Origin: an uncultured Sunxiuqinia sp.
Lineage (GTDB): Bacteria > Bacteroidota > Bacteroidia > Bacteroidales > Prolixibacteraceae
Length of the DNA: 64,000 nucleotides
Assembly: GCF_947495665.1 (NCBI RefSeq)
Contig: NZ_CANLZV010000002.1
Location: forward strand, 496,001-560,000
Direction: 5' to 3'
A model generated the notes under the pieces. The model saw only the letters and a list, made by a program, of their open reading frames with translations, had not been told where the DNA came from and made no database searches. The position numbers and the translations under genes are program-made. Shown piece by piece: positions 1-64,000 of the stretch (positions are counted from its first letter, which is position 1; each line of letters opens with the position of its first letter).

Positions 1-423
1 ATTGGAGAAGCTCCACGAGCAATTATCATGGTTGAAACCAAAGAAAAAGCCTTTGAGCTGGAGGAGCAAATTCAGGTTCTGGGAAAGCATACCAACCTGC
101 GTACTTTTACCGTCTTTGAGCAGGGCAACCTGCTGTACCAAAAAGACACGATTTATGAAGGGCTTGATATTTTAATTGGAACTCCCCGTCGGATTAACGA
201 ACTGCTGAGTAATACCGGAATTCCCTGCTCCAACCTGAAACTATTGGTGGTTGACGATGCCGAAACCATTTTCCCAAACCGCGTCCATCCTGTTGTATAT
301 CGCATTACTGATGGTTCTGCAAAAATTCAGTGTTTATTATTTGCAAACAAGGGACACGATAAATTTGACGACCTGTTAGAGCGAATTGAGAAAAACTGGG
401 AAGTGATTACCATCGAAGCTTAG
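1..423 (+). CDS. Degenerate DEAD-box helicase-like protein, RecA1 domain only (5' end outside window)
   Basis: The reading frame is open from base 1, so the start lies upstream; about 140 residues are visible. They match the first RecA-like domain of DEAD-box RNA helicases: PRAIIMVETKEKA sits where motif Ia (PTRELA) should be, GTPRRINELL resembles motif Ib, and LVVDDAETIF occupies motif II. The DEAD box reads DDAE, and LLFAN stands at the motif III position in place of SAT. The frame then stops without a second RecA domain. Canonical DEAD-box ATPases need both domains, so this looks like a catalytically impaired, single-domain member. Whether it is a stable family or a decaying gene cannot be told from the fragment. 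Confidence 0.7.
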   Translation: MGEAPRAIIMVETKEKAFELEEQIQVLGKHTNLRTFTVFEQGNLLYQKDTIYEGLDILIGTPRRINELLSNTGIPCSNLKLLVVDDAETIFPNRVHPVVYRITDGSAKIQCLLFANKGHDKFDDLLERIEKNWEVITIEA

Positions 424-568
424 TATAAGCAACACAAATACACTCCAGACAATATCAAATAACATGTTATAGCAAAGCGCAATAAACTCCCTCACTTGAA
501 TTGATTATAGAAGTAAGTCTATTTTGATTTAGCCCTCGTCTTTAAAGCATGCTGCTGCTCTATAAAGC

Positions 569-602
569 AAAACTGATTGAAGGCTAGCCTTCAGCCGGTT
601 TT
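569..602. terminator. Terminator-like hairpin
   Basis: The perfect palindrome TGAAGGCTAGCCTTCA (578-593) is extended by AAAAC (569-573) pairing with GTTTT (598-602). It lies 146 bases after the helicase-like gene and could end it, or end leftward transcription. The T run on the + side is short, so function is uncertain. Confidence 0.4.
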
Positions 603-652
603 AAATTCGGAGTTATTTAATCAAATAACCCTGTGCGGAGGTGTTGTATTGG

Positions 653-781
653 TTAAAATTTGATACCGGCAGTCAGGTAAAATCCTTGTAGCTTAACCTT
701 TTCATCCATATCCTTCAAAAACTCATTGAGGCCCCACTCATAAGAAGCATCCAGGTAGAAAATGGAGAATTGTTTGATTAA
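653..781 (-). pseudogene. C-terminal remnant of an outer-membrane beta-barrel protein
   Basis: Read on the minus strand, 781 down to 653 encodes a 42-residue tail containing YLDASYEWGLNEF and ending in GFYLTAGIKF followed by a TAA stop. An alternating aromatic/hydrophobic last strand ending in a terminal Phe is typical of Bacteroidota outer-membrane beta-barrel (PorT/OMP_b-brl type) proteins. Upstream on the same strand the frame hits a stop at about 812 and there is no start or signal peptide. It is therefore a leftover of a deleted gene. The family assignment rests on the short tail only. Confidence 0.6.
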
Positions 782-988
782 GCACTTTGCTTTGGCTATT
801 TTTAGCCACTGTTGCTATTTGCAACAAATTCTGATACTGCCACCATAGCCAGTTTAAGCAAGTCATCCCTGTTTTTGTACTACGCATTCTCTTTTGATGA
901 GGTGTTTGAGTGCATATGGAATAAGCTTAAAATGTCTAATGAATCAGTATCAGAAACTAAGTATGAAGAACAAAATAGAACTAGTATC

Positions 989-1909
989 ATGTTTAAGAAA
1001 CTTGTGGCAATTGAACCAGTTAGTTTAATTCCATCGGCAGAGAAAGCGTTAAATCAGTATGCAAAAGAAGTGGTCATGCACCAGGATATCCCTTCGGGTG
1101 ACGATGAAATTATCCGAAGAATAGCTGATGCTGACGCAGTGTTGCTGAGCTATACGTCATCCATTAATCGGACAGTACTGGAGCAATGCTCCGAAGTAAA
1201 ATACATTGGTATGTGCTGCTCGCTTTATTCACCGGAGAGTGCCAATGTCGATATTAAATACGCCAACGAAAAAGGGATCACCGTTACCGGCATTCGCGAT
1301 TATGGCGACGAAGGCGTGGTAGAATATGTGGTGAGTGAGCTTGTGCGCTGCCTACATGGTTTTGGCACCAATCCCGATGGAAGCCAGGCAAAACCTTGGG
1401 ATGGCATGGCTCGGGAAATTACCGGCCTTAAAGTTGGAATTGTGGGTTTAGGAAAATCGGGAGGTATGATTGCCGATGCACTTCATTTCTTTGGTGCAGA
1501 CATCACCTACTTTGCCCGAAGCAAAAAAGAAGAAGCTGAAAAGAAAGGATATCAATTCCTCCCTTTGAATGAATTACTCTCGCAAAGCGAAGTGGTATTT
1601 TGCTGTTTAAACAAAAATACCATTCTGCTTCACGAAAATGAGTTTACCCAACTGGGAAACCGGAAGATTCTATTCAACACCGGACTTTCCCCTGCCTGGG
1701 ATGAAGCTCCTTTTGCCCGCTGGATTGATGCCGACAATCGTTGCTATTGCGATACCCTTGGAGCTTTGGGAGATGAAAAGTTCCTTATTCATCCGAATGT
1801 GCATTGCATGCAGGTGTCAACTGGCCGCACCCGCCAAGCCTTTGTGCGCCTGAGCGAAAAAGTATTGGCCAACTTATCAGAATACGATCGGCGAACTGAT
1901 ATTGCGTAG
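989..1909 (+). CDS. 2-hydroxyacid dehydrogenase-like NAD-binding protein
   Basis: This protein of 306 residues belongs to the D-isomer-specific 2-hydroxyacid dehydrogenase fold: a substrate-binding half, then the Rossmann motif VGIVGLGKSGG near residue 150. The start at 989 (MFKKLVAIEP) is chosen because upstream in-frame residues look unrelated to the family. The catalytic signature is unusual. The Arg normally found after the NTxR-type motif is absent (FNTGLSPAW), the Glu region reads CDTLGALGDE, and the TPH catalytic His region reads NVHCMQVSTG. The enzyme may act differently or be a non-catalytic relative. The 3' end overlaps the convergent nadX by 33 bp. Confidence 0.75.
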   Translation: MFKKLVAIEPVSLIPSAEKALNQYAKEVVMHQDIPSGDDEIIRRIADADAVLLSYTSSINRTVLEQCSEVKYIGMCCSLYSPESANVDIKYANEKGITVTGIRDYGDEGVVEYVVSELVRCLHGFGTNPDGSQAKPWDGMAREITGLKVGIVGLGKSGGMIADALHFFGADITYFARSKKEEAEKKGYQFLPLNELLSQSEVVFCCLNKNTILLHENEFTQLGNRKILFNTGLSPAWDEAPFARWIDADNRCYCDTLGALGDEKFLIHPNVHCMQVSTGRTRQAFVRLSEKVLANLSEYDRRTDIA

Positions 1910-2677
1910 CGTATTAACCACCGACCAGCCTGCAATTTGGGCTGTTTGACTATATACATCGATCACCGCATGAACCTGTTCATTCCGGACTTCAATGCGG
2001 TGATCGTCGCCAACAAAGTCTGGGGTTGATGTTACCGACACTAGAATGTCTTCGGGCCCCACCGAAGCCAGCGAAGCAGCTACCGCAACATTCACCTTGG
2101 TTGGGAAAAGTGCAATGGCCTCCTGGGCATTTCCTTCAAACACTTTTCGCTTTTCAGTTTGCAAAGCTTCGTCATACACCGAAGTTCCCTGCAGTGAGTT
2201 TGGCCCCTTTTCCGTGTCAAATGATACCGTTGTTTTGCCCATCAGCGAAGCGGTACGCAACACATCAAAGCCACCGGTTGCTCCTGATACGATATGCACA
2301 CGTTGGCTGTTTTCCCGTGCCGTTTGCTCCACATCCTGATAAAACACACGATCGGCTAAAGCACCAATGGACAAAACCACCAACGATGTTCCGTTCTTTA
2401 AAGCTGGTAAAGCCAACTCTCTCAAGGCTGCTGGCGATGCTGATTCTACCAGGTAATCGGGCTTCAGTGCCAACAGTTCATCCAGCGAAGAACAAACTTG
2501 ACAAGTATAATCAGAATCAGCTTTCACTATTTTATTGGCAATGGCTTCGGCCTTCTCTTTCGTGCGAGACAGCACTCCTACAAGCTGGTAATCGGGCAAA
2601 ATCCCATTGATTAGAGCATCTGCAACAATCTCGGCCAGCTTTCCACAGCCTACAATAACAAGTCTTTTTGTATTCAT
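1877..2677 (-). CDS. nadX: L-aspartate dehydrogenase
   Basis: The 266-residue protein matches NadX, which oxidises L-aspartate to iminoaspartate for NAD synthesis (also proposed in aspartate catabolism). An N-terminal Rossmann motif VIVGCGKLAEIVADAL is followed by the family signature GATGGFDVLRTASLMGK near residue 132 and a C-terminal DUF108-type domain with DDHRIEV, whose His is the expected catalytic residue. Length fits the family (about 255-270). No quinolinate synthase gene is nearby, so the exact pathway role is inferred. The gene is convergent with and overlaps the dehydrogenase-like gene ending at 1909. Confidence 0.85.
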   Translation of the reverse strand: MNTKRLVIVGCGKLAEIVADALINGILPDYQLVGVLSRTKEKAEAIANKIVKADSDYTCQVCSSLDELLALKPDYLVESASPAALRELALPALKNGTSLVVLSIGALADRVFYQDVEQTARENSQRVHIVSGATGGFDVLRTASLMGKTTVSFDTEKGPNSLQGTSVYDEALQTEKRKVFEGNAQEAIALFPTKVNVAVAASLASVGPEDILVSVTSTPDFVGDDHRIEVRNEQVHAVIDVYSQTAQIAGWSVVNTLRNISSPIVF

Positions 2678-2899
2678 AGTAATTGGTAATTTATTATGTC
2701 ATTTTTTGCAGTAGTAATCATCGAAACGATGAAAAGCAAAGGTATCAAAAGTTTATTGAATAAGGCGAATAGCAAGCCTTACACCTTCTTCTATGATGTT
2801 TCTTCTAGTTAAAAAACGATAAAATAGTGTTGTTTAGCTGACAGCAAAAAGCGCTGCTTAAATCAGCACCATTTCTCCCTAAGTATTGCCTGGAAAGTT

Positions 2900-3886
2900 T
2901 TACTGAAACAAGTCAATGAGTTCATCCAGGCTAACTTTCCCAAAATAGTCCGTTAAGTTAACCGATGACAGCACGCGCCGGATATGTTCTGTTTCGTGTA
3001 GTTGTCCGGCCAGCAGTTCTTCCAGCTCCTCAATGGGCTGTGAAGCAAAAAAATCTCCGAAGATCCGAGCTTGTTGAATCACCCCCTTCTTGACATCGAG
3101 GTGCAACTCAATAAATCCGGCAGGAACCTTAATTGCTTTCTTGAAATTATAAGCAGGCGAACCTCCAAAGTTCCAATCCCAGGTGCTGTATTTTTCTTGA
3201 GCCAGCTGCTCTATTTCTGCTACCTCCTGAGGATTAAGTTCATGAATGTGGCTAGGTTCCGCATTTTCGCGAATGATTTGATCGATCAGCAATTGTTTGA
3301 ACTTATCGATCGTTATTCCTCCCGGGAAATAGTCAATCAAATTAGTTACACGAGCACGGGCCGACTTCACGGCTTTGTCCTTAAACTTGAGCGGGTTAAT
3401 TCTCAGGGCTTCGCTCAAAACCTGCATTTCCGAGTTCAAAAGGATGGTACCATGCTGAATCATCTTGCCATTACGGGCCAACTTAGCATTTCCGCTAAAC
3501 TTCTTACCATCCACCAGTAAGTCGTTGCGGCCTTCCAACTTAGCAGGTACATCCAATCCATTCAGCATGTCAACCACGGGCTGTGTGAACTTCGAGAAAT
3601 CCGAAAAATCCTCGTCACCCAGTGGCGTATGGAACGAAAAATTCAGGTTTCCCAAATCATGGTAAACCGCTCCTCCACCCGTAAGCCGCCGAACTACCTT
3701 AATCTGGTTTTCGGTGACATAGTCGAGATTGATCTCCGCCAAGGTATTCTGAAACCTTCCTACAATAATGGATGGCGCATTGATATAAAGCAAAAACAGC
3801 TCCTCCTTAGGGTACTTGTTCAGCAGGTATTCTTCGGTAGCAATATTGAAATAAGCGTTGTTCGATGGCGAGTCAATAATCAGCAT
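2900..3886 (-). CDS. lplA: Lipoate-protein ligase A
   Basis: LplA activates free lipoate with ATP and attaches it to lipoyl domains of 2-oxoacid dehydrogenases and GcvH. The 328-residue protein has the hallmark RRLTGGGAVYHD near residue 86, the Lys-containing LLVDGKKFSGNA loop, and the C-terminal accessory domain of full-length ligases. Lipoyl synthase lipA is encoded 56 kb away in the same window, so both salvage and synthesis are present. It is monocistronic by spacing; no strong promoter was identified. Confidence 0.92.
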   Translation of the reverse strand: MLIIDSPSNNAYFNIATEEYLLNKYPKEELFLLYINAPSIIVGRFQNTLAEINLDYVTENQIKVVRRLTGGGAVYHDLGNLNFSFHTPLGDEDFSDFSKFTQPVVDMLNGLDVPAKLEGRNDLLVDGKKFSGNAKLARNGKMIQHGTILLNSEMQVLSEALRINPLKFKDKAVKSARARVTNLIDYFPGGITIDKFKQLLIDQIIRENAEPSHIHELNPQEVAEIEQLAQEKYSTWDWNFGGSPAYNFKKAIKVPAGFIELHLDVKKGVIQQARIFGDFFASQPIEELEELLAGQLHETEHIRRVLSSVNLTDYFGKVSLDELIDLFQ

Positions 3887-3976
3887 AGTTCTTATTTTTT
3901 GCCAAAAATAGCAGTTTTTAAACGATAAACACTCAATAACAACGAAGGAAGGACTTGGTTTAATTTCTACTCACGA

Positions 3977-4145
3977 GGCGATGCCCATATGTTCATGCTA
4001 TCAGCCCGTTGGGCTTTTAAGATTACATTCATTCAATTGCTCCTCCTTCATCTCGCACCAAAGGTGCATTCGCAAACAGGACAGGGCAACGCCCTGTTGC
4101 CGGATCATCAGCCAATCCTACAGCCCTGAAAGGGCCTGAGCCTAA
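3977..4145. repeat. Composite REP-like palindromic repeat, copy 1
   Basis: Five short hairpins, mostly with three-base loops, follow each other: GGC-gat-GCC (3977-3985), AGCCC-gtt-GGGCT (4003-4015), GCACC-aaa-GGTGC (4055-4067), ACAGGGC-aac-GCCCTGT (4081-4097) and GCCCT-gaa-AGGGC (4123-4135). The unit ends at the stop codon of the transposase gene. Three related copies lie on the other side of that gene. Confidence 0.8.
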
Positions 4146-4598
4146 CTAATCCCACACATAACGCTCATCATATTCAACCTGGTACTTTTTTAAGAATGCC
4201 TGAAACTCTTCTTGAAATGTCTTTGTGCGGTGATGCTCTTCTTGGAAATTGATGTAGTTTGTAACAACATCAACTTCTGTGGGATTAACAGAAAAAGCAC
4301 CGTAACCATTCTGCCAATAAAAGTTTTCGTATCGCTGTCCTTGTGTTTTCATCCATTTCGAGGAGTTCTTTTTCAGAGCTTCAATTAACTCGGCTTGAGA
4401 AATTTTTCGAGATAAAGTACATAGAATATGGACATGATCATTCGTTCCTCCTACACGAACAGGGTTACATGCCAATCCTTTACAAATACCGCCAAGGTAT
4501 TCAAAGAGTTTAGTTTGAATGTCTTTATCAATTAACTTCGCGCGTTGTTTGGTGCTGAAGGTGATGTGTAGATATACTTTGGATAATGATTGTGGCAT
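4146..4598 (-). CDS. tnpA: IS200-like / REP-associated tyrosine transposase
   Basis: The 150-residue protein is a Y1 (HUH) transposase of the TnpA/RAYT type, which cuts and rejoins single-stranded DNA at hairpins. The HUH motif is visible as NDHVHIL near residue 54, and the catalytic Tyr is probably in VVTNYINFQEEHH near residue 115. Length is standard. The gene is directly flanked by GCCCT/AGGGC hairpins in inverted orientation at both ends (4123-4135 and 4631-4643), the arrangement expected for a transposase acting on REP hairpins. The first 27 codons are duplicated at 4807-4886. Confidence 0.88.
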   Translation of the reverse strand: MPQSLSKVYLHITFSTKQRAKLIDKDIQTKLFEYLGGICKGLACNPVRVGGTNDHVHILCTLSRKISQAELIEALKKNSSKWMKTQGQRYENFYWQNGYGAFSVNPTEVDVVTNYINFQEEHHRTKTFQEEFQAFLKKYQVEYDERYVWD

Positions 4599-4630
4599 AG
4601 TTTACTCGTTTTGGTGAGACAATCGCTGTT

Positions 4631-4800
4631 GCCCTTTCAGGGCGTTATTTCATTGTGTAACCTGTGTTCATAGGGCGGTGCCCTATGCTCATGCTATAAG
4701 CCCGTTGGGCTTTTAAGACAACTTGTTTTCACAAGGTTATTTCGTTCTTTTTCCCGCGCCAAAGGTGCATTCGCAAACAGGACAGGGCAACGCTCTCTTG
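4631..4800. repeat. Composite REP-like repeat, copy 2
   Basis: Hairpins in order are GCCCT-ttc-AGGGC (4631-4643), ATAGGGC-ggt-GCCCTAT (about 4670-4686), AGCCC-gtt-GGGCT, the CAAAGGTGC element and ACAGGGC-aac-GC with a degraded right arm. The first hairpin is the reverse complement of the last hairpin of copy 1, so the transposase gene is bracketed by inverted elements. Confidence 0.75.
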
Positions 4801-4806
4801 TCTGGG

Positions 4807-4886
4807 ATGTCTTTATCAATTAGCTTCTCGCGTTGTTTGGTGCTAAAGGTGATGTGTAGATACACTTTGGATAATGATTGTGGCAT
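4807..4886 (-). pseudogene. 5' fragment of the transposase gene
   Basis: Reading from 4886 leftwards gives ATG and 27 codons (MPQSLSKVYLHITFSTKQRE and the next few residues) nearly identical to the start of the intact transposase, after which homology ends at the duplication boundary. It is a by-product of the 288-bp tandem duplication and is not expected to be functional. Confidence 0.85.
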
Positions 4887-4918
4887 AGTTTACTCGTTTT
4901 GGTGAGACAATCGCTTTT

Positions 4919-5134
4919 GCCCTTTCAGGGCGTTATTTCATAGTGTAACCTGTATTCATAGGGCGGATGCCCTAGGCTGATGCTATAAGCCCGTTGGGCT
5001 TTTAAGATAATTTGTTTTCACAAGGTTATTTCATTCTTTTTTCCGCGCCAAAGATGCATCCGCATCAGGACAGGGCATCGCCCTGTTGTCAGAGTATTCT
5101 CCAAACCAGTAGCCTTGAAAGGGCGTGAGCCTAA
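4919..5134. repeat. Composite REP-like repeat, copy 3
   Basis: This copy lies in the second tandem unit and extends past it. GCCCT-ttc-AGGGC (4919-4931) opens it, followed by the TAGGGCggatGCCCTA, AGCCC-gtt-GGGCT and ACAGGGCatcGCCCTGT hairpins and, near 5112-5124, a diverged GCCTT-gaa-AGGGC element with the closing GTGAGCCTAA. Confidence 0.75.
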
Positions 5135-5162
5135 TGGGAACTCCATATTCATTGGTCAATCT

Positions 5163-5326
5163 CCTAGGTCAACGCGATCAACCCGTTGGACTTTTTAAAA
5201 TTATACAATATTTAGATAAATCCCTTTTCCTCCCGCACCGAAGGTGCATTCGCAAACAGGACAGGGCAACGCCCTGTTGCCGGAGCATCAGCCAGACCTA
5301 TAGCCCTGAAGGGGCGTAAGCCTAAC
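5163..5326. repeat. Composite REP-like repeat, copy 4
   Basis: A diverged copy has CAACCCGTTGGAC, GCACCgaaGGTGC, ACAGGGC-aac-GCCCTGT, and a CCCTgaaGGGGC element closing with GTAAGCCTAAC. Its right half is almost identical to copy 1. It runs into the 3' end of the DUF5808-like gene, overlapping the stop codon. Confidence 0.75.
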
Positions 5327-5543
5327 CAGTATAAGTTCCGAGCAAAATGATAATGACAATTAAGGCGATTAGTGCCGGCCAGGCGTACGGGTTGCCAAAG
5401 TTGAAGGTCCACCCCATCCAACGGCTGTATTTGGGAACAATCAGTCGTGGATCTTTGCGGTTAACGTAAAAAGGACCTTTCCAGTTGTTGAGATCCCGAC
5501 TCATCGCATCCAGTAGTTCTTTTTCCAATTTCCTTCTTTTCAT
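5322..5543 (-). CDS. Small DUF5808-like membrane protein
   Basis: This 73-residue protein has a charged N-terminus, then WKGPFYVNRKDPRLIVPK and GWTFNFGNP, which resemble the DUF5808 signature, and one C-terminal membrane segment (about residues 52-70, WPALIALIVIIILLG). DUF5808 proteins have no established function. It is likely a single-pass inner-membrane protein with its N-terminal domain in the cytoplasm. It stands alone between REP repeats and a non-coding region, and its stop codon overlaps the end of a REP copy. Confidence 0.75.
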   Translation of the reverse strand: MKRRKLEKELLDAMSRDLNNWKGPFYVNRKDPRLIVPKYSRWMGWTFNFGNPYAWPALIALIVIIILLGTYTG

Positions 5544-6054
5544 CTGTTCATTGATTTAATGATTAGCTTCTGCCCTTTTCAGGTCTAATAGTTTTTTTTC
5601 TAACCACCAATCCTTAAACGCCAAATTTCTAACTATTATAGCTATGCAAATTACTCAATTACTCCTAAAATTTCGCGATTAACCCACACCAAAGATGCAA
5701 TAGTAGGTAATGTTTATCCCAATAAATATATGCATACAATCCGCAAAGGATCAAACTAAAAAGCCAATATGAATCTACCCAAATCCTCACAATAAAAGTT
5801 CGATTCAATCATTTTTAGGTGTTCTTGTTTAAGTTTTGCGATGCTAAAAGACTGAAAAACATCCCAAATTTGCAGCTAAAATTACTCTCTCAGACTGTCA
5901 ATACTGATAACCCTCCCCCGCAAATTGTTGATAACCACACTGAAAACCAACAGGAAAACACCATAAAAGCCGCATCTGTCAGGCTATCTGAGACTTACCA
6001 ACAATTGTTAATATCATCGGTTAATACATAGTTAATTTAAAACACTCAGAACTA
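5544..6054. other. AT-rich non-coding region
   Basis: No convincing gene or strong structure is seen in these 511 bases. Short open frames lack family resemblance or start signals. The region leads into the promoter of the structured RNA candidate. Confidence 0.5.
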
Positions 6055-6086
6055 TTGACTTATATTTGATTTTCGCTGTACATTTG
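6055..6086 (+). promoter_or_regulatory. Bacteroidota-type promoter of the structured RNA
   Basis: The -7 element TACATTTG (6079-6086) fits TAnnTTTG exactly, and TTG at 6055-6057 lies 21 bases upstream as a -33 element. A second TATATTTG at 6061-6068 is also present. Transcription would begin near 6091-6093, just before the hairpin-rich segment. Confidence 0.55.
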
Positions 6087-6091
6087 ATAGT

Positions 6092-6632
6092 ATCAGGTGA
6101 GCGATAAAAGACTGCTCCGAAGATGTGGAGGCGACAAAAGCTCTTAGTTGAGTCAGCGTCAAATCATCCAAACCTTCGGGTTTGCGCATCCAGAGAGCCG
6201 AAGTTTAAGCAACCAAAGATCCGTTCTTTACATGCTTGATTAAAACGAAAAACGATTGCTTCGGCATTCCCAAGTCGTTTTAGGTTTGAAGGCTGTTTTC
6301 GAAAAGGAATTCGTTCCCCGAAGAAAGCAGGCAATGGTGGGACTTCGGTTCCAAAACCACTGCCAAATGAGCAAATTGATGATCGTAAGACCAGCATTTC
6401 TCAGGAGCCATCAAAAACTTCGTCCGGTAAGACAAGCTTCGGCTTGGTCGAGCGGACAGCCGGAAGGCCTGCTGTAACAAGTATTGCCGGAACGCCAAGG
6501 GCTGAAACCCGAATCCTGGATTCATGGATCAGCCAGTCAAAATAACAGTAGCCTGACATGAACGACGATTTCGATCGTCAAGTAGTGAATGGGAGCTATT
6601 CATACCGAGTGGTTCCCATTGTTGTTTTTAGG
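6092..6632 (+). ncRNA. Candidate structured non-coding RNA rich in UUCG tetraloops
   Basis: The + strand contains six hairpins closed by UUCG: CAAACC/GGTTTG (6169-6184); AAAACGA/TCGTTTT enclosing TGC-UUCG-GCA (6249-6281); GGAA-UUCG-TTCC (6306-6317); a three-tier stem GGCA/TGCC, TGGT/ACCA, GGGAC/GTTCC (6330-6364); GTCCG/CGGAC enclosing GAC-AAGC-UUCG-GCTT-GTC (6422-6457); and GACGAT-UUCG-ATCGTC (6564-6579). Four have the extra-stable C(UUCG)G form, which exists only on this strand. GCC-GGAA-GGC (6459-6468) adds a GNRA loop. A promoter precedes and a terminator follows, giving an RNA of about 540 nt. It does not show RNase P, tmRNA, 6S or SRP signatures. No coding frame resembles a protein family. 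Ends are approximate. Confidence 0.65.
6588..6630 (+). terminator. Terminator of the structured RNA
   Basis: AATGGGA (6588-6594) pairs with TCCCATT (6614-6620), with a small ACC-gagt-GGT helix inside the loop, followed by the T-rich GTTGTTTTTA. The T run is on the + strand, so it ends rightward transcription rather than the regulator gene on the minus strand. Confidence 0.6.
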
Positions 6633-6652
6633 CCTTTCAGAAAATCAGTCGC

Positions 6653-7348
6653 TTATCCCCGTAAACTAAGCTCTTCAAGGGTGTCACTTTTCAATAAAAT
6701 GATGTCTTTGTCCCGTAAATCAATCAATCCATCCTTTTCGTAGCTTTTTAGTAGTTTAACAGCGCTTTCTGTTGAAATGCCGGCAAAGTCGGCCAAATCC
6801 TTTCGCGAAAGCAATTGAAAGATTTCAGGATTCTGAGCCTTAAAACCATTCAGGTACAACAGGGCTTCGGCTAAGCGACCATTCATTTGTTTGTAAAGCA
6901 CATTCCGGATGGTTGCATACATACCGGAAGCTTGTTCGCAAAACCGCTGGATAAAGCTGGAAGCAAAAAGACCATTTTGACTGACAACTTTGGCAATAGC
7001 CTGTTTTTCGACCAGGAAAGCCATACAATCGGTCAGAGCAACCGTGGAGTAATCAAAGGTATTTTTCACAAAAGCAGAAGAAAGGCCGACAAATTCACCT
7101 TTTTGAATGATTTTCAGGTTGTATACCTTGTTGTTTTCGCCTTCCAGGTACTGACGAGCCAGACCATCGGCAATGAACAACACGTAAGAGGCAAAAGCCC
7201 CCTGCTTGGTCAGGTTATCGCCTTTTCGAAAGTGAACCTGTGTTTTGCTGGCTCTTACCAACTCTATTTCATTGGGCTCAAGCACTTGAAAACAGGGCGC
7301 ATTGATATCGCAAATAAAATTCTCATCGGTCTCCAAAATCGTTTTCAT
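6653..7348 (-). CDS. Crp/Fnr family transcriptional regulator
   Basis: The 231-residue protein has an N-terminal cyclic-nucleotide-binding fold (about 20-140, with FRKGDNLTKQGAFASYVLFI) and a C-terminal helix-turn-helix (LLSRKDLADFAGISTESAVKLLKSYEKDGLI, about 180-210). No cluster of four Cys as in Fe-S Fnr is seen, so it is probably not an Fnr-type oxygen sensor by that mechanism. It is divergent from the thioredoxin and rhodanese flavoprotein genes with a 155-bp shared upstream region, and regulation of those genes is a reasonable inference. Ligand unknown. Confidence 0.85.
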   Translation of the reverse strand: MKTILETDENFICDINAPCFQVLEPNEIELVRASKTQVHFRKGDNLTKQGAFASYVLFIADGLARQYLEGENNKVYNLKIIQKGEFVGLSSAFVKNTFDYSTVALTDCMAFLVEKQAIAKVVSQNGLFASSFIQRFCEQASGMYATIRNVLYKQMNGRLAEALLYLNGFKAQNPEIFQLLSRKDLADFAGISTESAVKLLKSYEKDGLIDLRDKDIILLKSDTLEELSLRG

Positions 7349-7469
7349 GAATCAGTCGTTGTTTTGAATTCGTGAAGTTAGGAATAAATCAAGAAAAAAG
7401 TTGAGCCATTTCAATTCGAAAGTTGGAAAGCCAACAAAGGAAATCCTTCCGAAATCGCAGGATTCAAAA

Positions 7470-7477
7470 TACTTTTG
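7470..7477 (+). promoter_or_regulatory. Candidate -7 element for the thioredoxin operon
   Basis: TACTTTTG matches the TAnnTTTG consensus and lies 26 bases before the thioredoxin start codon. No good TTTG -33 box is found at the usual distance, which would suit a promoter needing an activator such as the divergent Crp/Fnr protein. Confidence 0.4.
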
Positions 7478-7503
7478 CCATCATCATTTTAAAACAAATT
7501 GAA

Positions 7504-7926
7504 ATGCTCAAAATAATTCTTCTTATTCTCGTACTCGTTTTCGTTGCCTTTTTCATCCTGACAAAAATTGCACAAAGCAAAATGAAAAACACTCCCCTTG
7601 TTGAAGATCATCCAAAGATACTGACACTGACGGACAAGAACTTTCAGCAGAAAACGAAAAACAAATTGGTTCTGGTTGATTTTTGGGCCAGCTGGTGCGG
7701 CCCCTGCCGCATGATGGCTCCTATTCTAAATGAAGTATCCGATGAACTAAACGGCAATTCACTTGTCGGGAAAGTAGACATTGAACAGTACCAAAGCCTC
7801 GCTCAAAAGTTTAAAGTGCGAAGCATCCCTACCCTCATTCTTTTCAGAGACGGGAAGGAAATCAACCGGTTTGTCGGTATAAAAAACAAGGATTTTATCA
7901 TCAAACAAATGGCAAAAGTTAGCTAG
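7504..7926 (+). CDS. Membrane-anchored thioredoxin
   Basis: The start at 7504 gives 140 residues: one N-terminal membrane segment (about 3-21, IILLILVLVFVAFFIL), a short linker, then a thioredoxin domain with WCGPC at 64-68 and the cis-Pro loop VRSIPTLILF. The membrane anchor suggests work at the periplasmic face, though orientation is inferred. The gene precedes the CoA-disulfide reductase/rhodanese protein by 48 bp, likely one operon, which suggests a shared role in thiol or sulfane-sulfur handling. Confidence 0.88.
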   Translation: MLKIILLILVLVFVAFFILTKIAQSKMKNTPLVEDHPKILTLTDKNFQQKTKNKLVLVDFWASWCGPCRMMAPILNEVSDELNGNSLVGKVDIEQYQSLAQKFKVRSIPTLILFRDGKEINRFVGIKNKDFIIKQMAKVS

Positions 7927-7974
7927 TCAGCAGCTTTCAACATTGGATTAAGAATACAAATTACGCAATAGATT

Positions 7975-10251
7975 ATGGAAAAAATTGTCATTATAGGAGG
8001 AGTTGCGGCCGGTGCAACAGCAGCAGCTAAAGCACGACGAATCTCTCCAACAGCAAAAATTATTATGCTTGAAGCAGGACCAGATATTTCGTTTGCGAAC
8101 TGCGGCTTGCCTTACTACATCGGAGGAGACATCAAAAGCCGCTCGAAACTAATTCTACAGAGTCCGGAAAGCTTCAAGGAACAGTACGATGTGGATGTTT
8201 ATACCAACACCCGGGTAGTCGCCATTGACCGGCTGGGACATCAGGTAAAAACCACCAACAGCCTTACCGGAGAGGAACAGCATTTTGAATACACCAAGCT
8301 GATTCTGGCCCAGGGGGGAAAACCCATTAACCCGACACTTCCGGGCGCGGACCGGGATCATGTTTTTACCTTATGGACACTCGATGACATGGATAAAATT
8401 TCGGACCATCTGGAAAAGAAAAATCCGAAGAGTGCCGTTGTTGTTGGCGGAGGGTTCATTGGGCTAGAGATGGTGGAAGCACTTGTCAAGCGAGGCTTAC
8501 ATGTAAATGTTGTCGAAATGATGCCGCATGTAATGGGGCTCATGGAAGCAGAAACTGCCGGATTTATTGAAAACGAACTCTTAGCATACGGAGTCGGCAT
8601 TCACACTGGTGCCTGCGTAACGGAGATTCATACCAATTCGGTAAAGCTGAACAATGAGCAAACACTTGAAGCCGACATGGTTTTGTTGTCTATTGGCGTG
8701 CGCCCTACCCTGCAACTGGCAAAAGATGCGGGTCTGCAACTGGGCGAAGCCGGAGGCTTATTGGTCAATGCGCAATTGCAAACTTCTGATCCTGACATTT
8801 ATGCTGCCGGCGACATGGTTGAAATTGAGCACCGTGTAAGCGGACAGAAAGTACGAATACCTTTAGCTGGCCCAGCCAACCGGCAAGGACGCATTGCTGC
8901 AGAAAATGCCCTTGGAGGACAGCACAATTACAAAGGAGCGATTGGCACTTCTGTGGTGCGGGTTTTTGAAGCAGTAGCCGGAATTACCGGTTTATCCCTC
9001 AAGCAGGCACGTGCTGCCGGCATTGATGCTGATGCTGTGGTTGTTCATAAAGAACATCATACGTCCTATTATCCGGGAGCAGAAACTGTTACTAGCTTGC
9101 TGGTATATGACCGAAACACCGGGCTTGTTCTGGGAGGACAGACTGCTGGCTATAAAGGAGCAGACAAACGTCTGGATGTTATTGCCACTGCCACAGCTGC
9201 CGGGCTAACAATCAGCGACCTGGCTGATATCGACTTTGCTTACTCTCCTCCAATTGGAACGGCTAACGATGCCATCAACATGGCTGCCTACACCGCTGAA
9301 AACCGGCAATCAGGCTTCAGTCCATCTGTTACGGCTTCGGAATTGGATGAATTTCTGGCCAACAGCAATCCGGTCATCATTGATGTACGTGATATCTTCG
9401 CTTTTGAAAAAAGCCATATTGAAGGAGCCATGCACATTCCATTGGAGCTGTTACCCCAACAGCTTGACACTATTCCTGCCAACCGGCCCATTTTGGTTTA
9501 TGATGAAACCGGGAAGAAAGGCCATCAGGCGCTACGAACATTGGTAGGTGCCGGCTTTCATTCGGTGACAAACTTATCCGGAGGGCATATTTCCTTGCAG
9601 CGGCAAGCCCGAACCATCGGCTTTAGTTCCATTGCCATCAATTTACTTCCTGTAGAGAACAAATCACTGGAAGAGGAAACTACGGAAAAATCGGAACAGC
9701 AACCAGCGCAGGTTAAAGATGACCACTCACCGCTTGTGGTTGATGTCCGCACTCCCGAAGAATTTCAGGCCGGAGCCTATCCTGATGCCATCAATATTCC
9801 GATGGATGAGTTGATGTATCGCTTTGAAGAACTGGGCAGCAATGCTTCGCGCGAAATTGTGGTTTATTGTGCCACAGGAGCCCGTTCGGCCTATGCACAG
9901 CGCATGCTCATGCAAATTGGGTACACCAATGTCAGCAACGGCGGCGGATTGACCGCGATGATGGCCAGGCAGCATTCAAAATCAGAATCCCATAGTACAT
10001 CCAACGAACCGCTGGTAGTTGATGTCCGTACTCCGGAAGAGTTTCATGGAGGGGCTTATCCTGATGCCATCAACATTCCGCTGGATGAATTGGCTTCACG
10101 CGTGCATGAACTGGGCAGTAAATCGCGGGAAATTACACTCTACTGCGCCTCGGGAGCACGCTCAGGCTACGGACAGCGCATGTTGCAGCAAATGGGTTTC
10201 ACACAAGTCAGCAATGGCGGAGGAATCATGCATATGATGATGCGCCGGTAA
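7975..10251 (+). CDS. CoA-disulfide reductase-like flavoprotein with three rhodanese domains
   Basis: Residues 1 to about 445 form an FAD/NAD(P)H disulfide reductase of the CoA-disulfide/persulfide reductase group: VIIGGVAAGATAAAKARR for FAD, the single active Cys at 43 (FANCGLPYYIGG), and VVVGGGFIGLEMVEAL for NAD(P)H. Three rhodanese domains follow. The first (about 455-545) has DETGKKG where the catalytic Cys should be. The second and third carry YCATGARS and YCASGARS and are near-duplicates (both start LVVDVRTPEEF). Known relatives carry one or two rhodanese domains, so 758 residues is long. Likely role: reduction of CoA or polysulfide persulfides, with sulfur passed between domains. Confidence 0.87.
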   Translation: MEKIVIIGGVAAGATAAAKARRISPTAKIIMLEAGPDISFANCGLPYYIGGDIKSRSKLILQSPESFKEQYDVDVYTNTRVVAIDRLGHQVKTTNSLTGEEQHFEYTKLILAQGGKPINPTLPGADRDHVFTLWTLDDMDKISDHLEKKNPKSAVVVGGGFIGLEMVEALVKRGLHVNVVEMMPHVMGLMEAETAGFIENELLAYGVGIHTGACVTEIHTNSVKLNNEQTLEADMVLLSIGVRPTLQLAKDAGLQLGEAGGLLVNAQLQTSDPDIYAAGDMVEIEHRVSGQKVRIPLAGPANRQGRIAAENALGGQHNYKGAIGTSVVRVFEAVAGITGLSLKQARAAGIDADAVVVHKEHHTSYYPGAETVTSLLVYDRNTGLVLGGQTAGYKGADKRLDVIATATAAGLTISDLADIDFAYSPPIGTANDAINMAAYTAENRQSGFSPSVTASELDEFLANSNPVIIDVRDIFAFEKSHIEGAMHIPLELLPQQLDTIPANRPILVYDETGKKGHQALRTLVGAGFHSVTNLSGGHISLQRQARTIGFSSIAINLLPVENKSLEEETTEKSEQQPAQVKDDHSPLVVDVRTPEEFQAGAYPDAINIPMDELMYRFEELGSNASREIVVYCATGARSAYAQRMLMQIGYTNVSNGGGLTAMMARQHSKSESHSTSNEPLVVDVRTPEEFHGGAYPDAINIPLDELASRVHELGSKSREITLYCASGARSGYGQRMLQQMGFTQVSNGGGIMHMMMRR

Positions 10252-10264
10252 AATTTTCAGCAAA

Positions 10265-10305
10265 AAATGAAGGGAGCCTTTCAGTTTGAATGGCTCCCTT
10301 CATTT
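10265..10305. terminator. Strong bidirectional terminator
   Basis: A perfect 14-bp stem, AAATGAAGGGAGCC (10265-10278) with GGCTCCCTTCATTT (10292-10305), separates the convergent rhodanese flavoprotein and ABC permease genes. A or T runs on either side let it work in both directions. It marks the end of the long minus-strand gene block. Confidence 0.9.
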
Positions 10306-10310
10306 ATGCA

Positions 10311-13300
10311 TTAATCATTCCGAAGTGTTTCATACAGACGGCCTCGCATGGCCAATCGGTTACCAATAAACACCCAAAGCCAGGCACTTGCCAAAACGAT
10401 CACAAACAGCATTAGGCTCCAATAAATTAAACCGTAGTAAAGCGATGAAAGCAAACTGGGCAAGGCTGAAAGCAAGGCCGGAATTAAACCCAAAGTCAGT
10501 GACAATAAAACAATAAGCAGATTGCCACGCAAAAGCATCCTTCGAATGGTTCGTTTGCGAAAACCGGTAGCTTCCAGCAAAGCCAACTGCGGGCGACTTT
10601 CATAAATACTCCGGAAAATGATGATGCCCAAGCCAATCGTTCCGATTAACAAGCCCAGGGCACCCAACATCAAAAAGATATTCAGGTAGGTGTTTTCAAT
10701 TTGATAAAAGAGCAGCAAACGCTCTTTGGCAGGTGTAATTTCCAAACCATAATTTCGAAAAGCCGTGCGTAAACGATCCTCTTCGTCACTTGAGGCATCG
10801 ATTAAAAATACCTGCGAGCCACTCACCGATGGAAAGTGTGTATAAAACAAACGATCAGCGATTAGGATATTCCCTTGGAAAACAGAGTTTGCCAACCCGC
10901 CAACCAATTTCAATACAATGGGCTCTCCGGCTTCATTCTGGTAAACCAGTGTATCGCCAACCGATTTGCCCAGCCCCCATTTGATGACCGTTTGGTCTGC
11001 AACTGCCGGAATTTGTCCGTTGGGTAATGGTTCTTCCAGGCTTAGCCAGGGATGTGCCGCATTCAGCTCTTCCGATAGTGCCACAAAAGTAAACGCCTGT
11101 CGCTGATCAAACCGGGCAACATCGAAACCCAAAACACGCGGACGTTGCACGCGATTCAGGTTTAAACAACTGGCATCATCACCCGCTAGGGCCTGCATTT
11201 GCACAAACTTGGCCGAAGAATCTTCCAGCCCTAATTCGAAACGGCCTTCCGGCGAATTCAGATCAAAAAGAACCGGAAAGCTTGTCTGAGCAAAATAGGA
11301 ATATCCGCCGGTTCCCGAAGAGGGCTGATCGGCGTTTCGCGTTAAATCCTTCCGATTCAGACCTGTAGAAAGAACCAAAAATACACCCACCGATAAAAAA
11401 CCAATGATGAGCATACTCCTGCGCCGATCATCCAGCATCAGCTTGAAGGAATAGTATTTAACTGAAAGTTGCCTGGCTGGCTTTTTCGCTTTCCAGATGA
11501 AGAAGTAATTTACCAATAAGATTAAGCCCGGCATTAGCCCAAAGCCACTGGTGAAGAAGATCTCTGCATTTAACTCCTCACCAACTCCTTGCCACAGCAT
11601 CAATAAAAACGAACCAAGCACCAAGCCTGTTCCCAGCCATAAGGATGTTTTTCCTGTCTTTGCTTTTTTCGTTTGTCTTTGTTGCATGGCAACAATTGGT
11701 TGATTGGCATATTTTTTCAGCATAAACCAAACCGTCACCAGACAAATAAGCGCAACAATCAAAACAGCCTGAATAATGGCCATTGGGGTGATGTGAATAT
11801 CAAGAATTGATGTGCGTACAATATCGCGCCAAATGCTATTGATTGCGTCCATAATCAGGCTGTTGTAGCCCAATCCGAAGGGCAAACCCAGAAAGATACC
11901 CAGCAAAACCAGTAACACTGATTCGGCAAAAAACAACCGCCGGATTGTAGCGGATGAAAAACCCAAGGCATGCAGGGTGCCAATTTCTGCCCGTCGAAAT
12001 TTCAGATACAGTTGAAACATAAGGTAGGCCAGCAAGAGTGCCGCAAAAAGCACAAAAAAACTCAGACCGATAAAAAGTCCACCAAAGTCAGTTCCTTGGT
12101 TGGCAGCCTTCAAGCCCGAAGATCTGGCATCTTTCACCTGAAAACCGACATCCTGTGGTTGTATCTCAGTCAAAACACGCCGGGTAAAATCTTCAGCATG
12201 CAAACCATTTAACCGAACAGCTGTTGACCTCCCAAATCGATTTCCCCAAAGCTTCTGAGCTGTTTTTAAGTTGACAAAGGCTTTGGGTGTTCCTTTATAT
12301 TTGTTCCAGTAATCCTCATCCTTTGGCCGTATTTCCGACAAATCAACCGGCACTCCGGTTTCCCAATCGCTGCAGTGCCCGGCATCCGACAAACCTGGGA
12401 TATCCGGCATTAGCATAAGATCAGCCCACGCCCCTTCCATGTCCACAATTTTCGACACACGAAACCAGGCAGACTTTTCTTCCAACTGACGCAAAGGGCC
12501 CACTTCAAAGTAGCTCATCATGATCGAATCTCCGGACTTGGCCTGCAAATCAGCCGCCAACCAACGGTTGAACATGATTTCCTGATCGCCTAGTTCCAAT
12601 TGCTCAAGAGGTAGTCCAGCCACAAAAGAGTAAGGCGTACTTTGGTTACGATTGGTCAGCTGGTTGACAAAATAAGCAAACACCGGATAGGTTTCCGGTT
12701 GCTGAAGTAAGCGTTCTGCAACGGAAGGCTCTATAAACACCCGGTCCGAAATCAATTCCGTATAATTGAGCGCTTCATTCTCCCGGATCGAAAGGTTCAA
12801 ATCCTTTAGGGTCCAGTTTGTGGCAATGCGTTCGTACAAGCCTGCTTCATTCAATCCGGAACCACTAACTAGCAGCACATTCGCTTTATCGTCCAAATCC
12901 ATTTCGTGATTGAGAAAATCGCGGGAAAGAAAAATATTTTTAGGGGCCGATTGAATATTCTGTAGGTTGAAATTGCCCGTTTGTACCTGACTCGCGATCG
13001 CTTTTACTTTTACCCGAAACGAAATTGTATTTTCTTCGGCTGAAACAAAAGGCGTATTGGCCGGAAAAGTACTTAGCTTATTAACACGCAGCAGCAGCTC
13101 CTCTCCCACTTTTACCCCTAATACCTTTGCCAGCGTTTCGTTTATAACCGCTTCATTTGTAGCCAAAGCATACAAGCTATCGGTTCCGGCAAAGGCATTA
13201 AAATCTGCCGATATGCCCCAAACCTGCAGCTGATTTGCCCGTGCTTGTCCGCCGTTCAGCACGCCCATACCGTTGGTAAACAGCAGCGAAGTGGTTTCTA

Positions 13301-13541
13301 TTTCTTCGGAAGAAACAGCCTTTGCCAACTCCGCCTGAAAAAGGCGCTCACCACCAGTTACTACCCAATTGGTTTGCCCCAAGCGCTGCAAGGTAATTAG
13401 CTGCAGGCTGTAGGACACGGAATCGCCAATGATGAAAGCACCCAACAAAATAGCCGTACTGAGTGCCACCCCGAATACAATGGTCAAGTTTAATTTCCAA
13501 AAGTGAAGCAACGATTTAAGGGCGTAACGAAATCCATTCAT
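10311..13541 (-). CDS. Large FtsX-like ABC transporter permease
   Basis: The 1076-residue protein has an N-terminal membrane segment (about 15-37), a long extracytoplasmic region, several membrane segments around 495-620 with the FtsX core (RRAEIGTLHALGFSSATIRR), more at 640-720, a second extracytoplasmic region and C-terminal segments (about 955-1065) with a second core (ESRPQLALLEATGFRKRTIRR). This is the duplicated MacB/FtsX layout of permeases that move lipids, lipoproteins or peptides from the inner membrane outwards. It overlaps its ATPase gene by 4 bp. Substrate unknown. It is the last gene of the long minus-strand block. Confidence 0.85.
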   Translation of the reverse strand: MNGFRYALKSLLHFWKLNLTIVFGVALSTAILLGAFIIGDSVSYSLQLITLQRLGQTNWVVTGGERLFQAELAKAVSSEEIETTSLLFTNGMGVLNGGQARANQLQVWGISADFNAFAGTDSLYALATNEAVINETLAKVLGVKVGEELLLRVNKLSTFPANTPFVSAEENTISFRVKVKAIASQVQTGNFNLQNIQSAPKNIFLSRDFLNHEMDLDDKANVLLVSGSGLNEAGLYERIATNWTLKDLNLSIRENEALNYTELISDRVFIEPSVAERLLQQPETYPVFAYFVNQLTNRNQSTPYSFVAGLPLEQLELGDQEIMFNRWLAADLQAKSGDSIMMSYFEVGPLRQLEEKSAWFRVSKIVDMEGAWADLMLMPDIPGLSDAGHCSDWETGVPVDLSEIRPKDEDYWNKYKGTPKAFVNLKTAQKLWGNRFGRSTAVRLNGLHAEDFTRRVLTEIQPQDVGFQVKDARSSGLKAANQGTDFGGLFIGLSFFVLFAALLLAYLMFQLYLKFRRAEIGTLHALGFSSATIRRLFFAESVLLVLLGIFLGLPFGLGYNSLIMDAINSIWRDIVRTSILDIHITPMAIIQAVLIVALICLVTVWFMLKKYANQPIVAMQQRQTKKAKTGKTSLWLGTGLVLGSFLLMLWQGVGEELNAEIFFTSGFGLMPGLILLVNYFFIWKAKKPARQLSVKYYSFKLMLDDRRRSMLIIGFLSVGVFLVLSTGLNRKDLTRNADQPSSGTGGYSYFAQTSFPVLFDLNSPEGRFELGLEDSSAKFVQMQALAGDDASCLNLNRVQRPRVLGFDVARFDQRQAFTFVALSEELNAAHPWLSLEEPLPNGQIPAVADQTVIKWGLGKSVGDTLVYQNEAGEPIVLKLVGGLANSVFQGNILIADRLFYTHFPSVSGSQVFLIDASSDEEDRLRTAFRNYGLEITPAKERLLLFYQIENTYLNIFLMLGALGLLIGTIGLGIIIFRSIYESRPQLALLEATGFRKRTIRRMLLRGNLLIVLLSLTLGLIPALLSALPSLLSSLYYGLIYWSLMLFVIVLASAWLWVFIGNRLAMRGRLYETLRND

Positions 13542-14218
13542 GATTGAACCAGTTGTAGTTTCCCGTTTTCAAGTTGGTAAATCTTATCCATTTTTGAAGC
13601 CAAACTCATGGAGTGTGTCACAACAATCAAGCTGGTTTTTTCTTCTTTATTGAGCTGCAGAAGCAAATCAGCCAGCTGATCTGACGAATGCTGATCCAAT
13701 GCGCCGGTAGGTTCATCGGCCAGCACAATTTTAGGTTGATTAATCAACGCGCGGGCAACAGCCGTCCGTTGGCACTCTCCGCCAGATAGCTCTCCGGGCT
13801 TTTGATTTTGCAATTCACGAATTCCCAGTTTTTGCGTCAATGTTTCGGCGCGTTGGCGACTCGGATCATCCACTTTCTTTTGCCGGGCAATGACGGGAAG
13901 CAAAATATTTTCAACCAAATTGAGCTGAGGCAGCAAGTGATGCAGCTGAAAAACAAAGCCAATGGATTGGTTCCGAAACTCAGCCAGCTGCTTTTCATTT
14001 TTGCTGAATACAGACTCACCATCCAGAAGCACCTCTCCTGCATCAGGGTGGTCGAGTGCCCCCACCATATTGAGCAAAGTGGTTTTTCCGGAACCGGAAG
14101 GCCCGACAATGGCAACACTCTCACCATCGTTTACCGTCAGATTTAGTTCATCTAAAATGACTCGTTTCTTCCCTGATCCGGAATAAAAACTTTTGCTTAG
14201 CGACTTGATTTCAAGCAT
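13538..14218 (-). CDS. ABC transporter ATP-binding protein, LolD/MacB type
   Basis: The 226-residue ATPase has Walker A GPSGSGKTTLLN near 39, the signature LSGGECQRTAVARAL near 143, and Walker B IVLADEPTGALD near 164. The DEPTGALD form and length are typical of the LolD/MacB/FtsE group that powers FtsX-like permeases. Its stop overlaps the start of the permease gene (ATGA), indicating translational coupling. It lies 51 bp downstream of a glycosyltransferase gene. Confidence 0.92.
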   Translation of the reverse strand: MLEIKSLSKSFYSGSGKKRVILDELNLTVNDGESVAIVGPSGSGKTTLLNMVGALDHPDAGEVLLDGESVFSKNEKQLAEFRNQSIGFVFQLHHLLPQLNLVENILLPVIARQKKVDDPSRQRAETLTQKLGIRELQNQKPGELSGGECQRTAVARALINQPKIVLADEPTGALDQHSSDQLADLLLQLNKEEKTSLIVVTHSMSLASKMDKIYQLENGKLQLVQS

Positions 14219-14269
14219 AGATTTGTGATTTTTGGTTTTTGAGTGGCTTCATTGAGGGTAAAAAACAAC

Positions 14270-15574
14270 TCAATAGCGATATTCTTCTTTGGCAGTTACC
14301 TCCTGATAGATATCCACCAACTTTGCAGCTTGCTTGTGGATATCAAAATGCGCTTTGACCCCTTCCTGCCCTTTGGTGCTTAATTCACTCAGTTTTTCCT
14401 TATCCAGAATGATGCTTTTCCAGGCCTTGGCGAGTTTCTTGGCACTGTTGGGATGATAAATCAAGCCACCTTCCGACAAGCCAACCACTTCGGGGAAAGC
14501 CCCTAGTTCAGGCTGAACAAGCGGAATTCCGGATGCCAGAGCTTCCAGCTGGTATAAACCAAATGCTTCGCCATTCAATACCGGAACAGTTAATAGGGCA
14601 ACGGTATCGAAGAAATTTTGTCGCGAAGGATTTTCAAATTCTTCAACCCATAAAACATCATCTTCAAGCTTGGCTGCTGCAATTTTCTTTTTTTGTTGTT
14701 TGATAAAGCTGGTATCGTCATTGGTTTTCCCTCCGGTAATCTTCAGCTTCACCGCCTGGTAAGCTTCATCTTCCTTGAGGTGAATAAAGGCATCAACCAA
14801 AATGCCCAGGCCATTTTCTTCGCACATGCGCGAGATATAACCAATTACCGGTTCCTTGTCTTCAACCGGTTTGATGGGATAATCGGCTGAATCCACCCCA
14901 ATATGATTGATAAACAACTGGTCCGGATGGATATGCATTTGTTTTTTCATTTCCCGGGCATAAAAATCGCTGACCGATACAAAGGCATCCACTTCACGTC
15001 CCCGTTCTTCCATCAATTGCCAAACCTCTTCGCGGTGCTGATCACTCATCACATCCACCCACACATCTTCGTCCTGCAGCGAGCACACCACCGGAATATT
15101 CATTTCCTGCTTAATGCGTCTCGCCAATCCCAGCAGCAGTGCATTGGACAGATGAACCACATCCGGCTTGGCTTCATCCCGCAACCATTCCACCAAACGC
15201 TCCAGTTCCCCTCGCTGCAGGCCTTCTTCACCCAGCAACATTGAAACCGTCATTTCCTCCAGCCCTTTTGCCCGGGTTGATCCCGCATTCTGGGCTGCCA
15301 GGTGCAAGATGGATTTTGAGTTCAGCATTTTATCCACAAAAGTGGGAAGATGCCGAAAAACCGGAAAGCGTTGTTTCAGGTAAATGTCTACTGCCCCATA
15401 AAAGACAGGAACTTCATTTAAATCATGTGCATCTTCAAATAAAGGCAGGTAGAGCGGTACCTTTATCACTTCCTGTCCTAAGTCCTGCAGGGCTTTCATG
15501 TATTTACTGTCGCGAAGGCAGTTACCGCAGTAAAAACTGCCCCCTGATCCTGGAATGATGTGTGCGATTTTCAT
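14270..15574 (-). CDS. GT4-type glycosyltransferase
   Basis: The 434-residue protein begins with MKIAHIIPGSGGSFYCGNC, a GT-B N-terminal nucleotide-binding region, and has the C-terminal retaining EX7E motif in GEAFGLYQLEALASG near 340. Donor and acceptor are unknown. The early Cys pair (YCGNC) is unusual and recurs in this subgroup only by inference. It sits between an ABC exporter pair and a redox propeller gene on the same strand, so it may glycosylate an exported component, but this is speculation. Confidence 0.8.
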   Translation of the reverse strand: MKIAHIIPGSGGSFYCGNCLRDSKYMKALQDLGQEVIKVPLYLPLFEDAHDLNEVPVFYGAVDIYLKQRFPVFRHLPTFVDKMLNSKSILHLAAQNAGSTRAKGLEEMTVSMLLGEEGLQRGELERLVEWLRDEAKPDVVHLSNALLLGLARRIKQEMNIPVVCSLQDEDVWVDVMSDQHREEVWQLMEERGREVDAFVSVSDFYAREMKKQMHIHPDQLFINHIGVDSADYPIKPVEDKEPVIGYISRMCEENGLGILVDAFIHLKEDEAYQAVKLKITGGKTNDDTSFIKQQKKKIAAAKLEDDVLWVEEFENPSRQNFFDTVALLTVPVLNGEAFGLYQLEALASGIPLVQPELGAFPEVVGLSEGGLIYHPNSAKKLAKAWKSIILDKEKLSELSTKGQEGVKAHFDIHKQAAKLVDIYQEVTAKEEYRY

Positions 15575-15684
15575 GATTTTTTGCTTTTATTTTGAAGTCA
15601 TTTCAAACACGTTCCAGATTCTGTTTTCTTATGGCATTCCTCATGAATACAATTCAGAGTAACACGCATGCTATCGGCCAAATA

Positions 15685-16788
15685 TCATTTTTCTCCCAAA
15701 ATATAAATCCGCCCGTCATTGGCTCCGATGATGATTTTTCCTTGATAAAATGCCGGCGAACTTACCATCTGACTTCCTATTTCGTAACTCCAAAGCTCTT
15801 CTCCCGTTTCCAGGGCATGCATGAACAGCATGCCGTCCATCGTAGCAGTAACAACCTTGCTACCGACAATTACAGAAGAGGAGTTAATTCGATTGGATAA
15901 ACGCTTTGTCCAGACTAATTTACCATCTTTTCGTTGAAAACAATAGAGTTGGCGGTCTTCATTTCCCAAAACAATGTAGTTGGCCGAAACGGCCGGAGAA
16001 GCAATAAATGGCAAATTCTTTTCCGGATCATCGTAAGTCCAGCTTACAATTCCGTACTCGAGATCAACGGCAAAAAAGCGTCCATCATAATCGCCTACAT
16101 AGGCTTCATGCCCCACAATGGCTGGTGATGAAGCAACATAAGTTGATAATTCAATCTTCTTTTCCACCTGTCCGGTCTCCAGATTGACCAAATGCAAAAA
16201 GCCATCACAGCCACCAAAAACAACCTTGTTTTTATACAAGGCCGGGGCCCCGTTGATGAAATTATCTGACTCATATTTCCACAGATTATGACCGTCTTTC
16301 AGATCAACTCCATGCAGAAAGTAATCATAGCTTCCAACGGCCACCACGGTTTGCTCTGCTCCTTTGTGCCAGTTGGCCGAACCAATAATCTGGTTGTCGG
16401 TTTTGTATTTCCACACCAACCCGCCATCAGTTTGATTCAAACAAAAAAGCCATCCATCCAGCGATCCAAAGAGGACTTTGCCATCCAGTAAAATGGCCGG
16501 CGCCTCAATGGCATTCTCCGCATCAAATTTCCACAATAAATCTCCGTTTAGCTTGAATGCATAAAAAAATCCATCGGTAGATCCGCAATACACCGCACCA
16601 TCTTTTACCACTGGCGATGCCTTGATATCATCGTCGGTTTGAAAGGAGGCTATGAGCTGCAATGAGCTTGACAGCTCAGAGTCCACTGAAGCAGTTAGCT
16701 GCTGGTTGCCCCGAAAGATGGGCCATTCGCTTTGTGCAAACAGGCTACTGGTTAAAAGAAGTAAGAAAATTACGAGTTTACCCTTCAT
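15685..16788 (-). CDS. Exported PQQ-type beta-propeller protein (367 aa)
   Basis: A signal peptide (MKGKLVIFLLLLTSSLFAQ) precedes a WPIFRGNQQ motif and a series of propeller blades with the tryptophan-docking pattern (DGGLVWKYKTD, DGHNLWKYESD, TGEELWSYEIG). No CxxCH heme motif and no recognisable quinoprotein active-site region are seen, so a structural, BamB-like or binding role is more likely than a PQQ dehydrogenase. It is one of five FRG-type propellers in the block. A 90-bp gap separates it from the upstream flavoprotein gene. Confidence 0.85.
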   Translation of the reverse strand: MKGKLVIFLLLLTSSLFAQSEWPIFRGNQQLTASVDSELSSSLQLIASFQTDDDIKASPVVKDGAVYCGSTDGFFYAFKLNGDLLWKFDAENAIEAPAILLDGKVLFGSLDGWLFCLNQTDGGLVWKYKTDNQIIGSANWHKGAEQTVVAVGSYDYFLHGVDLKDGHNLWKYESDNFINGAPALYKNKVVFGGCDGFLHLVNLETGQVEKKIELSTYVASSPAIVGHEAYVGDYDGRFFAVDLEYGIVSWTYDDPEKNLPFIASPAVSANYIVLGNEDRQLYCFQRKDGKLVWTKRLSNRINSSSVIVGSKVVTATMDGMLFMHALETGEELWSYEIGSQMVSSPAFYQGKIIIGANDGRIYILGEK

Positions 16789-16878
16789 GTCTTTTCTGTT
16801 TCAATTGCTGATTTGCTTTCATCCTATTTCCGGCCTTTCATTTCTTATCCCAAAACAATTTTGGAAGCTTTAGCCGTT

Positions 16879-18447
16879 TTATAATTGTTCCTCGGTGTCA
16901 GTTTTTGCTAATGCTCCAGTTGGGCATTTCTCGGCCACCAAAGCAGCCGTTTTTTCCAAGGCTTTTTCTACCGATTCTGAAAATGGTACACCAATTCGAA
17001 CATCGAATCCACGACCAATAAAGGAAAAACCAAAAGTTTCCTGGTACTGTTGCGTAAGGCGCACACAAATACCGCACTTGATGCACTTGCCCGGTTCATA
17101 AACAATGTTTTGCGGCGCGAATTCCTTGCGAATCACAAAACGTTCATCGTACTGGAAACGTCTTTGCTCAGCACCATAACGATCTGAAAGCTCGCGCAGT
17201 TTGCAGCTTTCGGGGTTTCGGCAGTCGCAGTGCAGGCAGCGCCGGGCTTCAGCAACAGCTTCTTCCCTCGTGAAACCTGTCGCTTTTCCTCTGCTGGCTT
17301 GCCAACGTTTTTCATCCACCGATTCTTTCAAGTATTCAGCAAACTCCGGTTCGCTCAGCTTCCCGAATTTAGAGTTAAACCGGCTGGGGTAACCCTTCAG
17401 CTCCATGGTTTCAAACCATTCATTCAACACCCAGGCCAGCTCCTTGCCTTGTCCTACCGAACGCACAGCCAGCTTGGAAGGTCTCAAAGCATTGCCTATA
17501 GCAAATACTTTGTCGATGGATGTTTGGTAAGTCGTTTTATCCACCTGGACCCCGTTTTTTGACAACAGCAAGCCCTTGTCCTTCCATAGGTCTGCTTGCG
17601 CGCCAACAGCAAGTACTATGGCGTCATACGCTTGCTGAAGCTGCTCAAATTCTGCAGTACCAATTGTTGAATTGTAGTTAATTTGAATCCTCGAATTCAG
17701 GATGGAGGCCAATTCAGCCTCCATTACCTTGGTAGGCAGAACTTCCTCCTTAATCTGAAGTAAATCACCTCCGGCCTTCTCATTCTTTTCAAAAAGAACG
17801 ACCTGATGCCCTGCTTTATTCAGATAAAAAGCGGCAGCCAAACCGGCAGGGCCCGCACCAATAATCGCTACTTTCCTGTCTGTTTTTGTTTCTTGCAGAA
17901 CCGGCACAACTCCTTTGTTCAATTCTTGGTCTGCAGCAAAGCCTTTCAGCAGACAGATGGAAACCGGCTGATCCAGCTGCTTGCGGCGGCAACCCGCCTC
18001 GCAAGGTGCCGGACAGATGCGTCCAAGGATGGCGGGCAAAGCAATGTCACGCTTCACCACTTCAATGGCCTTCGCATCATTACCTGCCGCTATCAGCCGG
18101 TTCATCAACGGAATATTCATATGCGCCGGACAAACCAATTGACAAGGCGCTTCGCAGTCGCCAACATGCTCACTCAGCAGCAGTTCCAGCGAAGCTTTCC
18201 GCGACTCTTGACATTCGGCATCGTCTGTAATGATTTCCATGCCCTCCATGGCTGGCATGGAGCACGAAGCCATTAACCGGCCATTGCGTGCATCCTTGAC
18301 CAAACAAACCATACAAGATGTAAAATGCCCGGTTCCTTCCAGATGGCACATCGTTGGGATGTCAATCTGCAGCGAACGAGCCGCATCCAAAAGCGTGGTG
18401 CCTTCCGGAACGTCCAGGACTTGATTATTGATTTTAAGTTTAACCAT
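16879..18447 (-). CDS. GltD-like Fe-S flavoprotein lacking the NAD(P)H-binding domain
   Basis: The ATG at 18447 is preferred over an upstream TTG. The 522 residues start with a NuoG/HydA-type [2Fe-2S] domain (Cys in TMCHLEGTGHFTSCMVCLV), then the GltD Fe-S region (GDCEAPCQLVCPAHM, GRICPAPCEAGCRRK) and an FAD Rossmann motif (IIGAGPAGLAAAFYL, near 200). Only about 130 residues separate this from the second FAD motif (VFAIGNAL), half the usual distance, because the inserted NAD(P)H Rossmann domain is missing. The C-terminus adds CLHCDCRNPESC and CIKCGICVR...CPTGAL Fe-S motifs. It probably exchanges electrons with the NuoE-NuoF fusion encoded upstream rather than binding NAD(P)H itself. Confidence 0.85.
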   Translation of the reverse strand: MVKLKINNQVLDVPEGTTLLDAARSLQIDIPTMCHLEGTGHFTSCMVCLVKDARNGRLMASCSMPAMEGMEIITDDAECQESRKASLELLLSEHVGDCEAPCQLVCPAHMNIPLMNRLIAAGNDAKAIEVVKRDIALPAILGRICPAPCEAGCRRKQLDQPVSICLLKGFAADQELNKGVVPVLQETKTDRKVAIIGAGPAGLAAAFYLNKAGHQVVLFEKNEKAGGDLLQIKEEVLPTKVMEAELASILNSRIQINYNSTIGTAEFEQLQQAYDAIVLAVGAQADLWKDKGLLLSKNGVQVDKTTYQTSIDKVFAIGNALRPSKLAVRSVGQGKELAWVLNEWFETMELKGYPSRFNSKFGKLSEPEFAEYLKESVDEKRWQASRGKATGFTREEAVAEARRCLHCDCRNPESCKLRELSDRYGAEQRRFQYDERFVIRKEFAPQNIVYEPGKCIKCGICVRLTQQYQETFGFSFIGRGFDVRIGVPFSESVEKALEKTAALVAEKCPTGALAKTDTEEQL

Positions 18448-18483
18448 TCGGTTTATATTGAATTCTGTCAATCAGCAAATAAG

Positions 18484-19566
18484 CTATTTGATCAATTTTC
18501 GTATCACCGGATAAAGGTTCTCAGCCATGTGTTTAAAACCCAGATCGGTCAGGTGTACCCCGTCAACAGTGGCTTCCTGATCATCCCCAATCAAGTCATC
18601 GGCTTTTTGATAATAAATCTTCCGATCACCTTTGGCTTTTTGTTCCTTGTAAATTCGGGTTAAGGTTTCATTTTTATCCTGAAGCAGGGTAAAAACAGAC
18701 TGATCAAAATGCCTGTGAGGGAAAAGAATTGTTTCGACAAGCAAGATTGGTGTTTCCGGATTATTTTCCCGTACAATCTCGATGAAGCGGGCATATTTCT
18801 CGTTCATCTGAGCGACTGAAACATTGGGCAAACAATCAATCACAAAGCATGATGCATCAATGGTAGCCATCGCCTCAGCCACTTCCAAATCAAGCTGACC
18901 ATTTCCACTGAATCCCAAATTAATGATTTCCTTATCCATCATGCGTGATAAAATGTTGGGGTAAGACATACCCGCACGCGAAGCACATCCGCCTTGAGTG
19001 ATGCTGGTTCCATAGAAAACAACCGGTTTTCCTTTTTTAGGCGAATCAACTTGTGCCTGCTCAATAAGGGCTGCGGGCTCAACACCAATTTCAAGCTTTC
19101 TCAACCCGTCGTAAAGTGGCAAATAAAGCATGTATTCATTCATTTCGCCAGCCATATTCTGAATAATCATGGCAGTTGTTTCCTTACCGGTTGGACGTGC
19201 TGAGTTGACAAACTGCCACTGACCATCTTTCAAACAATACAAATCCATCCCTTTGATGCCGGTCATGGTAAAGTGGTTCATGAATACGTCTCCTGTAACT
19301 TCCCAGCGAGCAGCGATTGCCGATGAATTGGTTTTAAAGCGAATGGCCAGCCCACTGCAGTTTTGAGACAAAGACCAAACCGGTGGCCGGGTTACTCCTT
19401 CCAGGCTTGCGGGTAGTCTGGAGTAAAGGGTTGGCGTATCTTCAAAACCTTTTCCTATTAATTGAAACGCATCTGCGTTCAAATATTTCATGTCCTCCAG
19501 GTTTGTTGTCGTTCCCATACATGTTCCCGATAAAATCAACATCACAAATACCATCAAATTTTTCAT
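18484..19566 (-). CDS. Exported SGNH/GDSL-family hydrolase
   Basis: The 360-residue protein has a signal peptide (MKNLMVFVMLILSGTCMG), an N-terminal beta-sandwich-like region and an SGNH hydrolase domain from about 180: YGTSITQGG contains the nucleophile Ser, GFSGNGQ the Gly/Asn blocks, and DGVHLTDLG the Asp-His pair. Such proteins are esterases, often carbohydrate deacetylases. It sits between the two NADH-type redox subunits with gaps of 28 and 36 bp, an odd position for an esterase, so cotranscription is likely but the functional link is unclear. Confidence 0.85.
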   Translation of the reverse strand: MKNLMVFVMLILSGTCMGTTTNLEDMKYLNADAFQLIGKGFEDTPTLYSRLPASLEGVTRPPVWSLSQNCSGLAIRFKTNSSAIAARWEVTGDVFMNHFTMTGIKGMDLYCLKDGQWQFVNSARPTGKETTAMIIQNMAGEMNEYMLYLPLYDGLRKLEIGVEPAALIEQAQVDSPKKGKPVVFYGTSITQGGCASRAGMSYPNILSRMMDKEIINLGFSGNGQLDLEVAEAMATIDASCFVIDCLPNVSVAQMNEKYARFIEIVRENNPETPILLVETILFPHRHFDQSVFTLLQDKNETLTRIYKEQKAKGDRKIYYQKADDLIGDDQEATVDGVHLTDLGFKHMAENLYPVIRKLIK

Positions 19567-19594
19567 TCTATATACTCTATTTAATTAAATTAGT

Positions 19595-21949
19595 TTATTT
19601 CACATCCACGGCATCAACCGGACAAACCTGCCGACACGCATCGCATTTGATACATAAATTCATATCAACCGAATGCTTCTTGTGAGGCTCAAACTTAATC
19701 GCTTCCACCGGGCATTTCTGAGCACATTTGGTGCAACCAATACACTCATCGTTGATTGAATAACTGATCATCTCCGTGCATTTTCCTGCCGGACAACGAC
19801 CTTCGATGTGTGCTTCATATTCTTCGTAAAAATAGTGCAGGGTGGTAATAATCGGGTTTGGAGCCGACTTTCCAAGGTTGCACAAGCTACCCTTTTTGGT
19901 CCAGTCAGCCAAATATTTTAGTTCTTCCAGGTCTTTCTTATTCCCTTTTCCTGACGTGATTTTAGTCAGGATATCCAGCATGCGCTTGGTTCCTACACGG
20001 CAAAAGGTACATTTTCCGCACGATTCTTCCTGAGTAAATGACAGGAAGTAGTGGGCAATATCAACCATACAGTCGTCTTCATCCAGAACCACCAACCCGC
20101 CTGAGCCCATCATGGCTCCCACTTCGATCAGCGATTGGTAGTCAATCGGTGTATCGTACAAGGAAGCCGGAATACAACCACCTGAAGGACCTCCCACCTG
20201 AACGGCTTTGAATTTTTTCCCGTTCTGCACGCCTCCGCCAATTTCCTCCACAATTTGCCGGATAGTAATCCCCATTGGCACCTCAATCAGTCCGCCACGA
20301 TTCACCTTTCCGGTCAGCGAGAATACCTTTGTTCCTTTGGAATTCTCGGTTCCAATGGCATTAAAATGCTCCTTCCCTTTTCGGATGATGTAGGATACCT
20401 GAGCAAAAGTTTCTGTATTGTTTATGAGCGTTGGCTGTCCCCACAGGCCTTTTTGTGCCGGAAATGGTGGCCGAATGGTTGGGAAACCGCGATTTCCTTC
20501 GATGGAAGCCATCAAAGCAGTTTCTTCGCCACAAACAAAAGCACCGGCTCCTTCATAAATCTGAATATCGAAATTGAAGCCTGCACCAAGAATATTTTCG
20601 CCAACCAAATTTTGCTCCCGGCAATTAATGAGCGCTTGCCGAATGCGGGTAACTGCTAATGGATATTCCGCACGGATGTAGAAATAACCGTCGGTAGCCT
20701 GCACGGCATAAGCCGCAATCAACATTCCTTCAATCACCCGATAGGGGTACGATTCCAGCAGCATCCGATCCATGAAAGCTCCGGGATCACCTTCATCGCC
20801 ATTGCAAATCAAGTATTTCTTTTCCCCTTGCTCTTTGGCTACCAATTCCCATTTCAAGCCGGTTAAAAAACCCGCACCGCCGCGTCCGCGCAAGCCACTG
20901 TCTTTGACCGTTTGAATGATCTCCTGCCGGTTCATTTGCAGTACTTTCTGCAAGGCTTCGAAACCACCATAGCTGCGATATTCATCCATATCCAACGGAT
21001 TGATCACCCCGCGGTGTTCCGTGGCAATGGGCAACTGACGGTCCAAAAAGCTGGAAACCATTTCATCACGCACGTCAATGGCATAGCGGTCAACGCCTTC
21101 CCATACTTCATCCGTTTGTAATTTTTCCAGCAGGTTGTAGGCCTTATTCCGAACCCGTCCCAGCAGGCTCTTCGACTTAAAATGCGTGTTGACAATGTCG
21201 GCTATTTCATTGGGCTTAACCTTCGCATAAAGCTTGCTTTGCTTGTTTTCATCAATAACTTCCACCAAGGGAACCTGATGACACATTCCCACACAACCAA
21301 CATTTTTAAGTTGCAGGTTGATGCCGGTGCCCTCAATGGTTCGTTCAATTTCTTTTTTAACATCTTCGCTGCCGCTGGCCACACAGCAAGAACCCAGGCC
21401 AATTCGAATCTCACCCTGAAACTCGCTCCCATCGGCATGCCGGAATTTGCTTTTGTTGCCCACTTTGCCAACCTGGCTTTCAAAATCCTGAATAACCGAG
21501 CCCACCTTGTCAGTAGTTACATGCCCGTAAGTGACATCGTCAACCTGAACGACAGGGGCCAGCGTACAACAGCCCAGACAGGCCACTTTTTCCAGCGTAT
21601 ATTTTCCTTCAGCATCCGTTTCTTCCGAGCCTGTTAATTTGAAGTGACGCTTAAAAGCATCGTACACCTGCATGGCTCCTTTCACATGACAAGCCGTTCC
21701 CACGCACACTTTAACCAAGTGCTGTCCGGCAGGTTGCATCCGAAATTGCGAATAAAAGCTGGCCACACCTGTTATATTTTCCGGGGTAATTTCTGTCGTT
21801 TCGCATACATGTTTCAAGGCTTCTTCCGGCAAATAATTAAATTCATTCTGAATAGCCTGCAAGATGGGGATCAACGCCTTTTTCGTATTCCCCTTTTGCT
21901 GTACGATTTCGTCAACCCAGTGAATGATATGTTGAGTTTCTTCTGTCAT
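19595..21949 (-). CDS. NuoE-NuoF fusion with extra thioredoxin-like and ferredoxin domains
   Basis: The 784-residue protein joins a NuoE-like [2Fe-2S] domain (about 1-150, CVGTACHVKGA and CLGCCTLAP), a second thioredoxin-like ferredoxin (about 175-265, GSCCVAS and GCVGMCH), the NuoF/HydB flavoprotein core with GRGGAGFLTGLKW and GAGAFVCGEETAL for NADH and FMN, the NuoF [4Fe-4S] motif SCGKCTFCRVGTKRM, and a C-terminal 2x[4Fe-4S] ferredoxin (about 734-784). This is the architecture of NADH-oxidising subunits in Hyd/Hnd-type electron-bifurcating enzymes with NuoE fused on. No hydrogenase or formate dehydrogenase catalytic subunit is encoded nearby. It is cytosolic, with no signal peptide. Confidence 0.9.
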   Translation of the reverse strand: MTEETQHIIHWVDEIVQQKGNTKKALIPILQAIQNEFNYLPEEALKHVCETTEITPENITGVASFYSQFRMQPAGQHLVKVCVGTACHVKGAMQVYDAFKRHFKLTGSEETDAEGKYTLEKVACLGCCTLAPVVQVDDVTYGHVTTDKVGSVIQDFESQVGKVGNKSKFRHADGSEFQGEIRIGLGSCCVASGSEDVKKEIERTIEGTGINLQLKNVGCVGMCHQVPLVEVIDENKQSKLYAKVKPNEIADIVNTHFKSKSLLGRVRNKAYNLLEKLQTDEVWEGVDRYAIDVRDEMVSSFLDRQLPIATEHRGVINPLDMDEYRSYGGFEALQKVLQMNRQEIIQTVKDSGLRGRGGAGFLTGLKWELVAKEQGEKKYLICNGDEGDPGAFMDRMLLESYPYRVIEGMLIAAYAVQATDGYFYIRAEYPLAVTRIRQALINCREQNLVGENILGAGFNFDIQIYEGAGAFVCGEETALMASIEGNRGFPTIRPPFPAQKGLWGQPTLINNTETFAQVSYIIRKGKEHFNAIGTENSKGTKVFSLTGKVNRGGLIEVPMGITIRQIVEEIGGGVQNGKKFKAVQVGGPSGGCIPASLYDTPIDYQSLIEVGAMMGSGGLVVLDEDDCMVDIAHYFLSFTQEESCGKCTFCRVGTKRMLDILTKITSGKGNKKDLEELKYLADWTKKGSLCNLGKSAPNPIITTLHYFYEEYEAHIEGRCPAGKCTEMISYSINDECIGCTKCAQKCPVEAIKFEPHKKHSVDMNLCIKCDACRQVCPVDAVDVK

Positions 21950-21955
21950 TTCAAT

Positions 21956-23839
21956 CTATTTTCCGATGCAATACAACTGGTCGAAACCACGCAAATACAT
22001 TTTACCATTCGCAAATACCGGTGAGCAAACCGATTTTTCACCCAGCGACGATTCCGCAACCAACTGGAACTCCTTGCCCAGTTTGATCACATGCAGGTTA
22101 CCTCCCATATCCATCACATACACCTTTCCATCGGCATATACCGGCGAAGCATAAATACCGTCACCATATTCCTGCTCCCAATATTTCGTGCCGTCTTTGG
22201 CATCGTAACAAGCTACCACGCCATAACTGGTTGCAATAATCAGAAAACCATCCACCGCCAAGGGGCTAGCTACTTCAGGCAAATACTCGCTGTCTTCCCA
22301 AATAAGTTCCGCCGTTTCTCCCAACTTAATGGCTGCTAATGTTGCATACTCATTTGCGGCATAAACCACGCCATCGGCATAGCCCACCGAGGGACCAACT
22401 TCGCCCATCATGACATCCATTTTCCAGAGCTCTTCGCCTGTTTCCGGGTCATAACCCGCTACCAAAGGCTCGCCGGTTAAAACCACCTGCATCTTCCCAT
22501 TGACTTCTGCCAATACCGGCGAAGCCCACGAAATGCGTGCATCACGTTCTGTTTCCCATTGAGAAGATCCATCAGCTGTTGCTAAAGCCATCACTTTGGC
22601 TCCGCGGTTGGTATCGTATTGAATAATTAGTTTGTCTTTGTAGATGATCAGCGAGGATGAATGCCCGTAATGATTATCTGGTACGCCCAGGTTTTTGGCC
22701 CACAAACGCTTTCCAGAGAAGTCAAGAGCCAGCAAATCGCCTGTACCAAAAAGGGCAAAAACCGCTGCTCCATTGGTTGCCATAGTTGGAGCTGCCAGTC
22801 CGGTATCTTCTGTCACTTTAGGCAATTTCGCGGGTGAACCCGGAATCTGGTCGGCTTTGGCTTGCCAGAGTAATTCTCCTGTTGATGCCTGATAGCAATA
22901 AACTTCCCGGGCCTCATTGTCAGCTCCGGAAACAAACAGCTTGTCATTCCACACAATGGGTGAATTATAGCCATGCTTGGGTATTTTCACTTGCCACAAT
23001 ACACCATTTCCCGAAGCGATGTCGAACTGTTCAGGCGTGTTTGCTTTAAAGGCAATGCCATCGGCTTGTGGCCCTCTGAAAAACGGGTAATTGGCCCGCC
23101 ACTGCTCCTGACTGGGAATAGCCGCATTGGCTTTGGCCGGAGCCTTAACCGGCTCTGTTTTTGGTTCGTCCACTTTTTCAGCCGCAGGTTCCGTTTTCTG
23201 AATATCTTCAGAAGCTGCTTGCTCTTTCGTATTCAGGTCTTCCGGACTTGTGTTTTCAACAGCCACTTCTGCCGGTTTTTCAGCAACGGGAAGCACTTCA
23301 ATCACTTCAACATCGGATGGTGACTGGGTTTCGGCAACGACAGCCGGCTCATAGCTATCCAGTACATTATTCGACAAAAAACCTGCACCCAAAGCCAGAA
23401 TAAACAGGCCCATTCCGGAGTAAACAAGCCACTTTCGTGCCAGCTGCTTATCCAGAAAAGCATCCTTTTCAATGCTCTCCATTTCCTCCAGCCCCGGACG
23501 AAGTGATTTCAGGTAGCGAACAGCCAGCACAAATAGCAGTAAACCAAAAATCAACAAATACGCACCGGTTCGAATTTGCCACTGGCTGGTGAAATACGCT
23601 TTCCGAATCAACAAATCGAGCGAACGAATATTTTCTTTCAGCACCTCATCATTCGGATTGTCGTGCAAGCGCTCGACCAACGATTGCAAGGCCGGACTTT
23701 CCAGCGGATCAACTGATTTTAGCTGCAAATAGTTCGCAATCAGCATCACACTAACAATCAGGCTAAAAAGGGCAGCAAACCAGGCCAAGCCTCTGGCCAG
23801 ACTCATTTTATCTTTTAGGGTCAGGTTCATCTTTTTCAT
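21956..23839 (-). CDS. Membrane-anchored PQQ-type beta-propeller protein (627 aa)
   Basis: Three predicted membrane segments (about 14-35, 86-108 and 132-152) are followed by a Pro/Glu/Ala-rich linker (about 165-240) and a propeller domain starting with YPFFRGPQADGIAF. Blades show docking motifs such as STGELLWQAKAD and ETGEELWKMDV. The linker would hold the propeller away from the inner membrane on the periplasmic side. No heme motif is seen. It lies between the NuoE-NuoF fusion (6 bp) and the NapH-like ferredoxin gene (1 bp), so tight translational coupling is likely and it may be part of the same membrane complex. Confidence 0.87.
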   Translation of the reverse strand: MKKMNLTLKDKMSLARGLAWFAALFSLIVSVMLIANYLQLKSVDPLESPALQSLVERLHDNPNDEVLKENIRSLDLLIRKAYFTSQWQIRTGAYLLIFGLLLFVLAVRYLKSLRPGLEEMESIEKDAFLDKQLARKWLVYSGMGLFILALGAGFLSNNVLDSYEPAVVAETQSPSDVEVIEVLPVAEKPAEVAVENTSPEDLNTKEQAASEDIQKTEPAAEKVDEPKTEPVKAPAKANAAIPSQEQWRANYPFFRGPQADGIAFKANTPEQFDIASGNGVLWQVKIPKHGYNSPIVWNDKLFVSGADNEAREVYCYQASTGELLWQAKADQIPGSPAKLPKVTEDTGLAAPTMATNGAAVFALFGTGDLLALDFSGKRLWAKNLGVPDNHYGHSSSLIIYKDKLIIQYDTNRGAKVMALATADGSSQWETERDARISWASPVLAEVNGKMQVVLTGEPLVAGYDPETGEELWKMDVMMGEVGPSVGYADGVVYAANEYATLAAIKLGETAELIWEDSEYLPEVASPLAVDGFLIIATSYGVVACYDAKDGTKYWEQEYGDGIYASPVYADGKVYVMDMGGNLHVIKLGKEFQLVAESSLGEKSVCSPVFANGKMYLRGFDQLYCIGK

Positions 23840-23840
23840 T

Positions 23841-25094
23841 TTATTTCTTCACCGGACAATAATCCATGCATCGTCCGCAGCTTAAACAGTTCGTTTTATC
23901 AGGTTCGTAATCGTTTCGGGTTCGGTGCGATGCCAGTTTCAGCAAGGTCAGGCCAACCACCAGGCCCATGAAACCTCCCAGTATCCAGCCTCCCCAGTAA
24001 AACTGACTCCGGATTTCTTTGGCTTCAGTAACCAGTTGATCCATCGACTTCCCGGACTGCATGAATGCCCGGGCATCAATGTGTTCGGTATCTTGTTTTA
24101 GTTCCGGATGTGCGACCAATTGTTCGGCCAGGTAAACCGTTTTATTGAACTTAGCCAAAGGCACATGCAGCATTGAACCGGCCAAACCCCCAATACCAAT
24201 CCACAAGGGAATGAAAATCAAATAAGTCATCAGGCGTTGTACATTCGAACGCCGGCTTCCCTGCTCTTCTACAGGCTCATCAATAGCCCCAAACGGACAG
24301 GAGTTGGCACACAGTTTACATTGAATGCAATTGCTGGGTGTAATTTTCATGTGCTTGGTTGAGAAGGCAGACATCCACCCCAACAAAACACCGTAAGGGC
24401 AAAAGAAGCGGCAATATGGCCGTGCTACAAAAATGCCGACCAGCAGAAATAAACCGCCCAACAACAACATTTGAAATTCGGCATCGAAGCGGAACAGCCC
24501 AACAAACGGATCGTAGCGACAAATCAGAAATTCCGACTTGGTGGCTGCGTACAACACGGCTAAAGCCAAATACAGGTAAGGAATCATTCCCAGTACCTTT
24601 TGCAGCCATTTGGGGATTTCGATGGGGCGAAAGGCAACCAAGTCCTGAATAGCGCCCAGGGGACAAACTCCGGCACAAAAAGTCCGTCCGTAGAAAAGAG
24701 TTACCACCAAAGGGATAACGAAGAAAGCCAGTGCAGTAAATGGCAACACATAAGCAGGGTCGAACAACGCTAAAGTAATATTCTGAATGGAGCCGATAGC
24801 ACAAATGCAGCCCTCGCGGAAAAACCCAAAATAAAGCAAGGCAAACACAGAGGTCCACATCACCCCTCGGCGCGAGCGCTTTTTCACCACAAACCACGTG
24901 GCGATCGCCAAGGTGGCAATAAGCATAAAAACATCCAGGTATTCTAAAAACAAGGCACGCGGTGCAGCTTGCAAAGTGATTGGCTGCAAATAACCCGTTT
25001 CAAATTCAGGCTTGGGAAACCGCTGTTGTGCCCAGGCAGGCAGGCTGAGCAGCAAAGCTGTAAGAGTAAATAGTATTTTAGAGATTCGGTTCAT
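23841..25094 (-). CDS. NapH/NosR-like polytopic membrane ferredoxin
   Basis: The 417-residue protein has a signal-like N-terminus, several membrane segments, two CxxxCP motifs at membrane boundaries (FCAGVCPLGAIQD and CRFFCPYGVLLG), a central [4Fe-4S] motif (CIQCKLCANSCPFGAI, about 257-272) and a C-terminal one (CLSCGRCMDYCP, last 20 residues). NapH-type proteins pass electrons between quinol and soluble or periplasmic partners. An additional CICAIGS motif lies near 95. It is coupled by 1 bp to the membrane propeller gene and by 14 bp to the NapG-like ferredoxin gene, supporting a NapGH-like module. Confidence 0.88.
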   Translation of the reverse strand: MNRISKILFTLTALLLSLPAWAQQRFPKPEFETGYLQPITLQAAPRALFLEYLDVFMLIATLAIATWFVVKKRSRRGVMWTSVFALLYFGFFREGCICAIGSIQNITLALFDPAYVLPFTALAFFVIPLVVTLFYGRTFCAGVCPLGAIQDLVAFRPIEIPKWLQKVLGMIPYLYLALAVLYAATKSEFLICRYDPFVGLFRFDAEFQMLLLGGLFLLVGIFVARPYCRFFCPYGVLLGWMSAFSTKHMKITPSNCIQCKLCANSCPFGAIDEPVEEQGSRRSNVQRLMTYLIFIPLWIGIGGLAGSMLHVPLAKFNKTVYLAEQLVAHPELKQDTEHIDARAFMQSGKSMDQLVTEAKEIRSQFYWGGWILGGFMGLVVGLTLLKLASHRTRNDYEPDKTNCLSCGRCMDYCPVKK

Positions 25095-25108
25095 TGGTTT
25101 TTCATTCT

Positions 25109-25705
25109 TTAGGCCGGGTTGGACGAGGCTGTTCCTTGCGAAAAATCGCCCTTAATTTTATAGGGATTACTTGCCGGCACGCGTTCAAAAGCATCTGCCG
25201 GACAAACGCGTGCGATGGAACATTCGTTGCAATTCACACACAAATCATGGCGTACCTGCAGGTGCAAGGAGCCGTTGCCAAAAGAGGTACAGCCTTCCAC
25301 ACATTTCGCGCATCCGAAACATAATTCTTCGTCAATTTCATATTCGAAATAAGGATCTTCAACAAACTTTCGTTTGATGGCTGCTGTGGGGCACAATTGG
25401 TTCTCTGCCGCAGTTGACCGGGCATTCGCATCGGGTTTGAGGTAACCACCACACAAATCGCAGTACCCGCACAGATCGTAGGCATGCACACATTTTACAG
25501 CCGAAGGTGTTACCACACAATAGTCGGCACAACGCCCACAGTACACACACTTGAACGGATCGAGCTGCCATACGTAATCATCGGCACTAACCTTGAGGGC
25601 AGCAAAACCGGCAACACCTGCCAACGACGCGCCCAAAGTCAGTCTCATCCCTTTTTGGATGAACTCACGCCGATTCGGTTTCTGATGTTCTTGCTTATCG
25701 CTCAT
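25109..25705 (-). CDS. Exported NapG-like 4Fe-4S ferredoxin
   Basis: The 198-residue protein starts with a Tat-like signal (NRREFIQKGMRLTLGASLAG), then Cys-rich segments: CVYCGRCADYCVV, CGYCDLCGG, CFGCAKCVEGC and CVNCNECSIARVCP, enough for about four [4Fe-4S] clusters. This layout matches NapG/NosR-associated ferredoxins that sit on the periplasmic side and partner with NapH. The Tat signal fits export of a folded Fe-S protein. Its start overlaps the next gene upstream by 11 bp. Confidence 0.87.
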   Translation of the reverse strand: MSDKQEHQKPNRREFIQKGMRLTLGASLAGVAGFAALKVSADDYVWQLDPFKCVYCGRCADYCVVTPSAVKCVHAYDLCGYCDLCGGYLKPDANARSTAAENQLCPTAAIKRKFVEDPYFEYEIDEELCFGCAKCVEGCTSFGNGSLHLQVRHDLCVNCNECSIARVCPADAFERVPASNPYKIKGDFSQGTASSNPA

Positions 25706-25889
25706 CGTTTTTGCTTTGTTTGGCTTTATCTAAATCACACCCATTATACAAGGAGCAAGATTTGCACCCGCCCTCTGCAGAACAGCTAAAATCGACCTTG
25801 TTGCGTTTAACTAGAAACAGCGTTCCTCCAACCATCCCGATTAATATCCCCAGCTGTAACCCCTTTGTTATAAACTCTTTTCGATTCAT
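25695..25889 (-). CDS. Small Tat-like Cys-rich membrane protein
   Basis: This 64-residue protein begins MNRKEFITKGLQLGILIGMVG, a Tat-like or anchor signal closely resembling the N-terminus of its ferredoxin neighbour, followed by CSAEGGCKSCSLYNGC in the mature part. The four Cys (C-x5-C-x2-C-x5-C) could bind one Fe-S cluster. It overlaps genes on both sides (11 and 4 bp), so it is almost surely translated with them. No named family is recognised. It may be a small electron carrier or assembly partner of the NapGH-like module. Confidence 0.75.
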   Translation of the reverse strand: MNRKEFITKGLQLGILIGMVGGTLFLVKRNKVDFSCSAEGGCKSCSLYNGCDLDKAKQSKNDER

Positions 25890-26857
25890 TCCTCGTTTTC
25901 TTTAGGTTGAAAGATACGCACTTGTTTGCGACTGAAGTCCAGTAAGATCACTCGTCCGTTGTCATCCACACATACGTCCGGAGCCGGAGAATCTTCATCA
26001 AACTGGTTGGGAGCAGCCACCACACCAAGGTATTCCCCGTGCTGATCGTAAACTTTTACCCGCACAATTCCTTTTTCGCTGGTAACAAACCGATCTTCGG
26101 TCATCATGGCCATATGTGCCGGATTGCAACATCCGCTAAACCCCTCGGTTTGAACCGATGAAACGGTCCATGAGCTGCGCATGGAGCCATCAGCATTGAA
26201 ATTTTCCAGACTATGCCTTCCCGGGTCAACCGCCCACAGGTAATCTTCTTCATTCAGGTCAATGTCGAAATACGGGCTTGGAATAACGAATCCGGGCACT
26301 GCTTTCTGCTCGTTTTCAGCCCCAATTTCCTGAATCAACTCACCCGTTGGCGAACATTGGTAAATAAGCCGGTTTCCGGCATCAGCCACATACACATACC
26401 GGGGTGAAACAGCTAGCGAGGTAATTACCGAGCGGTCATTGTATGCCGGCCAGCGTTGGAGCTCCTGTCCTTTCTGATCTAGGGAAACAACTTGATTGTT
26501 CAAGGCCAGCCAAAGCTGATCTGCCACCGCAATGGCAGTAGGTTCAGCATCCAGCTGTATATTTTGCAGTAGTTGCCCCTGTTCATTCAGAAGAATCAGG
26601 CTGCTGTCGGCAATCACATAAATAACCCCATCTTTATAAGCAATTCCTTTGGGCTGATTGACCTTGAGTTGCAAAACTTTTTGTTCCTTGTAAATAATTG
26701 CCGAAGGATCAACGGTTGTGTATTCACTAACATCAAAGGCATAGGGATTCTCAATGTGCTTGCCACTTCGATTAACCACAAAATCACGCGCAATAATAAT
26801 CGCAATGCCTGCAGCCATCAACACTAAAATCAAATTAACCAGCTTTTTGTATTTCAT
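25886..26857 (-). CDS. Membrane-anchored NHL/6-bladed beta-propeller protein
   Basis: The 323-residue protein has one N-terminal membrane segment (about 7-25) and then NHL-type repeats (PKGIAYKDGVIYVIADS, PRYVYVADAGNRLIYQCS, DYLWAVDPGRHSLENF). A GCCNPAH segment near 245 contains a Cys pair that might bind a metal or form a disulfide. NHL propellers usually bind ligands or proteins rather than catalyse. It overlaps the small Cys-rich gene by 4 bp and forms one of six propellers in the block. Confidence 0.83.
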   Translation of the reverse strand: MKYKKLVNLILVLMAAGIAIIIARDFVVNRSGKHIENPYAFDVSEYTTVDPSAIIYKEQKVLQLKVNQPKGIAYKDGVIYVIADSSLILLNEQGQLLQNIQLDAEPTAIAVADQLWLALNNQVVSLDQKGQELQRWPAYNDRSVITSLAVSPRYVYVADAGNRLIYQCSPTGELIQEIGAENEQKAVPGFVIPSPYFDIDLNEEDYLWAVDPGRHSLENFNADGSMRSSWTVSSVQTEGFSGCCNPAHMAMMTEDRFVTSEKGIVRVKVYDQHGEYLGVVAAPNQFDEDSPAPDVCVDDNGRVILLDFSRKQVRIFQPKENEE

Positions 26858-26899
26858 GTGTCCTTAGTTGTTTCAATTTCTAAATCCCCCAACCCCTTA

Positions 26900-28321
26900 T
26901 TATTTACTAATATCCAGGCAAACCATCTTTTTTGAATCACGCATCAAAAGCCGCCCGTCGGCAATAGCCAAGGGGCCCCAGGCATCGTGTCCATCCAGTA
27001 TCTTTTTTTGTGCCAACTGGATGTATCTGTTCGTATCCGGTTTGATCATTGTCAAGGTGCCATCATCATCCAATATGTACATTTTATCATCTGCAATGAT
27101 ATAGGGTCCCAGGCCAAAACGGGCCTCCTTTCCCGATGTCCAAACCATCGTCTGCACATCATCCGGACTGACGCAAACCAACTGGTTCCGGTTGGCTCCC
27201 CCATCCTTGGGCAAAATACCAAACAGGTGTCCTTTCCAGAAAATGGGTGTTTGTTGTTCACAAGCCAATCCCTCCTTGGGTTTATACTCTGTCAGCACTT
27301 CAACAGCAAATCCATCATCTTCCGGCACCAGTTGAATCATCATGCTACCGGCCCCGTAGCCCGCCGTTAGAAAGACTCGTCCATCGTCGAAAATAACCGG
27401 CGAAGGGGCCACCACTGAATGGTTCCAGGCATTGGATTCCCAAAGCACTTTGCCCTCGTTTTCCCCATCGGCAGCTATTCCACAAACGCCGCCATCGGCA
27501 CTATACACATACATTTTACGTCCATTGAAATCCATAGGCAAAATGGACGAATGCGACATTTTCCACTGCATGGTGTTGGGGCATTCCCATAAAATCTCAC
27601 CCGAATGAATGTCGACCGCCATCATGATTGTACTTCCGCCCGGCGCTAAAATTACCTTGTCGCCATCCACCAAGGGGCATTGTGCGGTGTACCACTGCGG
27701 AATTTCCGTTCCATAGTTTTTTACCATATCCAGCCCCCACACCAAATCGCCGGATTTGCGTTCGACACACATCACATGACAACGCGGACCAATAGAAACC
27801 ACATAATCTTCGGTAACTGTTGGAACTGTTCGCGACATCCCATGATTCCGCTTAACATGTACGCCATACGACCGACGCCAGATTTCCTGTCCATCGATCA
27901 GTGAAAAGCAGCGCAAAGCATCTTCACGGGTCTCTTCGTCGTAATCAAGCACATACACCTCACCCTTGTAGATCGCAGGGCCGGCGTGCCCTTCGCCCAA
28001 TTCTACCGACCATAAAATCTCCGGCTCATTGGGCGTCCAACTGTCTTTCAGGTTTTGTTTTTCAGAAACAATGTTGTCAAAATTCTCCCCCCGAAACCGG
28101 GACCAGGTTCCCTCCATTTCCGGAGCCTGATGATCAAATAAATTGAAGTTTTCACCAATCTGAATGATCTCCTGCACCAGGTTTCCCTCCTGCCGGTTGT
28201 CGGCCCCTGGTAAGCTTACCTGCAAGTTTTCGGTTGGGTCTTTCGACAACCAAAAAAACAGAGCGGCCAATCCCGCAAGAACAGCTAATCCAACAACTGA
28301 ATGTATAAGCGATTTCTTCAC
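26900..28321 (-). CDS. Membrane-anchored PQQ-type beta-propeller protein (473 aa)
   Basis: The start codon is GTG, one base after the stop of the preceding gene. A membrane anchor (about 9-25) is followed by a linker and GTWSRFRGENFD, the FRG motif shared by the five propellers, then blades with docking motifs (DGQEIWRRSYG, SGDLVWGLDMV, SGEILWECPNT). CHVMC near 190 is a CxxxC pair, not a heme site. Its blades resemble those of the next two upstream genes, indicating duplication within the operon. Confidence 0.85.
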   Translation of the reverse strand: MKKSLIHSVVGLAVLAGLAALFFWLSKDPTENLQVSLPGADNRQEGNLVQEIIQIGENFNLFDHQAPEMEGTWSRFRGENFDNIVSEKQNLKDSWTPNEPEILWSVELGEGHAGPAIYKGEVYVLDYDEETREDALRCFSLIDGQEIWRRSYGVHVKRNHGMSRTVPTVTEDYVVSIGPRCHVMCVERKSGDLVWGLDMVKNYGTEIPQWYTAQCPLVDGDKVILAPGGSTIMMAVDIHSGEILWECPNTMQWKMSHSSILPMDFNGRKMYVYSADGGVCGIAADGENEGKVLWESNAWNHSVVAPSPVIFDDGRVFLTAGYGAGSMMIQLVPEDDGFAVEVLTEYKPKEGLACEQQTPIFWKGHLFGILPKDGGANRNQLVCVSPDDVQTMVWTSGKEARFGLGPYIIADDKMYILDDDGTLTMIKPDTNRYIQLAQKKILDGHDAWGPLAIADGRLLMRDSKKMVCLDISK

Positions 28322-28322
28322 A

Positions 28323-29564
28323 CTAAGCCTTTATATTATATACCATCAGCACATCGCCATGCCTTAGGAATAGTTTGCCATCATAAATGTATGGGTGCGC
28401 CCAGTGCGGACCTGCCCCTTTTTCAATTCGGAATGAGCTGATCACCTCGAAGCCTGCAGGATCGGGTTTTACCAAAGCAACATTTCCACGTTGCTCCTCA
28501 TAGATGTAAAATAGTCCGTCAGCATAAACCATTGCTCCCTTGGTATTCCAAGGCGTATCGTAAGCAATTTCGCCTGTTTCCCAATTTTTACACAGCCAGT
28601 TTCCTTTGCGATTGTTTTCCCAGTTCGATCCATAGATGTAACCATCCAATTCAATCATTCCATGGTGGTGATTGTCAAAAACAGTGTCGGTATACACTTC
28701 TTCAAAAGCCATTTTATCACCGTTTATCTTCAGCATTTTGGCCGGATAATCATATCCCATCGACAAGAATATTTCGTCGTCCTTGCACAAGGGCACGTTG
28801 GTCCAGATCAGGCCGGGCTGGTCCGACCACTTGTCATGCTCATAGTATTGATAAGTCATTTTTACTTCGCCGTTTGCCGGGTCCAGCGCAATGAGATGGG
28901 TGGCTGTAACCGCCAAAACATAGTGTTTCCCTTGGTAATTGAGGGTTGTTGCCGAAGCATAAGCCCGTTGTCCGCCAACGCTTGTTGTTTTCCAGATTTC
29001 TTCACCGGTTAGCTTATCAAAGGCCACCACGGAAGTTTCCTGGCCGCCAGGCGTGCAAATCACCTTGTTATCAACAATCAGTGGCGATTCTGAAACACCC
29101 CAAATATGCCACTCCGATTTGTAATCCCGATCGACATTCACTTTCCAGTTAATCGCTCCGGTCTCCGCATTCAAACAAACCAATTCTCCAATTCCGCTGA
29201 TGATGTAAATCCGGTCATTTTCAATGGTTGGCGTGCTTCGGGTGTCCGGAAACGACTTTTTCCAGGATTCGCCATAAGCCACTTGCCATTTCTGATTGCC
29301 TTCAAAATCGAAGCAAGTCAGGTAATCCAAGGTATCAATCATACCCGATGCGTAAATGTAATCGCCATTGGTAATTACCGATGAATAGCCTTTCCCAATA
29401 CCTTCAAGCTGCAACAAGAGCTCAGGTCCGGTTTCGGGCCATTCCTTTAATAAACCGGATTCCGGAAACTTGCCATCGCGATTGGGCCCACGAAATTGGT
29501 AAACTTGTGCTTCAACAAACACACTTAAACATAGCGCCAGCTGGAGAATCAGTATCTTTTTCAT
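28323..29564 (-). CDS. Exported PQQ-type beta-propeller protein (413 aa)
   Basis: A signal peptide (MKKILILQLALCLSVFVEAQ) precedes VYQFRGPNRDGKFPESGLL and a full propeller. The protein is clearly paralogous to the neighbour at 29615-30829: both share the pattern PTIxxDxxYIxxGxGELVCLN and PGGxExxVVAxxxxxGxxIWK. No heme or quinoprotein dehydrogenase active site is recognised. It is probably soluble in the periplasm or cell-surface exposed. Confidence 0.86.
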   Translation of the reverse strand: MKKILILQLALCLSVFVEAQVYQFRGPNRDGKFPESGLLKEWPETGPELLLQLEGIGKGYSSVITNGDYIYASGMIDTLDYLTCFDFEGNQKWQVAYGESWKKSFPDTRSTPTIENDRIYIISGIGELVCLNAETGAINWKVNVDRDYKSEWHIWGVSESPLIVDNKVICTPGGQETSVVAFDKLTGEEIWKTTSVGGQRAYASATTLNYQGKHYVLAVTATHLIALDPANGEVKMTYQYYEHDKWSDQPGLIWTNVPLCKDDEIFLSMGYDYPAKMLKINGDKMAFEEVYTDTVFDNHHHGMIELDGYIYGSNWENNRKGNWLCKNWETGEIAYDTPWNTKGAMVYADGLFYIYEEQRGNVALVKPDPAGFEVISSFRIEKGAGPHWAHPYIYDGKLFLRHGDVLMVYNIKA

Positions 29565-29614
29565 TTGTTAGTTTTTTATTGGGTTTAGGCCAGATCTTCC
29601 GTATATTTTGAAAA

Positions 29615-30829
29615 CTAAGCGGATATTTTGTAAGCAATCAGAGACTTTCCATGACGGACATACAGCACGCCGTTATGAACTACCGGATGTGCCCAGTGCT
29701 GAGCCGTTCCGTATTGCACTTTGGTTGCTGAGATAATATCCAGTTTCTCCGGATTTGGATTCACCAAAACCAACTCTCCCCGATCGGAATAAATGATAAA
29801 CTTATCTGCTGCCATGATGATTGCGCCATTGCCAATTTCTTTCGAGTTCCACATTTCCTGTCCGGTTGCATAATCGAAGCAAAACCAGCCACGTGACTTG
29901 TGACCAGAGGCGTAAACGTAACCGTCAACAATTTCGGCTCCTCCCATTTGGTTGTCCATTTTTTCGGTACTCCAAACTTTTGTTATTGCCGAACCATCCT
30001 CGTTTAAAGCCAGTTTCACGCATCCCTGCCCGTAACCGGTAATGAAGAACAAGGCACCATCTTCAAAAATGGGCGTATTGGGATGAATGTTGTATTGATT
30101 TGGAAAGGGATAATTCCATAGCAGCTTTCCATCTTCGGTGTCTACAGCAATAATCTGATCGCCCGTGTGTGTTACCAGCAGCTGGCGCTGAGGCAGTTTA
30201 ACCAGCTTTGGAGTACAATATGCTGAAAGTTGTCCTTTACCGGCACTCTTCCAAATTAAGTCTCCATTCATGCGGTTCAAAGCCACAACATTGTATTCCT
30301 TACCCCCTGGCGTAAAATATACTTTCTCGCCGTCAACAACCACCGACTCGGTAAAGCCAAAGCGAATGTTCTCGGCACCAAAATCAGCTCCCAGTTCTTT
30401 ATTCCATAAAATTTTTCCGGTTTGCCAGTTCAAGCAAACCAATTCGCCATACCCGGTTGAGATATAGACCAAATCTCCGACAATCGTTGGCGTTGGTCGT
30501 GCTCCGGGATAGCTGACTTCAAACTCTTTTCCATATTGAACCTTCTTTTCAAAGTTTCCTTTTTCATCGAAAATGTTCAGATACCCCATTTCATCCTCCA
30601 TGCCTGTGCAGTAGATTTTACTGTTGGCAAAGGCCGGTGTGGAGTAACCAGTGCCCAGCGCATCATAGTGCCAAAGCACTTCAGGGCCATCAGCAGGCCA
30701 TGATGCCAGTAAATTGGGGGCAGGGTATTTGGCTTCCGAGTTTTCGCCCCGCCATTGAGTAGGTTGTTGGGCAAGGGCACTTAAGGAAAAAAGTACACAA
30801 AAGAGTAAGGTTGTCAAGCGGTTTCTCAT
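29615..30829 (-). CDS. Exported PQQ-type beta-propeller protein (404 aa), first gene of the block
   Basis: The ATG at 30829 gives a clean signal peptide (MRNRLTTLLFCVLFSLSALAQ), so a longer upstream frame is rejected. The mature protein begins PTQWRGENSEAKYPAPNLL and contains propeller blades with TGKILWNKELG and NGDLIWKSAGK docking motifs. It is a tandem paralogue of the gene at 28323-29564. By position it is the promoter-proximal gene of the minus-strand block that runs to the terminator at 10265-10305. Confidence 0.86.
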   Translation of the reverse strand: MRNRLTTLLFCVLFSLSALAQQPTQWRGENSEAKYPAPNLLASWPADGPEVLWHYDALGTGYSTPAFANSKIYCTGMEDEMGYLNIFDEKGNFEKKVQYGKEFEVSYPGARPTPTIVGDLVYISTGYGELVCLNWQTGKILWNKELGADFGAENIRFGFTESVVVDGEKVYFTPGGKEYNVVALNRMNGDLIWKSAGKGQLSAYCTPKLVKLPQRQLLVTHTGDQIIAVDTEDGKLLWNYPFPNQYNIHPNTPIFEDGALFFITGYGQGCVKLALNEDGSAITKVWSTEKMDNQMGGAEIVDGYVYASGHKSRGWFCFDYATGQEMWNSKEIGNGAIIMAADKFIIYSDRGELVLVNPNPEKLDIISATKVQYGTAQHWAHPVVHNGVLYVRHGKSLIAYKISA

Positions 30830-31183
30830 GGTTTTTCTGTTAGTTAAATCAAACGCTCTCAAATTTATTAAGGAAAGACCAAACCGCATAGCCACCTTGC
30901 AAATTTAACAAGGTTCTAAATAGTTACATTTATTAACAAGTATTATGATACCTAAAGAATCAACAAAAGACTGGAATACTGACAAGTACGAAAAAATCAT
31001 TTCTGCAAAAAAGTAGATAACAAACGATTCTTACACCCTGTTTGAGAAACATCAACGACTCAACTTCTGTAAAACCAGGAGGGAAGGTGCCCATCCGCTA
31101 TCTTTCTGAAATGAAAAAAGCAGCCAGAATATAAACTATAGTTATTCGGAAATTCAATAACTCTTTTTCAGCAAGACACAAAA
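30830..31183. other. Upstream region of the propeller block
   Basis: The region holds two minus-strand TAAATTTG sequences fitting the TAnnTTTG -7 element (30860-30867 and 30900-30907); the first is 31 bases from the start codon at 30829. An inverted repeat CCTTG-caaatttaa-CAAGG spans about 30895-30913 and overlaps the second, so it could be an operator. No convincing -33 box was found. The rest holds nothing recognised. Confidence 0.4.
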
Positions 31184-31209
31184 AAAGCTCCCGGATAACC
31201 GGAAGCTTT
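31184..31209 (-). terminator. Terminator of the 3-keto-sugar operon
   Basis: On the minus strand AAAGCT and CCGG pair with their complements (31184-31194 with 31199-31209, one mismatch, loop of four) and are followed by a run of seven T. It lies 22 bases after the stop of the Gfo/Idh/MocA gene and separates that operon from the propeller block. Confidence 0.88.
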
Positions 31210-31230
31210 CAAAACAATTCGTTTTTCTAT

Positions 31231-32577
31231 TTATAATTTGGGTTCCCAACCAGGCTGGTATTCCCGATCCCATAATTTCATGGCATCACGGTCATAAATA
31301 TGTCCGTTTTGCGTGTTGACATCAAATGATTTTCCAGTGCGATAAGCAATATTGGCGTAGTGAGTCAGCATTTGGCTTTTCGCTCCCATATCAATCGGTG
31401 AATTTAACAAGCTGGATTTTCCCCGGATGTTATCGAAAAAATTAAGAATATGCATGTCAGTCATGTCGCCTCCGCCACCAAGGGCTGTACCGGCTTCATT
31501 ACTGGCCGATTTGCTGTCGCGCACCAGTTTGCCGCCACGATCAAACAATTTGTAGCCACCACGATCGACATAAACAGAACCTTCAGTACCGTAAATGATG
31601 GTTCCGCGCCCTGAGCCATAGGTGCTGTAGCTATTACGACTTTTGCCATCCCACACAATTATCTTGTTTCCGGGGAAACGGAAGCTGGCATCCATGGTAT
31701 CATACATTTCCCAGCCATCGTTCAGGAAATGACGTTTGGCTGCCTGCACATCAACATGCTCAGGATAGTCAACCTGCAACGCCCAGCGGGCAATATCCAA
31801 TTCGTGAGTGGCATTGTTCCCCGTTTCAGCTGTTCCCCAGTTCCATCCGTACCAGTGCCAGTTATAGTCCCAGGTGTCGTGTCGATAAGCTTCATGCGGT
31901 GCCGGTCCTTGCCACAAATCCCAATCCAACCCTTCGGGAACGGGAGCTTTTTTAGGAACCGGAACTTCGCCCCGCTGGTTCGAATAGAAAGCAACAGCGC
32001 GGTAAACGTCACCAATTTCACCATCATGAATTGCTTTTATAATGGCAATTGATTCGCGAGCTGAACGCTGCTGGTTCCCCATTTGTACCACCTTGTTGTA
32101 CTTCTTTTGAAAATGCACCAGTAACTCACCCTCACGCGGACTATGGCTACAAGGTTTTTCAATATACACATGTTTGCCTGCCTCCATGGCCATCCATGTT
32201 CCGGGAGCATGCCAATGATCGGGTGTTGCATTGAAAATGGCATCTACTTTCTGATCAGCAAACACTTCACGAATATCGCTGACCAGCTTGGCTTTACCAC
32301 TTACTTTGCCATTCAGGTCTTTGGCTACCTTTTCGCGCTGACTTTTCATGACATCGCAAATGTAAGCCAGATCAATATTGTTGTTTTTATCTTTTACCGC
32401 ATTGTAATACGCGCCAACCCGGCGACCACAGCCCATGTAGGCTACTTGTAACCGGTCGTTGGCTCCAATAATCCGGGAGTAGCTTTTAGCTGACATTCCC
32501 ATGGCTGATCCACCCAGTGTAATTCCCGCAGCTCCTACTGCTGCTTTTCGTAAAAAGTCTCTTCTGTTTGAACTCAT
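31231..32577 (-). CDS. Tat-exported Gfo/Idh/MocA oxidoreductase
   Basis: The 448-residue protein has a twin-arginine signal (SNRRDFLRKAAVGAAGITLG), a Rossmann domain (LQVAYMGCGRRVGAYYN) with the EKP motif HVYIEKPCSHSP near 133, and a C-terminal Gfo/Idh/MocA domain. The family oxidises or reduces sugars with tightly bound NAD(P). Exported members with a Tat signal carry their cofactor out folded, and several Bacteroidota ones oxidise glycosides at C3. It is last in a three-gene operon with an epimerase-like lipoprotein and a DUF1080 protein. Substrate is inferred only from context. Confidence 0.88.
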   Translation of the reverse strand: MSSNRRDFLRKAAVGAAGITLGGSAMGMSAKSYSRIIGANDRLQVAYMGCGRRVGAYYNAVKDKNNNIDLAYICDVMKSQREKVAKDLNGKVSGKAKLVSDIREVFADQKVDAIFNATPDHWHAPGTWMAMEAGKHVYIEKPCSHSPREGELLVHFQKKYNKVVQMGNQQRSARESIAIIKAIHDGEIGDVYRAVAFYSNQRGEVPVPKKAPVPEGLDWDLWQGPAPHEAYRHDTWDYNWHWYGWNWGTAETGNNATHELDIARWALQVDYPEHVDVQAAKRHFLNDGWEMYDTMDASFRFPGNKIIVWDGKSRNSYSTYGSGRGTIIYGTEGSVYVDRGGYKLFDRGGKLVRDSKSASNEAGTALGGGGDMTDMHILNFFDNIRGKSSLLNSPIDMGAKSQMLTHYANIAYRTGKSFDVNTQNGHIYDRDAMKLWDREYQPGWEPKL

Positions 32578-32604
32578 TTTCTTTTGATTTATTTGTGATT
32601 AGGT

Positions 32605-33444
32605 TTATTGTATCGTTGCTAAAATTCCTTTGACATAGCCCATTGATTCGGCCATACCTACAAACGGATCATCGCCATCTTTTTCATATTCAAGCGCGAC
32701 AACGCCATCGTAACCCAAATCGACCAAGTCATTCAAAAACTGATCGAAGTCGATGACTCCATGCCCAATTTCGCAGGTTGAACCATCATGGTTCGCCTTG
32801 GTAACATCTTTAATATGAATGTCCAGCACCCGGTCATAAAAGTCTTTGACATCTTGCGAAGGACTACGACCAATACGCTTGGTGTGGCCAATATCAATAC
32901 ACAAGCCCATGCGTGGATCCATGTCTTTAATCAATACATAAGCGCTTTCAGCACTTGGATACAGCTTATCGCCAGGCCCATGGTTGTGAATGGCCAATTT
33001 GATGTCGTATTCTTTCACTTTATTTTCAACATAGGGAAGCAATTCATGCAAAGGAACACCAACAATCATGTCCATTTCAGCTTTCTTAGCATATTCAAAT
33101 GCCTGATCTACTTCAGCCTCCGTTTTCATATAAATAACGCCTCCAGCGTATAAATCCACGCCTGCTGCTTTGCTTTTCTGAATGGCTTCAGCAATTTCGG
33201 CATCTGTAGCGTCCAACTTTAAATGAAAGCTTTTAAAAGCGATGTAGTCAGCCCCCAATTGCTTGGTAAACGCCAGTGTTTTGTCGGTATCAAATTTTCG
33301 GAGCGAATAGGAAGCCACGCCCAACTTAAATTTGATTTCTTTTTTCACTTCCTCGGTTGCCGGTTTTTGTGCCGATTGACAGGAAACCCCTAGAGTCATC
33401 ACGGCAATCAATAGGACAAGTAGTCCACTTGTTCGTTTAGTCAT
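32605..33444 (-). CDS. Lipoprotein of the sugar-phosphate isomerase/epimerase (AP-endonuclease 2) fold
   Basis: The 279-residue protein has a lipoprotein signal with the lipobox VSC (Cys at about 22) and a xylose-isomerase-like TIM barrel. Metal ligands are suggested by AIHNHGPGD, CIDIGHTKR, DIHIKDV and VALEYEKDGDDP. This family includes epimerases, isomerases and, in 3-keto-sugar operons, lyases. Being an exported lipoprotein it acts on unphosphorylated sugars outside the cytoplasm. Gaps of 12 and 27 bp to its neighbours support one operon. Confidence 0.85.
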   Translation of the reverse strand: MTKRTSGLLVLLIAVMTLGVSCQSAQKPATEEVKKEIKFKLGVASYSLRKFDTDKTLAFTKQLGADYIAFKSFHLKLDATDAEIAEAIQKSKAAGVDLYAGGVIYMKTEAEVDQAFEYAKKAEMDMIVGVPLHELLPYVENKVKEYDIKLAIHNHGPGDKLYPSAESAYVLIKDMDPRMGLCIDIGHTKRIGRSPSQDVKDFYDRVLDIHIKDVTKANHDGSTCEIGHGVIDFDQFLNDLVDLGYDGVVALEYEKDGDDPFVGMAESMGYVKGILATIQ

Positions 33445-33456
33445 TGTTTATATGAT

Positions 33457-34791
33457 TTATAGTTTTCGAATTTTCAGACTTCTGAAATGCACTTCATCCT
33501 GGTGATCCTGCAGTAGAATCGGGCTTTCTTCCACCAAGCCAAAATCCTTGTATTCTGCATATTTACTGCGGGCAACCAAGGCGCGAAAAATATTGGAATC
33601 AATGGTGTACTCCACAACTTTAATTCCGTTGAGCCAATGCTCCACCCGATTGTCGGGATAAACTACCAGGCGACCACGGTTCCACTGACCAACCGGTTTC
33701 ACAAAACGGCCCTCGGTTTCTGAAGGAATTAAATCATACAACGAAGCCATTTTCCGGTTTCCAACTGCTCCCTGATTGGCATCAGGATGATTGGCATCGT
33801 CCAAAATCTGGTACTCCAGTCCAATGCTTGGTCCGTTGTTTCCGGTGCGGTATTTAATTCCGCTATTGGCCGCTTTGGTCAGTTTAAACTCAAACTGAAA
33901 ATCAAACGCCTTGAATTTTTCGGTAGTAACAATGTCGCCCGGACGTTTTGCCACTTCATTTTTTGACAAAATGACCAACTCACCATCTTTCACTACCCAG
34001 CCTTTATCGGGGAATTGATCGGCCGAAGCGCTTTTCCATCCGTCTGTTGTCTGGCCATCGAACAACAATTCGAATCCTTGCTTTTTCTCAGTTTCAGAAA
34101 GCTGGTTAGGCAACATGTTTACCACAAACACATCGTCCATGGGCGTCAGTTTCACATCTTTTGTTTTGATGCGTACATTCCGCCATTTAATCTGACGGCC
34201 GGCCTGGTCGGCTTTATTGATGGAGTGAACCTGCAAAGCAATGAACCCTTTTGAGGTCATGTCATCAATTAAGTGCGCAACAGGCTTGCCATTTAAAAAG
34301 GTACGCATATCGTTTCCTACACATTCAATCCGATACAGGTTCCATTCGCCATTGCGAAAAGCCTTTCCTCCTTCCGGATTAAAAGTACAAGGATATAGCC
34401 AGCCACGGCGGGCTTCATCGTAAATACCCCCACTCCATGCCCGTGCCGAAGGATCAACTTCGCATTGGTAGCCATGCACGCGTCCATTGTTGTAATCCGC
34501 CTTGCTCAAGCTCCGGAACTGAATTCCGGAATTCATCCGGTCATCAACTTTAAGCTCCACTTCTAAAATAAAGTCGCCATAATCCTTTTCTGTTGTTAGA
34601 AACGAATTGGGCGTATTGGCAACAGTGGTGCCTACAATTACACCATTAACCACTTCGTACTTTGCTTTTCCATTCAGCTGTTTCCAGCCCGACAGGTCTT
34701 TCCCGTTAAAGAGGTACTCCCATCCGTCTGCCTGACCGGCAAACAAAAAGGAACTCATAAAAACCAAAAGTGTTGTCAATCGAATTTTCAT
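33457..34791 (-). CDS. Exported protein with two DUF1080 (3-keto-disaccharide hydrolase) domains
   Basis: A signal peptide (about 1-18) is followed by two DUF1080 lectin-like sandwich domains, each opening with the typical LFNGKDLSGWK or LFDGQTTDGWK motif (about residues 27 and 242). DUF1080 proteins include hydrolases and lyases acting on 3-keto-glycosides. The pairing with an exported Gfo/Idh/MocA enzyme and a TIM-barrel lipoprotein fits oxidation at C3 followed by cleavage. It is the first gene of the operon and is divergent from the membrane regulator at 34926. Confidence 0.87.
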   Translation of the reverse strand: MKIRLTTLLVFMSSFLFAGQADGWEYLFNGKDLSGWKQLNGKAKYEVVNGVIVGTTVANTPNSFLTTEKDYGDFILEVELKVDDRMNSGIQFRSLSKADYNNGRVHGYQCEVDPSARAWSGGIYDEARRGWLYPCTFNPEGGKAFRNGEWNLYRIECVGNDMRTFLNGKPVAHLIDDMTSKGFIALQVHSINKADQAGRQIKWRNVRIKTKDVKLTPMDDVFVVNMLPNQLSETEKKQGFELLFDGQTTDGWKSASADQFPDKGWVVKDGELVILSKNEVAKRPGDIVTTEKFKAFDFQFEFKLTKAANSGIKYRTGNNGPSIGLEYQILDDANHPDANQGAVGNRKMASLYDLIPSETEGRFVKPVGQWNRGRLVVYPDNRVEHWLNGIKVVEYTIDSNIFRALVARSKYAEYKDFGLVEESPILLQDHQDEVHFRSLKIRKL

Positions 34792-34866
34792 AACTGTATT
34801 ATTGATTTAATTTCTTGTAAATTGTCGTGAACGATAACGAATTTATAAAAATAGATATATTTCAGG

Positions 34867-34918
34867 TATATTTGCTGATCCAAAACGGGTTTTATAACAG
34901 TTATAACTTAGCTATAAC
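34867..34918 (+). promoter_or_regulatory. Promoter with three TATAAC direct repeats before the membrane regulator
   Basis: TATATTTG (34867-34874) matches TAnnTTTG. Downstream, TATAAC occurs at 34893, 34902 and 34913, between the predicted transcription start and the regulator ATG at 34926, where a bound protein would block or modulate transcription. The 134-bp region also feeds the divergent DUF1080 operon. Confidence 0.45.
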
Positions 34919-34925
34919 ACCACCA

Positions 34926-36098
34926 ATGACAACCAACAGACCTCTCATAAACAAATACTTAAAAAAGATCACCAGCAGCAGACATTTTGTGAAGTCGAAG
35001 ATCAGCTGTGACTTACTAAATTACCTGACTGAAGCTACGCTGGAGGGTAAAAATCCGAAGGAATTTACCATTGGTGTTGAACTTTTTGGCAAAAAGTACG
35101 ACGATAATGACAAGCAGGATTCCAACATCCGTGTTTACATTCATAATGTTCGCAAAAAACTAAAAGACTATTACGCCCATGAGGGTAGCAAGGATTCTCT
35201 GATCTTTGTAGTCGAAAAAGGAAAATACCGGGTTCGTTTTGACTCGCGAAAAGACCACCGTAAACCCGTCAAGTATGTTTTTCTGACCCCTTTCCTGATT
35301 TGCCTGACGGCATTGATTGTCCTGAGTTACTTCTTTATGAAACAAAAAGGGCAAAACACCAATCCGTGGAAGGAACTTCCGATTTGGCAAACCTTTGCTG
35401 AAAACGAAAAGCCAACCTTGCTGGTATTGGGCGACTACTTTGTTTTTTCAGGCCAGCTACCCACCGGAAATGTTGGCGTTTATCGTGATTTCAGCATCAA
35501 CTCCGAAGTTGAATTTGAACATCTTTTGGATAAAAATCCGGACTTGGTTTTTAGCCTGTCCAAATCGCACCTGACCTACTTATCAAAAATGGCCGCCTTT
35601 TGCCAAAGCCACATCTACAAGGTTTTTGCGCAAACGGATGCCTCCATTCAGGTCAAGCTTTCATCGGATTTACAGCCTGATGATTTGAAAAATAACAACA
35701 TTATTTTTGTAGGTAACTATAAAAACATGGGCTTATTCGAAAACATTATAAACGACATCAACTTCTCGTTTGGTGTTGGCAGCACGACGAAACAGTTTAT
35801 TTTTTCCAGTGATCCCTGTGCTGAGATTTACCAGCCCAACAACAGCAGCAGCAAGGAGAAGGATTATGCCCTGGTTATCAACACCGAAGGTTATGCCGGC
35901 AACCGCTTACTGCTTTTTCTTTCCACCCAGGATATCGGCAATATTTCGGTGGTTGACCAGCTGACTGACCCGGATTATTTGGGACAACTGGTGGCTGAAA
36001 AGCCAGAACACGTTGATCCGGAAAACTTTAAAGCCCTTTACCAGGTAGAAGGCATTAATAAAACAGATTTGTCGTTTGAATTAATTCGAATGGAATAA
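34926..36098 (+). CDS. Membrane-tethered winged-helix regulator (ToxR/CadC-like layout)
   Basis: The ATG at 34926 is chosen because upstream in-frame residues would cover the promoter. The 390 residues comprise a cytoplasmic winged-helix-like domain (about 1-105, with QDSNIRVYIHNVRKKLKDYY and VVEKGKYRVRF), one membrane segment (about 118-138) and a 240-residue extracytoplasmic domain of no recognised family (LLVLGDYFVFSG near 160, NIIFVGNYKNMG near 262). Such proteins bind DNA while sensing a periplasmic signal. It ends 2 bp before an SSS symporter gene, so it probably controls uptake of the symporter's substrate and perhaps the divergent 3-keto-sugar operon. Confidence 0.78.
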   Translation: MTTNRPLINKYLKKITSSRHFVKSKISCDLLNYLTEATLEGKNPKEFTIGVELFGKKYDDNDKQDSNIRVYIHNVRKKLKDYYAHEGSKDSLIFVVEKGKYRVRFDSRKDHRKPVKYVFLTPFLICLTALIVLSYFFMKQKGQNTNPWKELPIWQTFAENEKPTLLVLGDYFVFSGQLPTGNVGVYRDFSINSEVEFEHLLDKNPDLVFSLSKSHLTYLSKMAAFCQSHIYKVFAQTDASIQVKLSSDLQPDDLKNNNIIFVGNYKNMGLFENIINDINFSFGVGSTTKQFIFSSDPCAEIYQPNNSSSKEKDYALVINTEGYAGNRLLLFLSTQDIGNISVVDQLTDPDYLGQLVAEKPEHVDPENFKALYQVEGINKTDLSFELIRME

Positions 36099-36100
36099 CT

Positions 36101-37450
36101 ATGAAAGTGGCCATCCTCATTATCTATTTCGCTTTTATTATCGGCTTAGGCATTTATTCCTGGCTCAAAATCAAACAACCTACCGATTACTTCATTGCCG
36201 GGAAACGCTCCGGATTCTGGCAGGTATCCGGAAGCTTGCTGGCTACTGTTCTTGGAGGATCGGCTATTTTAGGCACCGTCAACCTGACCAAGGATCAAAG
36301 CTGGGCCGCTGCCTGGTATTTAGTGGCAGCCTCCTTGGGGCTGTGGCTTTTGGTGCCTTTGGTAGGCAAAGTCAACCGGCTGGGTAAATACACGCTCACC
36401 AACCTGGTTGGGCAGTTTTATGGCGAAACCGCCCGAAAAACGGCCTCAGTCATCATCCCCATCGCCTGGGTTGGAATTGTAGCTGCACAAATCATTGCAT
36501 CGGCCAAAATACTGTTTAGCTTTTTCAACCTGCCCTACGAAACCGGGGTATTGCTTTCTGGTACTGTTTTTATCTTATACACCTTGATTGGCGGACAAAT
36601 CTCCATCATTAAAACCGACCTGTTCCAATCGTTCATCATTCTTTTTGGTGTTATCCTAACTGCTTTCCTTTTATGGAATGCGCCCGAACAGGTTCCGGCC
36701 TTTAGTCAATCCTTTCCTTTCAACCCTCAATTTTCTCCAATTGACCTGCTGATTTTAGTCCTGACTTTTTCCAGCACGTTTGTCGTTGGCCCCGACATTT
36801 ATTCACGTGTTTTCTGTGCCAAAGATGAAAAAACAGCGCGAAAAAGCGTTCGGATTGTTGCCGCCGTCTTGCTTCCATTTGCTTTCATTCTTGCGTATAT
36901 CGGGGTCTTCGCATTCAGTCACCTCCCCAAAGGACAGCTGGAAGAGTCGGCAGCCTTGATTGAAATCATTAACTTGTATTTGCCCGACTGGATTGCCGGC
37001 GTGATGGCGGCAGCCCTATTGTCAGCCGTCCTTTCATCGGCCGATACCACCTTGCTTACTTCTTCCATGATTTTAAGCGAACTGATTCACCCTGACATCA
37101 ACAACGCGCGCTCTCTGAAAAACACACGCTTTTTCATCTTGCTTTGTGGCATCATCAGTATCCTGCTGGCCCTCAAGGTTACTTCCATCATTGGTACCTT
37201 GCTATTGGCGCTGGCCTTTTATTCAGGGGCTTTTATTGTTCCCCTGGTTGCGGCGCTCACCAATCTTAAAGTTAACAAGCGGCTCAGTATCTGGGCCATG
37301 ATTATTGGCGGCCTTGTTGCGCTAAGCGGAAAACTGGCCATTGGGTTCTGGGAAAATAACTATGGAAACTGGATTATCATATCAGCCTTTGCCGTAAACG
37401 CCCTTATTTTGGCTATTCCTGAGAACAAGCAAATTTCCGCTAATAAGTAA
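36101..37450 (+). CDS. SSS-family sodium:solute symporter
   Basis: The 449-residue protein has about 13 membrane segments and family motifs such as PTDYFIAGKRSGFWQ near the N-terminus and a VLSSADTTLLTSS segment near 315. It couples Na+ entry to uptake of an organic solute, probably a sugar or sugar acid given the neighbouring operon. It starts 2 bp after the membrane regulator, so the two are cotranscribed. It is slightly shorter than sugar-specific SGLT members (about 500-550). Confidence 0.88.
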   Translation: MKVAILIIYFAFIIGLGIYSWLKIKQPTDYFIAGKRSGFWQVSGSLLATVLGGSAILGTVNLTKDQSWAAAWYLVAASLGLWLLVPLVGKVNRLGKYTLTNLVGQFYGETARKTASVIIPIAWVGIVAAQIIASAKILFSFFNLPYETGVLLSGTVFILYTLIGGQISIIKTDLFQSFIILFGVILTAFLLWNAPEQVPAFSQSFPFNPQFSPIDLLILVLTFSSTFVVGPDIYSRVFCAKDEKTARKSVRIVAAVLLPFAFILAYIGVFAFSHLPKGQLEESAALIEIINLYLPDWIAGVMAAALLSAVLSSADTTLLTSSMILSELIHPDINNARSLKNTRFFILLCGIISILLALKVTSIIGTLLLALAFYSGAFIVPLVAALTNLKVNKRLSIWAMIIGGLVALSGKLAIGFWENNYGNWIIISAFAVNALILAIPENKQISANK

Positions 37451-37755
37451 GTTTTTTTGCCGGCTGCTGCTCAAAAGCTTAAACCATTATTTCATCTTGC
37501 AATTGGGCTTGTTTCTCCCTTCAATTCTGATTGTTTGACGAAAATTGTTTTATCCAGCCGGTGAGAATTATACATTTATCGTGTAATTTATATCTTTGTA
37601 TGCTTTCAAAATATGGCGGGGTAAAAGCCTGACGATTTTAATCATCTTAAAAAACACCCCGGCTACACAATGAAAACAAAGCACATTCAAAGCTTACAAA
37701 GCACCAGAAGATCAAACTGTTTTGAAGTTATTTTGACAACAAAAAATACAGACAA
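37451..37755. promoter_or_regulatory. Intergenic region with dapB promoter
   Basis: TATCTTTG (37591-37598) fits the -7 consensus TAnnTTTG. It would give a leader of about 150 nt before dapB, long enough for a regulatory structure, but no lysine riboswitch or other known fold was recognised. Confidence 0.4.
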
Positions 37756-38472
37756 ATGAAAATTGCATTAATTGGTTACGGAAGAATGGGTAAAGCGATT
37801 GAAGCCATTGCCAAAGAGCGTGGACACGAAATTGTTTTAACCATTGATATGGACAACCAAGACGAGCTCACGGTAGAAAATCTAAAAAAAGCTGATGCCG
37901 CGATTGAATTTACCATTCCGGCTTCGGCGCTCAATAATTATAAAACTTGTTTTGCCAGTGGAATTCCCGTTGTTAGCGGAACAACAGGCTGGCTGGACAA
38001 AAAAGCCGAAGTGCTGGAAGAAATGAAAAAGCAGGACGGAACCTTCTTTTATGCTTCTAACTTCAGCCTTGGGGTTAACTTGTTTTTTGCCCTGAACAAG
38101 AAGTTGGCTGAACTCATGAAAAACCGTACTGAATACGATGTTAGTATGGAAGAAGTTCACCATACAAAAAAACTGGATGCTCCAAGCGGAACTGCCATTA
38201 CTCTGGCTGAAGACCTGTTTGAAGCCTATCCTGGAAAAGACAGCTGGACCCTGGACGCTCCTCAATCGGCTAATGAATTGCATATTGAAGCCATTCGGGA
38301 AGGTGACGTTCCTGGAATTCACCGGGTGAAATATGAATCCGAGATTGACTATATTGAAATTGAGCACAGTGCGAAAAGCCGGCATGGTTTTGCCTTAGGG
38401 GCCGTGTTAGCTGCCGAATTCAGTGTCGGCAAGAAAGGGCTGGTCAGCATGAATGATCTTTTAAACCTCTAA
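37756..38472 (+). CDS. dapB: 4-hydroxy-tetrahydrodipicolinate reductase
   Basis: DapB reduces 4-hydroxy-tetrahydrodipicolinate with NAD(P)H in lysine and diaminopimelate synthesis. The 238-residue protein has the N-terminal IGYGRMGKAIEAIA Rossmann motif and the substrate/catalytic signature EVHHTKKLDAPSGTA near 132, and ends with the conserved C-terminal helix. It is followed 15 bp later by lepB, a pairing common in Bacteroidota. Confidence 0.95.
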   Translation: MKIALIGYGRMGKAIEAIAKERGHEIVLTIDMDNQDELTVENLKKADAAIEFTIPASALNNYKTCFASGIPVVSGTTGWLDKKAEVLEEMKKQDGTFFYASNFSLGVNLFFALNKKLAELMKNRTEYDVSMEEVHHTKKLDAPSGTAITLAEDLFEAYPGKDSWTLDAPQSANELHIEAIREGDVPGIHRVKYESEIDYIEIEHSAKSRHGFALGAVLAAEFSVGKKGLVSMNDLLNL

Positions 38473-38487
38473 CATACCTAAAAACTG

Positions 38488-39828
38488 ATGAGAGAAATTT
38501 TAACGAACAAATGGTTCAAGTTCATCGTGGTTGCCCTGCTTTACAGTCTCTGGGTGATTTGGATGACAAGCTACTGGTGGCTTATAGGCCTGGTGATTAT
38601 TTTTGATATATACATCACCAAAAAGGTACATTGGGCCTTTTGGAAAAAGAAAAACCCGCCTGACGGGAAACAAACAAAAGTGGTTGAATGGGTTGATGCC
38701 ATCATTTTTGCAGTGATAGCTGCCACTTTTATCCGCATGTTTTTTATTGAAGCTTACACCATCCCAACTTCATCCATGGAAAAATCGATGCTTGTTGGCG
38801 ATTTCCTTTTTGTAAGTAAAACATCGTACGGGCCCAAACTGCCCAATACGCCCCTCTCGTTTCCGTTTGTGCATCACACCATGCCGCTTTCAAAAACGAA
38901 AAAATCCTACGTTGAATGGATTCAGAATCCATACAAGCGTATGGCAGGATTTGGCGATGTAAAGAACAACGACGTTGTTGTTTTCAACTTTCCGCATGGC
39001 GATACAGTGGCGCTAAACATGCCTACTCAGGATTATTACCAACTGATACGCAGCTATGGTCGCGACCGGATTTGGAATGATGAGCGTACGTTTGGGAAAA
39101 TCATCAGCCGACCAGTAGACAAGCGTGAAAATTACATCAAACGCTGTGTTGGAATTCCTGGCGATGTATTGGAACTGAAAGAGGGTGAGTTGTATGTAAA
39201 TGGCAAACCTCAAACCGATTTCCCCGGCGTGCAATACGATTACATCATTACCACAAACGGAACTCCGATTAATCCACGGGTACTTGAGGATATTGGCATT
39301 TCCAAAGCCGACCAACAGGTTTTTTCCGGTTCGCAATACCTTTATCCTTTAACGGATGAATACCTTGAGAAACTGGAAAAACTAAACAACATAACTTCCA
39401 TTAAACGGGTAAATATGCCTGCAGGCAACTGGGACCAGAATATTTTCCCGCACAGTGCCAACTTCAAGTGGAATGTGGACAATTTTGGGCCACTGACCAT
39501 TCCCCAAAAAGGAGCAACGGTTAACCTGACCATCGAAAACCTGCCCCTTTACGAACGGATTATTGGTCTGTATGAAAATCACGACCTCAGCGTAAAAGAC
39601 AGTACCATTTACATTGACGGCGTAGCCACAGACAACTATACGTTTGAAATGGATTACTACTGGATGATGGGCGACAACCGACACAATTCGGCAGATTCCC
39701 GCTACTGGGGATTTGTTCCTGAAGATCACGTTGTTGGAAAAGCTGTTTTCATCTGGCTTTCGCTGGACAAGGAAAAGAGTTTGCCAGGAAGTATTCGCTG
39801 GAAAAGACTATTTTCGTTTGTACATTAA
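38488..39828 (+). CDS. lepB: Signal peptidase I
   Basis: The 446-residue enzyme has two N-terminal membrane segments, the catalytic Ser in IPTSSMEKSMLVGD (about 94), the catalytic Lys in KRCVGIPGDV, and the conserved MGDNRHNSADSRYWG near 395. The long insertion between the Lys box and the GDN box is usual for Bacteroidota enzymes, which exceed 400 residues against about 320 in Escherichia coli. It removes signal peptides at the periplasmic face. A strong terminator follows. Confidence 0.95.
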   Translation: MREILTNKWFKFIVVALLYSLWVIWMTSYWWLIGLVIIFDIYITKKVHWAFWKKKNPPDGKQTKVVEWVDAIIFAVIAATFIRMFFIEAYTIPTSSMEKSMLVGDFLFVSKTSYGPKLPNTPLSFPFVHHTMPLSKTKKSYVEWIQNPYKRMAGFGDVKNNDVVVFNFPHGDTVALNMPTQDYYQLIRSYGRDRIWNDERTFGKIISRPVDKRENYIKRCVGIPGDVLELKEGELYVNGKPQTDFPGVQYDYIITTNGTPINPRVLEDIGISKADQQVFSGSQYLYPLTDEYLEKLEKLNNITSIKRVNMPAGNWDQNIFPHSANFKWNVDNFGPLTIPQKGATVNLTIENLPLYERIIGLYENHDLSVKDSTIYIDGVATDNYTFEMDYYWMMGDNRHNSADSRYWGFVPEDHVVGKAVFIWLSLDKEKSLPGSIRWKRLFSFVH

Positions 39829-39845
39829 ACAAAACGTTTAGGACT

Positions 39846-39886
39846 AAAAAAGGATAGTGAAGATTTGCTTCATTATCCTTTTTTTT
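39846..39886 (+). terminator. Rho-independent terminator after lepB
   Basis: AAAAAGGATAGTGAAG pairs with CTTCATTATCCTTTTT around a short loop (one mismatch) and runs into eight T. It ends the dapB-lepB unit. Confidence 0.88.
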
Positions 39887-39911
39887 CGTAATTTCCCTCA
39901 AAACAAAGCAT

Positions 39912-40241
39912 ATGTCTGCAGGAATTATTTTTTTATTGATACTAGCTTTATTGCTGGTCATTTTCACCTTACAGAATCCAACAACCATCGATCTGCATGT
40001 CTTTTTCTGGAATGTACAGGAGGTTTCTTTGGTACTGGCACTAATCGTTTGTTTAATACTGGGGGTTGTTCTGGCCTTTCTGCTCAGCTATCCTAAAATA
40101 TGGAAGCTGAAAAGCCAACTGAAAGAAAAACAAAAAAGAATCAAGGAACTGGAGCAAAATGTGTCAGCACCGGCCGAAAAACCGCACATTGAAGGCATTG
40201 AGATGACCGACGATAACAACGAAAGTTTCTTTAAGGAGTAA
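39912..40241 (+). CDS. LapA-domain inner-membrane protein
   Basis: The 109-residue protein has two membrane segments (about 4-23 and 38-60) and a C-terminal coiled-coil (KSQLKEKQKRIKELEQNV), matching the lipopolysaccharide assembly protein A domain (DUF1049). In Proteobacteria LapA helps control LPS synthesis; the role in Bacteroidota is not established. It is 5 bp upstream of the WbqC gene, so an operon is likely. Confidence 0.82.
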   Translation: MSAGIIFLLILALLLVIFTLQNPTTIDLHVFFWNVQEVSLVLALIVCLILGVVLAFLLSYPKIWKLKSQLKEKQKRIKELEQNVSAPAEKPHIEGIEMTDDNNESFFKE

Positions 40242-40246
40242 GGGGA

Positions 40247-40891
40247 ATGATAACACCTGATATTTTACTAAGCACAGCGTATTTTCCACCTGTGCAGTAC
40301 CTTTCTAAATTGATAGCGCATCCAACCATTTGGATTGAAACAGCTGAAAACTTTACCAAGCAAACCTATCGGAATCGGACTGTGATTTTAGCTGCGAATG
40401 GACCGGAATCATTGATCTTTCCGGTTGAAAAAGGACGAAGCCGAAAGCAGTTGATTAAAGATATTCGGATTTCGTACGACACCAATTGGCAGCATATCCA
40501 TTGGCAAGCTATTGTTTCGGCTTACCAGTCGTCGCCATTTTTTGAAGTGCTTCAGGATGATTTTCGACCCTTTTTTGAAAAGCAATATGACTTTCTGCTC
40601 GATTTTAACCAGGAGATTCTTAAAACTGTACTCGATATTCTGGAGTTGAATCCAAACCTAAAACTAACGGAAGATTTTGAGGAAGTGCCAGACAACTACC
40701 TGAATTTCCGGGAAGGCATTCACCCTAAACCACAAAAGGCCCTTCCCGACCCGCAATTTAAGGCGCAAACCTACACCCAGGTTTTTGATGACAAATTTGG
40801 GTTTACACCCAACCTTAGCTGTTTAGACTTGCTTTTTAACTGTGGATCAGAAAGCTACGAAGTGTTGCTCAAAAGTATTCAGACCGACTGA
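40247..40891 (+). CDS. WbqC family protein
   Basis: The 214-residue protein opens with STAYFPPVQYLSKLIAHP and contains QTYRNRTVILAANGPESLIFPV, diagnostic of the WbqC family found in polysaccharide loci and, in Bacteroidota, in core genomes next to lepB. The biochemical activity is not firmly known. Its 3' end overlaps the convergent NUDIX gene by 13 bp. Confidence 0.88.
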   Translation: MITPDILLSTAYFPPVQYLSKLIAHPTIWIETAENFTKQTYRNRTVILAANGPESLIFPVEKGRSRKQLIKDIRISYDTNWQHIHWQAIVSAYQSSPFFEVLQDDFRPFFEKQYDFLLDFNQEILKTVLDILELNPNLKLTEDFEEVPDNYLNFREGIHPKPQKALPDPQFKAQTYTQVFDDKFGFTPNLSCLDLLFNCGSESYEVLLKSIQTD

Positions 40892-41316
40892 CCCAGTAAG
40901 CGCAAAAAGTCGAGAATAATATCAGCATGATCAAAAGCCAGTTCCGGCAATTGATCCAGCTTAAACCAGGCGGCTTCGGCAGCATCATCGCCGCCTTTAA
41001 CCTCGGCATCAGGCTCTACAAATCCATAAAAAATAACAGAAAGCGTACGTCCTCTCGGATCGCGATCTACCCGATCGTATACCCGGAATTGCTCCAAAAG
41101 CCCCACCTCCAGGCCAGTTTCTTCCTTCAGCTCCCGCTTACAGGCATCCGCCAGCAATTCATCCATTTCCACAAAACCGCCCGGTAAAGCCCAGTGGTTT
41201 CGATACGGATCGATTGCCCGACGAACAAGTAAAATTTCTGCGGTTTTCTTTTTCAGAATAAGTGCATCAGTAGTAACTGATGGCCTCGGGTATTTGTAAG
41301 TATAACTTGCTGTCAT
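40879..41316 (-). CDS. NUDIX hydrolase
   Basis: The 145-residue protein carries a perfect Nudix box (G-x5-E-x7-REL-x-EE-x-GL in GFVEMDELLADACKRELKEE and following residues, about 47-70). It hydrolyses a nucleoside diphosphate linked to another moiety, with Mg2+ at the box Glu residues. The N-terminus RPSVTTDALILKKKTAEILL resembles Bacteroidota members related to the NrtR/ADP-ribose group, but there is no regulator domain. Substrate unknown. Confidence 0.88.
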   Translation of the reverse strand: MTASYTYKYPRPSVTTDALILKKKTAEILLVRRAIDPYRNHWALPGGFVEMDELLADACKRELKEETGLEVGLLEQFRVYDRVDRDPRGRTLSVIFYGFVEPDAEVKGGDDAAEAAWFKLDQLPELAFDHADIILDFLRLLGQSV

Positions 41317-41367
41317 TTTTTATGAAATTGGTCAAGACCAAGCTGTCCATCGACAGGCCTTGATTGG

Positions 41368-42174
41368 TTAGTCAATTATCCGTTTCATTACGCGCATTTT
41401 GTGCGAATAGCGCTTGGTCTCTACGTTGAAGATGCCAAACTGGTCTACATTATCAATCCGGACTTTCCCGGAAGAGTGAATGATTTTGTTCTTTTCCCAG
41501 ATAATTCCCACATGAATAATGTTGCCTTCTTCGTCATCAAAAAACGCCAAATCGCCAGGCAGAGCTTCTTCCACAAACGAAAAAGCCGTTCCACAATGAA
41601 CTTGCTGACTGGCATCGCGGGGCAACTGGATGCCGGCTTGTTTGTAAATTATCTGAATCAAGCCGGAGCAATCAATTCCAAAAGGCGAACGCCCGCCCCA
41701 TAAATAAGGCACATTAAAATACATTAAGGCTTGCTGAATGATCAACTTTCGCTCATCAGCTGGTTGTTGATACATGAATTTTCCATTCATCTGATAAACA
41801 TCCCGATTAATCGAAAATTCTTTTTTGTAGGGCCGCCAGCAGGGCAAAGTACTACCTGCCACAATCATCATGTTTTGTTCGCCCTCTGTTGGAATGAGGT
41901 TGAAAATGTCAGTGCAAATAGCAAAAGGAGAGTTAATTACCTTCAGGTAGGCCCGCTCATTTAACTCGGTAATCATTTTTTGGTCAACCCATCCTTCATA
42001 GCCATCATAGCCCATGGTAATCCGACACCAGCCCATAAATTGTTCATGTACTTCAAAATGTTCCCCAAACAATACCTGGCTGGTCATTTCACTTCGTTCG
42101 GAGGGGTCTTTGCGCAAGGGTATGATACTTAGTCCGGAAATTCCGTAATTCATTTGTTTTTTATTACTTTTCAT
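41368..42174 (-). CDS. NlpC/P60 (C40) peptidase with SH3 domain
   Basis: The 268-residue protein has an N-terminal bacterial SH3 domain (about 10-125) and a C-terminal NlpC/P60 domain with the catalytic Cys in PFGIDCSGLIQIIYKQAG (about 166) and His in GNIIHVGIIW. Such enzymes cleave gamma-D-Glu-diaminopimelate bonds in murein peptides. No signal peptide is visible, so it may act in recycling of imported muropeptides. An alternative start is the Met at 42153. Confidence 0.87.
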   Translation of the reverse strand: MKSNKKQMNYGISGLSIIPLRKDPSERSEMTSQVLFGEHFEVHEQFMGWCRITMGYDGYEGWVDQKMITELNERAYLKVINSPFAICTDIFNLIPTEGEQNMMIVAGSTLPCWRPYKKEFSINRDVYQMNGKFMYQQPADERKLIIQQALMYFNVPYLWGGRSPFGIDCSGLIQIIYKQAGIQLPRDASQQVHCGTAFSFVEEALPGDLAFFDDEEGNIIHVGIIWEKNKIIHSSGKVRIDNVDQFGIFNVETKRYSHKMRVMKRIID

Positions 42175-42337
42175 ACCAACATGTTACCTGCCAATCCGAA
42201 GTGTACCGGACTCTTTGTGGAGGAGAAATATTTTCTCATGGCAAGTTTCATGAAAGAAATTACTAATTTTAAGAGTTCAAATATAACTCTTCAAGACTAG
42301 TTTTGGGTAGTCTTTGAAAGCCTTTAAAAAAGTATTT

Positions 42338-44404
42338 ATGAAAAAGTTATTAACGCGCCTGGCCCGCTATTACCACTTTTTTTACATCGCCTTCGTATTT
42401 ATCGCAACTGTTTTTCTGCTTTATTTAATTATTCCCGGTGAAAGTCGGTTTAAATATGAGTTTCAGAAAAATGCTCCCTGGCGACATGAAACCTTGGTAG
42501 CTCCGTTTAACTTTGCGATTTTAAAGGGTGAAGAAGAGGTAAAACTTGAGCAGGACTCCGTTAAACGCCAATACATTCCTTATTTAAAGGTTGATACCCT
42601 GCAGGGCATTGCCCAAACAAACAACCTGGCCAAGGTGCTAAAGAATTACCAGGTTGATTCTACCGCAATTCAAAATCTGACCCAATTTTTATCGGACCTT
42701 TACCAGACCGGGCTGATTGAACAGGCACCGGCAAATCATCCGGCGCTAACCAATAAACAGGAAGTCATTTTAATTCAGGATAAGGTTGCCACGCGGGTGC
42801 CCATCTCCGAACTTTATACGCTAAAATCGGCCTACCAAGGACTGAGCGACACCGTTCGCGCCAGCATTGGTGATCGCTTTGAAACCTTTAATCAGGCTGT
42901 TAACCTGAGTGACTTTCTCATTGCGAATGCAACCTATGATGAAGCACTAAATACCAGCGAACTACAAAAACAACTGAATGAAGTTTCCATCACACAAGGC
43001 ATGGTTCAAACCGGTGAACGAATTATTTTTAAAGGAGATATTGTTACGCCTGACAAATTTGTGATTCTGGATTCATTGAAGAAGACCTACGAAACCAAGC
43101 GCGGACAAAATATTGAACGCTACCTTTTAATAATTGGAAAGGTAATCCTGATTATTTCCTGCTTGCTGGTTCTTATTTTCTATCTCTACCATTTCAGGCC
43201 CGAGATCTTTAATCAGAAACGACGCCTGAGTTTTATTCTTGTCATGATCGTACTGATGGTTTTCACTTCGCGTTTTGTGAACGACCGCGATTTTATTGAC
43301 TTGTATCTAGTTCCTTTGGCTATTCTACCAATCCTACTACGCATTTTCTTCGATTCGCGGACGGCCATTTTCGCCCTGCTGGTAACCTCGCTCCTGATCG
43401 GTTATTTCGCCCCCAATAATTTCGAGTATATTTTCTTGAATCAAGTTGCCGGCATTATTGCTGTTTTTAGTTTGGATAAACTGCATCGCCGATCACATTT
43501 GATCCTCACTGCCATCTGGGTGTTTTTCAGCTATGCTGTGGTTTTCTTGGCTCTTAGCATGATTCAGGAAGGCAATATTGAGTCTATCCCCTGGCAAGAA
43601 TTGCAGTGGTTTGGCGGCAATGCACTACTTATTTTATTAGCTTATCCGTTGATTTACATTTTTGAAAAGTTATTTGGCTTTGTATCGGATGTAACACTTA
43701 TGGAGCTTTCAGACACCAATCAGCCTTTGTTGCGTAAACTGGCCCAGGAAGCTCCGGGAACCTTTCAGCATTCCATGCAAATTGCTAATCTGGCTGAAGA
43801 AGTGATTTTACGAATTGGCGGAAATCCGTTTCTGGTTCGCGCTGGTGCGTTGTACCATGACATTGGGAAAACCAACCAACCTGCCTTTTTTGTTGAGAAT
43901 CAGGTGGCAGGAATGAGTCCGCACAGTGGTCTTGACAATAAAGAGAGTGCCAAAATTATTATCGATCATGTTACCCATGGGGTGAAAATTGCCCGCCGTC
44001 ATAAGCTTCCTGAAATGATTATTGATTTTATCAGTAGTCATCATGGCACCACACAAGCCAAGTATTTTTATACCACGTATAAGAACGATCACCCTGACGA
44101 AGATGTTGACCCACGCGAGTTTACTTACCCAGGTCCACCGCCCAAAAGTAAAGAAACCAGCGTGGTTATGCTTACCGATGGTATTGAAGCAGCAGCAAGG
44201 GCCTTAAAGGAAAAAACACAGGACAACCTTCGCGAGTTAATTGAGAAAATGGTTAAGGATAAACTTGAGGCTGGTCAGCTGGAAAACGCTGATTTAACCT
44301 TACGAGATATTCGTATTTTTAAAGATACAATTCTTGAAAAATTGATGAACATTTACCATGTTCGTATTGAATATCCGGAAGAAAAAACTCCGAACAAAAA
44401 GTAA
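42338..44404 (+). CDS. PgpH-type 7TM HD-domain phosphodiesterase
   Basis: The ATG at 42338 is preferred over an upstream TTG. The 688-residue protein has an N-terminal membrane segment, an extracellular 7TMR-HDED domain, seven further membrane segments (about 265-450), and a cytoplasmic HD domain with ALYHDIGKTNQPAFFVEN near 510 and SSHHGTTQAKYFY near 570. Relatives such as PgpH hydrolyse cyclic di-AMP. No cyclic di-AMP cyclase is in the window, so the substrate is taken from the family. Confidence 0.9.
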   Translation: MKKLLTRLARYYHFFYIAFVFIATVFLLYLIIPGESRFKYEFQKNAPWRHETLVAPFNFAILKGEEEVKLEQDSVKRQYIPYLKVDTLQGIAQTNNLAKVLKNYQVDSTAIQNLTQFLSDLYQTGLIEQAPANHPALTNKQEVILIQDKVATRVPISELYTLKSAYQGLSDTVRASIGDRFETFNQAVNLSDFLIANATYDEALNTSELQKQLNEVSITQGMVQTGERIIFKGDIVTPDKFVILDSLKKTYETKRGQNIERYLLIIGKVILIISCLLVLIFYLYHFRPEIFNQKRRLSFILVMIVLMVFTSRFVNDRDFIDLYLVPLAILPILLRIFFDSRTAIFALLVTSLLIGYFAPNNFEYIFLNQVAGIIAVFSLDKLHRRSHLILTAIWVFFSYAVVFLALSMIQEGNIESIPWQELQWFGGNALLILLAYPLIYIFEKLFGFVSDVTLMELSDTNQPLLRKLAQEAPGTFQHSMQIANLAEEVILRIGGNPFLVRAGALYHDIGKTNQPAFFVENQVAGMSPHSGLDNKESAKIIIDHVTHGVKIARRHKLPEMIIDFISSHHGTTQAKYFYTTYKNDHPDEDVDPREFTYPGPPPKSKETSVVMLTDGIEAAARALKEKTQDNLRELIEKMVKDKLEAGQLENADLTLRDIRIFKDTILEKLMNIYHVRIEYPEEKTPNKK

Positions 44405-44436
44405 TTCAACCAAACACACTTTTCCAACTCCTAAAC

Positions 44437-45030
44437 TTGAAAGAGCTGCATGAACATACTGAAAAAGAACTGTTATACGAACTAAAAAATGGCAGTGCTA
44501 AAGCTTTTGATACTTTATTTAATACCTACGGCAAACGACTCTACTTTTTTGCGTTGGGCTATTTAAAGTCCGAGATGGAGGCCGAAGAAGTGGTACAGGA
44601 AGTCTTTTACAAAATCTGGAAGAAGCGTGAATTGATTAACCCGGAGCTTTCCTTCAAAGCCTATATCTTCAAAATTGCCTTCAACCACATTCGCGAGCTT
44701 TTCCAGAAACTCAATTTGCAACGCGCCTATCAGCACGAAATCATCAATCAAGCAAGCGGATTCAGTAATCGGCTGGATGAGCAAACCAACTACCAATCCT
44801 TACTGAACTAATTCAATCAAATTATCAATCAACTACCTCCTCGGCAAAAAGAGAGTTTTATCCGAAAGCGTCAACAAGAACAATCCATTAAGAAAATTGC
44901 CGCTGATTTAGAGCTATCGCCCAAAACGGTTGAAAATCATCTGACACAGGCCTTAAAAAAAATTCGGGAAGCCCTTGAAAATCGAAACATTGGAGGAGAA
45001 CTCTATTATCTCTTATTCATAAAAAACTAA
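44437..45030 (+). pseudogene. ECF sigma-70 factor gene with an in-frame stop
   Basis: Codons 1-124 encode sigma region 2 (KAFDTLFNTYGKRLYFFALG, EAEEVVQEVFYKIWKKRE) and a linker. A TAA at 44809-44811 interrupts, and the same frame continues with region 4 (LPPRQKESFIRKRQQEQSIK, then LSPKTVENHLTQALKKIREAL) to a TAA at 45028-45030. The 197-codon total and order match an intact Bacteroidota ECF sigma, so one base change has cut the gene. The apparent start is TTG; no in-frame ATG precedes region 2. Such sigma genes normally sit before FecR, SusC and SusD genes, of which only a SusD tail remains here. Confidence 0.88.
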
Positions 45031-45153
45031 TAAACAGACATATCTGTTTATTTCATTTTTTTACAGGCCAACTAGGGGATCAGCCTGAGTTATCCCTATT
45101 ACTTATACAGCAAAGCCAACAATACCTGTCGGTTTTCTTAAGCTGGGAAAACA

Positions 45154-45279
45154 ATGAAAAAAATAGGGGTTGTCGAGTTACGCTTTTTCAATAAAAACAG
45201 AGATTATCTCTGGCCAATTCCTTATATTGAATTAGATACGAATACCGCAATGGAGCAAAACCCCGGTTACGGGAATTAA
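45154..45279 (+). pseudogene. C-terminal remnant of a SusD/RagB gene
   Basis: A 41-codon frame ends in NKNRDYLWPIPYIELDTNTA and MEQNPGYGN, which is the signature tail of SusD-family glycan-binding lipoproteins (YLWPIP..E...N..L.QNPGY). Nothing upstream resembles the rest of SusD, SusC or FecR. Together with the broken sigma gene it marks a deleted polysaccharide-utilisation locus. The ATG at 45154 is probably fortuitous. Confidence 0.85.
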
Positions 45280-45295
45280 CTTAACAGTTCTAATC

Positions 45296-45326
45296 ATTGC
45301 GACTTCTGTAAAATAGATGTCGCAAT
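45296..45326. repeat. Inverted repeat before the FAD oxidoreductase gene
   Basis: ATTGCGAC (45296-45303) and GTCGCAAT (45319-45326) form an 8-bp inverted repeat with a 15-base spacer followed by a short T run. It could be a weak terminator of the decayed locus or an operator for the gene starting at 45369. Confidence 0.45.
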
Positions 45327-45368
45327 TTTAACAACCTTTACATAAATGTCTAACTAAATTTTTCAATC

Positions 45369-47081
45369 ATGAATCCAGGAAAAAAAATATTCCACTTTTT
45401 AATCATTTTCATCTTATTCGCCTCCTTATCAGGAAATAGTTTTGCAAAAAAACGGAGCTATGACATCGTCATCTACGGAGGGACTTCGGCTGGAGTATCG
45501 GCTGCCATCCAAAGTTCCAGGATGGGAAAATCAGTTCTGCTGATTGAACCGACCAACCGAATTGGAGGCCTAACCACAGGAGGCTTGGGCGCGACTGACA
45601 TCGGCAACAAACAAGTGATTGGTGGCATCTCTCGCGAGTTCTATCAAAACATCAAAGAGTATTATTCGGAACCGGCAAACTGGAGATGGCAACGTGCTGA
45701 AGATTATGAACAAGCACGAAACAAAAAGAATGAAGATGCCATGTGGACCTTTGAACCTTCTGCTGCTATAAAAGTATACCACGAAATGCTCAAGTCAGAA
45801 AAGGTAGATATCGTCTACAACCAGCGACTAAATCGTGAAACTGGTGTCAAGAAAGAAGGCACCAGGATTGTGGCTATTGAAATGGAAAACGGAGCTAGCT
45901 ACAAAGCGCAAATGTTTATTGATGCAACCTACGAGGGCGATTTAATGGCTGCAGCTGGTGTTAACTACACCTACGGACGCGAATCGAACAAACAGTATGG
46001 TGAAACTCTAAACGGAGTGCAGGCAAATAACTTCAATGTAACACTAAGAGGAACAGTATCTATAAACTCTAGACATCACAACTTCATCAGCCGCGTTGAT
46101 CCCTACATCGTAAAAGGCGATCCTTCAAGCGGACTTCTTCCCTTTATAAACGAAGGCGGGCCAGGCGTTGAAGGAGATGCAGACAAAGGCATACAGGCAT
46201 ATTGCTTTCGCATGACCCTGACAGATCATCCTGAAAACAGAATCCCTTTCAAAAAACCAGAAGGATATGATGAATTGGAGTATGAGTTGCTCTTCCGGAA
46301 CTATGAAGCTGCTGATGGGCCAATCGAAGAAATGTATTCCTATGGCGATCCCTTGGTTCCGTGGATCAACTCTCAAATGCCCAATCGAAAAACAGATACC
46401 AATAATCAGAAAGGTTTTTCAACTGACTTTATTGGACAAAACTACGATTATCCGGAAGCCTCCTACGCTGAACGCGAAAAGATTGTAGAACGTCACCGAA
46501 GCTACCAGCAGGGGCTTATGTGGACTTTGGCTTATCATCCACGCATCCCCAAAAAAGTACGCGATGCGGTATCGCAATGGGGAACCTGTAAAGATGAGTA
46601 CGAGCGTGAAGACGGCTGGCAACAGCAACTTTACGTGCGCGAAGCCCGTCGCATGATTAGTGACTACATTATGACTCAGCACAACTGTGAGGGTTTTGAA
46701 ACAGCTGAAGATGCTATTGGAATGGCAGCCTACGGTATGGATTCACATCAAGTACAACGTTACGTTGATGCCAATGGCTATGTTCAAAACGAAGGTAATG
46801 TTGAAGCTCATGGCTTTAAGCCCTACCCAATCAGTTACCGTAGCATTGTTCCTTCGCAAAACGAGTGCTCTAACCTCGTGGTTCCTGTTTGTGTCAGCTC
46901 AACCCACATTGCTTTTGGCTCCATCCGCATGGAACCTGTTTTTATGGTGTTAGGACAATCGGCAGCAACAGCAGCCTCCCTGGCAATCGATGCGAATTGC
47001 GCTATTCAGCAGGTGAATTACACTGACCTGAAAGCAAAACTACTAAGCGACAAGCAAGTGCTTCAGCACGTCAGCAAATAA
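45369..47081 (+). CDS. Exported FAD-dependent oxidoreductase (FAD_oxidored), paralogue 1
   Basis: The 570-residue protein has a signal peptide (about 1-26) and a glycine-rich FAD motif [20 protein letters not shown] near 31, followed by [17 protein letters not shown] and the long FAD_oxidored domain. These exported flavoproteins are abundant in polysaccharide-degrading Bacteroidota, and their reactions are mostly undefined; oxidation of sugars or uronates is a common proposal. It follows the remains of a sus-type locus and is paralogous to the gene at 47200. Confidence 0.87.
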
Positions 47082-47090
47082 CGCTCAAAT

Positions 47091-47112
47091 AGCAGGGGAT
47101 AGCTCCCCTGCT
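47091..47112. terminator. Hairpin between the two FAD oxidoreductase genes
   Basis: AGCAGGGGA pairs with TCCCCTGCT around a four-base loop, 9 bp after the first gene stops. It lacks a proper T run, so it may attenuate transcription or protect the 3' end rather than terminate fully. Confidence 0.5.
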
Positions 47113-47199
47113 CTATTCAATTAGATACCAACGACCACATACTTATTCACTTTTCCGCATTAACCACACAACCAACATCAACCTCAAACAAATCATGAA

Positions 47200-48852
47200 A
47201 TGAAATATGCATTACTTACATTCTTATCATCCGCCCTTCTTTGGAGTTGCCAACCAAAGCAATCAACGGCTCCAGTTTATGAAGCCGATGTGATCATCTA
47301 TGGAGGTACTTCGGCAGCAGTCATTGCCGCAGTCGAAGTCAGCCAATCCGGCAAGTCTGTCTTAATCATTTCTCCCGACACCCACTTAGGCGGATTAACT
47401 TCAGGAGGTTTGGGCTATACCGATACGGGCAACAAATCAGTCATTGGAGGACTTGCGCGTCAATTTTATCACAAAGTTTGGCTCCACTATAACGACTCCG
47501 CAGCCTGGGTTTGGCAAAAGCATTCGGAGTATGGAAACAAAGGACAAGGCACGGTAGCCATGGATGGAGAAAACCGCACGATGTGGATTTTTGAACCTCA
47601 TGTAGCAGAACAAGTATTTGAAGATTTTGTCAAAGAAAACAACTTAACCGTCTATCGGGATGAATGGCTTGACCGGGAAAATGGCGTAAACAAAGACGGC
47701 CAGCAAATCATCAGCTTTAAAACCTTATCCGGGAAAACGTTTCAAGGGAAAATGTTTATTGATGCCACCTACGAAGGCGATCTGATAGCTGAATCCGGAG
47801 TGAGTTATCATGTTGGCCGCGAAAGCAAAGACACTTACAACGAGCAATGGAACGGCGTTCAAACAGGAGTCTTACACCACCAGCACTGGTTTAAAGCCAA
47901 CATTTCGCCCTACAAAATTCCGGATGATCCAAACAGTGGCGTGCTTCCCCGCATTTCAACAGAGCCGCCCGGAGAATATGGAGCGGGTGATGATAAAATC
48001 CAAGCCTACTGTTTTAGAATGTGTATGACGAACCATGACGAAAACCGCCTCCCTTTTCCTAAACCAGACAACTACGATCCAAGCCAATATGAACTGCTCC
48101 TGCGTGTTTTTGAAACGGGGCGTAAGGATTGGTTCAACAAGTTCGATCCCATTCCAAACAAAAAAACCGACACCAACAACCACGGTCCTTTTAGCAGCGA
48201 TAATATTGGTATGAACTATGATTATCCGGAAGGAAGCTACGAGCGTCGCCGTGAAATCATCCAGGAACACAAAGACTACCAAATGGGCTTACTATGGTTT
48301 GTTGCTAATGATCCTCGCGTCCCTGAAGCAATACGGACAGAAATGGCAAGCTGGGGATTGGCTAAAGATGAATTCACAGACAACGACAACTGGCCACATC
48401 AGCTTTATATTCGGGAAGCCCGCCGGATGATTGGAGAATATGTAACCACCGAGAATGACGTGCTCCTAAAACGAGAAGTCCCCAAGCCTGTAGGGATGGG
48501 CTCTTACGCCATGGATTCGCACAATGTGCAGCGGTACATTACACCGGAAGGCTTTGTTCAAAACGAAGGCGACATTGGCGTTCATCCTCCAGGTCCCTAC
48601 TCCATTGCCTACGGCTCACTTACTCCCAAGTATGAAGAGTGCACCAACTTGTTGGTTCCGGTTTGTGTGTCTTCCAGCCACATTGCTTTTGGCTCCATCC
48701 GTATGGAACCGGTCTTTATGATCCTGGGACAGTCGGCTGCAGTCGCTGCCGTAATGGCTATCGACGGAAACCACGCAGTCCAAGAAGTTCCTTACGCCGA
48801 ATTAGAAAAACGATTGCTTGCGAAGAAACAGGTATTAACAAAAGCTCCTTAA
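47200..48852 (+). CDS. Lipoprotein FAD-dependent oxidoreductase, paralogue 2
   Basis: The 550-residue protein has a lipoprotein signal with lipobox LWSC (Cys at about 17), then DVIIYGGTSAAVIAAVEVSQ and HLGGLTSGGLGYTDTGN, closely parallel to the upstream gene throughout (shared [19 protein letters not shown] and [15 protein letters not shown] segments). It arose by tandem duplication. The different export route (lipid anchor against cleaved signal) suggests the two act at different places. Confidence 0.87.
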   Translation: MKYALLTFLSSALLWSCQPKQSTAPVYEADVIIYGGTSAAVIAAVEVSQSGKSVLIISPDTHLGGLTSGGLGYTDTGNKSVIGGLARQFYHKVWLHYNDSAAWVWQKHSEYGNKGQGTVAMDGENRTMWIFEPHVAEQVFEDFVKENNLTVYRDEWLDRENGVNKDGQQIISFKTLSGKTFQGKMFIDATYEGDLIAESGVSYHVGRESKDTYNEQWNGVQTGVLHHQHWFKANISPYKIPDDPNSGVLPRISTEPPGEYGAGDDKIQAYCFRMCMTNHDENRLPFPKPDNYDPSQYELLLRVFETGRKDWFNKFDPIPNKKTDTNNHGPFSSDNIGMNYDYPEGSYERRREIIQEHKDYQMGLLWFVANDPRVPEAIRTEMASWGLAKDEFTDNDNWPHQLYIREARRMIGEYVTTENDVLLKREVPKPVGMGSYAMDSHNVQRYITPEGFVQNEGDIGVHPPGPYSIAYGSLTPKYEECTNLLVPVCVSSSHIAFGSIRMEPVFMILGQSAAVAAVMAIDGNHAVQEVPYAELEKRLLAKKQVLTKAP

Positions 48853-48982
48853 TCCTGCATGGAGTATTGCTGCTTCATAGGTTTCGAAACTCCTTGTTAA
48901 AACAGGATGGACAGCAGATGAGGCAGCAATATTTTTGCTAATTTTGGCAGTTGATAATACAAGAACCTAACTAACAATTTCT

Positions 48983-50437
48983 ATGATTACCTTTTTTATC
49001 TCCTTGGCAGTCCTGCTCATTGGCTATTTCTTTTATTCCAAACTAATTGAACGAATTGCAGGTATTGATCCGCAACGGAAAACGCCTGCATACACCATGA
49101 ATGATGGTGTTGATTACATGCCGCTTCCCTGGTGGCGAATATTCCTGATTCAATTTTTGAACATTGCCGGACTTGGGCCCATCTTTGGAGCTGTTGCCGG
49201 GGCCATGTGGGGACCTGTTGCGTTCATCTGGATTGTGTTAGGTTCTGTTTTCGCCGGAGCCGTTCATGATTATTTTTCAGGCATGCTTTCGATCAAACAC
49301 AAAGGATTAAGCATTACCGAAATTGTTGGCATCTACATGGGAAAAGGCACCAAGCAATTCATGCGCATGTTTACAGTCTTCCTCATGATAATTGTAGGTG
49401 CTGTTTTCATTATGGGACCAGCTAAGATTCTGGCGGATATCACCCCCGACATCGCAACCATGACCTTCTGGGTATGGGTGGTCTTTGCCTATTACTTGCT
49501 AGCCACCATGCTGCCCATCGATAAAGTCATTGGACGGATCTATCCCGTATTTGGTTTTGCCTTGGTTTTCATGGCTGTTGGACTCATTATTGCACTTTTT
49601 GTCAAAGGATATCATATACCGGAACTCAATACAGCCAACCTTCAAAACTTTCATGTTAAGGCCGATGATTTCCCCATTTTCCCAATGCTGTTTATTACCA
49701 TTGCATGTGGTGCAATATCCGGCTTTCACGCAACACAGTCTCCCTTAATGGCTCGCTGTGTCACTAATGAAAAATACGGACGCCGCGTATTTTACGGCGC
49801 CATGATTACCGAAGGGGTTGTCGCTTTAATCTGGGCAGCTATCAGCATGAGTTTCTTTGGAGGTATTAGGGAACTGAATGAAGTTATGACCGCAAATCAA
49901 GGCAATGCTGCTTTTATCGTCAATGAAATATCCAATTCTCTTTTAGGCACCTTGGGAGGTCTGCTAGCCCTCTTAGGGGTTGTTGCTGCTCCGATTACAT
50001 CAGGTGACACAGCTTTTCGAAGCGCACGCTTAATTGTTGCCGACTTTATGAATTTCAAACAGGGGCCCATCAAAAACAGACTGCTAGTAAGTGTTCCGCT
50101 ATTTGCCATTGGTTTTTTGCTTACTCAAATTGATTTCAGCATCATCTGGCGTTACTTTGCCTGGGCTAACCAAACCCTGGCAACGGTTGTTTTGTGGACC
50201 ATCTCCATCTACCTTTTACAGGAACGCAAATTATACTGGATAACACTGATCCCCGCTATTTTCATGACCGCTGTAATTGTAACCTATTTATTACTTGCTC
50301 CTGAAGGTTTTTCGTTATCAAAAACAATTTCATACACCACGGGATTAACTGCAGCTGTTTTGTCTGCCCTTGGATTTTTTATTTACCAAAACAAATACGT
50401 TACGCGTGAACTGTCCCGAGTTCGTGTGCGCGACTAG
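48983..50437 (+). CDS. cstA: CstA-family carbon starvation transporter
   Basis: The 484-residue protein has many membrane segments and CstA landmarks: DYMPLPWWRIFLIQFLNIAG near 45, GAVHDYFSGMLSIKHKGLS and CGAISGFHATQSPLMARC near 250. CstA proteins import pyruvate or peptides in Proteobacteria; short Bacteroidota forms like this one are less studied. It stands between exported FAD oxidoreductases and a DUF1080 lipoprotein, so uptake of an oxidation product is conceivable. Confidence 0.9.
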   Translation: MITFFISLAVLLIGYFFYSKLIERIAGIDPQRKTPAYTMNDGVDYMPLPWWRIFLIQFLNIAGLGPIFGAVAGAMWGPVAFIWIVLGSVFAGAVHDYFSGMLSIKHKGLSITEIVGIYMGKGTKQFMRMFTVFLMIIVGAVFIMGPAKILADITPDIATMTFWVWVVFAYYLLATMLPIDKVIGRIYPVFGFALVFMAVGLIIALFVKGYHIPELNTANLQNFHVKADDFPIFPMLFITIACGAISGFHATQSPLMARCVTNEKYGRRVFYGAMITEGVVALIWAAISMSFFGGIRELNEVMTANQGNAAFIVNEISNSLLGTLGGLLALLGVVAAPITSGDTAFRSARLIVADFMNFKQGPIKNRLLVSVPLFAIGFLLTQIDFSIIWRYFAWANQTLATVVLWTISIYLLQERKLYWITLIPAIFMTAVIVTYLLLAPEGFSLSKTISYTTGLTAAVLSALGFFIYQNKYVTRELSRVRVRD

Positions 50438-50500
50438 ATCATTTTCAGCTGTTTAAAACTGTTGGTTTGAATTATAATCCTTAATTTAGGGATCAAAATA

Positions 50501-51181
50501 ATGAAACGTATGAATACTAAACACCTGATCTTACTTTTTCTCGTTATAGCTTTTGGAGCCTGCAATCAACCCCAGCAACTTTTTAACGGCACTAGCCTGG
50601 ACGGTTGGCATATGGATGTACCGGCCATGGATACCAACCCCGATACCATTGCTCCATTCATCGTGCGCGATGGCTTGCTGGTTAGTCTTGGCGATCCGCG
50701 CGGACACCTGATAAGCGATGACGAATATGCCGATTATCAATTAGACGTTGAATACCGTTTTGCCGGCAAGCCCGGTAATTGTGGCATATTGGTTCATGCA
50801 TCCACGCCACGGGCCTTGTATGGAATGTTCCCTCAATCGATGGAAGTACAAATGCAGCACGGCGATGCCGGAGATTTTTGGTGCATTGTTGAAGACATTA
50901 CTGTTCCGGACATGGAAAGTCGAAGGGGCCCCAAAGCAAACTGGGGGATTACGGAAGGAAAAGAACGAAGAATCAAAAACCTGACCGATGATTCGGAACT
51001 CCCTTTGGGTGAATGGAACCAAATGACGATCGAGTGCAAGGGAGACAGCATTCGGGTGTGGGTGAACGGCGACTTGGTGAATGAAGGTTACCACTGCACA
51101 GCCCAAAAAGGACATTTGGCCATTCAGGCAGAAGGTGCCGAAGTCGAATTCCGTAAATTGACATTACGTTCGCTCAAATAG
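50501..51181 (+). CDS. Single-domain DUF1080 lipoprotein
   Basis: The 226-residue protein has a lipobox FGAC (Cys at about 21) and one DUF1080 domain starting LFNGTSLDGWHMDVP, with GILVHASTPRALYGMFPQSM and GEWNQMTIECKGDSIRVWVN later. Family members include 3-keto-glycoside hydrolases or lyases. It is half the length of the double-domain protein at 33457-34791 and lies with the FAD oxidoreductases and CstA, a second possible keto-sugar cluster. Confidence 0.87.
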   Translation: MKRMNTKHLILLFLVIAFGACNQPQQLFNGTSLDGWHMDVPAMDTNPDTIAPFIVRDGLLVSLGDPRGHLISDDEYADYQLDVEYRFAGKPGNCGILVHASTPRALYGMFPQSMEVQMQHGDAGDFWCIVEDITVPDMESRRGPKANWGITEGKERRIKNLTDDSELPLGEWNQMTIECKGDSIRVWVNGDLVNEGYHCTAQKGHLAIQAEGAEVEFRKLTLRSLK

Positions 51182-51682
51182 TCCAAAACGCACATTTCTT
51201 TTCTTTTTAAATCAGGCCATGCCGGGTAGTTCCCAAAAAGCGAATTACCTGGCATTGTTATATATGTCCTCGCTGTACGATTTCACCAATCAAAACCGAA
51301 CTCATCGTAAACCGCTCATATCCTTTAATGAAGCAATATTTCAACAAAAATCCATACCTGCAGAAATATCGTTTCTATAGAACCAATTAACCCCAATCTT
51401 AATTTCATATTAAGATTACAAAAGCATTTTTTCGGATAACTCCGCCTAAGGCTTTACAAATCTATTATCACAAACACCTGATCATCCGATCAAAACAAAA
51501 GCTTCAAAAAACAAAAAGCTAGTAAAAACAAAGGCTCTGCATAAGAAGATCAACTTGTCCTACCTCCCATTTGGTTTGCTAAACTGCCTATTTTTTATAC
51601 TTTTGTCGTGCAGAAACAATCCCCAACGAATTCGACTTACAATTATTATAAAAATCAAAAATCATTTTTATTCAAATTAGTT
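51182..51682. other. Intergenic region with inverted repeat and porin promoter
   Basis: ATGCCGGGTA (51219-51228) and TACCTGGCAT (51246-51255) form an inverted repeat with one mismatch, either a hairpin after the DUF1080 gene or an operator. A consensus promoter lies at 51575-51605. Between them the AT-rich sequence holds nothing recognised. Confidence 0.5.
51575..51605 (+). promoter_or_regulatory. Consensus Bacteroidota promoter of the porin-betaine operon
   Basis: TTTG (51575-51578), 19 bases, then TACTTTTG (51598-51605) match the TTTG-N19-TAnnTTTG consensus exactly. Transcription should start near 51611-51613, about 70 bases before the porin-like gene. Confidence 0.75.
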
Positions 51683-52873
51683 ATGGAGATATCATTTAAG
51701 TCTGTGATGAAGTTAAGTGCTTTATTATTATGTCTTTTTGCGTTTAGTTTTTCAGGTCAGGCACAAGAAAAAGAATCCTACTTTAAGGTAGGTGGAGCTG
51801 TTCGCTTCAACGTGTTTGCCAAAAGCTGGGTTGAAAACAAAACACAACCTGAGTTTACCTGGGACACTTGGCGCTTAAACGTGGATGGTTCAGCAGGAGG
51901 TATTGATCTGAGCTTTGAGTATCGGTTCTACCCAACCTTCGGAACACACTTCATCCACCATGGCTACCTGGGCTATGAAATCAACGAAGATTTATACATG
52001 AAGTTAGGTGTTAATCAAGTCCCCTTTGGTATTACCAAGTATGCATCACACTCTTGGTGGTTTCAGGGTCAATACTATGTTGGTCTGGAAGATGACTACG
52101 ACATGGGAATCAAATTTGACTACACGGGGATAGATAAACTTGACCTGAGTTTTGCTTACTACCGTCAGGCTGAGCCCGAAGGCCCAACTGCTGGCGGAGC
52201 GGTAACTTACGGAAATTCAGGACCAGGACGTTATTCTTATGACATTATTCCCGGTGCCGGTAGAATTGGTGTGACTGCAGTAGATGCCCACATCCGTGAG
52301 TTGAACCAGGTAAACGTGCGTGCAGCCTACCACATCAGCGATCAGGTTGAAGTGGGACTATCCGGACAAGCTGGAGGTATTTACAACAGCGTGCTGGACG
52401 AAGCCGAATTAAGTACTGCCTTTGCCGCTCACGTGTTAGCTGGCTGGGGAAAAGGATGGAGCTTCAAAGGAACCTACATCAACTACAACTACGCTGCGAA
52501 AGCGGACAACGGCGAGAAACTGGACATCGTTCAAATGGGAGCTTATGGTACCCCTTATGATGTAGCCGCCAAAGCCAATGCCTATGCCGTTGGTATTGCA
52601 AAAAGCTTCCCGGTGGACTTTGGACCAATCAACAGCATTCAAGCCCACGTAGACTATACACTTATCGACAAAGTCAATGAAGACTATGCCGACATGCACC
52701 ACCTGATTCCTGGAATCTTGATTTCTGCCGGACCGCTTTACACGTACATCGACTACGCTATGGGAAAAAACCAACCTTGGTTAACTCCAAACTTTGGAGA
52801 AGGTCTGGGAGTTGGCGATGCTGATGCTGAATGGATGAAGCGTCTTAACATCAACTTTGGATATTATTTCTAA
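51683..52873 (+). CDS. Outer-membrane porin-like beta-barrel protein
   Basis: The start at 51683 gives a signal peptide ending GQAQ and a mature barrel that begins ESYFKVGGAVRFNVFAKSW and ends LNINFGYYF, the usual terminal aromatic of a beta-barrel. Repeated amphipathic strands and a length of 396 residues fit a porin related to phosphate-selective porins O/P. It is 9 bp upstream of the betaine ABC genes and shares their promoter, so it may let glycine betaine or similar osmolytes cross the outer membrane. Confidence 0.82.
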   Translation: MEISFKSVMKLSALLLCLFAFSFSGQAQEKESYFKVGGAVRFNVFAKSWVENKTQPEFTWDTWRLNVDGSAGGIDLSFEYRFYPTFGTHFIHHGYLGYEINEDLYMKLGVNQVPFGITKYASHSWWFQGQYYVGLEDDYDMGIKFDYTGIDKLDLSFAYYRQAEPEGPTAGGAVTYGNSGPGRYSYDIIPGAGRIGVTAVDAHIRELNQVNVRAAYHISDQVEVGLSGQAGGIYNSVLDEAELSTAFAAHVLAGWGKGWSFKGTYINYNYAAKADNGEKLDIVQMGAYGTPYDVAAKANAYAVGIAKSFPVDFGPINSIQAHVDYTLIDKVNEDYADMHHLIPGILISAGPLYTYIDYAMGKNQPWLTPNFGEGLGVGDADAEWMKRLNINFGYYF

Positions 52874-52882
52874 AAGAAAAGT

Positions 52883-54109
52883 ATGGAAAAAATTAAAATT
52901 GAAAAACTCTCGCTGGTTTTCGGAAAGGGAAAAGCCAAAGCGCTGAAGATGCTCGACCAAGGGAAGAGCAAAGCCGAGATTCTGGATGCTACCGGATGTA
53001 ATGTGGCTGTGCGCGATGCCAACCTGACCATTAACGAGGGTGAAATATTTGTAATCATGGGGCTTTCGGGGAGCGGGAAATCAACCCTGCTCCGTTGCAT
53101 CAACCGATTGATCAACCCCACCACGGGTAAAATCTTTGTTAACAACGAAGAAATTACCAACATGTCCGACAAAGAGTTGCTGAATATTCGCCGCAAAGAA
53201 CTGGCGATGGTCTTTCAGCACTTTGGCCTGCTGCCCCACCGAACCGTATTAAGCAACGTGGCTTTTGGTTTGGAGTTGCAGGGAATTGAGAAGGACGAAC
53301 GCGAAGTAAAAGCACAGGAAACCATTGACCTGGTTGGCCTGAAGGGCTACGAAAACCAAAAGGTAAGTGAGCTTTCCGGAGGTATGCAGCAGCGCGTTGG
53401 TTTGGCCCGTGGATTGGCCAACTCACCGGAGGTTTTGCTGATGGATGAGGCTTTCTCGGCGCTTGACCCGCTGATTCGTTCGCAGATGCAGGATGAATTG
53501 CTCTTGTTGCAGGAGAAGATGCAAAAAACCATTCTCTTCATCACCCACGATTTGGAAGAAGCCATTAAGCTGGGCGACCGCATTGCCATTATGAAAGATG
53601 GTGAGATCGTTCAGGTAGGTACTTCCGAAGAGATCATCACCAACCCGGCTGATGACTACGTGGAGTCGTTTGTGGAGAATGTGGACCGCAGTAAAATTGT
53701 TACCGCTGGTTCCATCATGTTTAAAAAACCAAAGGTGGCTCGTCTGAAAAAAGATGGCCCGGCCGTGGTTTTACGCACCATGCGCGACCTGGGCTTATCA
53801 TCCATGCCCGTCGTTCGTACCAACCGGACTTTCCTGGGCTTCGTAAAGCTTGAAGATGTGGTTGACCTCAAGAAAAAAGAGATCAAAACCATTGAATCCA
53901 TCATTCGCGACTCAGTCATGACGGTTAACCCGGATGAAACTGTGGAAGACATGCTTCCGCTGTTAAGTAAAACGAATCTGCCCATTCCGGTTGTCAACGA
54001 AGAAAATCACCTGCTTGGAGTTGTTTCTCCAACTTCGCTGATTGCAGAGACCACCGGAAAGGATAAGGGAGAAATTAACGAGATCATCCAAAAAGCAATT
54101 GAATTATGA
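52883..54109 (+). CDS. proV: Glycine betaine/proline ABC transporter ATPase
   Basis: The 408-residue ATPase has Walker A GLSGSGKST near 59, signature LSGGMQQRVGLARGL near 165, Walker B VLLMDEAFSALDP, and two C-terminal CBS domains (about 275-400). CBS domains in ProV/OpuAA sense ionic strength and gate transport. The N-terminal GKGKAKALKMLDQGKSKAEI segment is typical of the family. It overlaps the permease gene by 4 bp. Confidence 0.95.
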   Translation: MEKIKIEKLSLVFGKGKAKALKMLDQGKSKAEILDATGCNVAVRDANLTINEGEIFVIMGLSGSGKSTLLRCINRLINPTTGKIFVNNEEITNMSDKELLNIRRKELAMVFQHFGLLPHRTVLSNVAFGLELQGIEKDEREVKAQETIDLVGLKGYENQKVSELSGGMQQRVGLARGLANSPEVLLMDEAFSALDPLIRSQMQDELLLLQEKMQKTILFITHDLEEAIKLGDRIAIMKDGEIVQVGTSEEIITNPADDYVESFVENVDRSKIVTAGSIMFKKPKVARLKKDGPAVVLRTMRDLGLSSMPVVRTNRTFLGFVKLEDVVDLKKKEIKTIESIIRDSVMTVNPDETVEDMLPLLSKTNLPIPVVNEENHLLGVVSPTSLIAETTGKDKGEINEIIQKAIEL

Positions 54110-54927
54110 TTATAGGACAATACATTGAAAGTGGGGTCAACTGGCTAACGGATAATTTCTCAGGGCTTTTTGATGGCATTAACACCGGTATGAGCTCACT
54201 AATTGAGCTGATTGAAGCCTTCTGGACCGGTATTCCGTTCTACATTACCATTGCCTTGTTTACGGCCCTGGCGCTTTGGAAAGCCGGTCGCAAAAACGCC
54301 GTCCTCACCTTGGTGGGACTGGTATTTATCTATTTCACCGGCTTTTGGGAAGAAACCATGCAAACCTTCTCGCTGGTGCTGGCTTCAGCCATTATTGCAC
54401 TAGCTATTGGTATTCCGCTTGGAATTTGGAGTGCCAAAAACAAAACGGCCAACAGCATTATCCGGCCTATTCTGGACTTTATGCAAACCATGCCGGCCTT
54501 TGTTTACCTGATTCCGGCCGTGCTATTTTTCGGATTGGGAACCGTGCCCGGAGCTTTTGCAACCATCATCTTTGCCATGCCTCCGGTGGTACGACTCACC
54601 TCTTTGGGGATCCAGCAAGTGCCTGAAGACATTGTTGAAGCCACCAAAGCTTTTGGGGCTACCCCTCGCCAGTTACTGGTAAAGGTGCAATTACCCCTGG
54701 CTATGCCAACCATTTTGGCGGGTGTTAACCAAACCATTATGATGTCGCTTTCCATGGTGGTTATTGCCAGTATGATTGGAGCGAAAGGACTTGGAGAAAT
54801 CGTTCTTCAGGGAATTAGCCAACTACGCATTGGTCTTGGATTTGAAGGCGGACTGGCAGTGGTACTGCTGGCAATCATCCTCGACCGTATTACACAAAAT
54901 TTAGGTCAAAATCAAAAAAAGAAATAA
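54106..54927 (+). CDS. proW: Glycine betaine/proline ABC transporter permease
   Basis: The 273-residue protein has about seven membrane segments and the permease EAA-like motif VEATKAFGATPRQLLVKVQL near 180. DFMQTMPAFVYLIPAVLFFG is characteristic of ProW/OpuAB. It is translationally coupled to proV (ATGA overlap) and is followed 1 bp later by the binding-protein gene. Confidence 0.95.
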   Translation: MIIGQYIESGVNWLTDNFSGLFDGINTGMSSLIELIEAFWTGIPFYITIALFTALALWKAGRKNAVLTLVGLVFIYFTGFWEETMQTFSLVLASAIIALAIGIPLGIWSAKNKTANSIIRPILDFMQTMPAFVYLIPAVLFFGLGTVPGAFATIIFAMPPVVRLTSLGIQQVPEDIVEATKAFGATPRQLLVKVQLPLAMPTILAGVNQTIMMSLSMVVIASMIGAKGLGEIVLQGISQLRIGLGFEGGLAVVLLAIILDRITQNLGQNQKKK

Positions 54928-54928
54928 T

Positions 54929-55798
54929 ATGAAACAGACTAGTTTATTCGGATTTATTCTTGCATTAGCCGTATTTTTCACCAGCTGTACTGGCGGAAGT
55001 AAAAATAACGCCAGCGAAGAAGACAACAAAGAAGTAACCATTGCCATGGTGAACTGGATTGAGTGTATTGCCAACACTCACCTGGCCAAAGTGGTGCTGG
55101 AAGAAAAAGGGTACGAAGTGGAACTCATCACTGCCGATGTAGCTCCGGTGTTTGCCGCAGTGGCCAAAGGCGATGCCGATTTGTTTATGGAAGTGTGGGA
55201 ACCCATTACCCACAAAAGCTACATGGAAAAATTTGGCGACAAAGTGGAGCACCTAGGTGCGGTTTACGACGACGGTCGTCTGGGATTAGTCGTTCCTCAG
55301 TATGTTGAAATCAACTCGCTGGACGAGCTGAACAGCGTAAAAGAAAAATTCGATGGTAAAATCATTGGTATTGACCCCGGAGCCGGAATTATGGGCATCA
55401 CGAAAAACGTGATTGAAGACTATAACCTGGATTTCGAGTTGGTGACTTCAAGTGAAGCCGGTATGTTGGCCTCGCTGAAAAGAGCTTACGACAAAGGCGA
55501 ATGGATTGCTGTAACCGGATGGAAACCTCATACTAAATTTGCCCGCTACGATCTGAAAATTCTGGAAGATCCGAAAGGAACCATGGGACAAGCAGAATCC
55601 ATTTCGGTAATTGCTACCAAAGGATGGGCAGCAGCCAATCCGGAACTGGCCACTTTCTTCGGCAATTTCAAAATGAGCGATGACTTGCTGGGAACCTTGA
55701 TGGTAGCTATTGAAAGCAACCCGGGACAGGAAGACGAAGCAGCCCTGGCTTGGTACAACGAACACAAAGAGTTGGTTGACGGCTGGTTTAACAACTAA
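54929..55798 (+). CDS. proX: Glycine betaine ABC transporter substrate-binding lipoprotein
   Basis: The 289-residue protein has a lipobox TSC (Cys at about 20) and an OpuAC fold. VNWIECIANTHLAKVVLEEK, ADLFMEVWEP and GDKVEHLGAVYDDGRLGL are typical, and several Trp residues (VNW, EVWEP, GWKPH) could form the aromatic cage for quaternary amines. The lipid anchor places it at the outer face of the inner membrane, delivering betaine to ProVW. A terminator follows. Confidence 0.93.
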   Translation: MKQTSLFGFILALAVFFTSCTGGSKNNASEEDNKEVTIAMVNWIECIANTHLAKVVLEEKGYEVELITADVAPVFAAVAKGDADLFMEVWEPITHKSYMEKFGDKVEHLGAVYDDGRLGLVVPQYVEINSLDELNSVKEKFDGKIIGIDPGAGIMGITKNVIEDYNLDFELVTSSEAGMLASLKRAYDKGEWIAVTGWKPHTKFARYDLKILEDPKGTMGQAESISVIATKGWAAANPELATFFGNFKMSDDLLGTLMVAIESNPGQEDEAALAWYNEHKELVDGWFNN

Positions 55799-55826
55799 GT
55801 CCGACACCACACCATAACAAGTAATA

Positions 55827-55854
55827 AAGAGCCTCGCCTAGCGGGGCTTTTTTT
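55827..55854 (+). terminator. Terminator of the betaine operon
   Basis: GCCTCGC (55831-55837) pairs with GCGGGGC (55841-55847, one G-T pair), extended by A-T pairs and followed by a run of seven T. Confidence 0.88.
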
Positions 55855-55887
55855 ATGCCTGCTCATTCAAGCCCAATAAAACCTTCC

Positions 55888-56070
55888 TTACTTGAGCTTT
55901 TCTACAATCAACAGAAAATCAATTTTCGAGGTAGCCCCCATTGGCTGAAATGTTGGACGCACATTGGGAAACACCGAAACAAGCTCACCCTCCATTTGAT
56001 TGAGGAACTGCTCCAGCTTTTCCTGCATGTTGCTGCTCTTTACCTCCAACCGATGCACCCGGTACTTCAT
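55888..56070 (-). CDS. Small conserved-looking protein of unknown function
   Basis: The 60-residue protein (MKYRVHRLEVKSSNMQEKLE, later EGELVSVFPNVRPTF and VDFLLIVEKL-like IDFLLIVEKLK) has an alternating strand-helix-strand pattern. It resembles small hypothetical proteins of Bacteroidota with an EGEVV..IPNV core and a FLLIVEK end, known to me only as a pattern without function. No operon partner is present. It faces the betaine operon convergently. Confidence 0.6.
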   Translation of the reverse strand: MKYRVHRLEVKSSNMQEKLEQFLNQMEGELVSVFPNVRPTFQPMGATSKIDFLLIVEKLK

Positions 56071-56735
56071 ACTGACTCCTTTCTTGCTTTAACCTGTTCC
56101 AATTCCTGTAAAACCATGCATTACGAGTAACGAAAACCGTGTTCTTTTGTTGCAGCTCCCCCGGCTTTGAAGCCTCGGGTAATAGCGGAAACAGAGGTGT
56201 CGGAACATACGAGCTTAAAACGTTTAATGATCGGACGACTTGAAGTAATCCGATCAATAGCCTAGCCACTTTCATTCTCAAGCACCCCTTCTCCAAAGGC
56301 CGTTTCAGACTTGGGTGAGCGTATGGATAAACGTAAAATGCCCCAACCAGCAAAAAGAAAGCTTTGGACGTTTATCCAAAGATAGAAACAAGAAGCAAGC
56401 AAGAAATGGATAAACATCCATTTCCTCACCGGAGCCAAATCGACCTATGGATGTTTATCTAAAGAAAGAAACACCGCGCAGGAAACGCATGGATGTTTAT
56501 CCACGCACCCACCCCATTTTTGGGGCATGGATGCCGGTTACCCAAGGCATTTTGGGGCACAAAAAGCTTGTGAACACTCATTTAATGCTGAAAAACACCT
56601 CATTATAATGAGATGCAATAATGATTTTTATTGTAACTTTTTATTAGAAAAAAATTCAGTAGGGTGTTTTTACCCGAAATAAATCCCGAGGAAAAGACAG
56701 CCGAAAGCAAGCATGGACCACCAAAAGAGCAACTT
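56071..56735. other. Non-coding region upstream of the DUF6261 gene
   Basis: This 665-bp region has no convincing gene. Its second half contains the GGATGTTTATCC palindrome cluster (56323-56506) and the perfect palindrome CTCATTATAATGAG (56599-56612), which lies about 125 bases before the DUF6261 start and could be an operator. The first 250 bases hold nothing recognised. Confidence 0.5.
56323..56506. repeat. Five spaced copies of a GGATGTTTATCC-type palindrome
   Basis: Copies occur as ATGGATAAACG (56324), CTTTGGA-cgttta-TCCAAAG (56363-56382), AAATGGAT-aaac-ATCCATTT (56404-56423), TATGGATGTTTATCT (56446-56460) and GCATGGATGTTTATCCACGC (56487-56506). Centres are about 38-44 bp apart and both orientations occur. 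Two copies are followed by a matching AAAGAnAGAAACA, making a 25-bp direct repeat at 56367 and 56449. No repeat of this kind is seen elsewhere in the window. Confidence 0.75.
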
Positions 56736-57452
56736 ATGATTAAAAAACTAATCTATCAAAGTCGCGCTACCGAAGTAAGTGACGCCAGTTCACGCATGAT
56801 TAGCATGTATCAAAATGCTGGTCTTACTCAAGATACTCACCTGGCTACAATTTTTGGCGACCTGCAAACCGAATCCGATCGGCTTATAAGGGCCATTAAA
56901 CGCATGAAAACCGAATCGGAACTGGAAGGACTGGATGAAATTCGCGACGGGAATATCCGCTCGCTTCACTACCTGGTACTGGGGCTGGTTCATCACCCCA
57001 ATCCGGAGATCAACCAGCCAGCATCGGTCGTTTACGAGGTGTTGGAACACTACGGACTCACATCGCTTATTACCGAAAACTACGGGTCGGAATCAAGCCT
57101 GATTCAATCGCTTTTGGGTGATTTGGCAAAACCCGAAATTCAGGAAGCCGCGGCCAAACTGTCGGGCTTTGACCAATGTGTTGCACGCCTAAGCGATTCG
57201 CAAGCCAATTTTGAAACAGCCCGCGTAGCCTATGAATTCGAAAAAGCACGCGAATCAAACGAGGTCAATGCCACCACCCTCAAGTTGCAGGTTATTGAGC
57301 TGATTAACCAGAAACTGGTTACCTACTTGCGGGCCATGCAAGCCGTTGATGCCAGCACTTACGGCAATTTTGTCAACAGCATTGCCGAGGTGATTGAAAC
57401 GACCAACGAAGCGGTGAAACGACGTCGAAAGAAAAAGAAAGCCACGGCTTAA
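56736..57452 (+). CDS. DUF6261 family protein
   Basis: The ATG at 56736 gives MIKKLIYQSRATEVSDASSR, a typical start for DUF6261, and 238 residues. The protein is mostly helical and ends in a basic tail (KRRRKKKKATA). DUF6261 proteins are widespread in Bacteroidota, often in several copies and sometimes beside transposons; no function is known. There is no signal peptide or membrane segment, so it is cytosolic. A strong terminator follows. Confidence 0.82.
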   Translation: MIKKLIYQSRATEVSDASSRMISMYQNAGLTQDTHLATIFGDLQTESDRLIRAIKRMKTESELEGLDEIRDGNIRSLHYLVLGLVHHPNPEINQPASVVYEVLEHYGLTSLITENYGSESSLIQSLLGDLAKPEIQEAAAKLSGFDQCVARLSDSQANFETARVAYEFEKARESNEVNATTLKLQVIELINQKLVTYLRAMQAVDASTYGNFVNSIAEVIETTNEAVKRRRKKKKATA

Positions 57453-57508
57453 AAACATAGTGTTGTGCATAGGAAGAGGATGATTAGAGGAGAGATTGCA
57501 CGTTTGGG

Positions 57509-57548
57509 AAAGGATTTGTCCGGTTCGTCCGGCAAATCCTTTATTTTT
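57509..57548 (+). terminator. Terminator of the DUF6261 gene
   Basis: AAAGGATTTG pairs with CAAATCCTTT, and inside it CCGG pairs with CCGG around a TTCGT loop with one bulged T. A T-rich tail follows. Confidence 0.88.
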
Positions 57549-57957
57549 TAATGGTGTCTTTACATTTATTAGAACTTTATAGGGCACTTCACTAATTGGT
57601 TCATCAATTTTTTTTGACAAAGTCTTATCAGACGGATTTTACGCTGCCGTCTTGAAACAAAGAGTAAACAGAAAATTCAAGGCTGATTTTTATCTTCATC
57701 CTCCATCTTTCTAAAAGCTAAGTTTAACGAGTGATTTCCTCCTTCGTCGGAACTTCTCGTTTGCACTAAGCTTTCAGTTTGATTCCGGCTTTGATAAAAA
57801 TAGGCCGATCAACTTCACAAAAAAATCAACGCCAATTAACAAGTGCGCTATAAGCAACTTTCAATCCTGTTTCGCAATTATTGCAAAGAATATTAGTTGT
57901 TGGTGTTACCTCAATTCCGTCAACCGACAACTGAAAACTGACAACCGCCCTCGCCCT
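57549..57957. other. Non-coding region
   Basis: No gene, strong hairpin or repeat was recognised in these 409 bases. Confidence 0.5.
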
Positions 57958-58509
57958 CTACTCTTCGGCCGTAAACAGTTCGGGGTATTTGGCAACAACT
58001 CCGCGCTGGCGGTAATACGCTTTCATACGCTGAATATCCGCCTGAGCGTCATCGGTTAAAGGCAGGGTTTCCAGCCAGCCAATCTCTTTCCGTCCAAAAT
58101 CAAAAAAGCCCAGGTATACGGTTGCTCCCGTTGCACGCGCAATGGTATGAAAACCGGCTTTCCACCGTTTGTTCAGCTGCCGGGTGCCTTCGGGCGTAAT
58201 GGCCAGGTGCATCTCTTCGCGGCTGTTCATTTCATGAATCACCTGCTTAACCACTGTCGCCCCCTTGGACCGGTCGATGGGCAAAGCCCCCATCTTGCGG
58301 AGGAAAAAGCCCAATGGCCAAAAGAAAAACTCTTTTTTAATCATCACATGCGCCACACCCCCAACAGAGGTGTAGTACAAATAGGAAATCACAAAATCCC
58401 AGGCACTGGTGTGCGGTACGCCAATAATGATGGCTTTTTTGTGGGGCATTATGCCATTCACGGCTTTCCAGCCCCACAATTTCAACAAGAACTTACAAAT
58501 GTATTTCAT
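57958..58509 (-). CDS. 1-acyl-glycerol-phosphate acyltransferase family protein
   Basis: The 183-residue protein carries the acyltransferase HX4D motif in GVPHTSAWDFVISYLYY (about 32-37) and PEGTRQLNKRWKAGFH near 125. PlsC-like enzymes add acyl chains to lysophospholipids or other acceptors at the inner membrane. This short form without a clear membrane anchor is common in Bacteroidota. It starts 1 bp after the B3/B4 gene, so the two are cotranscribed. Confidence 0.87.
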   Translation of the reverse strand: MKYICKFLLKLWGWKAVNGIMPHKKAIIIGVPHTSAWDFVISYLYYTSVGGVAHVMIKKEFFFWPLGFFLRKMGALPIDRSKGATVVKQVIHEMNSREEMHLAITPEGTRQLNKRWKAGFHTIARATGATVYLGFFDFGRKEIGWLETLPLTDDAQADIQRMKAYYRQRGVVAKYPELFTAEE

Positions 58510-58510
58510 C

Positions 58511-59176
58511 TCACAACGAAATCAGGGTGTTTTCAATTGCTTTACCTTCGGCAAAATCGGCTAAAAAGGCCTGCGCCATTTCACTGGCTTCCTGCAGCTT
58601 CGCATTGGTGTCGTACGAAACCAGCACCATCAGAAAATGCTTGGTCTGCTCGGTCACTCCGGTACGTTCCGAATCGGAGGTCGAGCTTCCAAAAGCCCCG
58701 ATATCATCACGAAAAACAGGCATTCCTTCAATGTTCAACACGCCCCTTCCCAGTCCTTCATAGGGTTCGCCGGCCTGGCCAATTCCCATCCGAATGGCTC
58801 CGCTAATCCGATCGGCATCGTAACCACCAATGGAAAATCCGGTTCGAATAGACACCAGGTTCAACAAGTCAACCACATTGTTGATCCGGTACAGTCCTTT
58901 GCCACTAAGCACCCGGCGCAACAAGGCTTCGGCCGACAAACGGTAACGCGCCGGATCTTTCCCACAGGCTTTGTACGCCTGACGCGCCGCCGCAATAGCC
59001 GGCAAATGCCGGATTTCTTCGGTTTTCATTTGCGCAGCCAGCTCTTCACAGGTCTGGTCAATTAGCTGCCACAAGGCCTGGTTTTGCGCATGCACAATCA
59101 CCTCGCTGTAAATGCAAGCCAGCTGAATAGCCGGACAAGCTTGCCTCAGCGAATCATCTATTGAAATGTTTATCAT
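58511..59176 (-). CDS. Free-standing B3/B4 domain protein
   Basis: The 221-residue protein is a B3/B4 domain, the tRNA-editing-type domain of phenylalanyl-tRNA synthetase beta. NNVVDLLNLVSIRTGFSIGG near 120 and GYDADRISG are diagnostic. Free-standing copies are thought to act in aminoacyl-tRNA or amino-acid quality control, but evidence is thin. It is directly upstream of an acyltransferase gene. Confidence 0.85.
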   Translation of the reverse strand: MINISIDDSLRQACPAIQLACIYSEVIVHAQNQALWQLIDQTCEELAAQMKTEEIRHLPAIAAARQAYKACGKDPARYRLSAEALLRRVLSGKGLYRINNVVDLLNLVSIRTGFSIGGYDADRISGAIRMGIGQAGEPYEGLGRGVLNIEGMPVFRDDIGAFGSSTSDSERTGVTEQTKHFLMVLVSYDTNAKLQEASEMAQAFLADFAEGKAIENTLISL

Positions 59177-59267
59177 GAATACTTGCTAAAGGATTTCACG
59201 CTAACAAAAATAGAAAATAGCTGCCAGCAAGCGAATGAAAATGGCTTAAAGTAAGCCAACAATCTTA

Positions 59268-59918
59268 TCAGAAGAAGACTTCGGTGCGAATATTTTCGGG
59301 CGAAATACCGTGTGTTTCCAGCATATTGGTCACTTCTTCAATCATATCCGAATTTCCGCAGAGATAGCAAATCAGCTCTTTATCAACCGGTTTTTCTTTC
59401 AGGTAGTAGCTTACCCGGCCAAAGTAATCGCCCTTATCCTCGCGCGAAGTACACAAGCAAAACCGATCTTCGGCAAAAGCGCTCCGGCCATAAGCTTCAT
59501 CGGCAAAATGAACGCCGTGCAACACCTGGTAGTTCAGCTTGTCGTAGCTGTTTACGAACGAATGAAACGGACTGATCCCCGTTCCGGTGGCAATAAACAG
59601 CAGCGGATGCCCATTGAGTGATTGCTCGTCGAGGATAAAAAAACCACGGGGGCCTTCTACCATCAAGGAACTACCCGGTTTCAGGTGTTTCAGAAAACGG
59701 GAAAAATCGCCGTCTTTAATCTCCCGAACCAGAAAGGATAGCCGGTCTTCCCTGGTGGAACTGTAGATTGAATACTCCCGGCCTTCACCGGTCTCCGGAT
59801 TACGCAAAATGACGTATTGCCCGGGTTTAAACTCAAAGTTTTGTCGATCCAAATGGATGAGGAAGGTCTCCGGAGTCAGCTGTTCGATCTCCCGGACCTG
59901 GTGTAGATTTTTTTCCAT
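59268..59918 (-). CDS. Ferredoxin-NADP reductase-type FAD oxidoreductase
   Basis: The 216-residue protein has the FAD motif GREYSIYSS near 55 (RxYS), the NAD(P) motif ATGTGISPFHSFV near 110 and CGNSDMIEEV near 190, with a C-terminal aromatic Phe as in plant-type FNR. It shuttles electrons between NAD(P)H and ferredoxin or flavodoxin. It is 11 bp downstream of lipA, and supplying reduced ferredoxin for this radical-SAM enzyme is a natural inference. Confidence 0.9.
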   Translation of the reverse strand: MEKNLHQVREIEQLTPETFLIHLDRQNFEFKPGQYVILRNPETGEGREYSIYSSTREDRLSFLVREIKDGDFSRFLKHLKPGSSLMVEGPRGFFILDEQSLNGHPLLFIATGTGISPFHSFVNSYDKLNYQVLHGVHFADEAYGRSAFAEDRFCLCTSREDKGDYFGRVSYYLKEKPVDKELICYLCGNSDMIEEVTNMLETHGISPENIRTEVFF

Positions 59919-59929
59919 AAACTAATTTT

Positions 59930-60793
59930 TCAGGCATTGACGTGCCTTTCTGCGTGATAGGAAGAGCGGACCAGCGGACTGCTCTCCACATAACGAAAAC
60001 CTCGTTTATAAGCTTCTTTTCTATAGGTTTCAAATTGTTCGGGGGTAATGTACTCCACCACTTTCATCAGGTTGGGCGCTGGTTGCAGGTATTGGCCCAA
60101 GGTCAGCACCTTGCATCCGGCGGCTTTCAAATCATCCATGGCTTCCAGCACTTCATCCGGTGTTTCGCCCAGTCCCAGCATAATTCCCGACTTAGCCACC
60201 AAACCGGCCTCAGCAATGTAAGCAATCACCTTCAGGCTCCGATCATAACGGGCGGTACTCCTGATTTTCGGGGTGAGTCGTTTCACGGTTTCCAGGTTGT
60301 GCGAAATCACTTCGGGGCCGGCATCAATCACTTGTTGTACCAGCTCTTTCTTCGCATGAAAATCCGGAATCAACGTTTCAATTGTGGTTCCCGGGCTTGT
60401 TTGTTTTATGGCCGAAATGGTTGTTGCCCAGAATTTAGCGCCCCCATCGGGCAAGTCATCCCGGTCAACCGAAGTAATCACACAATGTTTTAAGCCCAGG
60501 GTTTTAATGGTTTCTGCCAGGCGTTGTGGTTCCTCCCAATCCACCGGATCAGGAATCAGGTTTTTCACATAGCAAAACCGGCAGTTTCGGGTACACTTGT
60601 CCCCTAAAATCATAAAACTGGCGGTTCCGGCATTCCAGCATTCCCCTTTGTTCGGGCAATTTCCGCTGGTACATATGGTGTTTAATTTATGCTCTGCAAT
60701 TAATCGCTTTACTTTTGAGTAGTTCTCACCACTGGGAAGCGGCGACTTCATCCAGCGGGGTAAACGTTCCCTCCGATCCTTAATATCTGCCAT
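59930..60793 (-). CDS. lipA: Lipoyl synthase
   Basis: LipA inserts two sulfur atoms into protein-bound octanoate using SAM. The 287-residue enzyme shows the auxiliary cluster motif C-x4-C-x5-C in CTSGNCPNKGEC near 41 and the radical-SAM motif CTRNCRFC near 67, and ends with the conserved RSSYHAE segment that contributes a Ser ligand. The downstream FNR-like gene probably provides electrons. lplA lies at 2900-3886; no lipB is in the window. Confidence 0.95.
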   Translation of the reverse strand: MADIKDRRERLPRWMKSPLPSGENYSKVKRLIAEHKLNTICTSGNCPNKGECWNAGTASFMILGDKCTRNCRFCYVKNLIPDPVDWEEPQRLAETIKTLGLKHCVITSVDRDDLPDGGAKFWATTISAIKQTSPGTTIETLIPDFHAKKELVQQVIDAGPEVISHNLETVKRLTPKIRSTARYDRSLKVIAYIAEAGLVAKSGIMLGLGETPDEVLEAMDDLKAAGCKVLTLGQYLQPAPNLMKVVEYITPEQFETYRKEAYKRGFRYVESSPLVRSSYHAERHVNA

Positions 60794-60995
60794 CTCAAAA
60801 TAAGTTTAAACCTAATTAACATGGAAAGTGCGGGCTTGTTCAAAAAAAGAAGTTGGGATGATTGCAGGAGAAAGGCAGAAGGGAGTTGATGGTCATTAGT
60901 CGTCATTAATTGTCATTGGGGGTCATTTAATTGCATCGCATGCGGCGACCATTCATGAAATTTGAAACTTGAAATTTGGAACTTGAAACCTCCCC

Positions 60996-62285
60996 TCAAT
61001 CCTTCTTTTTAAAAGGAGAAAAGCGGTATTGAAAGCTGAACTGAATATCCGGCGCATTATTCACCGAAAACAGGTCTTCGCCGCAATACACCGTAAAGGC
61101 GTTGCCATTCTTATGAAAGCCGAGCATAAAATAGGTTTTCAGCGAGTAATAGTAAAGGGCTGCCGGCGTGGTTTTCGACAAGTAGAATTCCTGTTCAATG
61201 GGCTCTCCCTCCCAAACATCGCCCTCCTTCAGCACATCTATCCCAATTTCCTCATAATCCGTCTGATCCCAGGAATAAGAGCCTCCCTTCATCAGCGCAT
61301 CCTGGTAATTTACCAGCAAGCCAATGACCAGGGTGTTTTTCTTTTTCGACATCAGATTTAAAGCCAGGTAATTATGCCAGTGCTTGCGGTACTGGTTATC
61401 AATAGCCCGGACTCCCTCGCCCAATTTAAATGAAGTCTGGTCCGTTAAGCCCCCTTGCACCGCATAGCTCAGCGAGCTTTTCAGGCCCAGCCGAAGGTCC
61501 ATGCGCACAGCAGCCGAAAGCCCCGGAATCAGGTAGGGATGAAACTCGTTTAAAGGGATCGATACGTGAGCGCCAAGCTGCGAATCAAAGCGCCAATGCT
61601 CGTTTGCACGGCTGAATAGCTGCCGGTAATAATGGGCATCCACCACACTGGCAAACACATCGCCCTTATCGATTCGAAACGACCTTCCGGTTTCATCATC
61701 AAACTGAATGGAAGCCCGGTTGAAAGGATATAAGCGCCTTCCGTAGTTATCTTCGATGGCCACATTGGAATGAAATTCTTCAATAAAACCATCGCTAACG
61801 AAAAAGTTAATGGGCGACCGCCCTCCGGTTAGCTGATGAATGTTGAAATTAACAACCAGGCTGTGCTTGTTGGTCCAGGTGGTCAGGTACGTCAGTTTAA
61901 GATGATTCAAGACCCCATCCGATTGAAACAACTTATCATCGGTTTCAATGCCCATAAGCTCGAAGTACTCGGGCCGCTGAGACATGTAAATCTCTTCCAG
62001 GTCTTGCTGGTGTCTTGGCGTCAAATTTTTGGGATACATAAAGCGAGCTTGCGGATGCCAGCTGTTGGCCATGGTAAAAGCTGCCGACAACTCATGTTTC
62101 GCAGTTATTTTAGAAGAGAAATACATCGGAAGGTCCAGGGAAAAAATGCCCACCGGACTCTCTGGATTCATTTCCGAATAGAAAAGAGGAATGTCCAGTA
62201 CCTCGTTAAAATCGTCTGCCGATTGACTAAGCGCAGACACCGTAAAGCAAACAACCGACAACAACAGCAGGAAACGCAGCCTCAT
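60996..62285 (-). CDS. Predicted outer-membrane beta-barrel protein
   Basis: The 429-residue protein has a signal peptide (MRLRFLLLLSVVCFTVSALS), SPVGIFSLDLPMYFSSKITA near 43, many amphipathic strands and the end NAPDIQFSFQYRFSPFKKKD. The pattern resembles DUF3187-type outer-membrane proteins, but the match is tentative. It stands alone with no operon partner and a 200-bp gap before lipA. Function unknown. Confidence 0.7.
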   Translation of the reverse strand: MRLRFLLLLSVVCFTVSALSQSADDFNEVLDIPLFYSEMNPESPVGIFSLDLPMYFSSKITAKHELSAAFTMANSWHPQARFMYPKNLTPRHQQDLEEIYMSQRPEYFELMGIETDDKLFQSDGVLNHLKLTYLTTWTNKHSLVVNFNIHQLTGGRSPINFFVSDGFIEEFHSNVAIEDNYGRRLYPFNRASIQFDDETGRSFRIDKGDVFASVVDAHYYRQLFSRANEHWRFDSQLGAHVSIPLNEFHPYLIPGLSAAVRMDLRLGLKSSLSYAVQGGLTDQTSFKLGEGVRAIDNQYRKHWHNYLALNLMSKKKNTLVIGLLVNYQDALMKGGSYSWDQTDYEEIGIDVLKEGDVWEGEPIEQEFYLSKTTPAALYYYSLKTYFMLGFHKNGNAFTVYCGEDLFSVNNAPDIQFSFQYRFSPFKKKD

Positions 62286-62523
62286 GAACCTTGATTTTCA
62301 AGTTTTAGCTAGCTAAAATAGAATTTTACCCACAAAGGAACAAGCTAATTAGCCTCCGTTCTTTCCTTAAAATAAGGAATGCTTATCCTAACAGAACGAA
62401 AATTGAAGGTGGTTCAAATTTATAAGCCACAATTCGCTATTTTAGTATAAAAAAAGCAAGTCCCCGAATTTAAAACAACGGTTTTGGGCCACAAAAACGA
62501 ACAACAACTTAAAACGATACCCA

Positions 62524-63369
62524 ATGAAAACCTTTATGTCATTCACCTTTCTGCTTCTTTTCATGATTTCCTGTAACCTTCAGCAACATGATCAGGCCGT
62601 GTACGAACTTGCGGATACCGAACAGGCCATCATGCCGGTAGCCAAACAAGAATTGAACAGTTCGCCTGCGACTCCCCTGCCCGAACAGGCTACGCAGGAA
62701 GTCGTTAAAAAGCGAATCATTAAAGATGGTCGCCTGGGCCTGAAGGTTAACGACCTGGAAGCGGCCAAAACACGCACTGACACTACGGTAAAAGCATTTG
62801 GCGGTTACTACGCCAATGAGCGCTTTAACAATTCCGAGTGGGAATCGTCGTACAATCTGACCATCCGTATTCCGAGCGCACATTTTGAGGACTTCATTGC
62901 TGCCCTTGAGCAAGGTAATGGCGAGGTTCAATACAAAGCCATTGATGCCCGTGATGTAACAGCCCGCTTCATTGATCTGGAAACGCGCTTGGAAAACAAG
63001 CAAAATTACCTTAATCGTTACCAGGACTTGTTGAAACAAGCACAAAACGTCAAAGAAATTCTGGAGATTGAAGAAAAGATACGTGGCTTGGAGGAAGAAA
63101 TTGAAAGTACAACCGGCCAGCTGAAGTACTTAAATGACCAGGTGGATTACAGTACCCTTGACTTGGAGCTTACCAAGCAAAGGGCCTATAAATACACACC
63201 GGCCAACCGCGATAAGTTTTTCGAACGCTTCAAACAATCGCTGTCCAAGGGCTGGTACGTATTTGTTGATTTCACCCTGCTTATGATCAAGTTGTGGCCA
63301 TTCTGGATCATCGTGTTTGTCTTTCGTCATTTCTGGAAGAAGTTCCGAAAGAACCGGAAGGAAAAGTAA
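62524..63369 (+). CDS. DUF4349 lipoprotein with coiled coil and membrane segment
   Basis: The 281-residue protein has a lipobox ISC (Cys at about 17), a DUF4349 region starting RIIKDGRLGLKVNDLEAAKT, a coiled coil (about 155-205, VKEILEIEEKIRGLEEEIES) and a C-terminal membrane segment (about 245-268). DUF4349 proteins resemble part of RsgI-like or tail-length-like sensors; function is not settled. The lipid anchor and C-terminal segment suggest it bridges or sits in the inner membrane facing the periplasm. Confidence 0.85.
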   Translation: MKTFMSFTFLLLFMISCNLQQHDQAVYELADTEQAIMPVAKQELNSSPATPLPEQATQEVVKKRIIKDGRLGLKVNDLEAAKTRTDTTVKAFGGYYANERFNNSEWESSYNLTIRIPSAHFEDFIAALEQGNGEVQYKAIDARDVTARFIDLETRLENKQNYLNRYQDLLKQAQNVKEILEIEEKIRGLEEEIESTTGQLKYLNDQVDYSTLDLELTKQRAYKYTPANRDKFFERFKQSLSKGWYVFVDFTLLMIKLWPFWIIVFVFRHFWKKFRKNRKEK

Positions 63370-63578
63370 ACGACTGCATTTGTTTCCGGCTTCGGTCACT
63401 GAAAAGATTGACCGCAGCCGGAAGCCATGCTAACGATAATTCCAGACAACTTCCAGCCCCTATCGATTAATAGTTGAATACTCAAATTTTAAAATTCAGG
63501 ACAGAGCAGCATAGCAAAATGGCCGTTATTTTATACCTTGTCCGCCACTATTAATCAATTCATCTAACGATTTTCATT

Positions 63579-64000
63579 ATGTCGAAATTCAGAAGCTTTT
63601 TAAAACGTTGTCAACAGCTCTCATTAGGGGCTTTAATTGTCCTTACAACCAATGCTTTTGCCCAGGAAGAAAAACAAAAATACATCCCTGAAACAGATCC
63701 GCTGGTACTTCAAAAACTGGAAGAATGGCAGGATTTGAAGTTTGGGTTGATGATGCACTGGGGCACATACAGCCAGTGGGGTATCATCGAATCCTGGTCA
63801 ATTTGTGGCGAGGATGAAGAATGGATCAAACGCTTTCGCAACAACGACAATTACGAAGAATACAAAAAGGACTATCACAATCTTCAAACGACCTTCAACC
63901 CCGTAAAATTCAACCCCAAGCGATGGGCGCAAAAGGCCAAACAAGCCGGAATGAAGTATGTGGTTTTCACCACTAAGCACCATGACGGCTTTGCCATGTA
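63579..64000 (+). CDS. Exported GH29 alpha-L-fucosidase (3' end outside window)
   Basis: The visible 140 residues comprise a signal peptide (ending NAFAQ), then LEEWQDLKFGLMMHWGTYSQ and AGMKYVVFTTKHHDGFAM, both characteristic of the N-terminal TIM barrel of GH29 fucosidases, which release alpha-linked L-fucose from glycans. The catalytic nucleophile Asp lies beyond the right edge. The leader before 63579 is AT-rich. Confidence 0.9.
   Translation, partial: MSKFRSFLKRCQQLSLGALIVLTTNAFAQEEKQKYIPETDPLVLQKLEEWQDLKFGLMMHWGTYSQWGIIESWSICGEDEEWIKRFRNNDNYEEYKKDYHNLQTTFNPVKFNPKRWAQKAKQAGMKYVVFTTKHHDGFAM

Follow-up and report, generated by a model that had tools for sequence, protein, structure and literature searches.

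A large structured noncoding RNA gene of the Prolixibacteraceae with a conserved promoter, terminator and predicted operator

The RNA gene and its surroundings

We analysed a 64,000-nucleotide stretch of DNA from an uncultured Sunxiuqinia sp., referred to here as the window. Positions 6088-6629 of its + strand almost certainly hold the gene of a structured RNA of about 540 nt that has had no description so far. The predicted transcript runs from about 6088-6092, a start inferred from the -7 box, to 6629. An earlier note, made from the letters of the window, had the location right and set the limits slightly too generously. The features of the unit are as follows.

5995-6014, no strand assigned: predicted operator, a palindrome reading TTACCAACAATTGTTAATAT (TTATTAACAATTGTTAATAA as consensus of the family), some 92 bp upstream of the RNA
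6020-6037, + strand: direct half-sites resembling GTTNATA at 6020 and 6031, that is +25 and +36 from the palindrome start, read from the column frequencies of 106 homologs
6055-6060, + strand: -33/-35-like TTGACT found by scan, its TTG conserved in the alignment by eye
6079-6086, + strand: -7 box TACATTTG (TAnnTTTG), with 7-8 of 8 positions matching in 102 of 107 homologs
6088-6629, + strand: structured RNA, identified by homology, covariation and fold, its start estimated from the -7 box
6588-6629, + strand: intrinsic terminator hairpin and T tract, with a 14-bp stem at 6588-6620 and covarying pairs 6590-6618 and 6600-6608

The conserved unit, operator included, spans about 5992-6634, and in two loci (L205, L206) the flanks on both sides are unrelated to those of the window. 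In a comparison with five loci from the window's genus, conservation sets in at 5984-5994 each time and ends at 6628-6634 in L202, L205 and L206. In L203 and L204 it continues into the Crp/Fnr region, over which L202 has a separate match.

The promoter and terminator that the earlier note had seen at either end of the hairpin cluster are both conserved. A control stretch farther upstream matched the -7 box in 7 of 107 homologs, as against the 102 of 107 at 6079-6086. We take TAnnTTTG to be the Bacteroidota promoter type. At the 3' end, a generic terminator scan found one terminator where shuffles gave 0.9, which is chance level. Since the scan by itself is not above chance, the evidence for the terminator is the conservation of its hairpin in 111 homologs, nearly all of which form most of the other stem pairs as well.

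Compared with its shuffles, the + strand has the better fold (z -3.9, none of 100 being equally good). The effect is less marked on the - strand (z -2.5, 1 of 100 equally good). We found no conserved reading frame. The four ORFs of the window are open in 5, 4, 11 and 39 of the 111 homologs, and in 68-75 of the 111 the length of the aligned ORF stretch is not divisible by three, which bears out the earlier view of the region as noncoding. The longest open run per homolog was 99 aa compared with 81 aa in shuffles; because the frames are unconserved, we do not read these longer runs as coding.

A convergent Crp/Fnr gene ends at 6653, about 20 bp from the end of the RNA, as had been pointed out before. 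Of 41 contexts, four show this adjacency: the window and three congeners. At two more loci a Crp-like gene lies 3-5 kb away. Because the arrangement is so restricted, we regard this neighbour as incidental and uninformative on function. Between genera the flanking genes differ while operator, promoter, RNA and terminator remain together. Judging ORFs by eye, a citrate synthase-like gene lies upstream of the RNA in Mangrovibacterium and in five loci from the window's genus (though not in the window), polyamine-pathway-like genes adjoin the RNA in the Draconibacterium group, and response regulators do so in a few others. Since the neighbours change while the unit stays whole, we consider this a stand-alone and probably trans-acting RNA gene.

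The upstream region of the RNA adjoins a 73-aa DUF5808-domain protein (5322-5543, - strand). Positions 3958-5326 hold five repeat families of 49-160 nt with two to three copies each, and within them lies an IS200-like Y1 transposase ORF (4146-4598, - strand). Repeats and transposase together look like a REP/RAYT-type array.

A covarying fold

The earlier note had proposed testing homologs for covarying stems. We aligned 111 non-redundant full-length homologs with MAFFT, drawn from 134 full-length matches by leaving out 7 longer than 640 nt and then 16 with more than 95% identity to a row already kept. Each row needed a 3' end recognised by pattern, which 76 of 162 5' stretches lacked; many of these 76 are chance matches of a 17-base pattern, but R1 matches such as L063 and L083 are also among them. 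Covariation was scored with an R-scape-like G-test with average product correction. The null consisted of 60 alignments in which Fitch substitutions were re-dealt along a FastTree tree.

We found that 33 of the 101 pairs of the RNAalifold consensus covary at E<0.05 against this tree-based null, in a test whose small P-values depend on an exponential tail fit. Similar counts were obtained when the structure was folded without a covariation term (33 of 108) or was built with only a quarter of the alignment rows (32 of 107). For one of the 33 pairs, 6426-6453, no more than 63 of 111 rows have standard pairing. When all pairs of the 111 rows were tested, seven reached E<0.05 and all seven fell within consensus stems; an earlier all-pairs test of 71 sequences had given only three significant pairs.

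To avoid circularity we also folded the window sequence alone, using no alignment. In its minimum-energy fold 19 of 152 testable pairs (of 173) covary. When the partners were slid by -3, -2, -1, +1, +2 or +3 positions, the number of covarying pairs was 0, 0, 2, 0, 0 and 0. Projected on the alignment, this window-only fold pairs in 69% of cells, compared with 31-43% for the slid versions. A separate 3' alignment of 24 sequences has changes on both sides in 20 of 31 predicted pairs. In its covarying multi-branched fold and its lack of a conserved frame the RNA fits the broad kind of large structured noncoding RNAs, and the conserved promoter and terminator, with neighbours that vary, suggest a transcription unit of its own. 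The parts of the fold, all on the + strand, are listed below.

6093-6098, 6101-6106 and 6110-6113: 5' strand of P1, pairing with 6535-6556; 111 of 111 rows are paired at 6093-6097
6097-6552 and 6111-6537: pairs of P1 that covary in the tree-based test
Within 6093-6113: near-invariant internal loop of P1, GAUAAAAG opposite AAUAAC
6535-6556: 3' strand of P1, with a highly conserved core AAUAACMGUAGCCUGRCA
6114-6117/6195-6198: P2, from the consensus fold
6122-6127/6185-6190: P3, five covarying pairs
6169-6174/6179-6184: P4 hairpin, four covarying pairs, capped by C(UUCG)G in the window
Within 6122-6198: stretch CUUAGUUG, conserved in the alignment
6200-6204/6417-6421: P5, which encloses the variable central domain; 6201-6420 covaries
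6205-6210/6234-6240: P6, three covarying pairs
6383-6390: GNRA hairpin (C-GUAA-G) within the P5 domain; 6383-6390 and 6384-6389 covary
6422-6426/6453-6457 and 6431-6434/6446-6449: P8/P9 arm, six significant pairs, with a UUCG cap in the window
6459-6495: P10 arm with a conserved GUAAcA loop, four covarying pairs; 6459-6495 has E=4.6e-6 within the structure
6500-6504/6530-6534: P11, at the central junction, paired in 67 of 109 to 110 of 110 rows
6564-6579: UUCG hairpin GACGAU-UUCG-AUCGUC; 6567-6576 and 6569-6574 covary

Within the structure, pair 6432-6448 of the P8/P9 arm reaches E=3.4e-7, and none of the P11 pairs is significant in the covariation test. P1 abuts P2 and P11 with zero unpaired bases between them. 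A long-range pair, 6199-6499, is C-G in 79 rows and U-A in 26, which is not significant in the all-pairs test (E 0.15); this pair would close a junction with P5, P8 and P10. The central domain (about 6205-6417) is variable and poorly aligned and its structure uncertain, as is the consensus pairing called P7 (6315-6317/6414-6416).

The six UUCG-capped stems of the earlier note, four of them in the C(UUCG)G form, were all located. Stems of at least 3 bp cap TTCG at 6175, 6260, 6310, 6344, 6438 and 6570, with 6, 3, 4, 6, 5 and 6 pairs respectively when G-T is allowed, and the C(UUCG)G form occurs at 6175, 6260, 6344 and 6438. None of 2000 dinucleotide-preserving shuffles reached the observed counts (means of 0.19 for all such stems and 0.017 for the C(UUCG)G form). 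On the opposite strand there is a single stem of this kind. The GNRA-capped hairpin reported alongside them is also there, and both of its pairs covary. Across the homologs, UUCG stems number 1.76 on average (range 0-6). P4, P9 and similar stems are retained, and have covarying pairs, although homologs average fewer than two UUCG stems. The UUCG loops are mostly local embellishment and not a defining trait of the RNA.

Distribution and the upstream operator

By blastn we found matches in 23 of 61 relatives, the own genome counted. A covariance model built from the 5' 121 nt of the RNA was positive in 113 of 140 genomes of the family Prolixibacteraceae, and in 87 of the 103 with a completeness of 90% or more and a contamination of 5% or less. 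Two or more matches were present in 35 of the 113. This is an environmental family with cultured species among the carriers, namely Draconibacterium orientale, Sunxiuqinia indica and Mangrovibacterium marinum; further carriers include D. sediminis, D. mangrovi, D. aestuarii, Maribellus maritimus and Tangfeifania diversioriginum. A scan of contigs with the 17-base pattern gave at least 117 stretches, of which at least 54 (55 matches) reach 70 bits or more with the model R1 and are taken as real.

Outside the family the RNA is sparse. In an even sample of the order 18 of 344 genomes were positive, five of them the family's own and 13 others, some doubtful. Eight of the 13 hold full-length RNAs recognised by pattern, with 3' core and terminator (L192, L193, L223-L229), two (G392 and G357, at 104 and 51 bits) were not recovered by pattern, and for three (G234, G318 and G386) a score of about 29 bits leaves membership in doubt. 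Of 296 genomes sampled evenly from the phylum two were positive, the window's own and one with a doubtful match of 29 bits. That phylum-sample match (L201) and one in Flavobacterium (L038), at about 29 bits each and with no 3' end found by pattern, were rejected as members. Within the family, none of the four genomes of genus g12 (G017, G036, G124 and G125, two of them single-contig) has a match to the 5' model, which indicates that the RNA is not universally required.

In the RNA tree, seven of nine genera with at least two labelled tips form one pure clade, unlabelled tips (34 of 111) being allowed. Because the RNA tree tracks genera and the neighbours change between genera, the RNA looks like a vertically inherited stand-alone gene. 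Two members from other families of the order (L192 and L193, in G415 and G454) measure 406 and 513 nt by pattern; being shorter or diverged, they are useful for defining the minimal core. Tandem or nearby duplicates, about 0.8-2.3 kb apart, occur in L214, L217, L218 and L234, and in L218 (G012) only one RNA copy has a palindrome within one mismatch.

The upstream palindromic operator is a new finding of this analysis. At least 16 of the 20 consensus positions are matched by 99 of 107 upstream regions; not one of 107 shuffled regions reaches this. With at most one mismatch allowed, the extended palindrome is present in 38 of 61 family genomes. After merging matches by hand we count 49 distinct places, 43 of which lie 91-105 nt upstream of the RNA. 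The operator of the window's genus has diverged and escapes this count (none in any of 6 genomes), and the own genome has a single exact match to a relaxed form of the palindrome. Elsewhere in the own genome (L310, 1482-1521) a relaxed palindrome with one mismatch lies 19 bp before a gene for an HU-HIG DNA-binding protein (Pfam PF18291). The six places without the RNA comprise three beside mraZ, one before lepA (L330) and two without a clear target. An unfiltered search near these six found no convincing diverged RNA, the best score being 14.9 bits.

We then consider which protein might bind the operator. Each arm of the palindrome, TTATYAACA, is similar to the DnaA box, TTATCCACA, and DnaA as ligand was supported neither by dnaA loci nor by genome-wide box counts. 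The 3.5-kb dnaA loci of five genomes have at most one box-like site apiece. Against a reversed control TTATCCACA occurs 65 vs 24 times in G000, 57 vs 49 in G035 and 43 vs 39 in G151, and there is no tight cluster of it among the matches listed. Paired half-sites are commoner than the reversed control in G035 (8 vs 3) and G119 (6 vs 1) and not commoner in G000 and G121; G151 has 2 vs 1. A dif site was tentatively set aside on the varying distances between RNA and dnaA (single-contig genomes, by eye), a judgement that presumes oriC near dnaA. LexA was rejected because the Bacteroidetes motifs in the passages of PMC8565304 concerned, GGA-N5-TCC and CTAA-N5-TTAG, differ from the palindrome. Crp/Fnr was rejected as cognate regulator because, beyond the window, its gene adjoins the RNA in no more than three relatives.

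The operator motif at mraZ is found in three genera (L332 1344-2020, L334 821-1387 and L335 757-1424). Pfam confirmed MraZ in all three loci and MraW in L334. The gene mraZ heads the division and cell-wall cluster. A regulator of the level of the RNA might therefore also control the mraZ cluster, with the RNA serving growth or division, a reading that we hold to be doubtful. If true, an operator common to the RNA and the division cluster would be the first functional handle. The link is weakened because all three mraZ palindromes also face a divergently oriented ORF, those of L334 and L335 being alike by eye. In L335 (G020) the divergent ORF is 95 bp and mraZ 192 bp from the site, and the composite operator scores 22.5 bits toward the divergent ORF vs 0.3 toward mraZ. 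Half-sites in the direction of mraZ, both in the same register, occur in only one of the three (G141, L334).

We scanned 3.8 million positions for the composite operator, on both strands of the fetched loci and the window; these loci were chosen by RNA, palindrome, 17-base pattern or as a few control genes, so that the counts are not a genome-wide estimate. Among distinct composite sites above 18 bits, the RNA follows in 148 of 167. Of the sites that no RNA start follows, the mraZ promoter of G141 scores best, at 37.2 bits. The mraZ link concerns 3 of 61 genomes, one of which (G096) has no RNA match with the 5' model. In the own genome neither mraZ nor such a site beside it was located. The fuller proposal, a core Prolixibacteraceae RNA machine unrelated to known RNAs, tied by its operator to the mraZ cluster and helping to coordinate growth or cell division, seems to us unlikely as a whole. 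As an observation on its own, the presence of the motif, in three genera, in the region that separates mraZ from a divergent ORF suggests an uncharacterised regulator of this region in Bacteroidota.

A folded, probably trans-acting RNA and its relation to known RNAs

Taken together, the locus is most probably a stand-alone gene for a trans-acting, large structured noncoding RNA, a new 'ornate' class typical of Prolixibacteraceae. On the sequence evidence, the RNA is preceded by a Bacteroidota-type promoter with a palindromic operator upstream, and its end is an intrinsic terminator. Between them the long helix P1 brings both ends together and encloses a compact core of tightly packed junctions, with the arms P2-P4, P5-P6, P8-P9, P10 and P11; the internal loops are highly conserved. 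The RNA probably acts in trans as a folded molecule; it would then be a protein-binding scaffold or an RNA machine, as opposed to a messenger, leader or simple antisense RNA. Its consensus structure and its operator make the function of the RNA open to testing.

Alternatively, a long regulatory RNA could base-pair with mRNAs through the unpaired AGCGAUAAAAG, CUUAGUUG and GUAACA, the structure protecting and presenting these seeds. The highly conserved stretches are indeed largely unpaired in the consensus, and the RNA has its own promoter and terminator. However, it is far larger and more folded than base-pairing small RNAs typically are, and conservation is highest in the internal loops of the closing helix and in the junctions, as tertiary structure predicts. 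We consider base-pairing improbable, if the strongest of the alternatives.

A mobile or selfish element, for instance one derived from a prophage, an origin reported for ROOL and GOLLD, might be suspected from the 35 of 113 genomes with two or more matches and from the neighbours that vary between genera. This is very unlikely given that the RNA tree tracks genera and that blastn, which could miss distant copies, found no match in 50,697 phage records. Seven viral contigs contain the 17-base pattern. The best of them (L243, 32.6 bits) looks protein-coding by eye, its motif arising by chance from the peptide K-Q-V-S-D-K, and viral carriage was rejected.

The proposal of a stand-alone folded RNA also had to be compared with known families. 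The earlier note had suggested a search against Rfam; cmscan with the 4227 families of Rfam 15 at gathering thresholds gave no match in the 64-kb window. At E up to 10 there were three weak matches around the RNA, the best with E 0.81; a search of 19 loci with homologs, at E up to 2, gave a single match (E 0.92). The signatures of RNase P and tmRNA are absent, as the note had said: the single RNase P match of the genome (RF00010, 242.6 bits) is at G000:C2:41361-41747 and not at the RNA, and ARAGORN found no tRNA or tmRNA in the window, nor did Rfam find a tmRNA there. Rfam has no 6S match at the RNA, and 6S-flavo (RF01685) none in the own genome, in a search whose control likewise gave none anywhere. 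In size and complexity the RNA is comparable to OLE, ROOL and GOLLD. Even so, the missing Rfam match, the RNase P elsewhere and the lack of tRNA or tmRNA in the window make a diverged OLE, GOLLD, ROOL, raiA, HEARO or housekeeping RNA (RNase P, tmRNA, 6S or SRP) highly improbable. A cis-acting leader or 3' element of an adjoining gene, which the gene about 20 bp away in the window could suggest, is barely credible beside a conserved terminator, a convergent next gene and neighbours that vary around an intact unit.

The homologs, covariation against a phylogeny-aware null, the conserved promoter and terminator and the absence from Rfam thus uphold the original idea of an undescribed structured RNA of about 540 nt. 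In the literature we recognised no description of it, although supplements and large sets of microbiome RNA candidates might list it. Words beginning with 'Bacteroid' do not occur in the main text, as distinct from other parts, of two surveys of novel bacterial RNAs (PMC11109978, PMC8632094).

Few conserved bacterial RNAs are this large, and RNase P, OLE, ROOL and GOLLD have proved to be ribozymes or unusual RNA assemblies. The RNA studied here resembles OLE as a large stand-alone RNA with an elaborate fold, and differs in having no Rfam match, apart from the weak ones given above, in the window or in the 19 loci with homologs. Passages of PMC12286853 refer to Rfam profiles of OLE, GOLLD and ROOL, and describe ROOL and GOLLD as large 'ornate' RNAs of unassigned function, encoded in phages and prophages and often near tRNA islands. 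In contrast, our RNA tracks genera, has no phage match by blastn and has no tRNA in the window. The raiA motif and HEARO are likewise structured bacterial noncoding RNAs but shorter, with examples of 205 nt and 343 nt in the same passages (PMC12286853). Our RNA has no Rfam match to either, and none of the six neighbouring ORFs in the window encodes an HNH nuclease. 6S-flavo RNA (RF01685) is similar as a noncoding RNA described in Bacteroidetes, according to the part of PMC2864571 that deals with it; its model has 108 positions, compared with about 540 nt here. The RNA therefore resembles the large ornate RNAs only in size and architecture and is a member of no family tested.
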